Source: Cyanobium sp. E1_MAG_00006 (GTDB lineage: Bacteria > Cyanobacteriota > Cyanobacteriia > PCC-6307 > Cyanobiaceae). Taken from it: a stretch of DNA of 64,000 bases. Position 1 is the stretch's first letter. Every line of letters starts with the position of its first letter. The notes under the pieces were generated by a model. The model was not told the DNA's origin and made no database searches. It saw nothing but the letters and a program-made list of their open reading frames with translations. The position numbers and the translations under genes were made by a program. The stretch is from assembly GCA_027488975.1 (NCBI GenBank), contig JAIYAQ010000017.1, positions 1 to 64,000 on the forward strand, read 5' to 3'. Shown one piece after another: positions 1-64,000 of the stretch.

Positions 1-523
<523 letters not shown>

Positions 524-1072
524 CTAGCTCACCTTGGCCAGCGCCAGTCCGAGGCGACGCACCTGACCCGCGAGGCTGGCGTCGATCACCTTGGAGCCGA
601 CTTTGACGACGAAACCGCCGATCAAATCGGGATCCACCTTGAGGCTGATCTCCAGCTTGTCGGTCCCGGCAACGGCCTGAACCTTCTTGCTGAGCTCCGC
701 CTGCTGCTCCTCACTAAGAGCAGTAGCGGATGTCACCGTGGCCAGCGCGATGTTGCGCTGTTCGCGATGAAGCTCAAGCAGGCGCTCCAGCACGGCATCG
801 AGGATGCCGATGCGCTGGCGGTCGGCCAGCAGCTTGAGCAGATTGAGGAAAGAGGGGGTCACCTGATCGGTGAACAGCTTTTCCAGGGTGGCCTTCTTGG
901 CCTCCACTTCGAGCACGGGCGATGCCAGGGCAGCTCGCAGCTCAGGGGATTCAGCCCAGAGAGCGAGCACGGCCTTGGCCTGCTCGACCACCTGGTCGAC
1001 TTCCTTGCGCGCCTCGGCAACCTGGAGGAAGGCCTCGGCGTATGGGGTGGTGATGGTATTGAGGAGGGGCAT
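524..1072 (-). CDS. atpH: ATP synthase F1 subunit delta
   Basis: This subunit (OSCP family) sits on top of F1 and ties the alpha/beta head to the peripheral stalk. The 182-residue length matches the family. The N-terminal helical domain (TTPYAEAFLQVAEARKEVDQ) and the conserved C-terminal signature (DPDLIGGFVVKVGSKVIDASL) are both present. Its ATG shares one base with the atpF stop codon (TGATG), which suggests translational coupling. It carries the plastid-style name atpH used in cyanobacteria for delta in some schemes; in E. coli naming it is also atpH. Confidence 0.95.
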   Translation of the reverse strand: MPLLNTITTPYAEAFLQVAEARKEVDQVVEQAKAVLALWAESPELRAALASPVLEVEAKKATLEKLFTDQVTPSFLNLLKLLADRQRIGILDAVLERLLELHREQRNIALATVTSATALSEEQQAELSKKVQAVAGTDKLEISLKVDPDLIGGFVVKVGSKVIDASLAGQVRRLGLALAKVS

Positions 1073-1590
1073 CAGACGTTCCCCAGGGTTTTGATGGACT
1101 GATCAACCAACTTGGCCTGCGCGTCGGCGTCGAGCTTGCCGGGCAGGGAGGCCAGAGCCTTCTCGATGGCAAGTTGAGCAGCTTCTCGGCGAAGCAGGTT
1201 GCTGACGCGAGAGGCCTCAGCACTGAGATCGGCGGCAGCACCTTGTTTGACGCGGGCCATCTCGTCAACGGTGCGGTTTTCGCTCTCGAGGCGGATCGCT
1301 TCGGCGCGGGCCTTGCCATCGGCACGGATCTGCTCAGCTTTCTGCTGAGCGTCAGCCAGATCCTTTTGGGCCTGGGAGAGAGAACTGGTGGCCGTGGCCA
1401 GACGCTCCTCCGCGTCCTTGAGGTCAGCGAGGATGATGGCGCGACGACGCTCAAGGATTCCGCCCAGGAAATTGGGGAGAAACTTGTAGAGGCCGAAGAT
1501 GACGATCGCCAGGTTGATGATGTTGGTCTCGAACACGTTGAGGTTCAGACCGAATCCACCGTGGCTGGCGAAGAGGGAAGGAAGAGTCAT
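1072..1590 (-). CDS. atpF: ATP synthase F0 subunit b
   Basis: This is one of the two peripheral-stalk subunits of F0, and it pairs with b'. The protein has 172 residues. A single membrane helix lies at about residues 25-45 ([18 protein letters not shown]), followed by a long, charged, alanine-rich coiled coil rich in K, E and Q that reaches up to delta. The start ATG overlaps the end of atpG by four bases (ATGA) and the stop overlaps the atpH start, so G-F-H form a tightly coupled block. Length and layout are normal. Confidence 0.95.
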
Positions 1591-2048
1591 TTGGCGGCCA
1601 GCAGGCGGTCAACGATCAGTGCACCGAGCTTGTCGGCGTCACCCTTGAGCTGGCTCATGGCCGACTCCCGCTGGGCATCGATCTCACGGCGTGCCTGTTC
1701 GCGGGAGGCGTTGGCATCAGCCGTGGCTGCGGCAAGCGCCTCGCGATAGAGCTTGTCGGAATCCTGCTCGGCCTCCTGGATCAGCTTCTGGGCGGCCTGA
1801 CGGGCGTCCTTGAGCTGAGTCTTGAGGTCGGCCTCCAGGCGCTCGGCCTGGGCGAGCTTCTGCTTGGCCTCGGCTCGGCTGGTGGTGACATAGCCCTCGC
1901 GTTCCTCAACGACCCGACCCACGGGGCTGAAGAAGAGAGCGTTGAGGATGAAGGTGAGGAGCACCACCTGAACCGCCATCAGCGGCAGGGTGGCATCGAG
2001 GTCGAAGAGACCTCCCTCCGTAGCACCGAACAGAAGCCAGCTGGTCAT
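1587..2048 (-). CDS. atpG: ATP synthase F0 subunit b'
   Basis: This is the diverged second b-type stalk subunit found in photosynthetic bacteria and plastids, where b and b' form a heterodimer instead of the b homodimer of E. coli. The protein has 153 residues. It has an N-terminal membrane helix (about residues 20-45, [19 protein letters not shown]) and a charged coiled coil. The motif [14 protein letters not shown] just after the membrane helix is typical of b'. It lies directly upstream of atpF with a four-base overlap. In plastid-style naming the symbol atpG is used for b'; other databases use atpF2. Confidence 0.94.
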
Positions 2049-2145
2049 GAGGCGGGGGTGCGGGCGGGTGAAGCTGAAGGCCGGAGCCGGATCAGAAATG
2101 CGAGGAGGGAAGCGTTGAGCCCCCCTCCATCACCTCCGATCTGGT

Positions 2146-2559
<414 letters not shown>

Positions 2560-3288
2560 TCAATGGTGCTCTTCGTGAACCGCTTCACCGATGTAATAAG
2601 CGGCGAGGGTTGCGAAGATCAGCGCCTGGATGGCACTGGTGAACAAACCGAGGAACATTGCCGGCAGGGGCACCACCAGGGGCACAAGGAATGCCAGCAC
2701 CGCCACCACAAGTTCGTCGGCAAGGATGTTGCCAAACAGACGGAACGAGAGCGAGAGCGGCTTGGTGAAATCTTCGACGATCTTGAACGGCAGCATGATC
2801 GGCGTGGGTTCCACGTAGTACTCGAAGTAACGGAAACCCTTGCGGCTCAGGCCGGCGTAGAAGTAAGCCAGAGACACCAGCAGGGCCAGAGCCACGGTGG
2901 TGTTGATATCAGCGGTGGGAGCACCCAGTTCGCCGCTGGGGAGATGAATCAGCTTCCAGGGCACCAGAGCGCCGCCCCAGTTGCTCACAAAGATGAACAG
3001 GAACAGGGTGCCGATGAAGGGCAGCCAATCGCGATAGGCCTTTTCACCGATCTGCTCCCGCGCCATATCGCGGATGTAATCCCAGAGAAACTCCAGGAGG
3101 TTCTGCACACCGCGCGGATCGCGCTCCATCTTGCGGGTGCCCACCACAACCAGGGCGAGCAGGGCACCGATCACGACCCAGGAGCTCAGGAACACCTGGC
3201 CATGGATCTTGAGGTTGCCCAGCTGCCAGTAGAGGTGCTGACCAACCTCCAGTTCGGCAAAGGGGAGAGCGAATGGCAAGGGAACCAT
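2560..3288 (-). CDS. atpB: ATP synthase F0 subunit a
   Basis: This is the membrane stator subunit that forms the proton half-channels against the c-ring. The protein has 242 residues and five or six membrane helices. The essential arginine lies in [13 protein letters not shown] at about residue 182, with the conserved N and E that follow it. The C-terminus ends in a histidine-rich tail (EEHH), as in other cyanobacteria. It follows atp1 by about 75 bases. In plastids and some cyanobacterial annotations the same subunit is called AtpI. Confidence 0.96.
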
Positions 3289-3364
3289 CGGGCTGGGAGT
3301 TCGGTGTCGCGGCGGCGACGGATGACGGAGAGAGGACCTGCAGGAACGGGGTCGGCTGAAGAGA

Positions 3365-3889
3365 TCAGCGGTCGACCAGGGCCTGAAGGATCAGTGCGGG
3401 CTTGTAGAGGAGGAAGCCGATCAGGGCCGGCAACAGCTCCAGCTGGGGCAGCTTGGCGGCCGCCAGGACAAGCACCACCGGGACGAGTAGCTGAAGCTTG
3501 CCCACCTTCTTTGATCCATTGCCGAGCTTCGCCACGCTGCGAGCGAGAAGCCGCAGGTAGAAAACACCGGCCAGAGCACCCACCAGCAGGCAGCCGGCGG
3601 TGTGTGGATCGAAGATCAGGGCCGTGATCGGTACCGCCGTGGCGGAGACGATCAGGGTGGCCAGGATTAGGCGGCGCTGCAGTCGCCCGTAGGCGTCGTC
3701 ACTCTCCGGGGTATCCGGAGTGGACGGCACCGGTTCCAGAGCATCGGTGCCAACGACGGAAGCCTCAGCAGGTTCCAGAGCGCTGGATTGAACCGGATCG
3801 GAACCCGGCCGTGAATCCGTGTCGCTTTGAAACAGTGGGGTTGCCGGCAAGGGCGCCGATGCTCTGAAAAGGCGCGCGGAATCTATCAC
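3365..3889 (-). CDS. atp1: ATP synthase-associated protein I (Atp1-like)
   Basis: This small membrane protein is encoded at the head of the ATP synthase operon; family members are thought to assist c-ring or F0 assembly. The recognisable part is the last 110 residues: [20 protein letters not shown] opens the first of about four hydrophobic helices. The start is uncertain. I chose GTG 3889 because it overlaps the stop codon of the upstream methyltransferase gene (GTGA). It gives an acidic, proline- and serine-rich N-terminal extension of about 70 residues that is unusually long for the family. A farther upstream ATG would overlap the methyltransferase by about 90 bases. Confidence 0.75.
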
Positions 3890-5130
3890 GCAGATGCGGC
3901 CGGTTTGGGCTGAAGCAGCAGAGCCCGCTGCCCGACCAGCTGCCGGGCCACGCTGGCGATCCGCGCCGGTTCCCATCCCAGCGCCAGCGCGCCGATCGGC
4001 GTATGGGACGACGCCTGCTCAAGGGCCAGCAGCAGCTCCACCCCCTCAGCGCTGAGATCCAGGGGGGCCATGTCGGAATCGAGCAAGGCGGTACCGGGCC
4101 AGCCCCAGAGGCAGCGATTGCGCTGACCCGAGGCCGTCAGCACGGCCGCGTCCTCAGTCCAGTCGTATTGCGGCAGCGCCCCCTGGCTTAGGAAGAACTC
4201 GAAATGGCTGATGTCGGGATCGAGGTCCTCCACCAGCCGCCACTGCTGCAGCGGCGGCAGCGCCAGGGCCCGCTCCAGCAGCTCGCCCTGGAGCAACCGC
4301 GCCAGATCCCAGACCTGCGGATTGGAAAAGCCGGAGAACTGAAGATCAGCGCTGGCCACGAAGGCCATCAGCCGCTCAAGGCTGTAGCTGGTCTCCTGCG
4401 GGTGGAGGTACATGTCGGCGAAGTTGGCATCGGCGGCGCAGTCGATCGCCCAGCGCTGCTCGTGGTGGCAGCGCAGCCGGTTGTGCTCAGGCAGATCGGC
4501 AAACAGGCGGCGCCCCAGCCGCAGCCCCTGCTCACCCGTGCCAACCCCGAGGGCTGTCAGCGCCCGCTGGGTGCGATGGATCTCCCAGCGACCAGCATCC
4601 GCATACAGGAAGAGATGCAGCAGGCCACCGGGGCGAAGCAGTGCAGCGAGGGCCCGCAGGCCCGCTTCGGGCTCGCGCAGGTGGTGCAGCACCCCCACCG
4701 AATTGATGTAGTCGAAGGGGCCTTCACCCTGCAGCTCCAGCAGGCTGCGGTTCTCGATCCGCACATGGGCCTGCCCAAGGCCTCCGGATCGCGACAGACG
4801 CTCGCGAGCGACCGCGAGGGTGCCGGGGGAGATGTCCACCGCCAGGATCTCGGCGCCGGGGTTGAGGTGAGCCAGGTAATCGGTGCTGACGCCGGTGCCG
4901 CAGCCCGCATCCAGGATCCGCAGGGGGCGGCCATCGGGCCGTGGTGGCGGCAGGGCACCGCTGCAGGCGGCGAAGGCCGTGTCCACACACCAGCGCCAGT
5001 TGTATCCGGGCGGCGGACCGTCCTGGAGTGGATCACCGGGATAGGGAAAGCGGTCGTAGAACGCGCTCACCATCGGGGTGGCGGCGTCTGCGTGGGCCGC
5101 TGGCATGTCTGGGGGCATGGCCTGGGTCAT
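3886..5130 (-). CDS. Class I SAM-dependent methyltransferase
   Basis: This is a probable methyltransferase of unknown substrate. The Rossmann SAM-binding core is clear: motif I LDAGCGTGVSTDYLA, then an acidic residue ending strand 2 (AVDISPGTL), motif IV-like FDYINSVGVLHHL and the loop LLRPGGLLHLFLY. The region before motif I (FYDRFPYPGDPL) and the roughly 200 residues after the core match cyanobacterial proteins commonly annotated only as methyltransferase. I chose ATG 5130 (414 residues); ATG 5073, at MVSAFYDRF, is also possible. It lies immediately upstream of, and overlaps, atp1, so it may share the ATP synthase promoter. It diverges from apcE. Confidence 0.8.
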   Translation of the reverse strand: MTQAMPPDMPAAHADAATPMVSAFYDRFPYPGDPLQDGPPPGYNWRWCVDTAFAACSGALPPPRPDGRPLRILDAGCGTGVSTDYLAHLNPGAEILAVDISPGTLAVARERLSRSGGLGQAHVRIENRSLLELQGEGPFDYINSVGVLHHLREPEAGLRALAALLRPGGLLHLFLYADAGRWEIHRTQRALTALGVGTGEQGLRLGRRLFADLPEHNRLRCHHEQRWAIDCAADANFADMYLHPQETSYSLERLMAFVASADLQFSGFSNPQVWDLARLLQGELLERALALPPLQQWRLVEDLDPDISHFEFFLSQGALPQYDWTEDAAVLTASGQRNRCLWGWPGTALLDSDMAPLDLSAEGVELLLALEQASSHTPIGALALGWEPARIASVARQLVGQRALLLQPKPAASA

Positions 5131-5300
5131 GGCTGGGAGCCGGGCGATCGCCGGCGGAACAGCGGGGCACTCGCCGAGCATTTCATGGGCCTCGCCCCTG
5201 CCGGTACCGGCGGCGCGCAGGGCTGCAAACATTTGTTCATGGCCCGCCGGGAGGCCAGAGGGCCAGCCGTAACGTGCCCTGGCCTGGTTCGCTCTCCTCC
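5131..5300. promoter_or_regulatory. Divergent promoter region, methyltransferase/ATP synthase operon versus apcE
   Basis: This 170-base spacer separates the start of the minus-strand methyltransferase from the plus-strand apcE start. It must hold the apcE promoter and probably that of the minus-strand operon. It contains a HIP1 octamer at 5144-5151 (just inside the left part). I cannot assign reliable -10/-35 boxes. Confidence 0.4.
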
Positions 5301-8300
5301 ATGACTGTGACCGCCAGCAGCGGCAGCAGCAGGGTTGCTCCTCAGCGCTACGACACCCTGCCGCTCTCCAGCGTCCGCCAGGCGGAACAGCAGGATCGCT
5401 TCCCCGATGGGGGAGAGCTGAATTCCCTGGTCACCTTCTTCCAGAGCGGTCAGCTGCGCATCGAAGCGGCTCGGCGTCTGTCGGCCAACGCCGAGACGAT
5501 CGTCGCCCGCGCTGCCAGCCGCATCTTCAGCGGCGGCACCCCGCTCTCGTATCTGGATGCGCCGCTCTCACCGGTGAGTCCCTCCGGAGAAACACCCCTG
5601 GCCGCCGACCAGGCCGCCTTCCAGCGCTCGGTGCAGACCTTCAGCGGTGCCGCGGCCCCCAAGCAGGGCAACGCCCTGACACGGCTGCTGCAGGGTGCCG
5701 GCGGCGACGCCGACGTGCGGGTGGTTTTGCCCACGGGCTTCACTCCGATTTCGGTGGCCATCTACGGCACTGAGCGGATGAAGAAATCCATCCGCGACAT
5801 GGCCTGGTTCCTGCGCTACGTGGGCTACGCCGTGGTGGCCGGTGATCCCAGCATCCTGCGGGTCAACACCCGTGGGCTGCGCGACGTGCTCGAGAAGGGC
5901 TGCTCCCTGGCCGCCACCAACGTGGCCCTGCAGGAGATGCGCGCCGGCGCCGCCGAGTTGCTGCGCGATCTGCCGGAGGCCCGCCAGCTGCTCATCCAGA
6001 GCTTCAACGTGCTGCTCGAGGAGCTGGCCGTTCCCACCCCCTCAGCCCGCCAGCGCCTGGGCAGCCCGGAGAACCAGGGGCTGCAGCTGCCGGCGATCTA
6101 CGCCCTCGCCGCCCAGGGCAAGGCGCTCCGCTACACGATGAAGCCCGGCATGACCGGCGGCCAGAAGGCCGAGGTGGTCCGTGCCGCCTACCGCCAGGTG
6201 TTCGAGCGCGACATCGCCAAGGCCTACAGCCAGGTGCCCCGCCCGGTGGAAGCCACCCAGGTGCGCCAGGGCGACATCTCCATGCGCGAGTTCATCCGCG
6301 CGCTCGGCCACAGCAAGGAGTATCAGCAGCAGTTTTACGGCCGCTTCTCCAACAGCCGTGCCGTCGAACTGGCCTTCCGCCACTTCCTCGGCCGTGGCAT
6401 CAGCTCACGCGAGGAGTTCACCCGCTATTTCGACATCGTCTCCACCCAGGGACTGAAGGGCCTGGTGGATTCGCTGATCAACACCATGGAGTACGCCCAG
6501 GTGTTCGGCGAGGAGACCGTGCCCTACCTGCGGGACCTCGGCGAGGAAGCCCAGGAGAGCGCCGGCTGGGGCTCCCACCGCAAGCTGTTCCGCTTCAGCG
6601 CCCCGTTCGAGGGGGCGCCGCAGTACGTCACCCTCTACGCCAGCTACCGCCAGCCCTTCGCCGATCAGCACCCCTATGGCGGCGGCAACGATCCGCTGGG
6701 CCTGAACTACGGCGCGATCTTCCCCTCCGGCACCGCCAACGTGGCCACGCGGCCGGCACCGCTCACCTACGACACCCGTCGGATCCTGGTGGGCAACGGC
6801 ATGCGCCAACCGGGGCAGATGAACAGCCCGCAGTTCCGCGCCTCAGTGCCCCGCAAGGCCGGCCCGAAGGTGGTGCGTCTGGAGCAGATCGCCACCGGCG
6901 GCGCCTCGGTGCCCCGTCGCGGCGGCCAGCCGAGCATCCGCAACACCGAGGCCAGCACCCAGGCCGTGATCCGCGCCGTTTACGTCCAGGTGCTCGGCAA
7001 CACCGGCTACGCCGGTGAGCACAACAAAGTGGAGGAGATCAAACTCGAGAACGGCGATCTCAGCCTGCGCGAGTTCGTGCGCCAGGTGGCTCGCAGCGAC
7101 GCCTTCCGCCGCCGCTACTGGAGTGGTCTCTACATCTGCAAGGCGCTCGAGGTGATGCACCGGCGCCTGCTGGGCCGACCCACCTTCGGCCGCTGGGAGA
7201 TCGACGGGTACTTCGATGTAGCGGCCCGCAAGGGCTTCTACGGCGTCGTCGACGCGATGCTCAACAGCCGCGAGTACACGGAGACCTTCGGCGAAGACAC
7301 CGTTCCCTACGAGCGCTTCATCACCCCGGCCGACCTCAGCACCCGCCGGGCTCCGGCCCTGAAGCGCCCCTTCAACGCGGCCGCCTACGCCGACATCACC
7401 CCGCGGATCCGTCCCGAGGCGACCCCACCCCAAGACTTCCGCTTCTCCGGAAACCTCACCCCACGCAACCTGCCCGGCCGCACCACCGTGGTTCGTGGTG
7501 GCTGGAGCGCCACCCTCACTGGCGGTGAAACCCTCGCTCCCTCAGCAGGCACCCCCCAGGGCCCCACCTCTCTTCAGACCCCACCAGCCCCCTCGCGCAG
7601 CTGGAGTACTCCGCGCTGGCAACCGGGCGGCGGCGTGTCCCCCAGCTGGACCGCAGGCCGCACCGGCTTCAGCACCCCTGCCATCGCCACCGCACCGCTG
7701 CGCACGGCTGTGGCCATCGGCGGTGGCTGGTCACCGCAGGTGTCCAGCGGTGCCTCTGGTGCCGGCGCCGAACAATCCGGTGCCGCCATGGCCAAGGCCC
7801 TGCGCCCCAGCAGCCTGCAGGGCTTCGGCAAGCGCAAGAGCCTCGGCGCCGTGGTGAAACTCTCGATGCGCCCCAGCGGCGCCGAGCAAACCCAGGCGAT
7901 CGAAGCGGTGTACCGCCAACTGCTGGGCCGCCAACCACTGGCCTCCGAGCAGTTGGCTGATGCCGAATCCCAGCTGCGCAAAGGCAACCTGTGCGTGGCC
8001 GAGTTCGTCGCTCGCGTGGCCGGCAGCGACCTGTTCAATCGCCGCCTGAACCGGATGGCACCCCTGCGGGCCGCCGCCGCGGCTTACCTGGCACTGCTCG
8101 GTCGGGCCGCCCAGCCAGCCGAGACCAGTGCCTTCCTGGCCACCCGTGCCGAACGGGGCCAACGGGCAGCCCTGGAGTCGATCCTCAACTCCCAGGAGTA
8201 CGCCGGCCGCTTCGGTCGCGACACCGTGCCCCACCTGAACGGAATGGCCACCAGCGATGGGATCCCCCTCACCACGGTGAACCGCACCGCCTCCCTCTAT

Positions 8301-8345
8301 GGCGGTAACGCTGCCCTGAACCCGCCCCTGCGCGGCGCCCTCTGA
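5301..8345 (+). CDS. apcE: Phycobilisome core-membrane linker (L-CM), three REP domains
   Basis: This is the large chromophorylated linker that organises the allophycocyanin core, anchors the phycobilisome to the thylakoid and acts as a terminal energy emitter. The protein has 1014 residues. An N-terminal phycobilin-like domain (about residues 20-255), containing the PB-loop insertion, carries the probable bilin-binding Cys201 (EKGCSLAATNVALQEMR). Three linker REP domains follow at about 290-411, 551-673 and 861-980, joined by proline-, serine- and glycine-rich arms. Three REPs fit a tricylindrical core, as in Synechocystis. The start MTVTASSGSSRV matches the family N-terminus. An intrinsic terminator follows the stop, so apcE is probably transcribed separately from apcABC. 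Confidence 0.97.
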   Translation: MTVTASSGSSRVAPQRYDTLPLSSVRQAEQQDRFPDGGELNSLVTFFQSGQLRIEAARRLSANAETIVARAASRIFSGGTPLSYLDAPLSPVSPSGETPLAADQAAFQRSVQTFSGAAAPKQGNALTRLLQGAGGDADVRVVLPTGFTPISVAIYGTERMKKSIRDMAWFLRYVGYAVVAGDPSILRVNTRGLRDVLEKGCSLAATNVALQEMRAGAAELLRDLPEARQLLIQSFNVLLEELAVPTPSARQRLGSPENQGLQLPAIYALAAQGKALRYTMKPGMTGGQKAEVVRAAYRQVFERDIAKAYSQVPRPVEATQVRQGDISMREFIRALGHSKEYQQQFYGRFSNSRAVELAFRHFLGRGISSREEFTRYFDIVSTQGLKGLVDSLINTMEYAQVFGEETVPYLRDLGEEAQESAGWGSHRKLFRFSAPFEGAPQYVTLYASYRQPFADQHPYGGGNDPLGLNYGAIFPSGTANVATRPAPLTYDTRRILVGNGMRQPGQMNSPQFRASVPRKAGPKVVRLEQIATGGASVPRRGGQPSIRNTEASTQAVIRAVYVQVLGNTGYAGEHNKVEEIKLENGDLSLREFVRQVARSDAFRRRYWSGLYICKALEVMHRRLLGRPTFGRWEIDGYFDVAARKGFYGVVDAMLNSREYTETFGEDTVPYERFITPADLSTRRAPALKRPFNAAAYADITPRIRPEATPPQDFRFSGNLTPRNLPGRTTVVRGGWSATLTGGETLAPSAGTPQGPTSLQTPPAPSRSWSTPRWQPGGGVSPSWTAGRTGFSTPAIATAPLRTAVAIGGGWSPQVSSGASGAGAEQSGAAMAKALRPSSLQGFGKRKSLGAVVKLSMRPSGAEQTQAIEAVYRQLLGRQPLASEQLADAESQLRKGNLCVAEFVARVAGSDLFNRRLNRMAPLRAAAAAYLALLGRAAQPAETSAFLATRAERGQRAALESILNSQEYAGRFGRDTVPHLNGMATSDGIPLTTVNRTASLYGGNAALNPPLRGAL

Positions 8346-8395
8346 CAGGGGACCCTCTCCACAGGCGCCAGCCGCCTCGACACCACCGCTCCCAT

Positions 8396-8425
8396 AACCC
8401 CCTGCCTCCGGGACAGGGGGTTTTT
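8396..8425 (+). terminator. Intrinsic terminator of apcE
   Basis: The inverted repeat ACCCCCTG / CAGGGGGT with a short CCTCCGGGA loop is followed directly by a run of five T residues. It lies about 50 bases after the apcE stop and is a clear rho-independent terminator. Confidence 0.88.
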
Positions 8426-8855
8426 GCTTTGGCAGCGGTTCCGTCACTCCAACGGCAATAGATTGTGATCTTGTTCAACAACGGAAACGCGATTGAACAC
8501 CGCTTGATTGTTAACAACTAAGACAGAGGCAACCTAGCTAGCACCACAGCAAAAGCCAGTCGCCATCTGCATTCTCAGCCAAGACTGCCGCCGTGAAGAA
8601 CTGTTACCGGGGATCGAGGTGCCGCGGTGCGTTGGCGCAGAATGACACGGCGATCAGCACTGCTGCCGCGCCCTTCAGACGCCCTCTTCTTCCGGTCTAC
8701 CGAACGGCCACCTGGCAGCAGGTGAACCAAAGGGGATCGGGGTCAGCTGCAGTCATCTGCTGCCGGCCACCGAAAGCGGGCCCTGGAGACCTCCCCCCTT
8801 ACCCACCGGATATCGGTCACCGTTCTGGCGACCGCTTGTTTCGAGGCAGAACTGC
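8426..8855 (+). promoter_or_regulatory. apcABC promoter region and long leader
   Basis: This gap of about 430 bases holds no convincing gene. The segment from about 8450 to 8545 is clearly AT-richer than the surroundings (it includes ATAGATTGTGATC and GATTGTTAACAAC), which is where I would expect the apcA promoter. The rest would then be a 5' leader of roughly 300 bases. TTGTTA at 8508 resembles a -35 box, but no -10 box stands at the right distance. Long apcA leaders are known in other cyanobacteria. Confidence 0.5.
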
Positions 8856-9341
8856 ATGAGCATCGTCTCCAACTCGATCATCAACGCGGACGCCGAAGCC
8901 CGCTACCTCAGCCCTGGCGAACTCGACCAGATCAAGGCATTCGTGGGCGGCGGCCAGCGCCGCCTCCGCGTGGCCCAGGTCCTGAGCGAGAGCCGCGAGC
9001 GCATCGTCAAGACCGCCGGCGGCGCCCTGTTCCAGAAGCGCCCCGACGTGATTTCTCCCGGCGGCAATGCCTACGGCGAGGAGATGACGGCGTCCTGCCT
9101 GCGCGACATGGACTACTACCTGCGCCTGGTGACCTACGGCATCATCGCCGGCGATGTGACCCCGATCGAGGAGATCGGCATCATCGGCGCCAAGGAGATG
9201 TACCGCTCCCTGGGCACCCCCCTCGAAGCCATGGCCGAGGCCGTGCGCGAGATGAAGAACGCCGCCACAAGCCTGCTCACCGGCGCTGATGCCGAAGAGG
9301 CTGGCTTCTACTTCGACTACGTCGTCGGCGCCCTCTCCTGA
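8856..9341 (+). CDS. apcA: Allophycocyanin alpha subunit
   Basis: This is the core biliprotein subunit that pairs with ApcB and passes excitation energy from the rods to ApcE and the photosystems. Its 161 residues are standard. The globin-like phycobiliprotein fold begins [20 protein letters not shown], and the phycocyanobilin-binding cysteine lies in [13 protein letters not shown] at about residue 81. It opens an apcA-apcB-apcC operon with short spacers (41 and 33 bases) and is followed by a single terminator after apcC. High, light-dependent expression is expected for the family. Confidence 0.98.
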
Positions 9342-9382
9342 GGTTGCTTCCTCTCTGATCACCGCCTCTCCCATCAGGTTCC

Positions 9383-9871
9383 ATGCAAGACGCCATCACC
9401 AACGTCATCAACCAGGCCGACGTCCAGGGCCTCTACCTGGACACCTCCTCCATGGGGCGCCTGGAGCAGTACTTCGCCAGCGGTGAGCTGCGCGTGCGTG
9501 CCGCCGCCACCATCAGCGCCAACGCTTCCGCAATCATCAAGGAAGCCGTGGCCAAATCGCTGCTGTACTCGGACATCACCCGTCCGGGCGGCAACATGTA
9601 CACCACCCGTCGCTATGCAGCCTGCATCCGCGACCTGGATTACTACCTGCGCTACGCCACCTACGCCATGCTGGCCGGTGACACGTCCATCCTCGATGAG
9701 CGTGTGCTGAACGGCCTCAAGGAGACCTACAACTCCCTGGGTGTGCCCATCGGTGCCACCGTGCAGTCGATCCAGGCCATGAAGGAAGTCACCGCTTCCC
9801 TGGTTGGTCCTGACGCCGGCCGTGAAATGGGCGTGTACTTCGATTACATCAGCTCCGGCCTGGGTAACTGA
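9383..9871 (+). CDS. apcB: Allophycocyanin beta subunit
   Basis: This is the beta partner of ApcA in the allophycocyanin trimers of the phycobilisome core. It has 162 residues with the expected phycobiliprotein fold. The bilin-binding cysteine lies in [17 protein letters not shown] at about residue 81, and the conserved asparagine that is usually methylated in beta subunits lies just before it within [13 protein letters not shown]. It sits between apcA and apcC in the classic operon order. Confidence 0.98.
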
Positions 9872-9904
9872 TCCCTGCCTTCGGCACACCCCGAGGATCC
9901 TCCC

Positions 9905-10105
9905 ATGCGCCTGTTCAAAGTCACGGCCTGCATTCCCTGCCCGGAGAAGACCCGTTCCCAGCGCGAGCTGCAGAACACTTTCTTCACCAAGTGGGTGCCT
10001 TTCGAGAGCTGGTTCGCTGAACAGCAGCGAATCATGAAGCAGGGCGGCAAGATCCTGAAGGTTGAACTGGTCACCGGTCGCCGTCAGGTCAACGTCGGCA
10101 ACTGA
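9905..10105 (+). CDS. apcC: Small core linker polypeptide, about 7.8 kDa
   Basis: This small linker inserts into the terminal allophycocyanin trimer of each core cylinder and tunes its absorption. The protein has 66 residues in a single CpcD-type domain: it begins MRLFKVTACIPCPEK, contains the conserved ELQNTFFTKWVP stretch and ends with GRRQVNVGN. It is the last gene of the apcABC operon. A strong terminator lies about 60 bases beyond the stop. Confidence 0.96.
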   Translation: MRLFKVTACIPCPEKTRSQRELQNTFFTKWVPFESWFAEQQRIMKQGGKILKVELVTGRRQVNVGN

Positions 10106-10167
10106 GCTGTTCCTCGCTGGATCACCTCAGTACTGGATACGGCCGTACCTGCCACATTCCAACCATC

Positions 10168-10193
10168 AAGCCCGGCTTCGGCCGGGCTTTTTG
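10168..10193 (+). terminator. Intrinsic terminator of apcABC
   Basis: The near-perfect hairpin AAGCCCGGC-TTC-GGCCGGGCTT, followed by TTT, lies just after apcC. This is a textbook rho-independent terminator. Confidence 0.92.
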
Positions 10194-10314
10194 TTTGCTC
10201 CGGCTCGTGAAATACGGGATAGTCGGACACCCTTCCCACCGCCCGGCAACTTTGGCCCGCAACGGCATCCGCCCCTCCGCCCGAACGGCCCACGACCCGG
10301 ACAGCGAAGGGCTG

Positions 10315-11520
10315 GTGGGAGCTGAAGATCAGCGCTTGAGTGCTGCCAGCGGCGGCTTCCTGCCGGTTCCCTTCAGCCACTGGCCCGCCGAGGCACGGCT
10401 ACTGCTGGGGATGATCGCCCTGTGGTGCCTGCTGGGCCTGGTGGTTCTGGGCTCAGCCAGCTGGTGGGTCGCCGCCCGTGAGATGGGCGACGCCAGCTAC
10501 TACCTCAAACGTCAGGCCCTCTGGCTGATCGCCAGCTGGGGGCTGCTGTATCTGGGCCTGCGCATCAGCCTGCGCCGCTGGCTGCGTTTGGCCGGGCCCG
10601 CCCTGCTGATTGGCAGTGTGCTCGTGGCCCTGACGCTGGTGATCGGCAGCACGGTGAATGGTGCCAGCCGCTGGCTGGTGATCGGGCCGATTCAGCTGCA
10701 GCCAACCGAACTGATCAAGCCGTTCCTGGTCCTGCAGGGAGCCGCGATCTTCTCCCACTGGAGCCGAATCGCCACAGACCAGAAGGTGATGTGGCTCGGG
10801 GTCTTCGCTGTGACCCTCGGGCTGATCCTCAAGCAGCCGAACCTCAGCACGGCAGCCCTCTGCGGCATGTTGCTCTGGCTGATGGCCCTGGCCTCGGGGC
10901 TGCCGCTCTGGGCGATGCTCGGCACCGCGGGCACCGGCCTGGCGGTGGCCTTGGGCAGCATCTCGATCAACGAGTACCAGCGAATTCGGGTCACCTCCTT
11001 CCTCAACCCCTGGAAGGACTCCCAGGGCGATGGCTACCAGCTGGTGCAGAGCCTGCTCGCCATCGGCTCCGGGGGCCTCTGGGGCGAGGGCTATGGCCTC
11101 TCCACTCAGAAACTCCAGTACCTGCCCATCCAGAGCACGGACTTCATCTTCGCGGTGTTCGCCGAGGAGTTCGGCTACGTGGGCTCGGTTGTGCTGCTGC
11201 TGTTCCTGCTGCTGTTCGGGTTCGTTGGGGTGCGGGTGGCCCTGAGCTGCCGCAGCAACCAGCAACGACTGGTGGCGATCGGCTGCACAGCCCTGCTCGT
11301 GGGGCAATCGATCCTGAACATCGCCGTGGCCAGCGGCGCCATGCCCACCACCGGCCTGCCGCTGCCGATGATCAGCTACGGCGGCAACTCGTTGCTGGCC
11401 AGCCTGCTCACCGCCGGCCTGCTGCTGCGCTGCTCCCTGGAGGGGGCTGGCCTGGAGCCGGTGCGGCCCCGTCGCCAGCGCCGGCAGACGCCGAGGCCGC
11501 AGAGCGCCCCGATAGGCTGA
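10315..11520 (+). CDS. ftsW: SEDS-family peptidoglycan polymerase (FtsW/RodA type)
   Basis: This is a polytopic membrane glycosyltransferase that polymerises lipid II in septal or lateral wall synthesis. It has about ten hydrophobic helices and the SEDS signatures GDGYQLVQSLLAIGSGGLWG, STDFIFAVFAEEFGYVG and, near the C-terminus, PTTGLPLPMISYGGNSL. These favour FtsW over RodA, but sequence alone does not settle this. The start is uncertain: a TTG at 10195 lies inside the apc terminator, so I chose GTG 10315 (401 residues), which leaves a short cytoplasmic N-terminus before the first helix. The gene is followed closely by ccdA and ccs1. Confidence 0.88.
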   Translation: MGAEDQRLSAASGGFLPVPFSHWPAEARLLLGMIALWCLLGLVVLGSASWWVAAREMGDASYYLKRQALWLIASWGLLYLGLRISLRRWLRLAGPALLIGSVLVALTLVIGSTVNGASRWLVIGPIQLQPTELIKPFLVLQGAAIFSHWSRIATDQKVMWLGVFAVTLGLILKQPNLSTAALCGMLLWLMALASGLPLWAMLGTAGTGLAVALGSISINEYQRIRVTSFLNPWKDSQGDGYQLVQSLLAIGSGGLWGEGYGLSTQKLQYLPIQSTDFIFAVFAEEFGYVGSVVLLLFLLLFGFVGVRVALSCRSNQQRLVAIGCTALLVGQSILNIAVASGAMPTTGLPLPMISYGGNSLLASLLTAGLLLRCSLEGAGLEPVRPRRQRRQTPRPQSAPIG

Positions 11521-11545
11521 CCCCTCTGCGACGCTGACGTCCGGC

Positions 11546-12262
11546 ATGTCCGCTCTGGTTTTGGCGGATTGGGCCCGCACCGCAGAGGACCTGTTGCAGA
11601 GCTCCCTGGCCCATCCCGGCCCGCTGACGGTGGCGCTGGTGTTCGCCGGTGGCCTGCTCACCAGCCTCGGCCCCTGCTCGCTCTCGCTGCTGCCCGTCAC
11701 CCTGGCCTACCTGGCCGGCTTCGATGCCGAGGCAGCACGGCCCTGGCTGCGCAGCCTCAGTTTCTGCGCCGGCATTGTGGCCTCGCTGGTGCTGCTTGGC
11801 CTGGCCAGCGGCGCCCTCGGCCGCATCTACGGCCAGGTGCCTGGCCTGATTCCCACGCTGGTGGCCGTGCTGGCCGTGGTGATGGGTCTGAACCTGCTGG
11901 GGCTACTGAGGCTGCCGCTGCCCAGCGGCCCCGACCCGGAGCGCTGGCGCCAGCGGGTGCCGCCTGCCGCCGCCCCCCTGGCAGCGGGTCTGGCCTTCGG
12001 CCTGGCAGCCTCCCCCTGCACGACCCCAGTGCTGGCCGTGTTGCTGGCCTGGATCGCGCAGGCCGGAGCCCCCCTGGCCGGCGTGCTGCTGCTCACCGCC
12101 TTCGCCGCGGGCCAGGTGCTGCCGCTGCTGCTGGCGGGCACCGCAGCCGCCTGGGTGCCGCGGCTGCTGGCCCTGCGCGCCCTGGGACAGTGGGTGCCGC
12201 CCGTGAGCGGCGCCGTGCTGCTGATCAGTGGCGCCCTGACCCTGCTGGCCCAGTGGAGCTGA
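11546..12262 (+). CDS. ccdA: Cytochrome c biogenesis thiol transporter CcdA
   Basis: This membrane protein moves reducing equivalents across the thylakoid membrane so that apocytochrome haem-binding cysteines stay reduced. The protein has 238 residues and about six membrane helices. The paired redox cysteines are C44 ([10 protein letters not shown]) and C158 ([10 protein letters not shown]), each followed by a proline as in the family. It lies four bases upstream of ccs1, its partner in the System II cytochrome c maturation pathway used by cyanobacteria and plastids. Confidence 0.93.
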
Positions 12263-12266
12263 ATCG

Positions 12267-13592
12267 TTGAACCCACCCCTGCAATTCCTGAAGCGTCTGC
12301 TTGCCTGGATCTCCGATCTGCGAGTGGCCATCGGCCTGCTGATCCTGATCGCCATCACCAGCGGCCTGGGCACGCTGGTGCCTCAGAAGGAAAGTGAGGC
12401 GCTTTATCACCGCGTCTACGACGCCAACCCCTGGCTGGGCCTGCTGAACGGCGATCGGATCCTGGCGCTGCAGCTCGATCACGTGTATTCGAGCAGCTGG
12501 TTCCTGGCCCTGCTGGCCTGGCTGGGGCTGGCCCTGATCCTCTGCAGCATCCGCCGCCAATGGCCGGCGCTGCAGGCCGCCCTGCGCTGGATCGACTACC
12601 GCACACCACGCCAGCTCAGCAAGCTCACCCTGGCCGAAACCATGGCCTGCGCCGATGCCGACGCCAGCCTGAATCAGCTGGAGCAGTTGCTCGGCTCCCG
12701 CGGCTGGCAACTGCAGCGGCACAGCGATCGGCTGGCGGCTCGCCGCGGCGTCAGCGGCCGTGTAGGGCCGCTGCTGGTGCATGCGGGTCTGGTGGTGCTG
12801 ATGGTGGGCGCCGCCTGGGGGGGCCTGGCGGGTCAGCGCCTTGAGCGTTTCCTGGCCCCGGGCAATGTGCTCGAGCTGCTCAACAGCCGCGGCCAGAGCC
12901 AGGTGAGCGTCACCCTGGAAGACTTCGGCATCAACCGCGATCCAGCCGGCAGGCCGGAGCAGTTCCACTCCCGCCTGCGCCTGCTGCCCGGCGGTGAGGA
13001 CACCCCCTCCGGCAGCGCCGAGGTGCGCGAGATCAGCGTCAACCACCCGCTGCGCTATCAGGGCATGACCGTGTACCAGGCGGACTGGGCCCTGGCGGCG
13101 GTGCAGGTGCAGCTGGGTCGCAGCCCTGTGCTCGAGCTGCCGCTGCAGAGCTTCCCGCAGCTGGGCGAGCAGGTGTGGGGCATCGTGCTGCCCACCCGGC
13201 CCGATGGCAGCAACCCGGTGCTGCTGGCGCTCTCCAGCGAACAGGGCCCCGTGACGGCCTACAACGGCGAGGCTCAGGAACTGGGCAGCCTGATTCCGGG
13301 CGGAGAAGCGGTGGAGATCGAGGGGATCCCCCTGCGCATCGCCGGCGTGGTGCCAGCCAGCGGCCTGCTGCTCAAGCGCGACCCTGGCGTGCCGCTGGTG
13401 TACGCCGGCTTCGCGATCGCCCTCACCGGAGGTGGGCTGAGCCTGATCGCCACCCGCCAGCTCTGGGCGATCGCCGAGGCTGAGCATGGCCGGTTGCACG
13501 TGGGCGGCCTCTGCAACCGCAACCTCAGCGCCTTCGCCAGGGAACTGCCGGGGCTGCTGGCGGAACTGCCCGGCGCGCCGCAGCAGGTCTGA
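12267..13592 (+). CDS. ccs1: Cytochrome c biogenesis protein Ccs1 (ResB family)
   Basis: This protein works with CcsA as the System II haem-delivery and cytochrome c synthase complex for cytochromes f, c6 and c550. The protein has 441 residues with the ResB layout: N-terminal membrane helices ([18 protein letters not shown], then [17 protein letters not shown]), a third helix near residue 175, a large lumenal domain and a last helix near residue 385. The start is a TTG at 12267, four bases after the ccdA stop; no better start is visible. It is also called ccsB in cyanobacterial annotations. Confidence 0.92.
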
Positions 13593-13608
13593 GGGCGCGC
13601 CGGAGCGC

Positions 13609-14046
13609 TCAGCAGGGCTGGCGGACGCCGTGGCTGACGCGGATCACCGTGTGCACATTGCCGCGGGGGTTGAAGTCGGCCTCCACCTGCATCCACACCG
13701 GCGCACAGGCGGCGACGAAGTCGTCGAGGATGCGGTTGGTCACCTCCTCATGGGAGATGGAGCGGTCGCGGTAGCTGTTCACGTACAGCTTGATCGCCTT
13801 GAGCTCCATCACCCGCGGCCCCGGCTGGTACAGCAGCCGCAGGGTGGCGAAATCCGGATAGCCGGAGAAGGGGCATTTGCAGGTGAATTCCGGCAGGGTG
13901 ATGGCGATCTCGTAGGCCCGGCCGAGACGGGGATTGTCGAAGCAGATCAGCTCCGCCTCGGCGATGGCCCGCTCGCCATACAGAGGGGTGAGGGTCTGCC
14001 CCGATCCCTCTGAGTCAGCAGGAGCGGCAGAGGCAGCGGCGGTCAT
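13609..14046 (-). CDS. queF: NADPH-dependent preQ0 reductase
   Basis: The enzyme reduces 7-cyano-7-deazaguanine to preQ1, the last step before tRNA insertion in queuosine synthesis. It has 145 residues, the short (type I, unimodular) form. The catalytic cysteine is probably C58 in CKCPFSGYPDF, and the QueF signature (ELKAIKLYVNSYRD) and substrate-binding glutamate region (ISHEEVTNRILDD) are intact. I chose ATG 14046; an ORF start 60 bases upstream gives a non-conserved extension. It converges on ccs1 with a 16-base gap and diverges from glnB. Confidence 0.94.
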   Translation of the reverse strand: MTAAASAAPADSEGSGQTLTPLYGERAIAEAELICFDNPRLGRAYEIAITLPEFTCKCPFSGYPDFATLRLLYQPGPRVMELKAIKLYVNSYRDRSISHEEVTNRILDDFVAACAPVWMQVEADFNPRGNVHTVIRVSHGVRQPC

Positions 14047-14131
14047 GACGGGGCTGGCTTCAGGGCCGGATGCTACGCACCCCCGCGGAGGTAGCAACGG
14101 CCACACCCACCCTGCAGAGGCTGCGGCCTAA

Positions 14132-14548
<417 letters not shown>

Positions 14549-14565
14549 GCCGCGAGCCAGGCACC

Positions 14566-15414
14566 TCAGGCCAGCGTTGCCGCCACCAGCCGCCGGATCG
14601 CCTCCCCATCGGGGGCAGGCCCGGCGGCTTTCGCGTCTGGATCCACGCGCTCTGCCCCATCCCAGCTGCCGCTCCGCAGCCAGAGCAGATACTCGTGGTT
14701 GCCAGCCGGCCCGGTGATCGGCGAGGGCACCAGGCCGCAGGGGTTCCAGCCATCGCCCGCCGCCGCCGAAATCACCCCCTCGATGGCATCAACGTGGGCG
14801 GCCGGGTCACGCACGACACCACCCTTACCCACACGCTCCTTGCCCACCTCGAACTGGGGCTTGACCAGCAGCACCGCCTCGCGCCGCTCCGGCCGCAGCA
14901 AGCGAGCAATGGCGGGCAGAACCAGCGCCAGCCGGATGAACGACACATCCGCGACGGCCAGATCGGGCCAGGGATCCTCCGGGCCGTAGAGATCATCGGG
15001 TTGCAGGTGGCGCAGGTTGGTGCGCTCCTTCAGCACGAGGCGCGGATCGGTGCGCAGGCTCCAGGCCGTCTGGCCGTAGCCCACATCCACTCCGTAGATG
15101 CGGGCGGCGCCGTGCTGCAGCAGGCAGTCGCTGAAGCCACCGGTGGAGATGCCGCCATCGAGGCAGACGCGCCCTGCCAGGGTGATCGGGAACGCCTCCA
15201 GGGCGGCCAGCAGCTTCTCGCCCCCGCGCGACACGAAGCGGGCGGGCTGCTCCACCTGCAGCTCCAGCTCCGGCAGCACCTCGAGGCCCGGTTTATCGAG
15301 CAGGCGATCACCACTGCGCACCTTGCCGGCGCGGATCAGCTGCTGCGCCTGCTGCCGGCTGCTGGCCAGGCCCCGCTCCACCAGCTGCAGATCAAGGCGT
15401 TGCTTGCGAGCCAT
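14566..15414 (-). CDS. tlyA: TlyA-family rRNA methyltransferase (hemolysin-like)
   Basis: This is a probable 2'-O-methyltransferase of ribosomal RNA. The protein has 282 residues. An N-terminal S4 RNA-binding domain (RLDLQLVERGLASSRQQAQQ) is followed by an FtsJ-like Rossmann domain with SAM motif CLDGGISTGGFSD and the catalytic-region motifs DLAVADVSFI and LLVKPQFE. The ATG 15414 start (MARKQRLDL) matches family N-termini; upstream in-frame sequence is not conserved-looking. It converges on glnB and diverges from the small gene at 15545. TlyA family members were once called hemolysins, which is not a likely role here. Confidence 0.88.
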   Translation of the reverse strand: MARKQRLDLQLVERGLASSRQQAQQLIRAGKVRSGDRLLDKPGLEVLPELELQVEQPARFVSRGGEKLLAALEAFPITLAGRVCLDGGISTGGFSDCLLQHGAARIYGVDVGYGQTAWSLRTDPRLVLKERTNLRHLQPDDLYGPEDPWPDLAVADVSFIRLALVLPAIARLLRPERREAVLLVKPQFEVGKERVGKGGVVRDPAAHVDAIEGVISAAAGDGWNPCGLVPSPITGPAGNHEYLLWLRSGSWDGAERVDPDAKAAGPAPDGEAIRRLVAATLA

Positions 15415-15544
15415 GCAGGCATCGTGCCGCAGCGCCGCTGGAGCGCCGTCACAAAACCACAAGCGAAACGGAACAAAAACCAGGGCACCGGGCCAAAATC
15501 CGGGAATGTTCCAGAGGATGGCCCTCAGCTCAGGGGAAGCTCCC

Positions 15545-15772
15545 ATGACGCGCACCCAAAGCATCCACAGCTCCGGCAACGCCCACCCGGCTCTCAGCAA
15601 CGTGGTGGAACTGCTCCAGCCGGGCAGCTTCGTGAAACTGCGCAACCAGCCCGACGACCTGCCCCCCTTCCAGCTGATCCACTGCCGCGGCGGCCGCTGC
15701 TGGGTGCGTCAGCAGGCCTGGGGGCCGCTGGTGCACTGGGAGGTGGAGCACCGCCGGCTAACGGCGGGCTGA
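15545..15772 (+). CDS. Small conserved-looking hypothetical protein, 75 residues
   Basis: I do not recognise a named family. The protein is soluble, with no membrane helix. It has a compact core, LQPGSFVKLRNQPDDLPPF, followed by a Cys- and Trp-containing stretch (IHCRGGRCWVRQQAWGP), which looks like a small beta-barrel or SH3-like fold. It begins at ATG 15545, diverges from tlyA and ends 43 bases before purB. The codon use and the gene's position between two real genes support a real CDS. Confidence 0.65.
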   Translation: MTRTQSIHSSGNAHPALSNVVELLQPGSFVKLRNQPDDLPPFQLIHCRGGRCWVRQQAWGPLVHWEVEHRRLTAG

Positions 15773-15815
15773 AGGCCGTTCCATACATTGGTCTCGATGT
15801 GAGCCCACGGCGGCC

Positions 15816-17111
15816 TTGATCGAGCGTTACACCCTGCCCGAGATGGGCGCCATCTGGAGCGAGGACGCGAAGTTCCAGAGCTGGCTGGATGTGGAGATCG
15901 CCGCCACCGAGGCCAACTGCGAGCTGGGCCGCGTGCCGGCCGAGGCCGTGGCCACGATCAGGGAGAAGGCCAGCTTCAGCGTTGAGCGCATCCTCGAGAT
16001 CGAGGCCGAGGTGCGCCACGACGTGATCGCCTTCCTCACCAACGTCAACGAGCACGTCGGGGACGCCGGCCGCCACATTCATGTGGGCATGACCAGCTCC
16101 GATGTGCTGGACACGGGCCTGGCCCTGCAGATGAAGGCCTCGGTGCAGCTGCTGCGCACCGAACTCGATCAGCTGGCTGACGCCATCCGCGCGCTGGCCC
16201 GCGCCCACAAGGGCACGGTGATGATCGGCCGCAGCCACGCCATCCACGGCGAACCGATCACCTTCGGCTTCAAGCTGGCCGGCTGGCTGGCGGAAGTGGA
16301 GCGCAACCGCGAGCGGCTGGAGCGGCTGGACACCGTGGTGAGCGTGGGCCAGATCAGCGGCGCCATGGGCACCTACGCCAACACCGATCCGCAGGTGGAA
16401 GCGATCGCCTGCGCCAAGCTCGGCTTGGTGCCCGACACCGCCAGCACCCAGGTGATCTCCCGCGATCGCCACGCCGAATACGTGCAGACCCTGGCCCTAG
16501 TGGGCGCCGCCCTGGAGCGCTTCTCCACCGAGATCCGCAACCTGCAGCGCACCGACGTGCTCGAGGTGGAGGAGAACTTCGCCAAGGGCCAGAAGGGCAG
16601 CTCGGCCATGCCCCACAAGCGCAACCCGATCCGCAGCGAGCGCATCGGTGGCCTGGCCCGCGTGCTGCGCAGCTACGTGGTGGCGGCGCTGGAGAACTGC
16701 GCCCTCTGGCACGAGCGCGACATCAGCCACAGCTCCGTGGAGCGGATGATGCTGCCGGACTGCTCCGTCACCCTGCACTTCATGCTGCGGGAGATGACCG
16801 CGGTGGTGAAGGGCCTTGGTGTCTATCCGGACAACATGGCCCGAAACATGAACGTGTACGGCGGTGTTGTGTTCAGCCAGCGGGTGCTGCTGGCCCTGGT
16901 GGAGAGCGGCGTGAGCCGCGAGGAGGCCTACCGGATCGTGCAGCGCAACGCCCACACCGCCTGGAACACCGCCGGCGGCGACTTCCGCGCCAACCTTGAG
17001 GCCGACGCCGATGTGACAGCCCGCCTGAACCGCGAGCAGCTGGCGGAGTGCTTCTCCACCGACCTGCACCAGGCCAACCTGGATGTGATCTGGCAGCGGC
17101 TGGGGATCTAG
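15816..17111 (+). CDS. purB: Adenylosuccinate lyase
   Basis: This enzyme catalyses two steps of purine synthesis: SAICAR to AICAR and adenylosuccinate to AMP. The protein has 431 residues and the fumarase/aspartase fold. The superfamily signature [11 protein letters not shown] lies at about residues 261-271. TSSDVLDTG and [12 protein letters not shown] mark the other active-site segments. The start is TTG 15816 ([14 protein letters not shown]), which matches family N-termini. Its stop overlaps the rlmH stop on the opposite strand by four bases. Confidence 0.97.
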
Positions 17112-17545
17112 GCCCGGTGGTACGGCCCGCCCTGCTGGATGCTCATGGCCCGGTAGAGCTGCTCCAGCAGCAGCAACCGGGCCAGCTCATGCGGGAAGGT
17201 CATCGGTGAGAGGCTGAGCTGCCAGCTGGCTTCGGCCTTGATCGCGGGGTCGAGCCCGTCGGCTCCGCCGATCACGAAGGCCAGCCGCTCCGAGCCGGAT
17301 CCCTCCAGCGCCTGAGCGAAGGCCACAGAGCCCCACGTTCTGCCCTCCTCCGTGAGAGCCACCAACCGCTCATCAGGCCGCCGCGCCACGCGGATTGCCT
17401 CCGCCTCCCTGGCCATACCGCCATCACGCAGCTCCAGCACCTCCAGCCCTGGCAGGCGCTTGCGGTAGAGCGCCACTCCCTCGCTCACCCAGCCCTTACG
17501 CAGCTTGCCCACCGCCAGGATGCGGATCCGGGAGGGGTTGATCAC
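17108..17545 (-). CDS. rlmH: 23S rRNA pseudouridine-1915 N3-methyltransferase
   Basis: This is a SPOUT-class methyltransferase that modifies helix 69 of 23S rRNA. The protein has 145 residues. The SAM-binding knot is visible as [10 protein letters not shown] (about residues 90-99) with the C-terminal signature [23 protein letters not shown], ending in the usual YHR-A. It is convergent with purB (four-base overlap). Confidence 0.95.
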
Positions 17546-17675
17546 GGACTGAACGGGATCACAGTGGCCGCCAAGGCCGAAGTATCTGGCACGCTACCGG
17601 CCGCTGAATCCACGACCGCCGGCCCGCCACCAGCTCCCACACGCTCGCCATCTGGACGTCCTGATCAGCAACCCG

Positions 17676-17783
17676 ATGCCGCTCGGCCTGTTCTGGACCC
17701 CTTACGCCGACTGGATCTACACGGCGGTTAGCACCACTGGCCTGCTGCTGATCGTCTGGCTGGTGCTCAGGCCGCGGGGGTGA
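17676..17783 (+). CDS. Putative 35-residue single-membrane-helix protein
   Basis: This short reading frame begins MPLGLFWTPYADWIY and continues as one hydrophobic helix (TGLLLIVWLVLRP), ending RPRG-stop. It occupies the otherwise empty rlmH-helicase spacer and overlaps the 3' end of the helicase gene, on the other strand, by 17 bases. The composition (aromatic and charged start, one helix, basic end) looks like the small accessory subunits of photosynthetic complexes, but I cannot match it to any named one. No clear ribosome-binding site is visible. Confidence 0.4.
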   Translation: MPLGLFWTPYADWIYTAVSTTGLLLIVWLVLRPRG

Positions 17784-20664
17784 CCGCGGTGTCGGGGGCA
17801 ACGTCCGCAACGTCTGCAACGTCTGCAGGCTCCAGCGGCAGGCTGGCTCGTGCCGTTGCGGGGTTGAGGCCGGCGCCACCAGCCAGCAGATCAATCGGCT
17901 CGCACACCGGGAAGCGGTTGATGGCCTTGAGGGCAGCGCGGGCGTTGTTGCGCAGCTGCTCGCTGATGGCCTCGCAATAGGGGATCTGGGCCAGCAGGTC
18001 CACCGTGCGGCGCATGATCCGCACCACATCACCCTCATCGAGTGAGGTGTTGGCGATCAGATCGTTCCAGCTCACGCCCTTGGCCCAGGCGTGCACCAGG
18101 CCCATCAGCTCCGGTTCGAACCAGAGGGGCATCACAACCTGGGCCTGCTCCTGCTGGCGCAGCAGTTCACGACGCAGACCGCGCAGATCATGCAGGGCCT
18201 CCTCAGCAGCCGGCGGCGGCGGGAAGCCGCTCCACAGGTCCGGGCGGTTCACCTCGGTGGAGATGGCCTCCAGCACCGAAGCCAGATCGGCCGGGTCGAG
18301 TTCATCGAGATGGCCGCTCATCAGCGCCAGCCCCAGCCAGAGCTCGTTATCGCCCCGCAGGGCCGCCACGGTGCGGCCGATCTCGGTGGGTTCGAGGCCT
18401 TCCTCGCCGGCCAGACAGCCGAAGAAGCGCAGGATCTCGATCAGCGCCAGGAAGGTCTCCCAGTGACGGTTGGCGCGGAAGTGCAGGATCCGCTGGCGCT
18501 CCTCGATCTCCGCCTCCAGCTCCTCAATGCGGAAGCGCTGCTTCTTGAGCTTCTTGCGATCGCCCGCCCCGTGGGCTGGATGCAGCTCCAGGGCCAGCTC
18601 CAGCTCATGCACAAGGTGGGCCTGGGCCTGCACCTCACCGGCCAGGTCGTACTGGGGGGTGGCCATGTCATGGCGGCGGGCCATGTGCGCCACCGCCAGG
18701 GCCAGGCCGCCGCTGGCCTGATCGCCGTGGCGCAGCTCACCGGAGCGATGCAGCTCCGGCGCCTCCACCTCCTTCACCTGCAGGCAGCTCAACTCGGCAT
18801 GCAGCGCCACCACTGCGCCGCAGGGCACCAGCACCCACACGTTCTCATCGGTGAGGCAGAGCAGCAGCGGGAACTGGCCCGGGCCCTCCACCTTCTCCAC
18901 GATCACCGCCGGCGTGACGCGGCTGCGCAGCACCGGCGCCTTCAGGCTCAGCAGCGTGCCTTCGCTGGCGAAGCGCAGGGCAAGGGTGAGCTCATGGGCG
19001 AGTGTTTCCTCGGCCTGCTGCTGCAGGATCCGCAGCAGGCGCCGCTCCTCCCGCAGGCGGCCGCGCTGCTTCTCGTAGTCCTCGAAGTCGTCCCAGGCCA
19101 CCTCCTCCACCTCATCGCTGAGCAGGCTCAGCTGCTGGCGGAGGTCGGTGATACGGGCTTCGTCCTCCACCAGATCAAGGGTGGCCAGATAGCGGCCGAA
19201 GCTGCGCTCCACCAGCTCCTGAGCCTTGGCTAGGTCGTGGCGCTGCAGCAGGTTCAGCACCATGCCGTAGCTGGGCGTGAACTGGCTCACCAAGGGATCG
19301 GCCGGCGCCAGCGCCAGCTGCCCGGCTTCGCGCACCCCCTCGAAGCGGCTCTGCACGGTCACCACATAGCCCTGAGTATCGAGCCCGCGGCGGCCGGCCC
19401 GGCCCGCCATCTGCAGGAACTCGCTGCCCATCAGCGGCCGGTGGCCCCGCTCCGTGCGCTTGGAGAGCGCCGAGATCACGGTGCTGCGGGCGGGCATGTT
19501 GATGCCGGCCGCGAGGGTTTCGGTGGCGAACACCACCTTGATCAGCCCCTGCTGGAACAGCTCCTCGATCAGCTCCTTCCAGGCCGGCAGCACACCCGCG
19601 TGGTGGGCGGCGATGCCGCGCAGCAGCGCATCGTCGTGACCGCCGTCGCGCACAGCCTCCGGCGTTGCCGTCACGAACGCCTCAAGGCGGGCGCCAATGC
19701 GCGCCTGTTCCTGGGGCGTCACCAGGCAGACCTTGCCGAGATCGCGGACCGCCTTGTCGCAGCCGCGGCGGCTGAAGATGAAATAGATGGCCGGCAGCAT
19801 CTCCCGCTCGGCCATCTGCGCCACCACGAAGCCCAGCGGCGGGGCCTCGGGCTGGGGCGGCTTGGAGGTCTTCGGCCCCTTGCGCTTGTTGCCCTTCGGT
19901 GCCCGCCACACTTTGCAGTTGGGGTGCAGGCCGTTGCCCTCGTCGTTGAGCAGCGGATGCAGCCCCTTGGCGCTGCAGAAGCTGAAGGCCAGGGGCACCG
20001 GCCGGAAATCACTGAGCACCAGCCGGCTGGGGCCATGAACCCGCTCGATCCAGTCGGTGAGCTGCCCGGCATTGGCCACCGTGGCCGAGAGCGCCACCAG
20101 CTGCACCGAGGGCGGGCAGTGAATGATCGATTCCTCCCAGACCGTGCCGCGCTGGGAGTCGTTCATGTAGTGGCACTCATCGAGCACCACCGCCTCCACA
20201 TCGGCCAGGGGGTCGTCACCCCGATCGGCCTCGGCGTAGAGCATGTTGCGGAAGATCTCGGTGGTCATCACCACCACCGAGGCCTCACGATTCACCGTGA
20301 GATCGCCGGTCATCAGACCGACCCGCTCGGCACCGAACTGCTCGCGAAAATCGCGCAGCTTCTGGTTGGAGAGGGCCTTGAGCGGCGTTGTGTAGAACAC
20401 CTTCTGGCCATGGGCCAGGGCGCGGTGAATGGCGTACTCGCCCACCAGGGTCTTACCGGAGCCGGTGGGGGCGCTCACCACCACCGAATGGCCCTGATTC
20501 AACGCATCGATCGCCTCGAGCTGAAACCCATCGAGCGGGAAGGGAAACAGCTGATCCAGCGGCGGCACCGCTCCGGGATCGGCACTCGCTCGATCACCCG
20601 GTTCGGACGTTGCGCCGCGTGCAGGGTCAACTGCGGCGCTGCCACCGCTGTGGCGTGAAGTCAT
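17767..20664 (-). CDS. Ski2/Mtr4-like DExH-box RNA helicase
   Basis: This superfamily 2 helicase probably acts in RNA turnover or rRNA processing. The protein has 965 residues. Walker A is SAPTGSGKT (about 64-72), motif II is DECH (162-165), motif III is SATVAN and motif VI is QMAGRAGRRG. A basic linker (GNKRKGPKTSK) splits the two RecA-like domains, and the C-terminal part resembles the DSHCT domain of the Ski2/Mtr4 family. Cyanobacterial members are related to the plant chloroplast helicase ISE2. It diverges from bioF with only 36 bases between starts. Confidence 0.9.
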   Translation of the reverse strand: MTSRHSGGSAAVDPARGATSEPGDRASADPGAVPPLDQLFPFPLDGFQLEAIDALNQGHSVVVSAPTGSGKTLVGEYAIHRALAHGQKVFYTTPLKALSNQKLRDFREQFGAERVGLMTGDLTVNREASVVVMTTEIFRNMLYAEADRGDDPLADVEAVVLDECHYMNDSQRGTVWEESIIHCPPSVQLVALSATVANAGQLTDWIERVHGPSRLVLSDFRPVPLAFSFCSAKGLHPLLNDEGNGLHPNCKVWRAPKGNKRKGPKTSKPPQPEAPPLGFVVAQMAEREMLPAIYFIFSRRGCDKAVRDLGKVCLVTPQEQARIGARLEAFVTATPEAVRDGGHDDALLRGIAAHHAGVLPAWKELIEELFQQGLIKVVFATETLAAGINMPARSTVISALSKRTERGHRPLMGSEFLQMAGRAGRRGLDTQGYVVTVQSRFEGVREAGQLALAPADPLVSQFTPSYGMVLNLLQRHDLAKAQELVERSFGRYLATLDLVEDEARITDLRQQLSLLSDEVEEVAWDDFEDYEKQRGRLREERRLLRILQQQAEETLAHELTLALRFASEGTLLSLKAPVLRSRVTPAVIVEKVEGPGQFPLLLCLTDENVWVLVPCGAVVALHAELSCLQVKEVEAPELHRSGELRHGDQASGGLALAVAHMARRHDMATPQYDLAGEVQAQAHLVHELELALELHPAHGAGDRKKLKKQRFRIEELEAEIEERQRILHFRANRHWETFLALIEILRFFGCLAGEEGLEPTEIGRTVAALRGDNELWLGLALMSGHLDELDPADLASVLEAISTEVNRPDLWSGFPPPPAAEEALHDLRGLRRELLRQQEQAQVVMPLWFEPELMGLVHAWAKGVSWNDLIANTSLDEGDVVRIMRRTVDLLAQIPYCEAISEQLRNNARAALKAINRFPVCEPIDLLAGGAGLNPATARASLPLEPADVADVADVAPDTAVTPAA

Positions 20665-20700
20665 CGCTGAATCCTAAATGGGGCCGGCCAACGCCACTGA

Positions 20701-21984
20701 ATGGGACTGCGGAGTTCCAGACTGAGGGCCGATGCGGGGTGCGAAGCCCTGACCACATCCCCACGAACCGCTGAAGCCGCCATCGCCGCGACCGGCGCTC
20801 AGGCTGCCAGCACCAGCTGGCGGCAGCCCCTGCGCGAGGCCCTTGCCGCCCTGCCGCCTGAGCGGCAACGCCGGCTGCGCAGCTTCAGCAGCGCGGCCCG
20901 GCCGGCCGAACTGCAACCCAGCCAGCAATCGCCCCTGCTGGACCTGGCCAGCAACGACTACCTCGGCTTCAGCCGTCACCCCGCCGTGCTCGCTGCCGCC
21001 GCCGCGGAACTGCAGCGCAGTGGCCTGGGCGCCGGAGCCTCGCGGCTGATCAGCGGCACGCGGCCGGTGCACGAGCAGCTGGAGGCGGCGCTGGCGAGCT
21101 GGCTGGGCCGCGAGCGGGCGCTGCTGTTTCCCAGCGGGTTTCAGGCGAACCTGGCCGCTGTGGTCACCCTGGCGGACCCTCACAGCCTGGTGCTGGCCGA
21201 CCGTCTCATCCACAACTCGCTGCTGGCAGGAGTGAAGGCCTGCGGCGCTCGGCTGCAGCGTTTCGCCCACAACGATCTCGCCGATCTGGAGCGGCGCCTC
21301 AACCATGCCCGCCGGGAGCAACCCGGGCGCCGCCTGCTGGTGTTGAGTGAGAGCCTGTTCTCGATGGAGGGCACCAGCCCGGATCTGCCCGCGCTGGGAA
21401 CGATTTGCGCCGCCCATGGCGCCGCCCTGCTGCTGGATGAGGCCCACGCCCTCGGGGTGCTGGGGCAGGGCGGCCGCGGCCTGGCCCAACGTGGCGACTC
21501 CGCCCCGGCCCTGATCAGCGGCACCTTTGGCAAGGCCTTCGGCAGCGGCGGGGCCTTCCTGGCTGGCGACGCGCTGGTGATCGACTGGCTAGTGCAGCAC
21601 AGCGGTCCGTTCCGATACACCACCGCCCTGGCCCCACCGCTGGCAGCCGGAGCGCTGGCGGCCCTGCAACAGCTGCAGGAGCTGGAGCACCGGCACCAGG
21701 CACCAGGGGCTGAGCTCCTGGTGAAGGCACAACGTTGGCGCGATCAGCTGCAGGCGGCAGGCTGGCCACGCCCGGCCGGTACTGGACCGATCCTGCCCTT
21801 GCTGGTGGGCAGCGATGGCCAAGCGCTGGCCCTGCAGCAGCAACTGGAGCAGGCCGGGCTGCTCAGCGTGGCGATCCGGCCGCCCACGGTGCCGGAAGGG
21901 ACCGCCCGGCTACGACTGGTGGTGCGGCACGACCTTCCCGAGGGCACGCTGGCGCGCCTGCTGCAGGCATTGGGGGCACCATGA
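20701..21984 (+). CDS. bioF: 8-amino-7-oxononanoate synthase
   Basis: The enzyme condenses pimeloyl-ACP (or -CoA) with L-alanine in biotin synthesis, using PLP. The protein has 427 residues. The PLP lysine is K278 in SGTFGKAFGSGGAF; LLLDEAHALGVLG, SGTRPVHEQLE and NDYLGFSRH are further family motifs. Conservation begins at about residue 40 (WRQPLREAL), so the N-terminus may be over-long, but no later start codon is obvious. Its stop overlaps the bioK start (ATGA). Confidence 0.94.
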   Translation: MGLRSSRLRADAGCEALTTSPRTAEAAIAATGAQAASTSWRQPLREALAALPPERQRRLRSFSSAARPAELQPSQQSPLLDLASNDYLGFSRHPAVLAAAAAELQRSGLGAGASRLISGTRPVHEQLEAALASWLGRERALLFPSGFQANLAAVVTLADPHSLVLADRLIHNSLLAGVKACGARLQRFAHNDLADLERRLNHARREQPGRRLLVLSESLFSMEGTSPDLPALGTICAAHGAALLLDEAHALGVLGQGGRGLAQRGDSAPALISGTFGKAFGSGGAFLAGDALVIDWLVQHSGPFRYTTALAPPLAAGALAALQQLQELEHRHQAPGAELLVKAQRWRDQLQAAGWPRPAGTGPILPLLVGSDGQALALQQQLEQAGLLSVAIRPPTVPEGTARLRLVVRHDLPEGTLARLLQALGAP

Positions 21985-22706
21985 GCACGAGCCCCTGCCC
22001 GGCCGGCAGCACCCAGTTGATCGCCATGCACGGCTGGGCCAGCGACAGCAGGGCCTGGGGCCCCTGGGCAACGCTGGCCGCCGAACGGGGCTGGAGGCTC
22101 GACTGGGGCGAGCGCGGCTATGGCCAGCGGGAACCGGCGCTGCCGATCTGGGAGCCGCGCAGCCAGCGACGGATCGTGCTCGCCCATTCCCTCGGCCCGC
22201 ACCTGCTGCCCGCAGCGCTCTGGAGCCAGGCCACCGCAGCCGTTCTGCTCACCAGCTTCGCGGCGTTCGTACCTCCCGGCCGCAGCGGCCGCGCCGTGGC
22301 CGCCGGCCTGCGCGGAATGGCAGCCCAGCTGGAGGCGGGCGAAGAGGCCACCGCAGTCATGTTGAACGCGTTCTTCCGCCGGGAGGCCGATCCGCTGCCG
22401 GCCTCCCGCCTGCCGGAGGGACCTCTCGAGCAGGGGATCCCGGCCGCGGGGCGCCGGCGCCTGCTGCAGGACCTGCAGACCCTGGCTGACTGCCGCGGAC
22501 TGCCGGACGGCATACCGCCAGGCCTGCCGGTTCTGCTGGTGGAAGCCAACGACGATCGGATCGTCTGCCCGGAGAGCCGTGCGCTGCTGCGGGAGGCGCT
22601 GCCCCAGGCCACCGTCTGGAGTCTGGAGCGGGCCGGCCACGCCCTCCTGGGCGCCGACGGACTGCTGGATGCCGTGCTCGAGTGGATGGCGGATGGCCCA
22701 CACTGA
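21981..22706 (+). CDS. bioK: Alpha/beta hydrolase, probable pimeloyl-ACP methyl ester esterase BioK
   Basis: This is a probable carboxylesterase that removes the methyl group from pimeloyl-ACP methyl ester, replacing E. coli BioH. It has 241 residues with an alpha/beta hydrolase outline: HGWASDSRAW near the N-terminus (oxyanion region), nucleophile Ser70 in LAHSLGP, Asp in NDDRIV and His in ERAGHALLG. BioK is the known non-homologous or highly diverged BioH substitute of marine cyanobacteria, encoded between bioF and bioC. The call rests on that position and on the catalytic residues. Both neighbours overlap it (4 and 14 bases). Confidence 0.82.
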   Translation: MSTSPCPAGSTQLIAMHGWASDSRAWGPWATLAAERGWRLDWGERGYGQREPALPIWEPRSQRRIVLAHSLGPHLLPAALWSQATAAVLLTSFAAFVPPGRSGRAVAAGLRGMAAQLEAGEEATAVMLNAFFRREADPLPASRLPEGPLEQGIPAAGRRRLLQDLQTLADCRGLPDGIPPGLPVLLVEANDDRIVCPESRALLREALPQATVWSLERAGHALLGADGLLDAVLEWMADGPH

Positions 22707-23514
22707 ACCCCTCAACCCCCTCAACCCCCTCAGCCCCCTCAGCCCCTCCAGCCGCTTCGGCGGTCGCGTGCGCGACTGCTTCAACCGCCACGCCGCCGCC
22801 TACGAGCAAGGGGCGGGGCTGCAGAAAGCGATAGCAGCCCGGCTCGGCCAGCTCTGCCGCTCCCTGAGGCCCCAGATCCCCGCCGGGCCGCGGGCCGACC
22901 TCGGGGCCGGCAGCGGGCTGCTCAGCCGCGCCCTGGAAACGTCACTGGGCGGGCCACCGCTGCTGCGGCTGGACCTCTGCACCGAACTCCTGGCCCAGGA
23001 GCGAAGCGGCGATCCGGGCCTGGTGCATCACCAGCTGCTCTGGGATCTCAACAGCGGCCTGCCGCGCCAGCTGAACGGGGCCGGCCTGCTGGCCTCCAGC
23101 TTCGCCCTGCAATGGCTGGAGCAACCGCCGCAGCGCCTGCAGGAGTGGTGCCGCCAGTTGCAGAGCGGCGGCTGGCTGGTGCTGGCGGTGCCCACCGCGG
23201 GCAGTTTCGGCATCTGGCGCACGGCCTCCGCCCAGGCGAAGGTGCCCTTCAGCGGCCTTGAGCTGCCCGAGGCGGAGCAGCTGGAGACGATCGCGCGCCA
23301 GGAGCTGGACCTGCAGAGGCTGCAACGGCTGCGCTTCAGCTGGCCCAACCAGGGCGCCCTTCCCTTCCTGCGCCAGATCCGGGAGATCGGCGCCCTGGCC
23401 AGCCGGCAGCGTCACCTCCGCCCCGGTGAGTTACGCCGGCTGGTGGCCCACTGGCCCGCCGCCGATCAGCCCCTGCGCTGGGAGGTGCTGCTACTGGTGG
23501 GACGCAGACGATGA
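22693..23514 (+). CDS. bioC: Malonyl-ACP O-methyltransferase
   Basis: This SAM-dependent enzyme methylates malonyl-ACP to start pimelate synthesis on the fatty acid machinery. The protein has 273 residues. The SAM-binding motif is ADLGAGSGLLSRALE, with SSFALQWLEQPPQ and GGWLVLAVPTAGSFGI typical of BioC. The N-terminus contains four copies of a 9-base repeat coding Leu-Asn/Ser-Pro (22712-22747), just before the conserved FNRHAAAYE. ATG 22693 overlaps the bioK end; a start after the repeat cannot be ruled out. Confidence 0.9.
   Translation: MAHTEPLNPLNPLSPLSPSSRFGGRVRDCFNRHAAAYEQGAGLQKAIAARLGQLCRSLRPQIPAGPRADLGAGSGLLSRALETSLGGPPLLRLDLCTELLAQERSGDPGLVHHQLLWDLNSGLPRQLNGAGLLASSFALQWLEQPPQRLQEWCRQLQSGGWLVLAVPTAGSFGIWRTASAQAKVPFSGLELPEAEQLETIARQELDLQRLQRLRFSWPNQGALPFLRQIREIGALASRQRHLRPGELRRLVAHWPAADQPLRWEVLLLVGRRR
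22712..22747 (+). repeat. Four tandem copies of a 9-base unit in the 5' end of bioC
   Basis: The unit TCAACCCCC occurs twice and is followed by two variants, TCAGCCCCC and TCAGCCCCT. It is in frame and encodes LNP-LNP-LSP-LSP. Gain or loss of units would change length without shifting frame; slippage in the C-runs could shift it. Confidence 0.85.
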
Positions 23515-24179
23515 GCAGCACGGCGATGCGACTGGTGGTGTGCGGCACCGACACGGATGTGGGCAAGACCGTGGTGAGCGCCCTGCTGGTGGAGGGGCTG
23601 GGGGCCAGCTACTGGAAGCCCGTGCAGTGCGGCCTCGAGGATGGCGGTGGCGATCGCGACCGGGTGCAGCGCTGGCTGGAGCTGCCACCCGATCGCATTC
23701 AGCCGGAGGCCTACCGCTTCAACGATCCGGTGTCGCCCCACTGGGCAGCGGAGCTGGCCAGTGGCGATCCCCTGCAGCCAGGCCCACCGATCAATCGCCA
23801 GCGCCTGCAGCTCCCAGCGGTGACGGGCCCGCTGGTGGTGGAAACTGCCGGCGGCCTGCTGGTGCCGCTGCGCCGCGACCTGCTGCAGATCGAGCAGATC
23901 GAGGCCTGGGGTCTACCGGTGCTGCTGGTGGCCCGCAGCGGCCTCGGCACCCTCAACCACACCCTGCTGTCGCTGGAGGCGCTGCGCCGGCGGGGAATCC
24001 CGCTGCTCGGGCTGCTGCTCAACGGTGCGCCCCACGCCGACAACCCCCGCACGCTGGAGGAGCTGGGTGGTGCACCGGTGCTGGGCACCCTGCCGCCGCT
24101 GGCCCGGATCAACCGCCAGACCCTGGCGGCGCAATGGCAGAGCCTGGATCTCGCTCATAAGCTCGTACCAGCATCTTGA
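23511..24179 (+). CDS. bioD: Dethiobiotin synthetase
   Basis: The enzyme carboxylates and closes the ureido ring of 7,8-diaminononanoate, using ATP and CO2, to form dethiobiotin. The protein has 222 residues. The P-loop is GTDTDVGKTVV near the N-terminus, with KPVQCG and VVETAGGLLVPL as the other substrate-site motifs. It overlaps the bioC stop by four bases and is the last gene of the biotin operon here. bioA does not follow. Confidence 0.94.
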   Translation: MSSTAMRLVVCGTDTDVGKTVVSALLVEGLGASYWKPVQCGLEDGGGDRDRVQRWLELPPDRIQPEAYRFNDPVSPHWAAELASGDPLQPGPPINRQRLQLPAVTGPLVVETAGGLLVPLRRDLLQIEQIEAWGLPVLLVARSGLGTLNHTLLSLEALRRRGIPLLGLLLNGAPHADNPRTLEELGGAPVLGTLPPLARINRQTLAAQWQSLDLAHKLVPAS

Positions 24180-24183
24180 TCCG

Positions 24184-24348
24184 ATGAAAGCCCCGACCCT
24201 GCTGATCAGCGCCGCCGTTGCCGGCCTCTGCGCCGGCCTACTGGTGCTGTTCACCGACATCGAGGTGTCGGCAGTGCGCTGGTTCAACTGCGGCCCCTTC
24301 GCCACCCAACAGGAGGCCCGGAGCGAACTCTGCAGGCGCAGGCTCTGA
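24184..24348 (+). CDS. Small membrane protein, 54 residues
   Basis: I do not recognise it. It begins ATG 24184, four bases after the bioD stop, so it is probably co-transcribed with the biotin genes. An N-terminal hydrophobic helix (LLISAAVAGLCAGLLVLF) is followed by a short polar tail with two cysteines (FNCGPF and ELCRRR). It could be a signal-anchored periplasmic/lumenal peptide. It occupies the place where bioA might be expected but shows no similarity to it. Confidence 0.6.
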   Translation: MKAPTLLISAAVAGLCAGLLVLFTDIEVSAVRWFNCGPFATQQEARSELCRRRL

Positions 24349-24357
24349 GGCCACGGA

Positions 24358-24627
24358 TCACGGTCCCGCCAGGATTGCCGCCTCCACATCGGCGCGGCTG
24401 AATCCATAGGGAAAGTGCCGCTCCACCGAACCGACGACGGTGGAACTCCAGCGAACGCTCAGCTCCTCCACTTGCAGCTCAAGCTCAGCCGTCCAATCGG
24501 GGCGCTGCAGATCCCACAGGCAGGAGTTCGCCCCCCGCTGCACGGCCCCCAGCTCCAGCAGCCAGCGCTCCAGGGCCGGCAGCGGATGGTTGTAGAGCGG
24601 CGCCTGAGGGGGCGGCAGATCCGTCAT
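24358..24627 (-). CDS. DUF3143-family protein
   Basis: This is a small cyanobacterial protein of unknown role, 89 residues long. The conserved core runs from [17 protein letters not shown] through the tryptophan-rich strands [10 protein letters not shown] and VRWSST to the end FPYGFSRADVEAAI. The ATG 24627 start excludes a non-conserved, proline-rich upstream extension. It overlaps, in another frame on the same strand, the last 143 bases of the DnaJ-domain gene upstream, with which this family is commonly paired. Confidence 0.78.
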   Translation of the reverse strand: MTDLPPPQAPLYNHPLPALERWLLELGAVQRGANSCLWDLQRPDWTAELELQVEELSVRWSSTVVGSVERHFPYGFSRADVEAAILAGP

Positions 24628-25105
24628 CCGAGGCAGGGGAGAGGCTGGGTTGGGAAGTCTGACCGGCGACCTGGCTGGTCTCAGCCCACCAGCTCGGAGC
24701 CCGCAGGAATTCCGCACCACGGGCCCAGGCCAGCCCCACACCCAGCACCAGGCTGAACACCACGGCCAGGGCTAACAGCAGCAGGGCGAACCATTCACCG
24801 CCCGAGAGGGCCCGCCGCACCGGCAACGGCTCCGCAGCGGGGCGTACCGCGGCCACAACAGGACGCAGCCGTGGCGGCGGCTGAATCACCAGCAGTGTGG
24901 CGTCGTAGGCGCGGCGGCGATCGGGATCGCTGAGGGTGAGGTAGGCCTGCTGCAGGCAGCGAAAGGCCTCGCGCGCCTCCTGCTCCGGCAGGTCGGTGGT
25001 ATCGGGGTGGTAACGCTTGCTCAGGCTGCGAAAAGCCTGGCGCAGCTCCTGGCCCGTGGCCTCACGCCTGATCTCCAGCAGCTCGTAGAGGTTGGCAGCA
25101 GCCAC
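24485..25105 (-). CDS. DnaJ-domain membrane protein
   Basis: This is a J-domain co-chaperone-like protein. It has 206 residues from GTG 25105. The J domain occupies residues 1-70 and retains the HPD motif ([11 protein letters not shown]). A single membrane helix follows ([20 protein letters not shown], about 120-145), so the J domain is membrane-anchored. The last 47 residues are alanine- and glycine-rich and lie entirely inside the downstream DUF3143 gene, so the natural stop may have been lost or the tail may be recent. Starting upstream of 25105 would run into rsmG on the other strand. Confidence 0.75.
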
Positions 25106-25161
25106 CAGCGGCGAACCGGGTCTGCGGGATCCTAGAGAGACTGACGATCCCGTCCGAGGGC

Positions 25162-25938
25162 ATGCCCGCCGAACCGCCGTCCGACAGTCCCAGCGCAAGC
25201 CCGTGCCAGGGCGAGCCCGGACAGCCTCTCTGGCAGGCCCTGGGCTGGCAGCCAACCGCCCAACAGCAGGAGCAGTTCAGCCAACTGCAGCGGGAGCTGC
25301 GCCAGTGGAACAGCCGCCTGAACCTCACCCGGCTGGTGGAGGGTGCCGATTTCTGGATCGCCCAGGTGTTCGACAGCCTCTGGCCACTGCTGCCGCGGCT
25401 GCAGGAGCAGCCCGAGGCACCGCTGAACTGCATCGATGTGGGGACCGGAGGCGGCTTTCCCGGGCTGGCGGTGGCGATCGCCCTGCCCCAGGCCCGGCTC
25501 ACCCTGGTGGACTCCGTGGGCCGCAAGACCGAGGCGGTGCAAGCCATGGCCCAGGCCCTGGGACTCGCGGACCGGGTGGAACTGCGCTGCGAGCGGGTGG
25601 AACTCACCGGCCGCCAGCGCGCCTGCCGCGGCCAGTACGACCTGGCCCTGGCCCGGGCCGTGGCCGCCGCACCGGTGGTGGCGGAATACCTGGTGCCACT
25701 GCTCGCCCCCGCGGGCGAAGCCCTGCTCTACCGCGGCCAGTGGCATGACAACGACAGCCGCGCCCTTGAGAAGGCGGCCACGATCCTCAGGGCCCGCATC
25801 AGCCGCTGCGACAGCCGCGAGCTGCCGGAGGAGCGCGGCACCCGCACGGTGCTGGGGCTGCAGCCGCTGGCCGCCTGCCCGAGTGCCTACCCACGGGCTG
25901 TGGGCCTGCCGGCCAAGCTGCCCCTGGGGCAGAGCTGA
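25162..25938 (+). CDS. rsmG: 16S rRNA (guanine-527 N7) methyltransferase
   Basis: The enzyme methylates G527 of 16S rRNA using SAM. The protein has 258 residues. Family signatures [29 protein letters not shown] (SAM motif), [12 protein letters not shown] and the conserved ALARAVA are all present. The N-terminus has about 20 extra serine/proline-rich residues. It diverges from the DnaJ-domain gene and converges on the aldo/keto reductase gene with a six-base gap. Confidence 0.94.
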
Positions 25939-25944
25939 TGCTCG

Positions 25945-27147
25945 CTAGTCCGTCGCCATCAGGCGGCGCGTGCTCTGACCGCCCAGCCGCTGGCGCAGCC
26001 GCCTCAGAATCCCGGGGATCTGCGCAGCCCAGGGACTGTCGCCCAGGCAGGCCAGCAGCTCCGCCTCCGACACCTCTGCATCGAGCAGATCGGCATTGGC
26101 CCCGGGGAACCAGTGGCCACCGGACCCCAGCAGCCCATAGCGAGCCCGCCCATAGCTCTGCAGATCCCAGGCCTCCAGCAGGGTGTGCAGCCAGAGCAGG
26201 GTGGGCAGATTGATCTGACCGGGCGTGTCCTGCCAGGCCGGCAGCCCCTGCTCCCAGCTCGAGAGCCAGGCATCCCCCAGGGCCTGGCGGTGTGCCTGCT
26301 CCAGCCGGGCCTGAATCGGTGGCAGGAGCTCTCCGGCCTGAGGCAGCAGCGCCACGGCCTGCCGGTGCAGCTCGAGATCCTCCGGCCGGGCGGCACCGAC
26401 GCTGATCGTGTGCACCCCCGCTGCCGTCAGGCAGAACAGGTCGTTGAACACGATCGGATGGAGCGGGGCGCAGAGCTCGAGCAGCCGTTCGGAGGGGCTG
26501 TGCAGATGGCCGCCCTTGTCGGTGGGGCTGATCAGAAACACCCCCATGTCCTGAGCGGTGGCCGCCTCGATCGCCGGACGATTGTCCTGACGGATGAAGT
26601 ACCAGTGCAGGTTGATGTAGTCGAAGCGGCCGGTGTTGATCGCTTCAAGCATCAGCGGCAGCGGCGCATGGGTGGAGAAGCCCACCGCGCCGATGCGGCC
26701 CTCGGCCTGCCAACGGCGCGCCACCTCCAGGCAGCCTCCGGGGCGCAGGGTCTGTTCAACGTGCTCGGCCAGATTGAGTCCGTGGATCGCCAACAGGTCG
26801 ACCCGCTCCACTGCCAGGCGCTGGAAACTCAGCTGCAGTTCGGCCTCGAAGGCGGCGCTGTCCGCCTGGGGCGGAACCTTGGTCTGCAGGATGCGCCGGG
26901 GATCAGGCACCTCGGGAAGCAACGCACCCAGCTGCCGCTCCGAGGTGCCGTAATGGCGCGCGGTTTCGATGTGATGAAAGCCGCTGGCCACCGCCTGCTC
27001 CAGCGTGGCGCGCAGGTTGGCCTGGCTGTCCTCGGTGATCTCGGCGGCGGGCAGGTCGCTCCAGCTCTGCTGGAAACGCATGCCACCCAGGGAGAGCACG
27101 GGCATCGGCAGGTCGGTGCGACCGAAGCGGCGGACGGGCAGCATCAA
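25945..27147 (-). CDS. Aldo/keto reductase
   Basis: This is an NADPH-type TIM-barrel oxidoreductase of unknown substrate, with 400 residues. The tetrad region reads HIETARHYGTSER: the usual catalytic Asp is replaced by Glu, while Tyr, Lys (LQTKVPP) and His (AIHGLN) are kept. The 100-residue C-terminal extension (LPTLLWLHTLLEAWDLQ onward) is typical of the cyanobacterial branch related to COG1453 reductases, which often carry iron-sulfur domains. Here no cysteine cluster is present, but a separate ferredoxin gene overlaps its start by four bases (ATGA). The two probably work together; the substrate is unknown. Confidence 0.85.
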   Translation of the reverse strand: MMLPVRRFGRTDLPMPVLSLGGMRFQQSWSDLPAAEITEDSQANLRATLEQAVASGFHHIETARHYGTSERQLGALLPEVPDPRRILQTKVPPQADSAAFEAELQLSFQRLAVERVDLLAIHGLNLAEHVEQTLRPGGCLEVARRWQAEGRIGAVGFSTHAPLPLMLEAINTGRFDYINLHWYFIRQDNRPAIEAATAQDMGVFLISPTDKGGHLHSPSERLLELCAPLHPIVFNDLFCLTAAGVHTISVGAARPEDLELHRQAVALLPQAGELLPPIQARLEQAHRQALGDAWLSSWEQGLPAWQDTPGQINLPTLLWLHTLLEAWDLQSYGRARYGLLGSGGHWFPGANADLLDAEVSEAELLACLGDSPWAAQIPGILRRLRQRLGGQSTRRLMATD

Positions 27148-27548
27148 TGGTCCCCACCACCTGCCTGGCGCGGCAGCGTGCGGCGTGGCCGGGTCTGGCT
27201 GGGCAGGCCGAGCGGCAGCAGCTCCAGGCTGCGGCTCTGCTCCTCCAGATCCGGCAGCTCCTCGTAGCTCACCCAGTGGATGCAGTCGACCGGACAGGTG
27301 TCGATCGCCTCCTGGATGCGTTCGGTGCTGTCACCGTCCTGGCGGATGGCCCGCGATCGCCCCCAGTCGGGCTCCACGACAAACGTGTTGGAGGCCACAT
27401 GGGCGCAGTAGCGGCAGCCGATGCAGACAGCTTCATCCACCCAGACGGCTTTCTGCCGCAGGGCACCACCGAGAACAGGCTCCAGGCCCGTGGGAGCGCT
27501 GACGGGAGTTGGTGGCGCCGCAAAGGCGACGGAAGGATCGATGCTCAC
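27144..27548 (-). CDS. 4Fe-4S ferredoxin-family protein
   Basis: This is a small electron carrier of 134 residues with a GTG start at 27548. The cluster ligands are CIGCRYC at about residues 42-48 and CPVDC at about 85-89, a single 4Fe-4S type. The N-terminal 35 residues are proline/alanine-rich and the last 30 are basic and not conserved-looking. It lies between ycf35 and the aldo/keto reductase gene and overlaps the latter, so it is a plausible electron donor to that enzyme or to another membrane- or thylakoid-linked reductase. Confidence 0.88.
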   Translation of the reverse strand: MSIDPSVAFAAPPTPVSAPTGLEPVLGGALRQKAVWVDEAVCIGCRYCAHVASNTFVVEPDWGRSRAIRQDGDSTERIQEAIDTCPVDCIHWVSYEELPDLEEQSRSLELLPLGLPSQTRPRRTLPRQAGGGDH

Positions 27549-27576
27549 TGGCGATGCCGCAGCTGGCGCCGACGCC

Positions 27577-28011
27577 TCAGCCGTTCCAGCGGGTCACCAC
27601 CAGTTCGATCGAGCCGTCGGTGGCCTGGCGCTGCTCGCTCACCTGAAAACCCTCCTGGGCCGAGGCGGCCAGGATGCTGCGGAGCGCATATTGCTGGGTC
27701 AGCCGGGCCAGGAAGCGCTCCACGGGGATCGCGCGGTGCCAGAGGTCCAGATCGGTGACCAGCTCGTAGCTGCGGCTGGCTGAATCCCAACGGAAGCCGA
27801 TATCGCCGGCGCTGGTGGAGCCGCTGGGCGAGGCCGCAGCGGCGAAGCCGGCATCGTCAGCGGCGATGGTCAGATCGGCGAGCACGGTCTGGCCGCGATA
27901 GCCACGGACCGGACGCTCCCCTTCGCTGGGGTTGTGACCCAGGTCGCGCAGGGCGCTGATCAGGGCGGTGCGATCCCGCAGTTCGGTCTTGACGGTGCTG
28001 AAGTGCGACAT
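27577..28011 (-). CDS. ycf35: Ycf35-family protein (DUF1257)
   Basis: This conserved protein of unknown role is shared by cyanobacteria and algal plastids. It has 144 residues, begins SHFSTVKTELRDRTALISAL and has the family's DLWHRAIPVERFLARLTQQYA segment. There is no membrane helix. It starts on the last base of the DUF2997 stop codon (TGATG), and a ferredoxin gene follows after 28 bases. The tight group suggests the three proteins act together. Confidence 0.9.
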   Translation of the reverse strand: MSHFSTVKTELRDRTALISALRDLGHNPSEGERPVRGYRGQTVLADLTIAADDAGFAAAASPSGSTSAGDIGFRWDSASRSYELVTDLDLWHRAIPVERFLARLTQQYALRSILAASAQEGFQVSEQRQATDGSIELVVTRWNG

Positions 28012-28223
28012 CAGGAGGCCGGGGTTGTGAGGGTCTGCTCGGGGGTCACTGCAGCGTTCTGAGCCTGGAAGGCTTCAGCGGTGGGCTGGCGCTGTTGCAC
28101 CGAGCCGAGTGAGGCTTCAATCCGCTCGGTGAGCTGCTGGCAACCGTTGCCGGCCACGCCCTCCACCAGCTCTTCAACCCGGCCGTCCGGCCGGATGCGG
28201 AAGCGGATGGAAAGCTGAGCCAT
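28011..28223 (-). CDS. DUF2997-family protein
   Basis: This is a small protein of 70 residues whose function is unknown. The family signature is the N-terminal beta-strand MAQLSIRFRIRPDGRVEELVEGV, followed by CQQLTERIEASLGSV. It usually lies directly upstream of ycf35, as it does here, with a shared base at the stop/start junction. I chose ATG 28223; a longer upstream reading is not conserved-looking and would cross the HEAT-repeat gene. Confidence 0.85.
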   Translation of the reverse strand: MAQLSIRFRIRPDGRVEELVEGVAGNGCQQLTERIEASLGSVQQRQPTAEAFQAQNAAVTPEQTLTTPAS

Positions 28224-28302
28224 CCCAGGCAGCGGAAGTGCCGGGATGCTAGCCGTGAGATCCGGCCGCTGAGTGGGGCCATGACGGACTGTTGGCAAGG
28301 CT

Positions 28303-29103
28303 TCAGCTGAGCAGTCCCTCCTCCACCAGCGTCTGCAGCCGCTCCAGCACCTGGGGGTCCTCAAGCTGCTCCAGGGCCAGGCGGGCTTCATCGCGCACAG
28401 CCGGATCGCCGTCGTGCAGCATCGCCCCCAAGAGCGACTCCACCACCTCGATCTGGCGGGGCTCCACCAGATCGCCGTACAGCCGTCCCAACGACCAGGC
28501 ACTGTTGCTGCGCACCACCGGCTCGCTGTCGATGCGCAGCGCCAGCAGCAACTGGCCGGCCGCCTGATCGGCCTTGGCCAGGCCGGTGGCGCCGGCATCC
28601 GCCAGGGAGCTGGCGGCCCAGAGCCGCACAGCGGCGATGTCGGTTTCCAGGGCGCGGATCAGCGGATTCATCACCGGCGCATCGGGGTAGCTGCTCAGGC
28701 TCCAGGCCACCGCCTTGCGCACATAGCCGTTGCTGTCGCTCTGCAGCAGCGCCAGCAATGGCGACACCGCCTGAAGATCGGGATTGCGGCCAAGGGCGTA
28801 CACAGCGCTCATGCGCAGGATCGGGCAGTTCGCCTCCAGCAGGGGCAGCAGCCGCGCCGGGGCCCGCGGGTCGCGATGCTCACAGAAGATGCGCAGGCCC
28901 TGCATGCGCTCCTCGTGGCTGCCCTGCAGCAGCTGCAGGCCGAGGTCGCACTCAGCGGCACTGTCCGCCAAGTCTTCGCCGGGAGCATCGAGCTCATCTA
29001 GGGGATCGCCCAGCAGCTCCTCGGCCAGCTCCCGGGCGAGCATCTCCGGATCGAACGCCAGCTCGGCCGGGCTGTGGGAGAACTCAGGGAACGGGCCTGT
29101 CAT
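28303..29103 (-). CDS. HEAT-repeat protein
   Basis: This is an alpha-solenoid protein of 266 residues. After an acidic N-terminus (EELLGDPLDELDAPGEDLADS), four or five HEAT repeats of about 32 residues follow, for example RMSAVYALGRNPD, RKAVAWSLSSYPD, RLWAASSLADAG and RSNSAWSLGRLYG. In cyanobacteria such proteins include bilin lyase subunits (CpcE type), NblB and assembly factors; none can be named from this sequence. It lies upstream of DUF2997-ycf35-ferredoxin in the same direction with an 80-base gap. Confidence 0.82.
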   Translation of the reverse strand: MTGPFPEFSHSPAELAFDPEMLARELAEELLGDPLDELDAPGEDLADSAAECDLGLQLLQGSHEERMQGLRIFCEHRDPRAPARLLPLLEANCPILRMSAVYALGRNPDLQAVSPLLALLQSDSNGYVRKAVAWSLSSYPDAPVMNPLIRALETDIAAVRLWAASSLADAGATGLAKADQAAGQLLLALRIDSEPVVRSNSAWSLGRLYGDLVEPRQIEVVESLLGAMLHDGDPAVRDEARLALEQLEDPQVLERLQTLVEEGLLS

Positions 29104-29154
29104 GCGGGGATCGTAAAAGCCTGCAGGCGCTGTGATCCGTCGCGCAGGAGGCCT

Positions 29155-29280
29155 TCAGCCGATCGGGGCAGGGGATGCCATGTCGCCAGGCAGCCAGATG
29201 CGTGCGCTGACGGCGAAGAGGGCCAGAGCGAACAGCACCACGATGGCCGCCGGCAGCAGGGTGGAGCGGAGGAACTGCAT
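29155..29280 (-). CDS. Putative 41-residue single-helix membrane protein
   Basis: This short frame begins MQFLRSTLLPAAIVVLFALALF, runs through one membrane helix and ends with a short lumenal or cytoplasmic tail (RIWLPGDMASPAPIG). It fits the gap between the HEAT-repeat gene and the secreted glycine-rich gene, on the same strand as both. Size and composition resemble small photosynthetic or respiratory complex subunits, but I cannot match it to a named one. A conserved start and hydrophobic helix make it a fair candidate. Confidence 0.5.
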   Translation of the reverse strand: MQFLRSTLLPAAIVVLFALALFAVSARIWLPGDMASPAPIG

Positions 29281-29313
29281 GGATCCGGCCCGATGGACTC
29301 CCATTCTGGCCAT

Positions 29314-30039
29314 TCAGCCGCCGCTGCCGTAGGCCACCTGACAGGCCGCGTTGAGCAGCTGGGCACCGTCGCCGGCGGCCGGCACACCGTTGAGAAGCCC
29401 ACCGCGGCAATCGCCTGAAGCGGCCTGGCTCAGAGCATTGCTCTGATAAGTGAATGAAACGCCGCCGTTGCCCACAGCCGTCACCGAGGCGTAATTGAGC
29501 TGGAGGCTGGTCTGGGGCACCACGATCCACACGGTCTGCTGGGCCGCTGCCGCATTCACCGCCGAGGTCACTGCCGCGGTGCCAACCACCGCCGCAGTGC
29601 CCCACCAAGCGAGTGGAGCGGCGCCATACCAACCGGTGGTCCAGGGCCGCGCCCCCCAGTAGCCACCGCCGGCCCAGCCGGGGTGATACACCGCAGCGCC
29701 ATAGGCAGCGGCGGGAGCGCGGGTGAGGCCGACTCCCGGGGCACCCCAGCCGGCTCCGGGGCGCACACCGGCCCCGGACGCCGGCCCCCCGATGCCTCCT
29801 GCTCCCACCCCCGGCCTCGGGGTCAGGCCAGCACCGGGGGCACCCCAGCCGGCACCGGGGCGCACGCCCGCACCGGAGGCCGGCCCGCCCACACCGCCGC
29901 GGATCGGCCGAGCCTCCGCAACGGCAGCCAGGGCGTTGGAAAGGCCAGCAACGACAGCGCCCACCAGCAGCCAGTGCCGCAGTGAGGCGCCAGCTCGCCC
30001 CGCCGGCGAGAGGACGGGAAACGCGGCAGGAGCGGGCAT
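29314..30039 (-). CDS. Secreted glycine/alanine-rich repeat protein
   Basis: I do not recognise a family. The start at ATG 30039 gives 241 residues with a signal-peptide-like N-terminus (SLRHWLLVGAVVAGLSNALAAV, then AEA). Two copies of a 23-residue glycine/proline motif (GGPASGAGVRPGAGWG) follow, then a hydrophobic, tryptophan- and tyrosine-rich stretch (PGWAGGGYWGARPWTTGWYG). The C-terminal 80 residues (QTVWIVVPQTSLQLNY) look like a folded domain with two cysteines. It could be an outer-membrane or cell-surface protein. Confidence 0.6.
   Translation of the reverse strand: MPAPAAFPVLSPAGRAGASLRHWLLVGAVVAGLSNALAAVAEARPIRGGVGGPASGAGVRPGAGWGAPGAGLTPRPGVGAGGIGGPASGAGVRPGAGWGAPGVGLTRAPAAAYGAAVYHPGWAGGGYWGARPWTTGWYGAAPLAWWGTAAVVGTAAVTSAVNAAAAQQTVWIVVPQTSLQLNYASVTAVGNGGVSFTYQSNALSQAASGDCRGGLLNGVPAAGDGAQLLNAACQVAYGSGG
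29722..29889. repeat. Two 69-base direct repeats, 99 bases apart
   Basis: The segments 29722-29790 and 29821-29889 are nearly identical (about 85-90 percent by eye) and both lie in the secreted glycine-rich protein. The 99-base spacing keeps the reading frame, so the gene probably grew by in-frame duplication. Confidence 0.8.
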
Positions 30040-30128
30040 CACGGCAGGCGCACAGGTCTGCGCGCACTCTGGCAACGGCTGGCCGATGCGGCCGCCACAC
30101 CTAGGGTGCCGCCAACCGGAACCGCCGC

Positions 30129-31430
30129 ATGAGCGCCCAGGATTCGCCGCCGCTGCGCAGCACCGGTACCCGGGCTGGCACGGCCCGGCGCCTGGTGGCG
30201 GTGACCGCTGAAGGGGTGGCCAGCGGCACGCCGCTGATGGTGGGCAGCAAGCTGCTGCAGGGCTGGCTCACGGCCAGCGGCGTACCGCTGGCGCTGATCG
30301 GCCTGATCCCCCTGGCGGAACTGCCCTACACGCTCAAGCTGTTCTGGGCTCCGCTGCTGGATCGCTGGCCGATCCCCTGGCCGGACCGGCGCCGGGGCTG
30401 GATCCTGGTGATGCAGCTGCTGCTGGTGGCCGTGATCGCCGGCATGGCCCTGCTGCGCCCGAGCACCAGCCCAGCCAGCCTGACGGCCGTGGGTGTGGCC
30501 GCGCTGGTGCTGGCGGTCTGCAGCGCCACCCAGGACATCGTGGTGGATGCCTACCGCACCGACCTACTGCCGGAAGCCGAGCGGGGGCCGGGTGCTGCCG
30601 CCGCCAGCCTCGGCTACCGCGCCGCGATGCTGGCCGTGGGGGCAGGCGGCTTTCTGCTGGCAGGGCGCTACGGCTGGCCGGCGGCCTTCCTCTGCGCCGC
30701 GGCGCTGGTGGCGGCCGTGATCCCCTTCACGCTCACCGCCCCGAAGCTCAAACCGGTGCAGCACGCCATCACCAGCCTGCGCCAGGCGGTGCTGGGGCCG
30801 GCGCGCGAGTTTCTGCACCGGGCCGGGCCCGGCCGCAGCTGGCTGCTGCTGCTGCTGGTGCTGCTCTACCGCTGGCCCGACGGCCTGCTCAGCGCCATGG
30901 CGATCCCCTTCCTGCAGCTGCAGGGCTTCAGCGAGGCTCAGATCGGCCTGGTGCAGGGGGGCTGGGCCATCGGCGCCACCATGGTGGGCACCGTGCTCGG
31001 CGGCGCCCTGTTCGCCTGGCTGGGGATGAACCGCTCCCTCTGGCTGTTCGCCGCCGTCGGGGCCATCGGCAACCTCAGCTACTGGGCCCTGGCGCGCTTC
31101 GGCGGTGGCTTCGCCGGCCTGATCACGGCGGTGAGCCTGGAGAACATCAGCGGCGGCATGGTCGGCGCCGTGTTCGTGGCTCTGCTGATGAGCCTCTGCA
31201 ACCCGCGCTTCTCCGCCACGCAATACGCGCTGCTCTCAGGCGTCTACGCCATGAGCCGCTCGCTGCTTTCTGCACCGGCAGGTGTGGTGGCTGAGCGGGT
31301 GGGTTGGCCGAGCTTCTTCCTGTTCACGGTGGCGGCAGCGGTGCCCGGCTTTCTCCTGCTGGCCAGGCTGGCCCCCTGGAACGAACAGGAGGCGCGAGGC
31401 GCCTTCGACCCCAGCCGCGATCCCACCTGA
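30129..31430 (+). CDS. MFS permease, AmpG-like
   Basis: This is a 12-helix major facilitator protein of 433 residues. The pattern LIPLAELPYTLKLFWAPLLDRW followed by RRRGW and, in the fourth helix, ATQDIVVDAYRTDLL is characteristic of AmpG-type permeases, which take up muropeptides for recycling of the cell wall. The substrate is not proved by sequence. ATG 30129 follows a 90-base divergent spacer from the glycine-rich gene. It converges on rlmN. Confidence 0.85.
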   Translation: MSAQDSPPLRSTGTRAGTARRLVAVTAEGVASGTPLMVGSKLLQGWLTASGVPLALIGLIPLAELPYTLKLFWAPLLDRWPIPWPDRRRGWILVMQLLLVAVIAGMALLRPSTSPASLTAVGVAALVLAVCSATQDIVVDAYRTDLLPEAERGPGAAAASLGYRAAMLAVGAGGFLLAGRYGWPAAFLCAAALVAAVIPFTLTAPKLKPVQHAITSLRQAVLGPAREFLHRAGPGRSWLLLLLVLLYRWPDGLLSAMAIPFLQLQGFSEAQIGLVQGGWAIGATMVGTVLGGALFAWLGMNRSLWLFAAVGAIGNLSYWALARFGGGFAGLITAVSLENISGGMVGAVFVALLMSLCNPRFSATQYALLSGVYAMSRSLLSAPAGVVAERVGWPSFFLFTVAAAVPGFLLLARLAPWNEQEARGAFDPSRDPT

Positions 31431-31473
31431 CGGGGGCGCGTCGAGCGGCGGTGGCAATGGAGGTGGCGAACGC

Positions 31474-32606
31474 TCAGGCCCGACCAGCCGGCGCGGGTTC
31501 CAGGCTGCCCTCCAGCCGACGGCGGAGCTGACCACAGGCGGCATCGGCATCGAGGCCACGGCTGGCGCGCACGCTCACGGCCACATGGCGCGCCTGCAGG
31601 GCGCGGCGGAAACCCTCCACCGCTGCCGGGGTGGGGCGCTGGAACTCCTCCTCGGCGATGGGGTTGTAAGGGATGAGATTCACGTGGCTCTGGAAGCCGC
31701 GCAGCAGCTGAGCCAGGGCCTCGGCATGGCGGGGCTGGTCGTTGAGTCCGCCCAGCAGGATGTATTCGAAACTGACGCGCCGGCCGGTGATCGCCACGAA
31801 CCGGCGGCAGTCCTCGAGCAGCTCGGCGATCGGATAGGCGTGGGCGGTGGGGATCAACAGCTCGCGCAGGCGCTGATCGGGAGCGTGCAGGCTCACCGCC
31901 AGAGTGAACTGGGCACGGCCGAGCCGGGCCAGGGCCAGCTCCGCCAGCTGCTGCAGGGTGCGGGCCACGCCCACGGTGCTGACGGTGATCTGGCGCTGGG
32001 CCATGCCCAGGTCGGTGCAGAGGCAATCGATGGCGGCGAGCACCGCCTCACTGTTGAGCAGCGGCTCGCCCATGCCCATGAACACCACGTGGCTGGGGCG
32101 CTGCTCCATGGCCTCGCGCACGCTCAGCACCTGATCGACGATCTCGTGAACCGCCAGCGAACGCTGCAGACCGCCCTTGCCGGTGGCGCAGAAGCGGCAG
32201 GCCATCGGGCAGCCCACCTGGCTGCTGACGCAGACCGTCAGCCGGCCCTCGGCGGGGATGCCCACGGTCTCGATGCTGAGGCCGTCGTGGGTGCCGAGCA
32301 GCAGCTTGGTGGTGCCATCGCGGGCGACGCTGCGATGCATCTCGCGCGAGCGGCCGATCCAGTCGGCGGAGCCAGAGGGAGGTGCTGCCGCCTCGAGCTG
32401 CTCGCGGAAGGCCTTGGGCAGCACGCTGACATCAGCCAGGCGGCGGGCCCCCTTGGCGTAGAGCCAATCGTGCAGTTGCCGGCCGCGGAAGGCAGCCTGG
32501 CCGTGGTCCACGGCCCACTGCTCCAGTGCGGCAACACCCATGCCCAGCAGGGGCGAGGGATCTGCAGCCGGGGGGCCAGCAGTAGCGGCGGCGGCCGCAG
32601 CATTCA

Positions 32607-32607
<1 letters not shown>
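31474..32607 (-). CDS. rlmN: 23S rRNA (adenine-2503 C2) methyltransferase
   Basis: This radical-SAM enzyme methylates A2503 of 23S rRNA and A37 of some tRNAs. The protein has 377 residues. The 4Fe-4S cluster ligands are in [24 protein letters not shown] and the cysteine near the C-terminus (DADAACGQL) complete the RlmN signature, including the cysteine that forms the methyl thioether intermediate. The N-terminus has an alanine-rich stretch. Its start overlaps the hli stop. Confidence 0.95.
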
Positions 32608-38872
<6,265 letters not shown>

Positions 38873-38950
38873 GGCCGGGAAGCGCGCGGAGGTCGGAAGG
38901 AACGGAACGGATCAGCCGGCACCCGCCAGGGGTGGTGCTGAATCGATCGA

Positions 38951-42241
<3,291 letters not shown>

Positions 42242-42550
42242 GCGGTGAACCTGCAGGAACGGGTTGGACGGGACAAAAGGGCCTGGCGGCGTAGGCGCAG
42301 GTCTGGGGGAGGGACTGAAGGCGCCGGCAGGGCGCCCGCTGCAACGGCCGACAGCAACAGCCGCCCCCCGGGAAGGGAGCGGCTGGCCGGCCGGTGCATC
42401 TATTCAGCTCGCCTCAACCCCGCAGACAACGACGACTTGCACCGGATAGACACAGCACCAGAAAGGGCAGGCCCGCCAGGATGCCGGCGGGCGCTTTCGG
42501 GCTGCAGCGAGCACAGGAGAACCAGAACCCGCTGCCAGGCCAATAAATCA
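42242..42550 (-). promoter_or_regulatory. rpoB-rpoC1-rpoC2 upstream region
   Basis: No gene is seen in these 309 bases. On the minus strand the sequence just after the tatD stop contains TATGAT (42550-42555 overlaps the tatD end), which resembles a -10 box in an AT-rich patch, though no clear -35 box lies at the right distance. If it is used, the rpoB leader is about 300 bases long. The right part is AT-richer and the rest is GC-rich with purine runs. Confidence 0.4.
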
Positions 42551-43372
42551 TCATACACTGTGAAGCGCAGGCCCAAACAACGCGCAGGCGTTGGCCGTGC
42601 TCTGCAGTGCCACTTCGGTCAGGCTCTGCTCACGCAGCTGGGCCACCCGCTCGGCCACGGCGGCCACGTAGGCCGGCTCGTTGCGTTTGCCGCGCCGGGG
42701 CACCGGCGCCAGGAAGGGGCAGTCGGTCTCCACCAGAAAGCGATCGGCCGGCACCTGACGGGCGCAGTCGTGGGTGTCGGCGGCTTTGGGATAGGTGACG
42801 TTGCCGCTGAAGGAGATGTAGAGGCCCAGCTCGAGGAAGCCGGCCATCTCGGCAGGCGTGCCGCTCCAGCAGTGCATCACGCCACGGGGGCAGGCGCCGC
42901 GGCCGGCCCGCTCGTGCAGCTCCGCCAGCATCGGCTCGGCCGCATCGCGGCAGTGGATGATCACCGGCAGATCCAGCTCCACCGCCAGATCCAGCTGGGG
43001 GCGGAGCATCGCGAACTGCTGCTCAAGGTTCTTGTCGCGGAACAGATCCAGTCCCAGCTCGCCGATTGCCACCACGCGCGGATCGTCCATGGCGGCGTCT
43101 CGCAGCACCTGAGGCGTATCCGCCTGCCAGTGCTCGGGGTCGAGCGGATGCACCCCCACGGAATAGCGCAGCTCGGGGAAGCGATCGGCCAGGGCACGGA
43201 TCGCCGGGATTTCCGAGGGTTCCACACAGGCGTGGAGGAGGCGCCCAACACCGGCGTCGCGCCAGCGCTGGGCCACCTCCTCCAGGTCGTCGTCGAAATT
43301 GCGGAAGACGATGTGGCAGTGGCTGTCGATCAGCGGAGCAGCAAGGCTCTCGAGGGCGACAGCCGCAGCCAT
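42551..43372 (-). CDS. tatD: TatD-family deoxyribonuclease
   Basis: This is a metal-dependent hydrolase related to the 3'-5' DNase TatD. It has 273 residues in a TIM-barrel fold. Metal ligands are visible in DSHCHIVF, AIGELGLD (Glu), HCRDAAEP, HCWSG and the final Asp in VETDCPFLAP. It lies between rpsT and rpoB in the same direction, a conserved cyanobacterial order. Confidence 0.92.
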   Translation of the reverse strand: MAAAVALESLAAPLIDSHCHIVFRNFDDDLEEVAQRWRDAGVGRLLHACVEPSEIPAIRALADRFPELRYSVGVHPLDPEHWQADTPQVLRDAAMDDPRVVAIGELGLDLFRDKNLEQQFAMLRPQLDLAVELDLPVIIHCRDAAEPMLAELHERAGRGACPRGVMHCWSGTPAEMAGFLELGLYISFSGNVTYPKAADTHDCARQVPADRFLVETDCPFLAPVPRRGKRNEPAYVAAVAERVAQLREQSLTEVALQSTANACALFGPALHSV

Positions 43373-43379
43373 GGTTGAA

Positions 43380-43433
43380 GGGTTCGAATCGAGACCCGAA
43401 CCCTAAACAGGCATCGGCGCCACAGACGCCGAT
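43380..43433. other. Two adjacent stem-loop-forming inverted repeats
   Basis: GGGTTCG / CGAACCC (43380-43386 and 43397-43403) and ATCGGCG / CGCCGAT (43413-43419 and 43427-43433) lie in the rpsT-tatD gap. Neither is followed by a U-run on the minus strand. They may be processing hairpins or weak terminators of rpsT. Confidence 0.35.
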
Positions 43434-43502
43434 TCGGAAATGAGCCCGGTTAGCAAGGCGGAGCGACGCGCTCCTGGGGCCCTAGCGCACCAGGCAGCAG
43501 GC

Positions 43503-43823
<321 letters not shown>

Positions 43824-43920
43824 TCAGCAAACGAAGACTCTACCCCCTGCACCGCACCCCACCTCGCCTCAAGGTCGCCGGGCGGCGGCCATCTAGCTTG
43901 AATCCCCTCCCCTGACTCCC

Positions 43921-45291
43921 GTGTCCGTGCCCGCCAGCAGCCCGCTGACCAGCGCCGACCAAGCCGGGCGCTCCGCCGATGAGCTCACGGCGCACCAACC
44001 GGTGCAGATCCCGGTGCTGCGCGATCCGCAGGCGGCCGGCGAGCGGCTGGAGGCGATCGCTGAGCGCACCGGCAGCGGCCAGAGCCAGGAGGCGGCCGAG
44101 CGGGTGGAGGTGATCCTCGAGCAGGTGCGCACCCGTGGTGATGCCGCCCTGCTGGAGCTGAGCGAGCGCTTCGATGGCGTAAGGCCCGATCCGCTGCGCA
44201 TCCCTGCCGGCGAACTGGAGTCCGCCTGGGCCGACACCCCGGCCGACCTGCAGGACGCCCTCCGCCTTGCCCACCGCCGCATCCTGGAGTTTCACCAGCG
44301 CCAGAAACCAGCCGACATCGCCATGACGGGCGTGCACGGCGAGCGGCTGGGACGCCGCTGGCGGCCGGTGGAGCGAGCTGGTCTGTATGTGCCCGGGGGG
44401 CGCGCCAGCTACCCGAGCACGGTGCTGATGAATGCGGTGCCGGCCACGGTGGCCGGGGTGCGACGGCTGGTGATGGTGACCCCGCCGGGCCCCGAGGGAC
44501 GGGTGAACCGCACGGTGCTGGCGGCCGCCCACCTGGCTGGCGTGAACGAGATCTATCGGGTGGGTGGCGCCCAGGCCATCGCCGCCCTGGCTTACGGCAC
44601 CGAGAGCATCCCCCGGGTGGATGTGATCAGCGGCCCCGGCAACCTCTACGTGACCCTGGCCAAGAAGGCCGTCTACGGCCGTGTGGCGATCGATTCCCTG
44701 GCCGGTCCCAGCGAGGTGCTGGTGATCGCCGACCAAAGCGCCAACGCCGAGCAGGTGGCCGCCGATCTGCTGGCCCAGGCGGAGCACGACCCGCTGGCCG
44801 CCGCGATCCTGCTCACCACCAGCGAAGAGATGGCGGCGGCGGTGCCGGCAGCGATCGAGGCCCAGCTGGCGGGCCACCCCCGCGCCGCCATCACCCGCCA
44901 GGCCCTCAACGACTGGGGGCTGATCGTGGTCTGCACCAGCCTGGAGCAGGCGGCGGCCCTCAGCGATCGCTTCGCGCCGGAGCACCTCGAGCTGCAGGTG
45001 GAGCGCCCTGAGCCGCTGGCCGATCAGATCCAGCACGCCGGCGCCATCTTTCTCGGGGCCTGGACCCCGGAGGCCGTGGGCGACTACCTGGCGGGGCCGA
45101 ACCACACCCTGCCCACCTCCGGCACGGCCCGTTTCGCCGGTGCCCTCAGCGTGGAGACCTTCCTGCGCCACACCAGCCTGATCCAGTTCAACCGGGCCGC
45201 ACTTGAAGCCACCGGGCCGGCCGTGATCACCCTGGCCGAGAGCGAAGGGCTGCACAGCCATGCCGAATCGGTTCGCCGCCGGCTCAGCTGA
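43921..45291 (+). CDS. hisD: Histidinol dehydrogenase
   Basis: The enzyme catalyses the last two steps of histidine synthesis, L-histidinol to histidine, with NAD and zinc. The protein has 456 residues. Family motifs [55 protein letters not shown] and the C-terminal [14 protein letters not shown] are present. The start is GTG 43921. The stop sits in a perfect 20-base palindrome. It is a single gene here, with rpiA convergent downstream. Confidence 0.96.
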
Positions 45292-45297
45292 GCCGGC
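45278..45297. repeat. Perfect 20-base palindrome across the hisD stop codon
   Basis: GCCGGCTCAG followed by its reverse complement CTGAGCCGGC spans the TGA of hisD, with rpiA ending 25 bases further on from the other side. It can form an 8-bp hairpin with an AGCT loop in either transcript, so it may act as a bidirectional end point, although there is no U-run. Confidence 0.6.
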
Positions 45298-45321
45298 CGA
45301 GCCCCCGCAACTGGCTAAAAC

Positions 45322-46035
45322 TCAGCGCTTCTGCAGATCCCGCACGCCGGCAACGCCATCAACGATCTCACCAACAAGCACCTGATCGGTGAGATTCACG
45401 AACAGCCCATTTTCCAGCACGCCGGGCAGGTTGTTGATCGTTTTCTCGAGGCCCTCGGGATCGCTGATGCCGCCGGCGAACTTCACATCCAGCACCAGGT
45501 TGCCCTGGTCGGTCACCACCGGGCCGGCCTTCTTCACGGCCATGCGCAGCTGGGCGTCGCCCCCCAGCTCAGCCAGCTGGCCCCGCACCTGACGCCAGGC
45601 GCCGGGGAGCACCTCCACCGGCAGCAGGAAGCCGAGGTTGAGCGTGTCCACAAGCTTGGTGGAATCCACCACCACCACGAAGCGCTTCGCCCGCACGGCC
45701 ACGAGCTTCTCCTGCACGTGGCAGGCGCCGCCGCCCTTGATCAGCTGGAAGGAGGGATCCACCTCATCGGCACCGTCGATGGCCAGATCGATGCGGTCGA
45801 CCGCATTGAGGCTCTGCAGGGGGATGCCCAGCTCAGCCGCCAGCACCTCGCCCTGGAAGGAGGTGGTCACACCCACGATGTCGGTGAGTGCACCGCTCTT
45901 GAGCTTGGCGCCGAGTGCCTGGATCATCAGGGCGGCGGTCGAGCCTGAGCCCAGGCCCACCACCATGCCGCTCTGGATCTGCTCGGTGGCGGCCGCCGCC
46001 ACCGCCTGCTTCATCTGATCCTGCAGACCCGCCAT
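45322..46035 (-). CDS. rpiA: Ribose-5-phosphate isomerase A
   Basis: It interconverts ribose-5-phosphate and ribulose-5-phosphate in the Calvin cycle and pentose phosphate pathway. The protein has 237 residues. Signature stretches [38 protein letters not shown] and VDSTKLV are intact, with the conserved Asp and Lys of the active site. Start ATG 46035 (a GTG one codon upstream is equally in frame). It converges on hisD and shares its direction with the htrA gene upstream. Confidence 0.96.
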
Positions 46036-46066
46036 CACGCCACGCTGAAGTGGCGGTGACCGTAGC

Positions 46067-48042
<1,976 letters not shown>

Positions 48043-48099
48043 GCCGGCTCAGGCTCACCGATGGCAGGCCTTAAGTTGCCAGCTCCGCGCATCGTTGGC

Positions 48100-48363
48100 A
48101 TGGCTGCGATCCCCCCCGGCACCCGGCAACGCTGCAACCTCTGCCAGGTGGAGATCCAGGGCATGGTCGGCGGAGGCGACCTGGTGCACTTCAGCCAGGG
48201 CGGCCCTTCCACCCGCTCCAAGCTCTGGGCGCGGGTGTGCCAGTACCTGCGCACCGATGAGCAGAAGGCCCAGTGCCTGAACCAGGATGCAAGCCTGCGC
48301 GGCGAGATCCAGCCAGGCGACAACTACATGGAGCCTCCGGCGATGGACCTGAGCAGCTTCTGA
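48100..48363 (+). CDS. Small hypothetical protein with a CxxC motif, 87 residues
   Basis: I do not recognise a named family. The protein has an early CNLC motif (RQRCNLCQVEI) and a pattern GGDLVHFSQGGPSTRSKLWARVCQYL; a fourth cysteine follows in KAQCLNQDA. It may bind a metal ion through these cysteines. The start could be ATG 48100, or ATG 48061 (100 residues), which would leave only 18 bases to the divergent phosphoesterase start. It lies upstream of rimP with a 199-base gap. Confidence 0.65.
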   Translation: MAAIPPGTRQRCNLCQVEIQGMVGGGDLVHFSQGGPSTRSKLWARVCQYLRTDEQKAQCLNQDASLRGEIQPGDNYMEPPAMDLSSF

Positions 48364-48562
48364 GCAGCGTCTGAGGGAGTTCCGGACAGCGACATGCCGC
48401 GCGCACGGCGATCGCCTACCTTTGGGAAGTGCCCGGCGGGCATCATTCCGAACAGTCTGCGCACGAGCGGTGGCCCGACGGCCCGACGCGGCGCCTGACC
48501 GGACGGAGGCAGATCACTGCAGGTGCCGGACGGGTGGCCCGTTCCCTGTTGCGCACCGCTCC

Positions 48563-49036
48563 TTGCCGCACCCCCTGATCCCCGACCTCCAGAGCCTGGC
48601 CAGCCAGGCGGCGGATGCCGCCGGATTCCAGGTGTGCGGCGTTCAGCTGCACAGCCACCGCATCCCGATGACGCTGCAGGTGCAGCTGCGTCTGGCCGAC
48701 GGCGGTGACGTCAGCCTCGATCAGTGCGCCGCCTTCAGCGGCGTGCTGGGGGAGGTGCTCGAGGCCAGCGACCTGATCGAGGAGCCCTATGTTCTCGAGA
48801 TCAGCAGCCCTGGCGTCAGCGAGGAGCTGAGCGACGACCGCGACTTCCGCAGCTTCCGCGGCTTCCCGGTGATCGTTCACACCCGTGATGCAGCCACAGG
48901 GGCCGAATCCAGCCGCGAGGGCCTGCTGCTGGAGCGCAACGACAGCCACGTGCTGCTCAACGTGCGCGGCCGCACGGTGCGCCTTCCCCGCGGCGAGGTG
49001 ATCGCCGTGCGGCTGGTCACCCCCAGCGAGGGCTGA
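48563..49036 (+). CDS. rimP: Ribosome maturation factor RimP
   Basis: This protein acts in 30S subunit assembly. I chose the TTG start at 48563, giving 157 residues, the usual family length. It begins PHPLIPDLQSLASQAADAAG. The N-terminal domain contains VSLDQCAAFSGVLGEVLEASD and the signature YVLEISSPGVSEEL; the C-terminal SH3-like domain ends VRLPRGEVIAVRLV. It heads the classic rimP-nusA-ylxR-infB operon; upstream sequence in the same frame looks non-conserved. Confidence 0.91.
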   Translation: MPHPLIPDLQSLASQAADAAGFQVCGVQLHSHRIPMTLQVQLRLADGGDVSLDQCAAFSGVLGEVLEASDLIEEPYVLEISSPGVSEELSDDRDFRSFRGFPVIVHTRDAATGAESSREGLLLERNDSHVLLNVRGRTVRLPRGEVIAVRLVTPSEG

Positions 49037-49076
49037 CGCTCCCCATTCCCACGCCCGCTTCCACCCCCCTTAGCCC

Positions 49077-50537
49077 ATGGCACTGGTTCTGCTCCCCGGT
49101 CTGACGAACCTGATCGAGGACATCAGCGACGAGAAGAAGCTGCCTCCGCAGGTGGTGGAGGCGGCCCTGCGCGAAGCGCTGCTCAAGGGCTACGAGCGCT
49201 ACCGCCGCACCCTGTATCTGGGCATCAGCGAAGACCCCTTCGAGGAGGACTACTTCTCGAATTTCGACGTGGCCCTCGACCTCGATGAGGAGGGCTACCG
49301 CGTGCTGGCCTCGAAGATCATCGTGGAGGAGGTGGAGAGCGAAGACCACCAGATCGCCCTGGCCGAGGTGATGCAGGTGGCCGAGGACGCCCAGATCGGC
49401 GACACGGTGGTGCTGGATGTCACCCCGGAGAAAGAAGACTTCGGCCGCATGGCCGCCGCCACCACCAAGCAGGTGCTGGCCCAGAAGCTGCGCGACCAGC
49501 AGCGCCGCATGATCCAGGAGGAGTTCGCGGATCTGGAAGACCCGGTGCTCACCGCCCGGGTGATCCGCTTCGAGCGCCAGAGCGTGATCATGGCCGTGAG
49601 CAGCGGCCTGGGCCGGCCCGAGGTGGAGGCCGAGCTGCCCCGCCGCGACCAGCTGCCCAACGACAACTACCGCGCCAACGCCACCTTCAAGGTGTTCCTC
49701 AAGGAGGTGAGCGAGGTGCCGCGCCGGGGCCCGCAGCTGTTTGTGAGCCGCGCCAACGCCGGCCTGGTGGTGTATCTGTTCGAGAACGAGGTGCCCGAGA
49801 TCCAGGAGGGTTCGGTGCGGATCGTGGCCGTGGCCCGCGAGGCCAATCCCCCCAGCCGCTCGGTGGGCCCCCGCACCAAGGTGGCCGTGGATTCCGTGGA
49901 ACGCGAGGTGGATCCGGTGGGGGCCTGCATCGGCGCCCGCGGTTCCCGCATCCAGCAGGTGGTGAACGAGCTGCGCGGCGAGAAGATCGACGTGATCCGC
50001 TGGTCGCACGATCCGGGGCAGTACATCGCCAACTCCCTGAGCCCGGCGCGGGTGGAAGCGGTGCGGCTGGTGGATCCAGAGGGTCAGCACGCCCATGTGC
50101 TGGTGCCGCCCGATCAGCTCAGCCTGGCCATCGGTCGTGAGGGCCAGAACGTGCGCCTGGCCGCCCGCCTCACCGGCTGGAAGATCGACATCAAGAACAG
50201 CACCGAATACGACCAGACCTCGGAAGACGAGAAAGTTTCCGAGCTGATTGCCCTGCGCCAGGAGGAAGAGGCCCTGCAGGCCGAGGCCGAGGCCCGGCTC
50301 CAGGCGGAGCAGGCCCTGCGCGCCGAGGAGGATGCCCGTCTGCGCGAGCTCTATCCCCTGCCGGAGGACGAGGAGCAATACGGCGAGGAGTACGCCGATG
50401 ACGACGGCCAGGTTGTGGCAGAGGCTGCCGCCGAGGAGGACGTACAGGCCGGCACCGAAACCGAGCCCGAAGCCGGCGCCGACGACGCAGAGGCAGACGC
50501 AGAGGCCAATGAGGCCGATGAGGACGAGGCCCGGTGA
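49077..50537 (+). CDS. nusA: Transcription termination/antitermination factor NusA
   Basis: NusA binds RNA polymerase and nascent RNA to modulate pausing, termination and antitermination. The protein has 486 residues: an N-terminal polymerase-binding domain (ISDEKKLPPQVVEAALREAL), an S1 domain, and two KH domains, the first with VDSVEREVDPVGACIGARGSR and the second with DQLSLAIGREGQNVRLAARLTGW. The C-terminus is a long acidic, alanine/glutamate-rich tail (GEEYADDDGQVVAEA), typical of cyanobacteria. It overlaps ylxR by four bases. Confidence 0.96.
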   Translation: MALVLLPGLTNLIEDISDEKKLPPQVVEAALREALLKGYERYRRTLYLGISEDPFEEDYFSNFDVALDLDEEGYRVLASKIIVEEVESEDHQIALAEVMQVAEDAQIGDTVVLDVTPEKEDFGRMAAATTKQVLAQKLRDQQRRMIQEEFADLEDPVLTARVIRFERQSVIMAVSSGLGRPEVEAELPRRDQLPNDNYRANATFKVFLKEVSEVPRRGPQLFVSRANAGLVVYLFENEVPEIQEGSVRIVAVAREANPPSRSVGPRTKVAVDSVEREVDPVGACIGARGSRIQQVVNELRGEKIDVIRWSHDPGQYIANSLSPARVEAVRLVDPEGQHAHVLVPPDQLSLAIGREGQNVRLAARLTGWKIDIKNSTEYDQTSEDEKVSELIALRQEEEALQAEAEARLQAEQALRAEEDARLRELYPLPEDEEQYGEEYADDDGQVVAEAAAEEDVQAGTETEPEAGADDAEADAEANEADEDEAR

Positions 50538-50812
50538 GCGAAAGACCCGTCCTGAGGCGCTGCGTGAGCTGCCGTCAGCTGCTGGATCGCCGGCAGCTGT
50601 GGCGGGTCATCCGCCTGGCGGAAGGGGGCATGGTTCTCGATCAGGGCATGGGCCGTTCGGCCTATCTGTGTCCGAACCGGGACTGTCTCGAGGAGGCCAA
50701 GCGCCGCCGGAAACTGCAGAAGGCACTGCGTTGCCAGGTTGCGGAATCCATCGTCGCCGCCTTGGAACAGCGTCTGCTGAGCACCCGTGCAGCAGACGCT
50801 GAGGCAAGATGA
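50534..50812 (+). CDS. ylxR: YlxR-family RNA-binding protein
   Basis: This small basic protein of 92 residues belongs to the YlxR (DUF448) family, which binds RNA or the RNase P ribozyme and lies between nusA and infB in many bacteria. It begins at GTG 50534 (overlapping the nusA stop) with the signature RRCVSCRQLLDRRQLWRVIRL. The motif GRSAYLCPNRDCLEEAKRR completes the fold. The two cysteine pairs could hold a metal ion. Confidence 0.92.
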   Translation: MSERPVLRRCVSCRQLLDRRQLWRVIRLAEGGMVLDQGMGRSAYLCPNRDCLEEAKRRRKLQKALRCQVAESIVAALEQRLLSTRAADAEAR

Positions 50813-50876
50813 AACGTGGCCTCACCGTGCGTGGAGGTCCGGTGGCACTTGTTGCCCCGATCCATTGGAGCACTGA

Positions 50877-53800
50877 ATGACCAGCAGCGGCAAAGTCAGG
50901 ATCTACGAGCTGTCCAAGGACCTTGGTCTGGAGAACAAGGACGTGCTCGATGCCGCCGAGAAGCTGTCCATCGCGGCGAAGAGCCACAGCAGCTCGATCA
51001 GCGATGACGAGGCAGCCCAGATCCGCAGCCTGATCAAGAAGGACCGCAACGGTTCCGGCGGCTCCGCCGGGGCTGCGCCGTCCGGCCCAGCGGCACCCGC
51101 CGCACCCAAGGCGATCCTCGCGGTGCAGAAAGCCCCGGCCGCAGCCCAGGGCGGCCCGAGCGCGCCCGCCGCCGGCGCTGCGCCCCGACCGCCCGCAGCC
51201 CCAGCTCCCGCCCGCCCGGCGACGCCCATGAAGCCGGCCCCGCCAGCTCGTCCGGCCGCAGCGGTCTCAGCACCGGCGCCTGCCCGGCCTGCAGCACCAC
51301 CCAGCGCAGCCGCACCGGCCAAGCCAGCGGCACCAGCCGCCGCCAAGCCCGCCGCACCAGCGGCTGCCAAGCCCGCGGCGGCGACTCCGCGCCCCGCAGC
51401 CCCGGCCCCTCAGGCCGCTCGCCCCGCTGCGCCAGCTCCGGCGCGCCCGGCCGCTCCGCCGGCACGCCCGGCTGCCGGTGCCAAACCGGCCACCCCGAAC
51501 CGCCCGGCACCGGCCCGTCCGGCACCGGCGATCGTGTCGAAGACCCCCGCAGCCCCGGCAGGCAGCCCTGGAGCCCCAGCAGCGCGCAAACCGGCTGCAC
51601 CGGCACCGGCCGCCGCCCCAACGCCACGGCCGAGCGGCCCGCCGGCTCGCCCGGCGGCAGCGCCCCAGCGTCCTGCCGCCGGCGCCCCCACCCCGGTGCG
51701 CCCAGGTTCCGGACGCCCACAGCAACTGGTGGGCCGGCCCCAGAGCGGCCAGGGCCAAGGCCAAGGCCAAGGCCAGGGTGGTGCCCCGACGGGGAGTGGT
51801 GGCGGCAGCCGTCCGGCCCCTCCGTCCGGCCGGCCTCCCCTGAGCCAGCGCCCCGGGATGCCCACACGCCCGGGCGCGCCAGCCCCGGTGCGGGTCGGCC
51901 AGGGTGCCAAGCCCGGCGCTCCGCCGGTCCGCCCTCAGGTGGAACTGGTGGGCAAGCCGATCCGCCGCGACACCAGCGGCCCTGCCGGTGGCGGCAACCG
52001 CCCCGCGCCGCCGACCCGCCCCGGCATGCCGGGCATGCCTGGCATGCGCAAGCCGATGGCGCCCGGCGAGCTGATGCAGCTACAGAAGCCAGGCGCCCGT
52101 CCGATGGCGGCCCCCCCGCGGCGCTCCCCCACTGGAGAAGGCGAAGCCGGGGCCGGTGGTGCCGACGGTGCAGCGCGGCCCACAGCCGCCGCCCCAACGG
52201 CTCCGCGGCGCCCTAACTTCCGCACACCGCAGCCCCCGGGCGGTGCCCGGCCCCGCCGGCCAGACTGGGACGACAGCGCCAAGCTGGAGGCCCTGCGCAG
52301 CCGCACGCCGCAGAAGCAGCGCCAGAAGGTGCACATCATCGGCGAAAACGATGATGCACTCACCGCCGAAACCAGCGGCTTCGCCGGCGAGCAGGACGCG
52401 TTCGTGCTGCAGGCCTCGCTGGCCCGGCCGGCGAAGCCCCGGAGCGGCGCGGCAGCCCAGGCCAAACCCACGGCGGTGTCGCGCAAGCGCAAGAAGGAAA
52501 CCACGCGTCAGCGCCAGCGCCGCCGGGCCATGGAACTGCGCGCAGCCCGTGAGGCCAAGCAGCAGCGCCCCGACATGCTGGTGGTGCCCGAGGGCAACCT
52601 CACGGTGCAGGAGCTGGCCGACAAGCTCGGCGTCGAGAGCTCCGAGATCATCAAGAGCCTCTTCTTCAAGGGGATCATCGCCACCGTCACCCAGACGCTC
52701 GACCTCTCGGCAATCGAAACGGTGTCCGAAGAGTTCGGCGTTCCCGTGCTCGAGGACGACAAGGAGGAGGCCGCCGCCAAGACGGTGGAGATGATCGAGG
52801 CGAGCGATCTGGAGCACCTGATCCGCAGGCCACCCGTTGTCACCGTGATGGGCCACGTGGACCACGGCAAGACGAGCCTGCTCGATGCCATCCGCAAGAC
52901 CCGCGTGGCGGCCGGCGAGGCCGGCGGCATCACCCAGCACATCGGCGCCTACCAGGTGTCGGTGCCCCACGCCGGCGAACAGCGCAAGATCACCTTCCTC
53001 GACACCCCCGGCCACGAGGCGTTCACGGCCATGCGCGCCCGCGGCACCAAGGTGACCGACGTGGCGGTGCTGGTGGTGGCCGCCGATGACGGCGTGCGCC
53101 CCCAGACCCTGGAGGCCATCAGCCACGCCCGCGCCGCCAAGGTGCCGATCGTGGTGGCGATCAACAAGGTCGACAAGGAGGGCGCGTCGCCCGAGCGGGT
53201 GAAACAGGAGCTCTCCGGCCAGGACCTGGTGGCCGAGGACTGGGGCGGCAACACCGTGATGGTGCCGGTGAGCGCCATCAAGGGCGAGAACATCGACCAG
53301 CTGCTGGAGATGATCCTGCTGGTCACCGAGGTGGAAGACCTGCAGGCCAACCCGGACCGCATGGCCCGCGGCACGGTGATCGAGGCGCACCTCGACAAGG
53401 CCAAGGGCCCGGTGGCGACACTGCTGATCCAGAACGGCACGCTGCGCACCGGCGATGTCCTGGCCGCCGGCCCTGTGCTGGGCAAGGTGCGGGCCATGGT
53501 GGACGACAGCGGCAAGCGCGTGAAGGAGGCCGGCCCCTCCTATGCCGTGGAGGCCCTCGGCTTCAGCGAGGTGCCCACCGCCGGCGATGAGTTCGAGGTC
53601 TACCCCGACGAGAAGACCGCCCGTTCCGTGGTGGGCGATCGGGCCAACGAGGCCCGGGCGACCCGTCTGGCTCAGCAGATGGCCTCCCGCCGTGTGTCGC
53701 TGGCGTCGATGTCCGGCAAGGCCAGCGAGGGCGAGCTCAAGGAGCTCAACCTGATCCTCAAGGCCGACGTGCAGGGTTCCGTCGAGGCGATCCTGGGCTC

Positions 53801-54353
53801 GCTGGAGCAGCTGCCCCAGGGCGAGGTGCAGGTGCGGGTGCTGCTCTCCGCACCGGGCGAGATCACCGAGACCGACGTGGACCTGGCCGCCGCCTCCGGC
53901 GCCGTGATCGTGGGCTTCAACACCTCGATGGCACCGGGCGCCAAGCGCGCCGCCGATGCCACCGGGGTGGACGTGCGCGACTACGACGTGATCTACAAGC
54001 TGCTGGAAGACATCCAGATGGCCATGGAGGGCCTGCTGGAGCCGGAGCTGGTGGAGGAGACCCTGGGCGAAGCCGAGGTGCGGGCCGTGTTCAGCATCGG
54101 CAAGAGCGCCGTGGCGGGTTGTTACGTCACCAACGGCAAACTGCAGCGCAATTGCAAGGTGCGCGTCTGGCGCGGCAAGGAGAAGGTGTTCGAGGGCGAC
54201 CTCGACTCCCTCCGCCGCGGCAAGGACGACCAGAAGGAAGTGGCCACCGGCTTCGAGTGCGGCATCGGCTGCGATCGCTTTGCCAACTGGCAGGACGGCG
54301 ACCGGGTCGAGGCGTACAAGCTCGCCACCCAGCGCCGCACCCTGAGCACCTGA
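50877..54353 (+). CDS. infB: Translation initiation factor IF-2
   Basis: This GTPase places initiator tRNA on the ribosome. It has 1158 residues. Residues 60-470 form an alanine/proline-rich low-complexity region (runs of [11 protein letters not shown] and a GQGQ stretch). This matches cyanobacterial IF-2, which often has a long variable N-terminus. Then come the IF2N segment ([20 protein letters not shown]), the GTPase domain with G1 [12 protein letters not shown] (about 657-668), G3 DTPGHEAF and G4 INKVD, and the C-terminal domains, ending [17 protein letters not shown]. It completes the rimP-nusA-ylxR-infB set. Confidence 0.97.
51749..51779 (+). repeat. Short tandem repeat in the IF-2 low-complexity region
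   Basis: The unit CCAAGG occurs several times in a row and encodes a Gly-Gln run. The whole region from about 51060 to 52290 is alanine/proline/glycine-rich, so minor copy-number change would be tolerated. Confidence 0.7.
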
Positions 54354-54381
54354 GTGCTCCGCCCCTGACCCCCCTCCCACC

Positions 54382-55284
54382 GTGACCAGCCCGCAGGGCA
54401 ACCCGGCCCGCCGCGAACCGCTCCTGTGGCTCCAGCTGCTGGGCCTGGCGGCCCTGCCCCTGGAGGCAGCCGCCCTGCTGCTGGTGCTGGCCGGGGCCGA
54501 CCCCGGCCCACTGCCGGGGCTGGAGCGGCTGTTCTGCTGGGCCCTGGGCGCTGCGGGGCCGGCGGTCCTGCTCTGGCAGCTGCCGCCGGATCTGTGGTCG
54601 CTGCTGCTGCTGCAGGTGCCGCTGAAGGGCCGGCGGCCTGATCAGCTGCGCCTGAGCGCCCTGCAGGGTGTGCTGCCCCTGCGGCTGCTGGCCGCAGCGG
54701 GTGCCCCCCTGCTGTTGCCGCTGCTGTGGTGGAGCGATCGGGCCGCCGGCCTGGCCTGGGCCTGGTCGCCGCTGAGCAGCAGCCCACGCCTGATGGTGCT
54801 GCTGGTGGCCGCCGCCCTGCTGGCGCTGATGCTCTGGCAGTGGCAGCAGATCGTGCAGGCGCTGTGGCTGTTCAGCCGCCCGGCCGCAGAGGTGGCGCAG
54901 ACCCTGCCCCTGCCGGCCTCGGACGCCGCCGACCGCCGCCTCAACCTGGGGCTACCGCTGCTGCTGCTGCCGCCCCTTGATATCACCGAGCCCGCGGAAC
55001 CGACGAAAGCGGCCACTGACAGCCGCCCAGCCAGCGCGCCGACGCCCGCCCCCGAGAGTGTCCCTGATTCTGTACAGACCGAACAGAACCCCGGACACTC
55101 GGGCGAAACAGAACCCCAATCAGCTGCAGAAGCACCGCCAGATCCAGCACCCGCCACAGATCCAGAAGCCGCCGCGGCGTCAGTCAGCTCGGCCGGAGTC
55201 GGCGGAATCGATGCTGGGGCTGCGATCGCGCCAGAGCAGGGTGCCGAACAGGCCGAGGGCGACGACCTGAATCAGCAGGTCTGA
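54382..55284 (+). CDS. Low-complexity-tail membrane protein
   Basis: This cyanobacterial membrane protein of unknown role has 300 residues. Residues 15-165 contain about four hydrophobic helices (LLWLQLLGLAALPLEAAALL, ALGAAGPAVLLWQLPPDL, LPLRLLAAAGAPLLLPLLWW, LMVLLVAAALLALMLWQW). The last 115 residues are a proline-, alanine- and glutamate-rich disordered tail. It starts at GTG 54382, 28 bases after infB, so it is probably co-transcribed with it. The 3' end overlaps the DUF3493 gene on the opposite strand by about 105 bases. Confidence 0.78.
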   Translation: MTSPQGNPARREPLLWLQLLGLAALPLEAAALLLVLAGADPGPLPGLERLFCWALGAAGPAVLLWQLPPDLWSLLLLQVPLKGRRPDQLRLSALQGVLPLRLLAAAGAPLLLPLLWWSDRAAGLAWAWSPLSSSPRLMVLLVAAALLALMLWQWQQIVQALWLFSRPAAEVAQTLPLPASDAADRRLNLGLPLLLLPPLDITEPAEPTKAATDSRPASAPTPAPESVPDSVQTEQNPGHSGETEPQSAAEAPPDPAPATDPEAAAASVSSAGVGGIDAGAAIAPEQGAEQAEGDDLNQQV

Positions 55285-55461
55285 GCCGGGCACCACATCC
55301 CCGGCAGAGGCGCGCATGGCCATCGTGGCCAGGCCAAGGCCGGCGGAGGCGGTGAAGGCCAACCAGAGAGCCCGGCGCAGCCCCCGCCACGGCGTGCGCG
55401 CCTCCTGCAGCAGCCGAGCCCGCAGGGCTGGATCGAGCGGCTCGCGGGCGGGAGGAACCAT
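55180..55461 (-). CDS. DUF3493-family membrane protein
   Basis: This is a short protein of 93 residues with two membrane helices (LWLAFTASAGLGLATMAMRA and LLIQVVALGLFGTLLWRDRS). It carries an N-terminal segment, PLDPALRARLLQEARTPWRGLRRALW, typical of the DUF3493 family, which is shared with plant and algal plastids; the function is unknown. The C-terminal 30 residues overlap, in antisense, the disordered tail of the gene at 54382. The tRNA gene lies about 45 bases upstream, on the opposite strand. Confidence 0.85.
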   Translation of the reverse strand: MVPPAREPLDPALRARLLQEARTPWRGLRRALWLAFTASAGLGLATMAMRASAGDVVPGSDLLIQVVALGLFGTLLWRDRSPSIDSADSGRAD

Positions 55462-55507
55462 GGCGCGGCCGGAAACGGATGAAGCCGAATGCTAAGTTGT
55501 TAAAGCT

Positions 55508-55579
<72 letters not shown>

Positions 55580-55598
55580 TCCAGCACATCAGATCGCC

Positions 55599-55637
55599 CC
55601 CGATAACCCCAGCCTAAAGCTGGGGTTATCGGGTTTT
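55599..55637 (+). terminator. Intrinsic terminator after tRNA-Thr
   Basis: A perfect 15-bp stem (CCCGATAACCCCAGC / GCTGGGGTTATCGGG) with a CTAAA loop is followed by TTTT. It is the strongest hairpin in the window and ends the tRNA transcript. On the minus strand there is no U-run, so it is one-directional. Confidence 0.95.
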
Positions 55638-55837
55638 GGGATAACGACCCTGATGGCCGGCACTATCGAATGTTGCACAACCAGAGGCTCACTCCTGTCG
55701 CAGATTTAACAGTCGAACATCGGCAGCTCATAGCGATCAGACTGACTTGAGTTGCTTGCCCTACCTTCAATAATGCAGGCACTCAGAGTGGATGCAAAAG
55801 CAAAACGCCGGGGCGAACCAACAAAGTCTCCAGCCCC
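55638..55837. other. Low-GC spacer between tRNA-Thr terminator and the DUF1400 gene
   Basis: About 200 bases with clearly lower GC than the rest of the window and no convincing ORF. tRNA-proximal gaps like this are common integration sites, but I see no direct repeat of the tRNA 3' end here and no integrase. Confidence 0.5.
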
Positions 55838-56463
55838 TCACCCCCCACCAGCTGCCGCCTGAAGGCAAGCAGGCAGAAAGGCAATCCAGGAGAGAACGGA
55901 GCTGCACTGCAGCGGATTGTCGCAAGGCAGAGAGGAGCAGCGCAGGGGAGCGGGGCCGGCCAGATCGAGCACCAACGGGGCGGGGAGTCGGCTGAGGATG
56001 CCCAGAGCGGTGAGGGTTCCGCCGCGCGCTTCGGCCAGGATTGCCGCGCGCAGGGCCGGCACCCGCAGGTCGCGACGGCCTGAGAGCAGCGGGCGATAGG
56101 CGCGGGTCTGCTGCTCGAGGAAGGCCGTTCCTGCGGGCGAATCGAGGAAGCGGGCCAGGGCTACCAGATCCACCCCATAGGGCTTCACCAGAGCGGCGCG
56201 CAGATCGGCATCCGGCCAGCCGGAGCTGGCCACCAGGCGCAGCAGGCGCTGATCGCTGAAGCTGCCATCCGCCGCGAACTGGCTCAGGGCAGCCGCCGGG
56301 ATGCTCCACAGTTCAGCGCCGGTGCTGAGGCGGAGGGGCTGGGGCGATGCGGACGCTGTCGCGGCCGGCTCCAGAACAGGAACCGCGGCAGCGCGAACTG
56401 GAGCCAACGGCGCCAGGAGTGCCATCACGGTTGCGGCCGCAATCGCGGCACCAGAAGCCCAGC

Positions 56464-56467
<4 letters not shown>
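55838..56467 (-). CDS. Exported DUF1400-domain protein
   Basis: The start is GTG 56467, overlapping the lepA stop (GTGA), and gives 209 residues with a signal peptide ([21 protein letters not shown], then PVRAAA). The following segment ([24 protein letters not shown] to [13 protein letters not shown]) is a DUF1400-like domain, which in many cyanobacteria precedes an alpha/beta hydrolase. Here no hydrolase follows, and the last 40 residues ([18 protein letters not shown]) look non-conserved. It is either a stand-alone DUF1400 protein or a truncated hydrolase. It is probably co-transcribed with lepA. Confidence 0.65.
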
Positions 56468-58272
<1,805 letters not shown>

Positions 58273-58410
58273 AGGGCAGGCGATGGGCAGGCGTGCGGCC
58301 GCCCCCGCGGGCTGGGGCCGGGGTCTGGCAGTAGCCGAATCCTAGGCAGGGGGGGTGCACGCCCCCGTGTTTGGCGTAAAGTGCCCCAATTCAGCGGGAC
58401 ACGACGCTAG

Positions 58411-58998
58411 GTGGCCGAGCGCCCAGCCAAAGGTAGTGAGCTGCGGCGAACGGACCGCGAGGAAGGCCTAAAGCTCCTCTATGGCGCTGCCCTCGATGTG
58501 GCCCGCCAGAAGAACCAGATTCCCGAGGGAATAATCCCGTCTTTCGACCATTCAAAGCTGGAGCGGGGCCAGTACAAGCTCCGTTCCAATACGGATCGTT
58601 TGATCGCAACGGTCACCCTGCATGAGGCCCGCTCGATGCTGGCCTACCGGCGGGAGGTGGCCCGCAAAATCCTTGATCGCGCCAAGGTCTTCATCAACTC
58701 CGAGAATCCCGGCAACCAGGAGAAACGTCTGATCCGGATCCAGCCCCTGGAGCTCCGTGCCCTGGCCTGGGCGATCGGCACCGGCCGCCGCATCCCCCAG
58801 CCTCCCGATGCCCCAAAGGAGCCATGGCTGACCATCGGCCTGCTGTTCTGCTGCCTGGTTCCGGGCGTGCTGCACCTGCTCCAGCGCCAGCGGCTACAAA
58901 AGGATTACAAGCAGAACCTTGCTGATCTGGTCGACCGCTGGCGGATGGCCGCCAAGCCGGATCCGCCCGATAGCTTCTTCTCGCTCTACCACCTCTGA
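58411..58998 (+). CDS. Unrecognised membrane-anchored protein, paralogue 1
   Basis: The family is not recognised. The GTG 58411 start gives 195 residues: a soluble part, about residues 1-135, and one hydrophobic segment (LTIGLLFCCLVPGVLHLL) near residue 145, followed by a basic helix and a conserved-looking end (RWRMAAKPDPPDSFFSLYHL). The next gene has the same layout and shares blocks: LERG..KLRS, RALAWAIGTGRRIP, VPG and the C-terminal RWR.A..P.PP.SF..LY. They are tandem paralogues. No catalytic motif is evident. Confidence 0.7.
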   Translation: MAERPAKGSELRRTDREEGLKLLYGAALDVARQKNQIPEGIIPSFDHSKLERGQYKLRSNTDRLIATVTLHEARSMLAYRREVARKILDRAKVFINSENPGNQEKRLIRIQPLELRALAWAIGTGRRIPQPPDAPKEPWLTIGLLFCCLVPGVLHLLQRQRLQKDYKQNLADLVDRWRMAAKPDPPDSFFSLYHL

Positions 58999-59062
58999 GC
59001 TCAGCCGGCTCTGGCGCCACCAAGCCTGCTGCTCGTCTGTCTCCGTCTCCCCAGCCCCTTCC

Positions 59063-59653
59063 ATGCCGTCGCGGATTGTCAGCGATCGCCGCGTCACCGA
59101 GCGCGACGATGGCATTGAGCTCCTGTTCGGTGCTGCGCAGGACCTGGCACGCCAACAGGGCAAGCTGAGCAAGCGGATCCAGGCCTGCCCGCTGCACTCG
59201 GGGCTGGAGCGCGGCCTGTTCAAACTGCGCAGCACGCGCAACACCCTGATCGTTGCCCTGCCGATCCAGGAGGTGCGCGAGATGTTGTATGAGCGGCGCA
59301 AACTCGCCTGCCAGGTGATCGAGAGTACCGGCATCGAGATCAACGCGGCCAACCCACCCAGCCTCGAGCGCCGGAAGGTTCGGGTCCAGACCCAGGATGT
59401 GCGCGCTCTGGCCTGGGCGATTGGCCACGGCAAGCGCGTGCCCTACTGCCGGACGCGCCGCTGGGCCGTATTGGAGGCGGCGTTGCTGCTGCTCTGCGGC
59501 GTGGTTCCTGGCCTGATTTACCTCAGCTGGCAGGCCAAGCGGCGGCAGCGTTACCGGCGCGAGCTGCAGGAGCTGGTGAAACGCTGGCGCGCTGCATGCC
59601 AGCCGGAACCACCGGCGAGTTTCTACCGGCTGTACGGCCATCAACATCAGTGA
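59063..59653 (+). CDS. Unrecognised membrane-anchored protein, paralogue 2
   Basis: This protein of 196 residues is a paralogue of the gene just upstream. Shared blocks are LERGLFKLRS, RALAWAIGHGKRVP, the hydrophobic segment ending GVVPGLIYL, and the end RWRAACQPEPPASFYRLY. Identity by eye is about a third overall, so the duplication is not recent. ATG 59063 lies about 65 bases after the first copy's stop, and both are probably one transcript. The positive charge just after the helix suggests cytoplasmic orientation of both termini. Confidence 0.7.
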   Translation: MPSRIVSDRRVTERDDGIELLFGAAQDLARQQGKLSKRIQACPLHSGLERGLFKLRSTRNTLIVALPIQEVREMLYERRKLACQVIESTGIEINAANPPSLERRKVRVQTQDVRALAWAIGHGKRVPYCRTRRWAVLEAALLLLCGVVPGLIYLSWQAKRRQRYRRELQELVKRWRAACQPEPPASFYRLYGHQHQ

Positions 59654-59734
59654 GGCAACAGCATCGGCCAGCACCAGCGTCGGCCCAGGCACCGCCTAGA
59701 ATCGGATCAACTAGCACAGTCGCAGCGCAGCCCC

Positions 59735-59995
59735 ATGAGCAACGAAACAGCCACCTCTGATCCGCAGGCTCTGACGATCGAGAACGTTGAGCGAACCCTC
59801 GACGAACTTCGCCCTTATCTGATGGCCGATGGCGGCAATGTTGAGGTTGTCGAGATCGACGGACCGATCGTCAAGGTTCGCCTGCAGGGCGCCTGCGGCT
59901 CCTGCCCCAGCAGCACGATGACGTTGAAGATGGGCATCGAGCGCAAACTGCGTGAGGCCATTCCTGAAGTGTCTGAGGTTGTGCAGGTTCTCTGA
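59735..59995 (+). CDS. nfu: NifU-like iron-sulfur scaffold (Nfu)
   Basis: This small Fe-S carrier passes clusters to target proteins, notably photosystem I and ferredoxins in cyanobacteria. It has 86 residues: one NifU C-terminal domain with the cluster-binding CGSCPSS (CxxC) in [19 protein letters not shown]. The start ATG 59735 is preceded by TAGAAT, a possible -10 box, at about 59696. It is a stand-alone gene. Confidence 0.93.
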
Positions 59996-60186
59996 GCAGA
60001 CCGCCAGAAACCACCCAAAAGCGGCGTCAATCCTCGCAGGAAACAAAGCAGAGCCAGGCGCAGATCTTCATCCAGATCGCCTAGCGGATCGCACCTTTTT
60101 CACCAAGGTGTACAAAACCAGTGCAGCGTCTTGCGCCGATCGCTGCACATCCACTCTCGTAAACTCGCCGCATCTGCCCCACCCTC

Positions 60187-61473
60187 GTGCTCGACCAGCG
60201 CCTGCTGCGCGACGACCCTGAGCTGATCACCGCGCAGCTGGGCCGCCGGGGCCTCAAGCTCGACCTGGCGCCGCTGCAGGCCCTGGCGATCCAGGAACGG
60301 GATCTCGAGAGCGAGCGCAGCGAGCTGCAGGCCGAAGGCAACCGCATCGGCAAACAGGTGGGCCAGCTGATCAAGGGCGGTGCCAACCCCGGCGGGCCCG
60401 AGGTCCAGGCCCTGCGGGATCAGGGCAACACCATCAAGCACCAGGTGGCGGTGCTGGAGGAGCAGGAGAAGGCCCTCGAAAGCCAGCTGCGTGAGCAGCT
60501 GCAGGCGCTGCCGAACCTGCCGGCGGCCGAGGCCCCCGACGGCCGCGATGAACGCGAGAACGTGGAGGTGAAGCGCTGGGGCCAGCCCCGCCAGGCCAGC
60601 GCCGGCGAGAGCCTCGAGGAGCACTGGCAGATCGGTGAACGGCTCAACCTGTGGGACAGCGAACGCTCTGTGCGCATCGCCCAGAGCCGCTTCATCACCC
60701 TGCAGGGTCAGGGCGCCCGCCTGGAGCGGGCCCTGATCAGCTTCATGCTCGATCTGCACACCGCCAAGGGCTACTGCGAGGTGATGCCGCCGATCCTGGT
60801 GAACTCCGCCAGCCTCACCGGCTCAGGCCAGCTGCCCAAGTTCGCCGAGGAGAGCTTCCGCTGCGCCGACGACGACCTCTGGCTCACCCCCACCGCCGAG
60901 GTGCCCGTCACCTCCCTCCACCGCGCGGAGGTGATCCCCGCCGAGCAGCTGCCTCTGCGCTACGCCGCCTACACCCCCTGCTTCCGGCGTGAGGCCGGCA
61001 GCTACGGCCGCGACACCCGCGGCCTGATCCGCCTGCATCAGTTCAACAAGGTGGAGCTCTACTGGTTCTGCCACCCGGAGCACTCCACAGAAGCCCACGA
61101 ACAGATCACCCGCGACGCCGAGGCCGTGCTGGAGGCCCTGGAGCTGCCCTACCGGCGCATGGAGCTGTGCACGGGCGATCTGGGGTTCTCCGCCGCCCGC
61201 ACCTACGACCTGGAGGTCTGGCTGGCTGGCGCCGGCGCCTACCGCGAAATCTCCAGCTGCTCGGTGTGCGGCGACTTCCAGGCCCGCCGCTCCGCCATCC
61301 GCTGCAAGGACGGCAAGACCACCCAGCTGCTGCACACCCTCAACGGCAGCGGCCTGGCGGTGGGCCGCACCATGGCCGCCCTGCTAGAGAACGGGCAGAA
61401 GGATGATGGCTCCGTGCGACTGCCTGCAGCCCTGGTTCCTTACATGGGCACGGACCGGATCAGCGGGGGGTGA
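60187..61473 (+). CDS. serS: Seryl-tRNA synthetase
   Basis: This class II aminoacyl-tRNA synthetase has 428 residues. The N-terminal coiled-coil arm (roughly residues 30-105, IQERDLESERSELQAEGNRIG...) precedes the catalytic domain with motif 2 (YTPCFRREAGSYGRDTRGLIRLHQFNKVE) and motif 3 (GSGLAVGRTMAALLEN). GTG 60187 is the start. The upstream 190-base gap is AT-richer. It converges on mqo with a 37-base gap. Confidence 0.97.
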   Translation: MLDQRLLRDDPELITAQLGRRGLKLDLAPLQALAIQERDLESERSELQAEGNRIGKQVGQLIKGGANPGGPEVQALRDQGNTIKHQVAVLEEQEKALESQLREQLQALPNLPAAEAPDGRDERENVEVKRWGQPRQASAGESLEEHWQIGERLNLWDSERSVRIAQSRFITLQGQGARLERALISFMLDLHTAKGYCEVMPPILVNSASLTGSGQLPKFAEESFRCADDDLWLTPTAEVPVTSLHRAEVIPAEQLPLRYAAYTPCFRREAGSYGRDTRGLIRLHQFNKVELYWFCHPEHSTEAHEQITRDAEAVLEALELPYRRMELCTGDLGFSAARTYDLEVWLAGAGAYREISSCSVCGDFQARRSAIRCKDGKTTQLLHTLNGSGLAVGRTMAALLENGQKDDGSVRLPAALVPYMGTDRISGG

Positions 61474-61510
61474 GCCTGGGAGGGCACTGCATCGCTGATG
61501 CGCCAGACCC

Positions 61511-62953
61511 TCAGCTGTGATGCAGCCCCAGCACCACATCAACCCCCTGGCGCCAGCGGGCCAGCCGCGCCGGATCCGCCCCCTGATCCTGCCCCCAGGC
61601 CGGAATCAGCTGACGCAGCCGCCGCTGCCACTCGGAGCTGGCCAGGCGCTCGGGCCAGCAGCGCTGCAGCAGCTGCAGCATCGTGTCCACCGCGGTGGAG
61701 GCGCCGGGTGAGGCGCCCAGCAGCGCCGCCAGCGAGCCATCAGTGCTGCTCACCAGCTCGGTGCCCATCTGCAGGCAGCCGCGGCCGTTCACCTGCTTGA
61801 TGATCTGCACCCGCTGGCCCGCCACAGCCAGCTGCCAGTCGTCGCCGTTGGCCTGGGGCAGGAACTGGCGCAGGCTGGCCAGCCGCTGCTGGCGGCTCTG
61901 CACCACCTGACCCACCAGATAGCGCACCAGATCAAGATTTTCTGCCCCCACCTGCAGCGTGGGCAGGAGGTTGAACGGCCGCAGCGAACGCGGCAGATCC
62001 AGCAGCGAGCCCTGGCGCAGGAAGCGCGTGCTGAAGCCTGCATAGGGGCCGAACAGCAGCGCCCGCCGCCCCTCGATCCAGCGCGTATCCAGGTGCGGCA
62101 CCGACATCGGGGGCGCCCCCACCGCCGCCTTTCCGTACACCTTGGCGTTGTGGGCGGCGATCACCTGCGGATTGCGGCACACCAGCCACTGGCCGCTCAC
62201 CGGGAAGGCGCCGTACTGCCGCGCCTCCGGGATGCCCGAGGCCTGCAGCAGCGGCAGGCTGCCGCCGCCCGCCCCCAGGAACACGAACGGCGCCTCGAAA
62301 TCACCACCACTGCTGCAGACCCGCCAGCCAGCCGGCGTGCGCAGCAGGCCGCTCACCTCGCAGCCACGGCGCACATCGATTCCCGCCAGCAGCTGCTGCG
62401 TGAGCGCCCCGAAGTTCACATCGGTGCCGCGGGCCACCCGCGTGGCCGCCAGCGGCTGATCCAGCGCGCGCCCCTCCATCACCAGCGGCATCCACTGCCG
62501 CAGCTGCTGCGGATCCGTACTCCAGACCATATCGGCGAACTGGGGCGCCGCGCTGAGGGCCTGCTGGCGGCGGCGCAGGAACGCCACGTTCTGCTCACCC
62601 CACACGAAGCTCAGATGCGGCACCGGCCGGATGAAGGCCGCCGCATCCGCCAGAGCACCCGCCTGCACCAGGGCGCTCCAGTACTGCAGGCTCAGCTCGA
62701 ACGCACCGTTGATGGCCAGCGCCTTGCCGATCGGCAGCGCGCCATCGGCCGCCTCAGGGGTGTAGTTCAGCTCGCAGTTGGCCGCATGGCCCGTGCCGGC
62801 GTTGTTCATCGCCGCGCTGCTCTCGGCCGCCAGGCCAGGCAGCCGCTCCAGCACCACAATCTCCAGCCCCGGATCCAGCTGCTTCAGCAGGCTGGCCAGG
62901 GTGGCGCCCATAATCCCGGCGCCCACCAGCAGGGCATCACAGCGGTGCGTCAT
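61511..62953 (-). CDS. mqo: Malate:quinone oxidoreductase
   Basis: This FAD enzyme oxidises malate to oxaloacetate and delivers electrons straight to the quinone pool. The protein has 480 residues. The N-terminal FAD-binding motif is DALLVGAGIMGATLASLL; the family motifs ESSAAMNNAGTGHAANCELNYTP and the C-terminal LLGASPGASTAVDTMLQLLQRCW are present. It is a peripheral membrane protein and complements or replaces NAD-linked malate dehydrogenase in several picocyanobacteria. It lies between serS and the protease gene on the opposite strand. Confidence 0.93.
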   Translation of the reverse strand: MTHRCDALLVGAGIMGATLASLLKQLDPGLEIVVLERLPGLAAESSAAMNNAGTGHAANCELNYTPEAADGALPIGKALAINGAFELSLQYWSALVQAGALADAAAFIRPVPHLSFVWGEQNVAFLRRRQQALSAAPQFADMVWSTDPQQLRQWMPLVMEGRALDQPLAATRVARGTDVNFGALTQQLLAGIDVRRGCEVSGLLRTPAGWRVCSSGGDFEAPFVFLGAGGGSLPLLQASGIPEARQYGAFPVSGQWLVCRNPQVIAAHNAKVYGKAAVGAPPMSVPHLDTRWIEGRRALLFGPYAGFSTRFLRQGSLLDLPRSLRPFNLLPTLQVGAENLDLVRYLVGQVVQSRQQRLASLRQFLPQANGDDWQLAVAGQRVQIIKQVNGRGCLQMGTELVSSTDGSLAALLGASPGASTAVDTMLQLLQRCWPERLASSEWQRRLRQLIPAWGQDQGADPARLARWRQGVDVVLGLHHS

Positions 62954-63040
62954 GGCCGGAGGCGGGATGCGCCAACGCTATGGCGCGGCGCCACCGCCGC
63001 TCGGCGCCCACCACAATGGTCGTTCCTTCTGACGGCCCGC

Positions 63041-64000
63041 ATGGGTGTTCTCACGGCCCTGGCGATCCTGGCGAGCCTGATCGTGGTGCACGAGGCGGGT
63101 CACTTTTTTGCAGCCACCTGGCAGGGCATCCGCGTCAGCGGCTTCTCGGTGGGCTTCGGGCCGGTGCTCCTGCAGCGCCAGCGCCGCGGCGTGCAGTTCG
63201 CCCTGCGGGCCATCCCCCTCGGCGGCTTCGTGTCGTTCCCGGACGACGACGAGGACAGCCCCTTCCCCGCCAACGACCCCGACCTGCTGCGCAACCGCCC
63301 CCTGCCCCAGCGGGCCCTGGTGATCGCCGCCGGCGTGATCGCCAACCTGCTGCTGGCCTGGGCCGTGCTCCTGGCCCAGGGCGCCGTCGTGGGAATTCCC
63401 GCCGGCTTCAGCGCCACCCCCGGCGTGCTGGTGGCGGGCGTGCAGCCCGGCCAGGCGGCAGCAGCGTCCGGCCTGCAGCCGGGTGATCGCATCCTGGCCG
63501 TCGATGGCCGCGACCTGGGCGGCGGCCAGAGCGCTGTGGCCGCCCTGGTGGAGAGCGTGAAGGGCGCCCCCGATCAGACCCTGCGCCTCCAGGCCGAGCG
63601 CGCCGGCAACTCCCTGGAGCTGCGCCTCACCCCCGCCGATCTGGGTGGCATCGGCCGCATCGGCGCTCAGCTGCAACCCAGCGGCAGCGAGACCTTCCGC
63701 CCCGCCCGCAGCCCGCTCGAGGTGCTGCGCCACGCCAACCGCGACTTCACCGCCCTCACCCGCCGCACGGTGGAGGGCTTCGTCAGCCTGGTCACCCACT
63801 TCGGCGAAACCGCCAGCCAGGTGTCCGGTCCGGTGAAGATCGTGGAGATGGGCGCCTCGCTGGCCCGCCAGGGCGGCAGCAGCCTGTTCCTCTACACCGC
63901 CCTGATCTCGATCAACCTGGCGGTGCTCAACGCGCTGCCGCTGCCCCTGCTCGATGGCGGCCAGTTCCTGCTGCTGCTGATCGAGGGCCTGCGGGGCCGC
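63041..64000 (+). CDS. rseP: Site-2 (RseP-type) intramembrane metalloprotease (partial)
   Basis: This protease cleaves membrane-anchored substrates, such as anti-sigma factors, within the membrane. The visible 320 residues begin MGVLTALAILASLIVVHEAGH, which carries the zinc-binding HExxH motif in the first membrane helix. A PDZ domain follows (VAGVQPGQAAAASGLQPGDRILAVDGRDL), and near the window end the second metal motif NALPLPLLDGGQ. The gene continues beyond the right edge with no stop by base 64000. It diverges from mqo with an 87-base spacer. Confidence 0.92.
   Translation, partial: MGVLTALAILASLIVVHEAGHFFAATWQGIRVSGFSVGFGPVLLQRQRRGVQFALRAIPLGGFVSFPDDDEDSPFPANDPDLLRNRPLPQRALVIAAGVIANLLLAWAVLLAQGAVVGIPAGFSATPGVLVAGVQPGQAAAASGLQPGDRILAVDGRDLGGGQSAVAALVESVKGAPDQTLRLQAERAGNSLELRLTPADLGGIGRIGAQLQPSGSETFRPARSPLEVLRHANRDFTALTRRTVEGFVSLVTHFGETASQVSGPVKIVEMGASLARQGGSSLFLYTALISINLAVLNALPLPLLDGGQFLLLLIEGLRGR

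Follow-up and report, generated by a model that had tools for sequence, protein, structure and literature searches.

A tandem paralogue pair between lepA and nfu in a Cyanobium genome joins a mobile N-terminal module to a putative membrane tether

Pmp3 proteins are short and contain two segments. SHOCT is a short mobile domain found fused to many different partners, membrane proteins frequently among them, and its function was given as unknown in the part of the description consulted (PMC3581485). Type IV pili are present in about one quarter of marine picocyanobacteria, where they serve for staying suspended and for evading grazers, and the pilin cluster of strain WH7803 includes genes marked as being of unknown function (sections consulted of PMC7994388).

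The window analyzed here is a stretch of 64,000 nucleotides from Cyanobium sp. E1_MAG_00006, whose family we take to be the Cyanobiaceae, the picocyanobacteria. A preliminary description had placed two tandem plus-strand genes, encoding proteins of 195 and 196 residues, between lepA and nfu, and both this arrangement and every one of the sequence blocks quoted as common to the two proteins were confirmed (Table 1). When the products, A and B, were compared by BLASTP, 75 of 185 residues (41%) were identical in an ungapped alignment (E 4e-48), which is far beyond chance. A and B are old duplicates, that is, tandem paralogues, and no third copy was found in the window's genome.

Table 1. Positions of the gene pair, its modules and its neighbours in the window
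Feature	Position	Strand	Remarks
Gene A	58411..58998	+	195 aa, GTG start, in-frame TAG directly upstream; intact orthologue in G004
Gene B	59063..59653	+	196 aa, ATG start; intact orthologue in G004
N-module of A	58435..58695	+	helix, three strands, helix; alignment A3, model pLDDT 92.7
N-module of B	59081..59338	+	alignment A2, whole-B model
C-module of A	58756..58995	+	RALAWAIG helix, hydrophobic segment kinked at Pro-Gly, basic tail; alignment A1
C-module of B	59402..59650	+	alignment A1, whole-B model
Hydrophobic membrane segment of A	58822..58884	+	residues 138-158; hydropathy
Hydrophobic membrane segment of B	59462..59536	+	residues 134-158; hydropathy
nfu, downstream neighbour	59735..59995	+	PF01106, E 2.4e-30
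lepA, divergent upstream neighbour	56464..58272	-	ORF of 602 aa, named by its sequence

The reading frames of both genes are uninterrupted in G004, a close relative, with amino-acid identities of 89% for A and 87% for B; lepA is 99.5% identical between the window and this genome. The dN/dS ratios relative to G004 were 0.16 for A and 0.30 for B, compared with 0.014 for lepA and 0.20 for serS, and both copies are thus maintained there. In a third relative (G006), both are broken by stops and frame changes. The decaying homologues were read at locus L038 (6286-7411) in G006, yet pilin genes are retained in this genome. In the tree, A and B grouped at 86/93 support, and the pair of G174 was separate, forming a group of its own. 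Since the A/B branch lies below the starred level, a duplication within the genus is likely but not certain. Duplication is not required, given that most carriers have a single copy.

In the preliminary description, A and B were regarded as one family. Their standing as paralogues of common architecture was upheld, but a single undivided family was ruled out, because many profile matches were restricted to the N-terminal or the C-terminal half, the former being common to differently built proteins. Along the 194 profile positions, N-only matches ended at positions 61-116 and C-only matches started at positions 104-119. The two halves of A and B are separate modules, namely the N-module and the C-module. 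The latter comprises the RALAWAIG helix, the short hydrophobic segment kinked at Pro-Gly and a basic, amphipathic tail with a W..aGkP.P motif. Profile matches confined to the C-module half were observed in other proteins, and the C-module was also present in proteins ending in SHOCT, whose score exceeded the Pfam cut-off for L059 and L065 but fell below it for L060, L061 and L064.

The N-module, of about 75 residues, was found ahead of at least eight kinds of partner. The combinations include the C-module alone (as in A and B), the C-module followed by SHOCT, plain hydrophobic segments, SHOCT without the C-module (L138, over the cut-off), a Zn-ribbon (L186 in G206, 1471-1917; Zn_ribbon_13 (DUF2082), PF09855, E 4e-24) and DUF4177-like regions (below the cut-off). 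The N-module also occurs in tandem with itself (L135 and L137) and as free-standing proteins of about 75 residues (L187, L188 and L191). An odd fusion was noted at L145 (G149, 3822-5039), where the N-module is followed by a MuF/SPP1 gp7-like stretch and TPR, all scoring below the cut-off. Among 222 family genomes that were at least 95% complete, 44 were matched by the N-module profile; when 290 genomes of the class were searched, it matched 7, every one of them from the window's family. The N-module of A matched at E 1.9e-23, A itself being a row of that profile, whereas matches from outside the profile rows were obtained in G350 (E 5.0e-12), on contig C12 of G006 (6.2e-12) and in G016 (2.0e-11). 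As a control, the reversed profile gave 0 matches below 1e-3, against 61 for the forward profile, many of which had helped to build it. As regards family membership, A and B are themselves profile rows, and independent members were recognized by the N-module profile or by alignment A1 alone. The N-module, its mobility and its spread are well supported.

HMM searches of A and B against Pfam and NCBIfam returned 0 matches up to E 1, in agreement with the earlier statement that no described family was recognized, and the matches to PHROGs were weak (best E 0.033). When 46 N-modules were searched against Pfam at E 0.01, none matched. One of the 46 matched a methyltransferase in NCBIfam (E 0.0097), and inositol monophosphatase-like PDB sequences were matched at E 0.095-0.18; both were taken as chance. 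A literature search by title and abstract, with supplements and most subscription papers outside it, yielded nothing on the A/B genes or the N-module, and the genes go unmentioned in the portions consulted of PMC3581485, PMC12288463 and PMC7994388.

The N-module of A, modelled alone, was predicted as a helix, three strands and a helix (pLDDT 92.7, pTM 0.80), and the model of whole B had a pLDDT of 80.7. Compared with the PDB, the N-module gave a best E of 0.8 in Foldseek and a best Z of 3.7 in VIA-align (81 residues, 5.2 Å), so that its model appears to have no convincing PDB neighbour, an absence that does not prove a new fold. For whole B, no convincing neighbour was found in the PDB by Foldseek or VIA-align, and none in the viral structure library. 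The membrane anchoring claimed for both proteins was supported by hydropathy. The hydrophobic segment spans 20-29 residues in 22 of the 24 members of alignment A1; the 39-residue stretch in G232 and G061 suggests room for a hairpin. In most members the flanks of the segment are basic on both sides, and no strong hydrophobic stretch was seen by hydropathy in the first 110 residues. On the latter ground, a membrane hairpin with both ends in the cytoplasm is the likeliest topology that we infer for A and B.

To describe the distribution, 400 genomes of the window's family were searched. A single-sequence search gave matches in 31 of them, a profile built from 24 full-length members matched 43, and the intact full A/B architecture was present in 20, whose 24 genes make up alignment A1. 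In the class, 10 of 388 genomes were matched at E <= 0.01, seven from the window's family and three from outside it. The three outside matches (E 1.8e-4 to 0.006, one with an internal stop) appeared unrelated by eye and were taken as chance. In the genomes sampled, the A/B architecture is thus confined to the window's family, within which it occurs patchily, and the lineage restriction that the preliminary description had set out as a check was observed. Most members of the genus do not have the pair: intact A/B genes were found in 2 of 25 genomes and wrecks in one more; the genes were present in 3 of 40 relatives.

Of the 20 carrier genomes, 16 have the A/B-type gene beside lepA, and nfu is close in nearly all, although in G232 it lies about 5 kb away. 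In 8 of the 12 loci measured, 57-59 nt separate the end of the gene from the point where the nfu match begins, and one chromosomal site is kept across four genera. Just past nfu in G083 (L043, 9954-10355), the remains of a further A/B-type gene were noticed. In the genus, nfu was found in 23 of 25 genomes. Where A/B were missing, the translated lepA-nfu gaps were either short or contained other ORFs, and no divergent A/B homologue was hidden in them. In such genomes the lepA-nfu interval is a swap site (L083, L084, L086, L092, L093, L095, L096 and L100): an ORF resembling a small multidrug-resistance transporter occupies six gaps of about 490-540 nt, and a glycerol-dehydrogenase-like ORF occupies the other two, which measure about 1.3 kb; both ORFs were named by eye.

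The surroundings of the A/B-type genes were searched for type IV pilins with a prepilin motif of our own definition. Around the A/B-type genes, 17 of the 19 stretches fetched contained prepilin-like ORFs (66 in a total of 291,525 bp). The same genomes supplied 20 control stretches, together 340,020 bp long; only one of these contained the motif, in a sequence that was not pilin-like. When ten motif-bearing ORFs were tested, eight matched Pfam N_methyl or GspH at E 0.01, three of them over the cut-off. Overall, prepilin-like ORFs were found near 18 of 21 A/B-type loci, against the 1 of 20 controls; the stretches read at the other three (L039, around the G004 pair, L055 and L057) had none. No prepilin-motif ORF was found near the SHOCT-carrying relatives (L059-L061, L064 and L065) or in the window itself. 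On the window's contig, three prepilin-like ORFs begin 7.7 kb past B. Just beyond the window end (C16:64692-69249), an ORF of 923 residues precedes these three, and other genera likewise have a relative of this ORF next to pilins.

In G174, two prepilin-like genes sit between the two A/B-type copies. A second, different pilin/kinase locus carries an A/B-type gene in G124, G138 and G176 (two other genera), with the kinase in all three and the pilin in two. Thus, the recurrent placement in pilin gene clusters by which a type IV pilus accessory class would be recognized was observed. Moreover, three N-module proteins (L132, L134 and L136, in G397, G180 and G205) have a pilin-like C-terminal region; a profile of this region gave pilin-like ORFs as its top matches (best outside match E 5.6e-6, next 0.008). 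Behind their N-module comes a hydrophobic helix that leads into a pilin-like ectodomain, with no recognizable prepilin motif. They are possibly pilin-like proteins with a retained cytoplasmic head.

At the level of whole genomes at least 97% complete, N_methyl pilins were present in 18 of 18 A/B-type carriers, compared with 134 of 193 genomes overall (hypergeometric 0.001, with kinship ignored). The carriers are related, and the pilus-context counts are therefore not independent. No N_methyl pilin was detected in G013, G206, G260, G267 and G288, all of which have N-modules of other architectures. Most members of the genus have pilin genes near nfu despite having no A/B; A/B are thus unnecessary for keeping pilin genes there, and the neighbourhood may be inertia.

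From this gene context and the fusions, a pilus role may be inferred for A/B, and we tentatively favor the reading, to which we give somewhat less than even confidence, that they are duplicated membrane-tethered adaptors whose N-module docks a partner and which work at the base of the type IV pilus. The C-module would tether the proteins to the membrane, both ends probably facing the cytoplasm. The mobile N-module would dock its carrier onto a common partner, while what follows it varies among the carriers. For the A/B architecture, the likeliest workplace would be the inner-membrane base of the pilus, where the proteins would modulate the assembly or sorting of particular minor pilins. A broader version, which we consider rather unlikely, is that the N-module is an undescribed picocyanobacterial docking tag bringing diverse cargo to one partner, A/B being the copies at the pilus base. 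Such a tag would be a small cytoplasmic domain, sometimes free-standing, and its cargo would include membrane hairpins, pilin-like ectodomains, Zn-ribbons, and DUF4177-like and SHOCT proteins.

The pilin-rich surroundings may also mislead. A/B could be accessory membrane proteins without a pilus role, held by inertia in a variable lepA-nfu interval, an account that is plausible but on the doubtful side. It would explain why genus members lacking A/B have other ORFs or little in this interval, why pilins lie near nfu even in these genomes, and why G006, having lost both copies, keeps 7 N_methyl pilins. However, inertia at one site does not readily accommodate the gene's presence at the second pilin/kinase locus (G124, G138 and G176), nor the joining of the N-module to pilin-like regions elsewhere. 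An improbable reading centers on the membrane segment: with its Pro-Gly kink, it would act on membrane potential or lipid packing in the manner of Pmp3, with the N-module as a regulatory head. Seven of the 24 A1 members weakly match PF01679 (best E 0.00088), but A and B of the window had no Pmp3 match up to E 1, and there is usually one short segment here, against the two of Pmp3.

The patchy distribution (3 of 40 relatives) and the MuF/gp7-like stretch on one N-module protein would fit mobile or defence cargo, e.g., an anti-phage or superinfection-exclusion membrane protein. This is very improbable in our estimation, given that the gene is kept at one chromosomal site across four genera, and that no relatives were found in 50,697 phage records (queried with B and another N-module) or in a scan of viral contigs with A. 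With no match in either, a phage origin was rejected; plasmids searched with one N-module gave no match.

The N-module is a confidently predicted, mobile domain that neither the Pfam nor the NCBIfam copy searched contains, and it brings together, as a single group open to testing, 'hypothetical proteins' from one cyanobacterial family that differ in their build. Among the members of this family are the most abundant photosynthetic cells of the ocean. Should A/B work at the base of the pilus, they would be named candidates for accessory factors among the cluster genes of unknown function.

A and B were also compared with described systems. With Pmp3 (PF01679), the likeness is limited to the membrane segment that contains Pro-Gly, which is weakly similar in 7 of the 24 A1 members; A and B themselves had no match and, unlike Pmp3, have a large soluble N-terminal part. 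SHOCT (PF09851), as described in the consulted part of PMC3581485, has about 30 residues in two helices near the C-terminus and is widespread in bacteria. It shares with the N-module its shortness, its mobility, its many partners and its frequent occurrence in membrane proteins, whereas the N-module has about 75 residues arranged as helix-three strands-helix, stands at the N-terminus and was encountered in no family but the window's. Some A/B relatives carry SHOCT behind the same C-module; A and B are without it, having no Pfam match up to E 1, and it occurs in distant relatives only. Unlike minor pilins, A and B have no prepilin motif and no match to N_methyl (PF07963), and their hydrophobic segment begins about 134-138 residues from the N-terminus. 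With the picocyanobacterial minor pilin cluster, as far as it is covered by the sections consulted of PMC7994388, the A/B-type genes share a similar neighbourhood in several genera, and in three genomes the N-module is fused to a pilin-like region.
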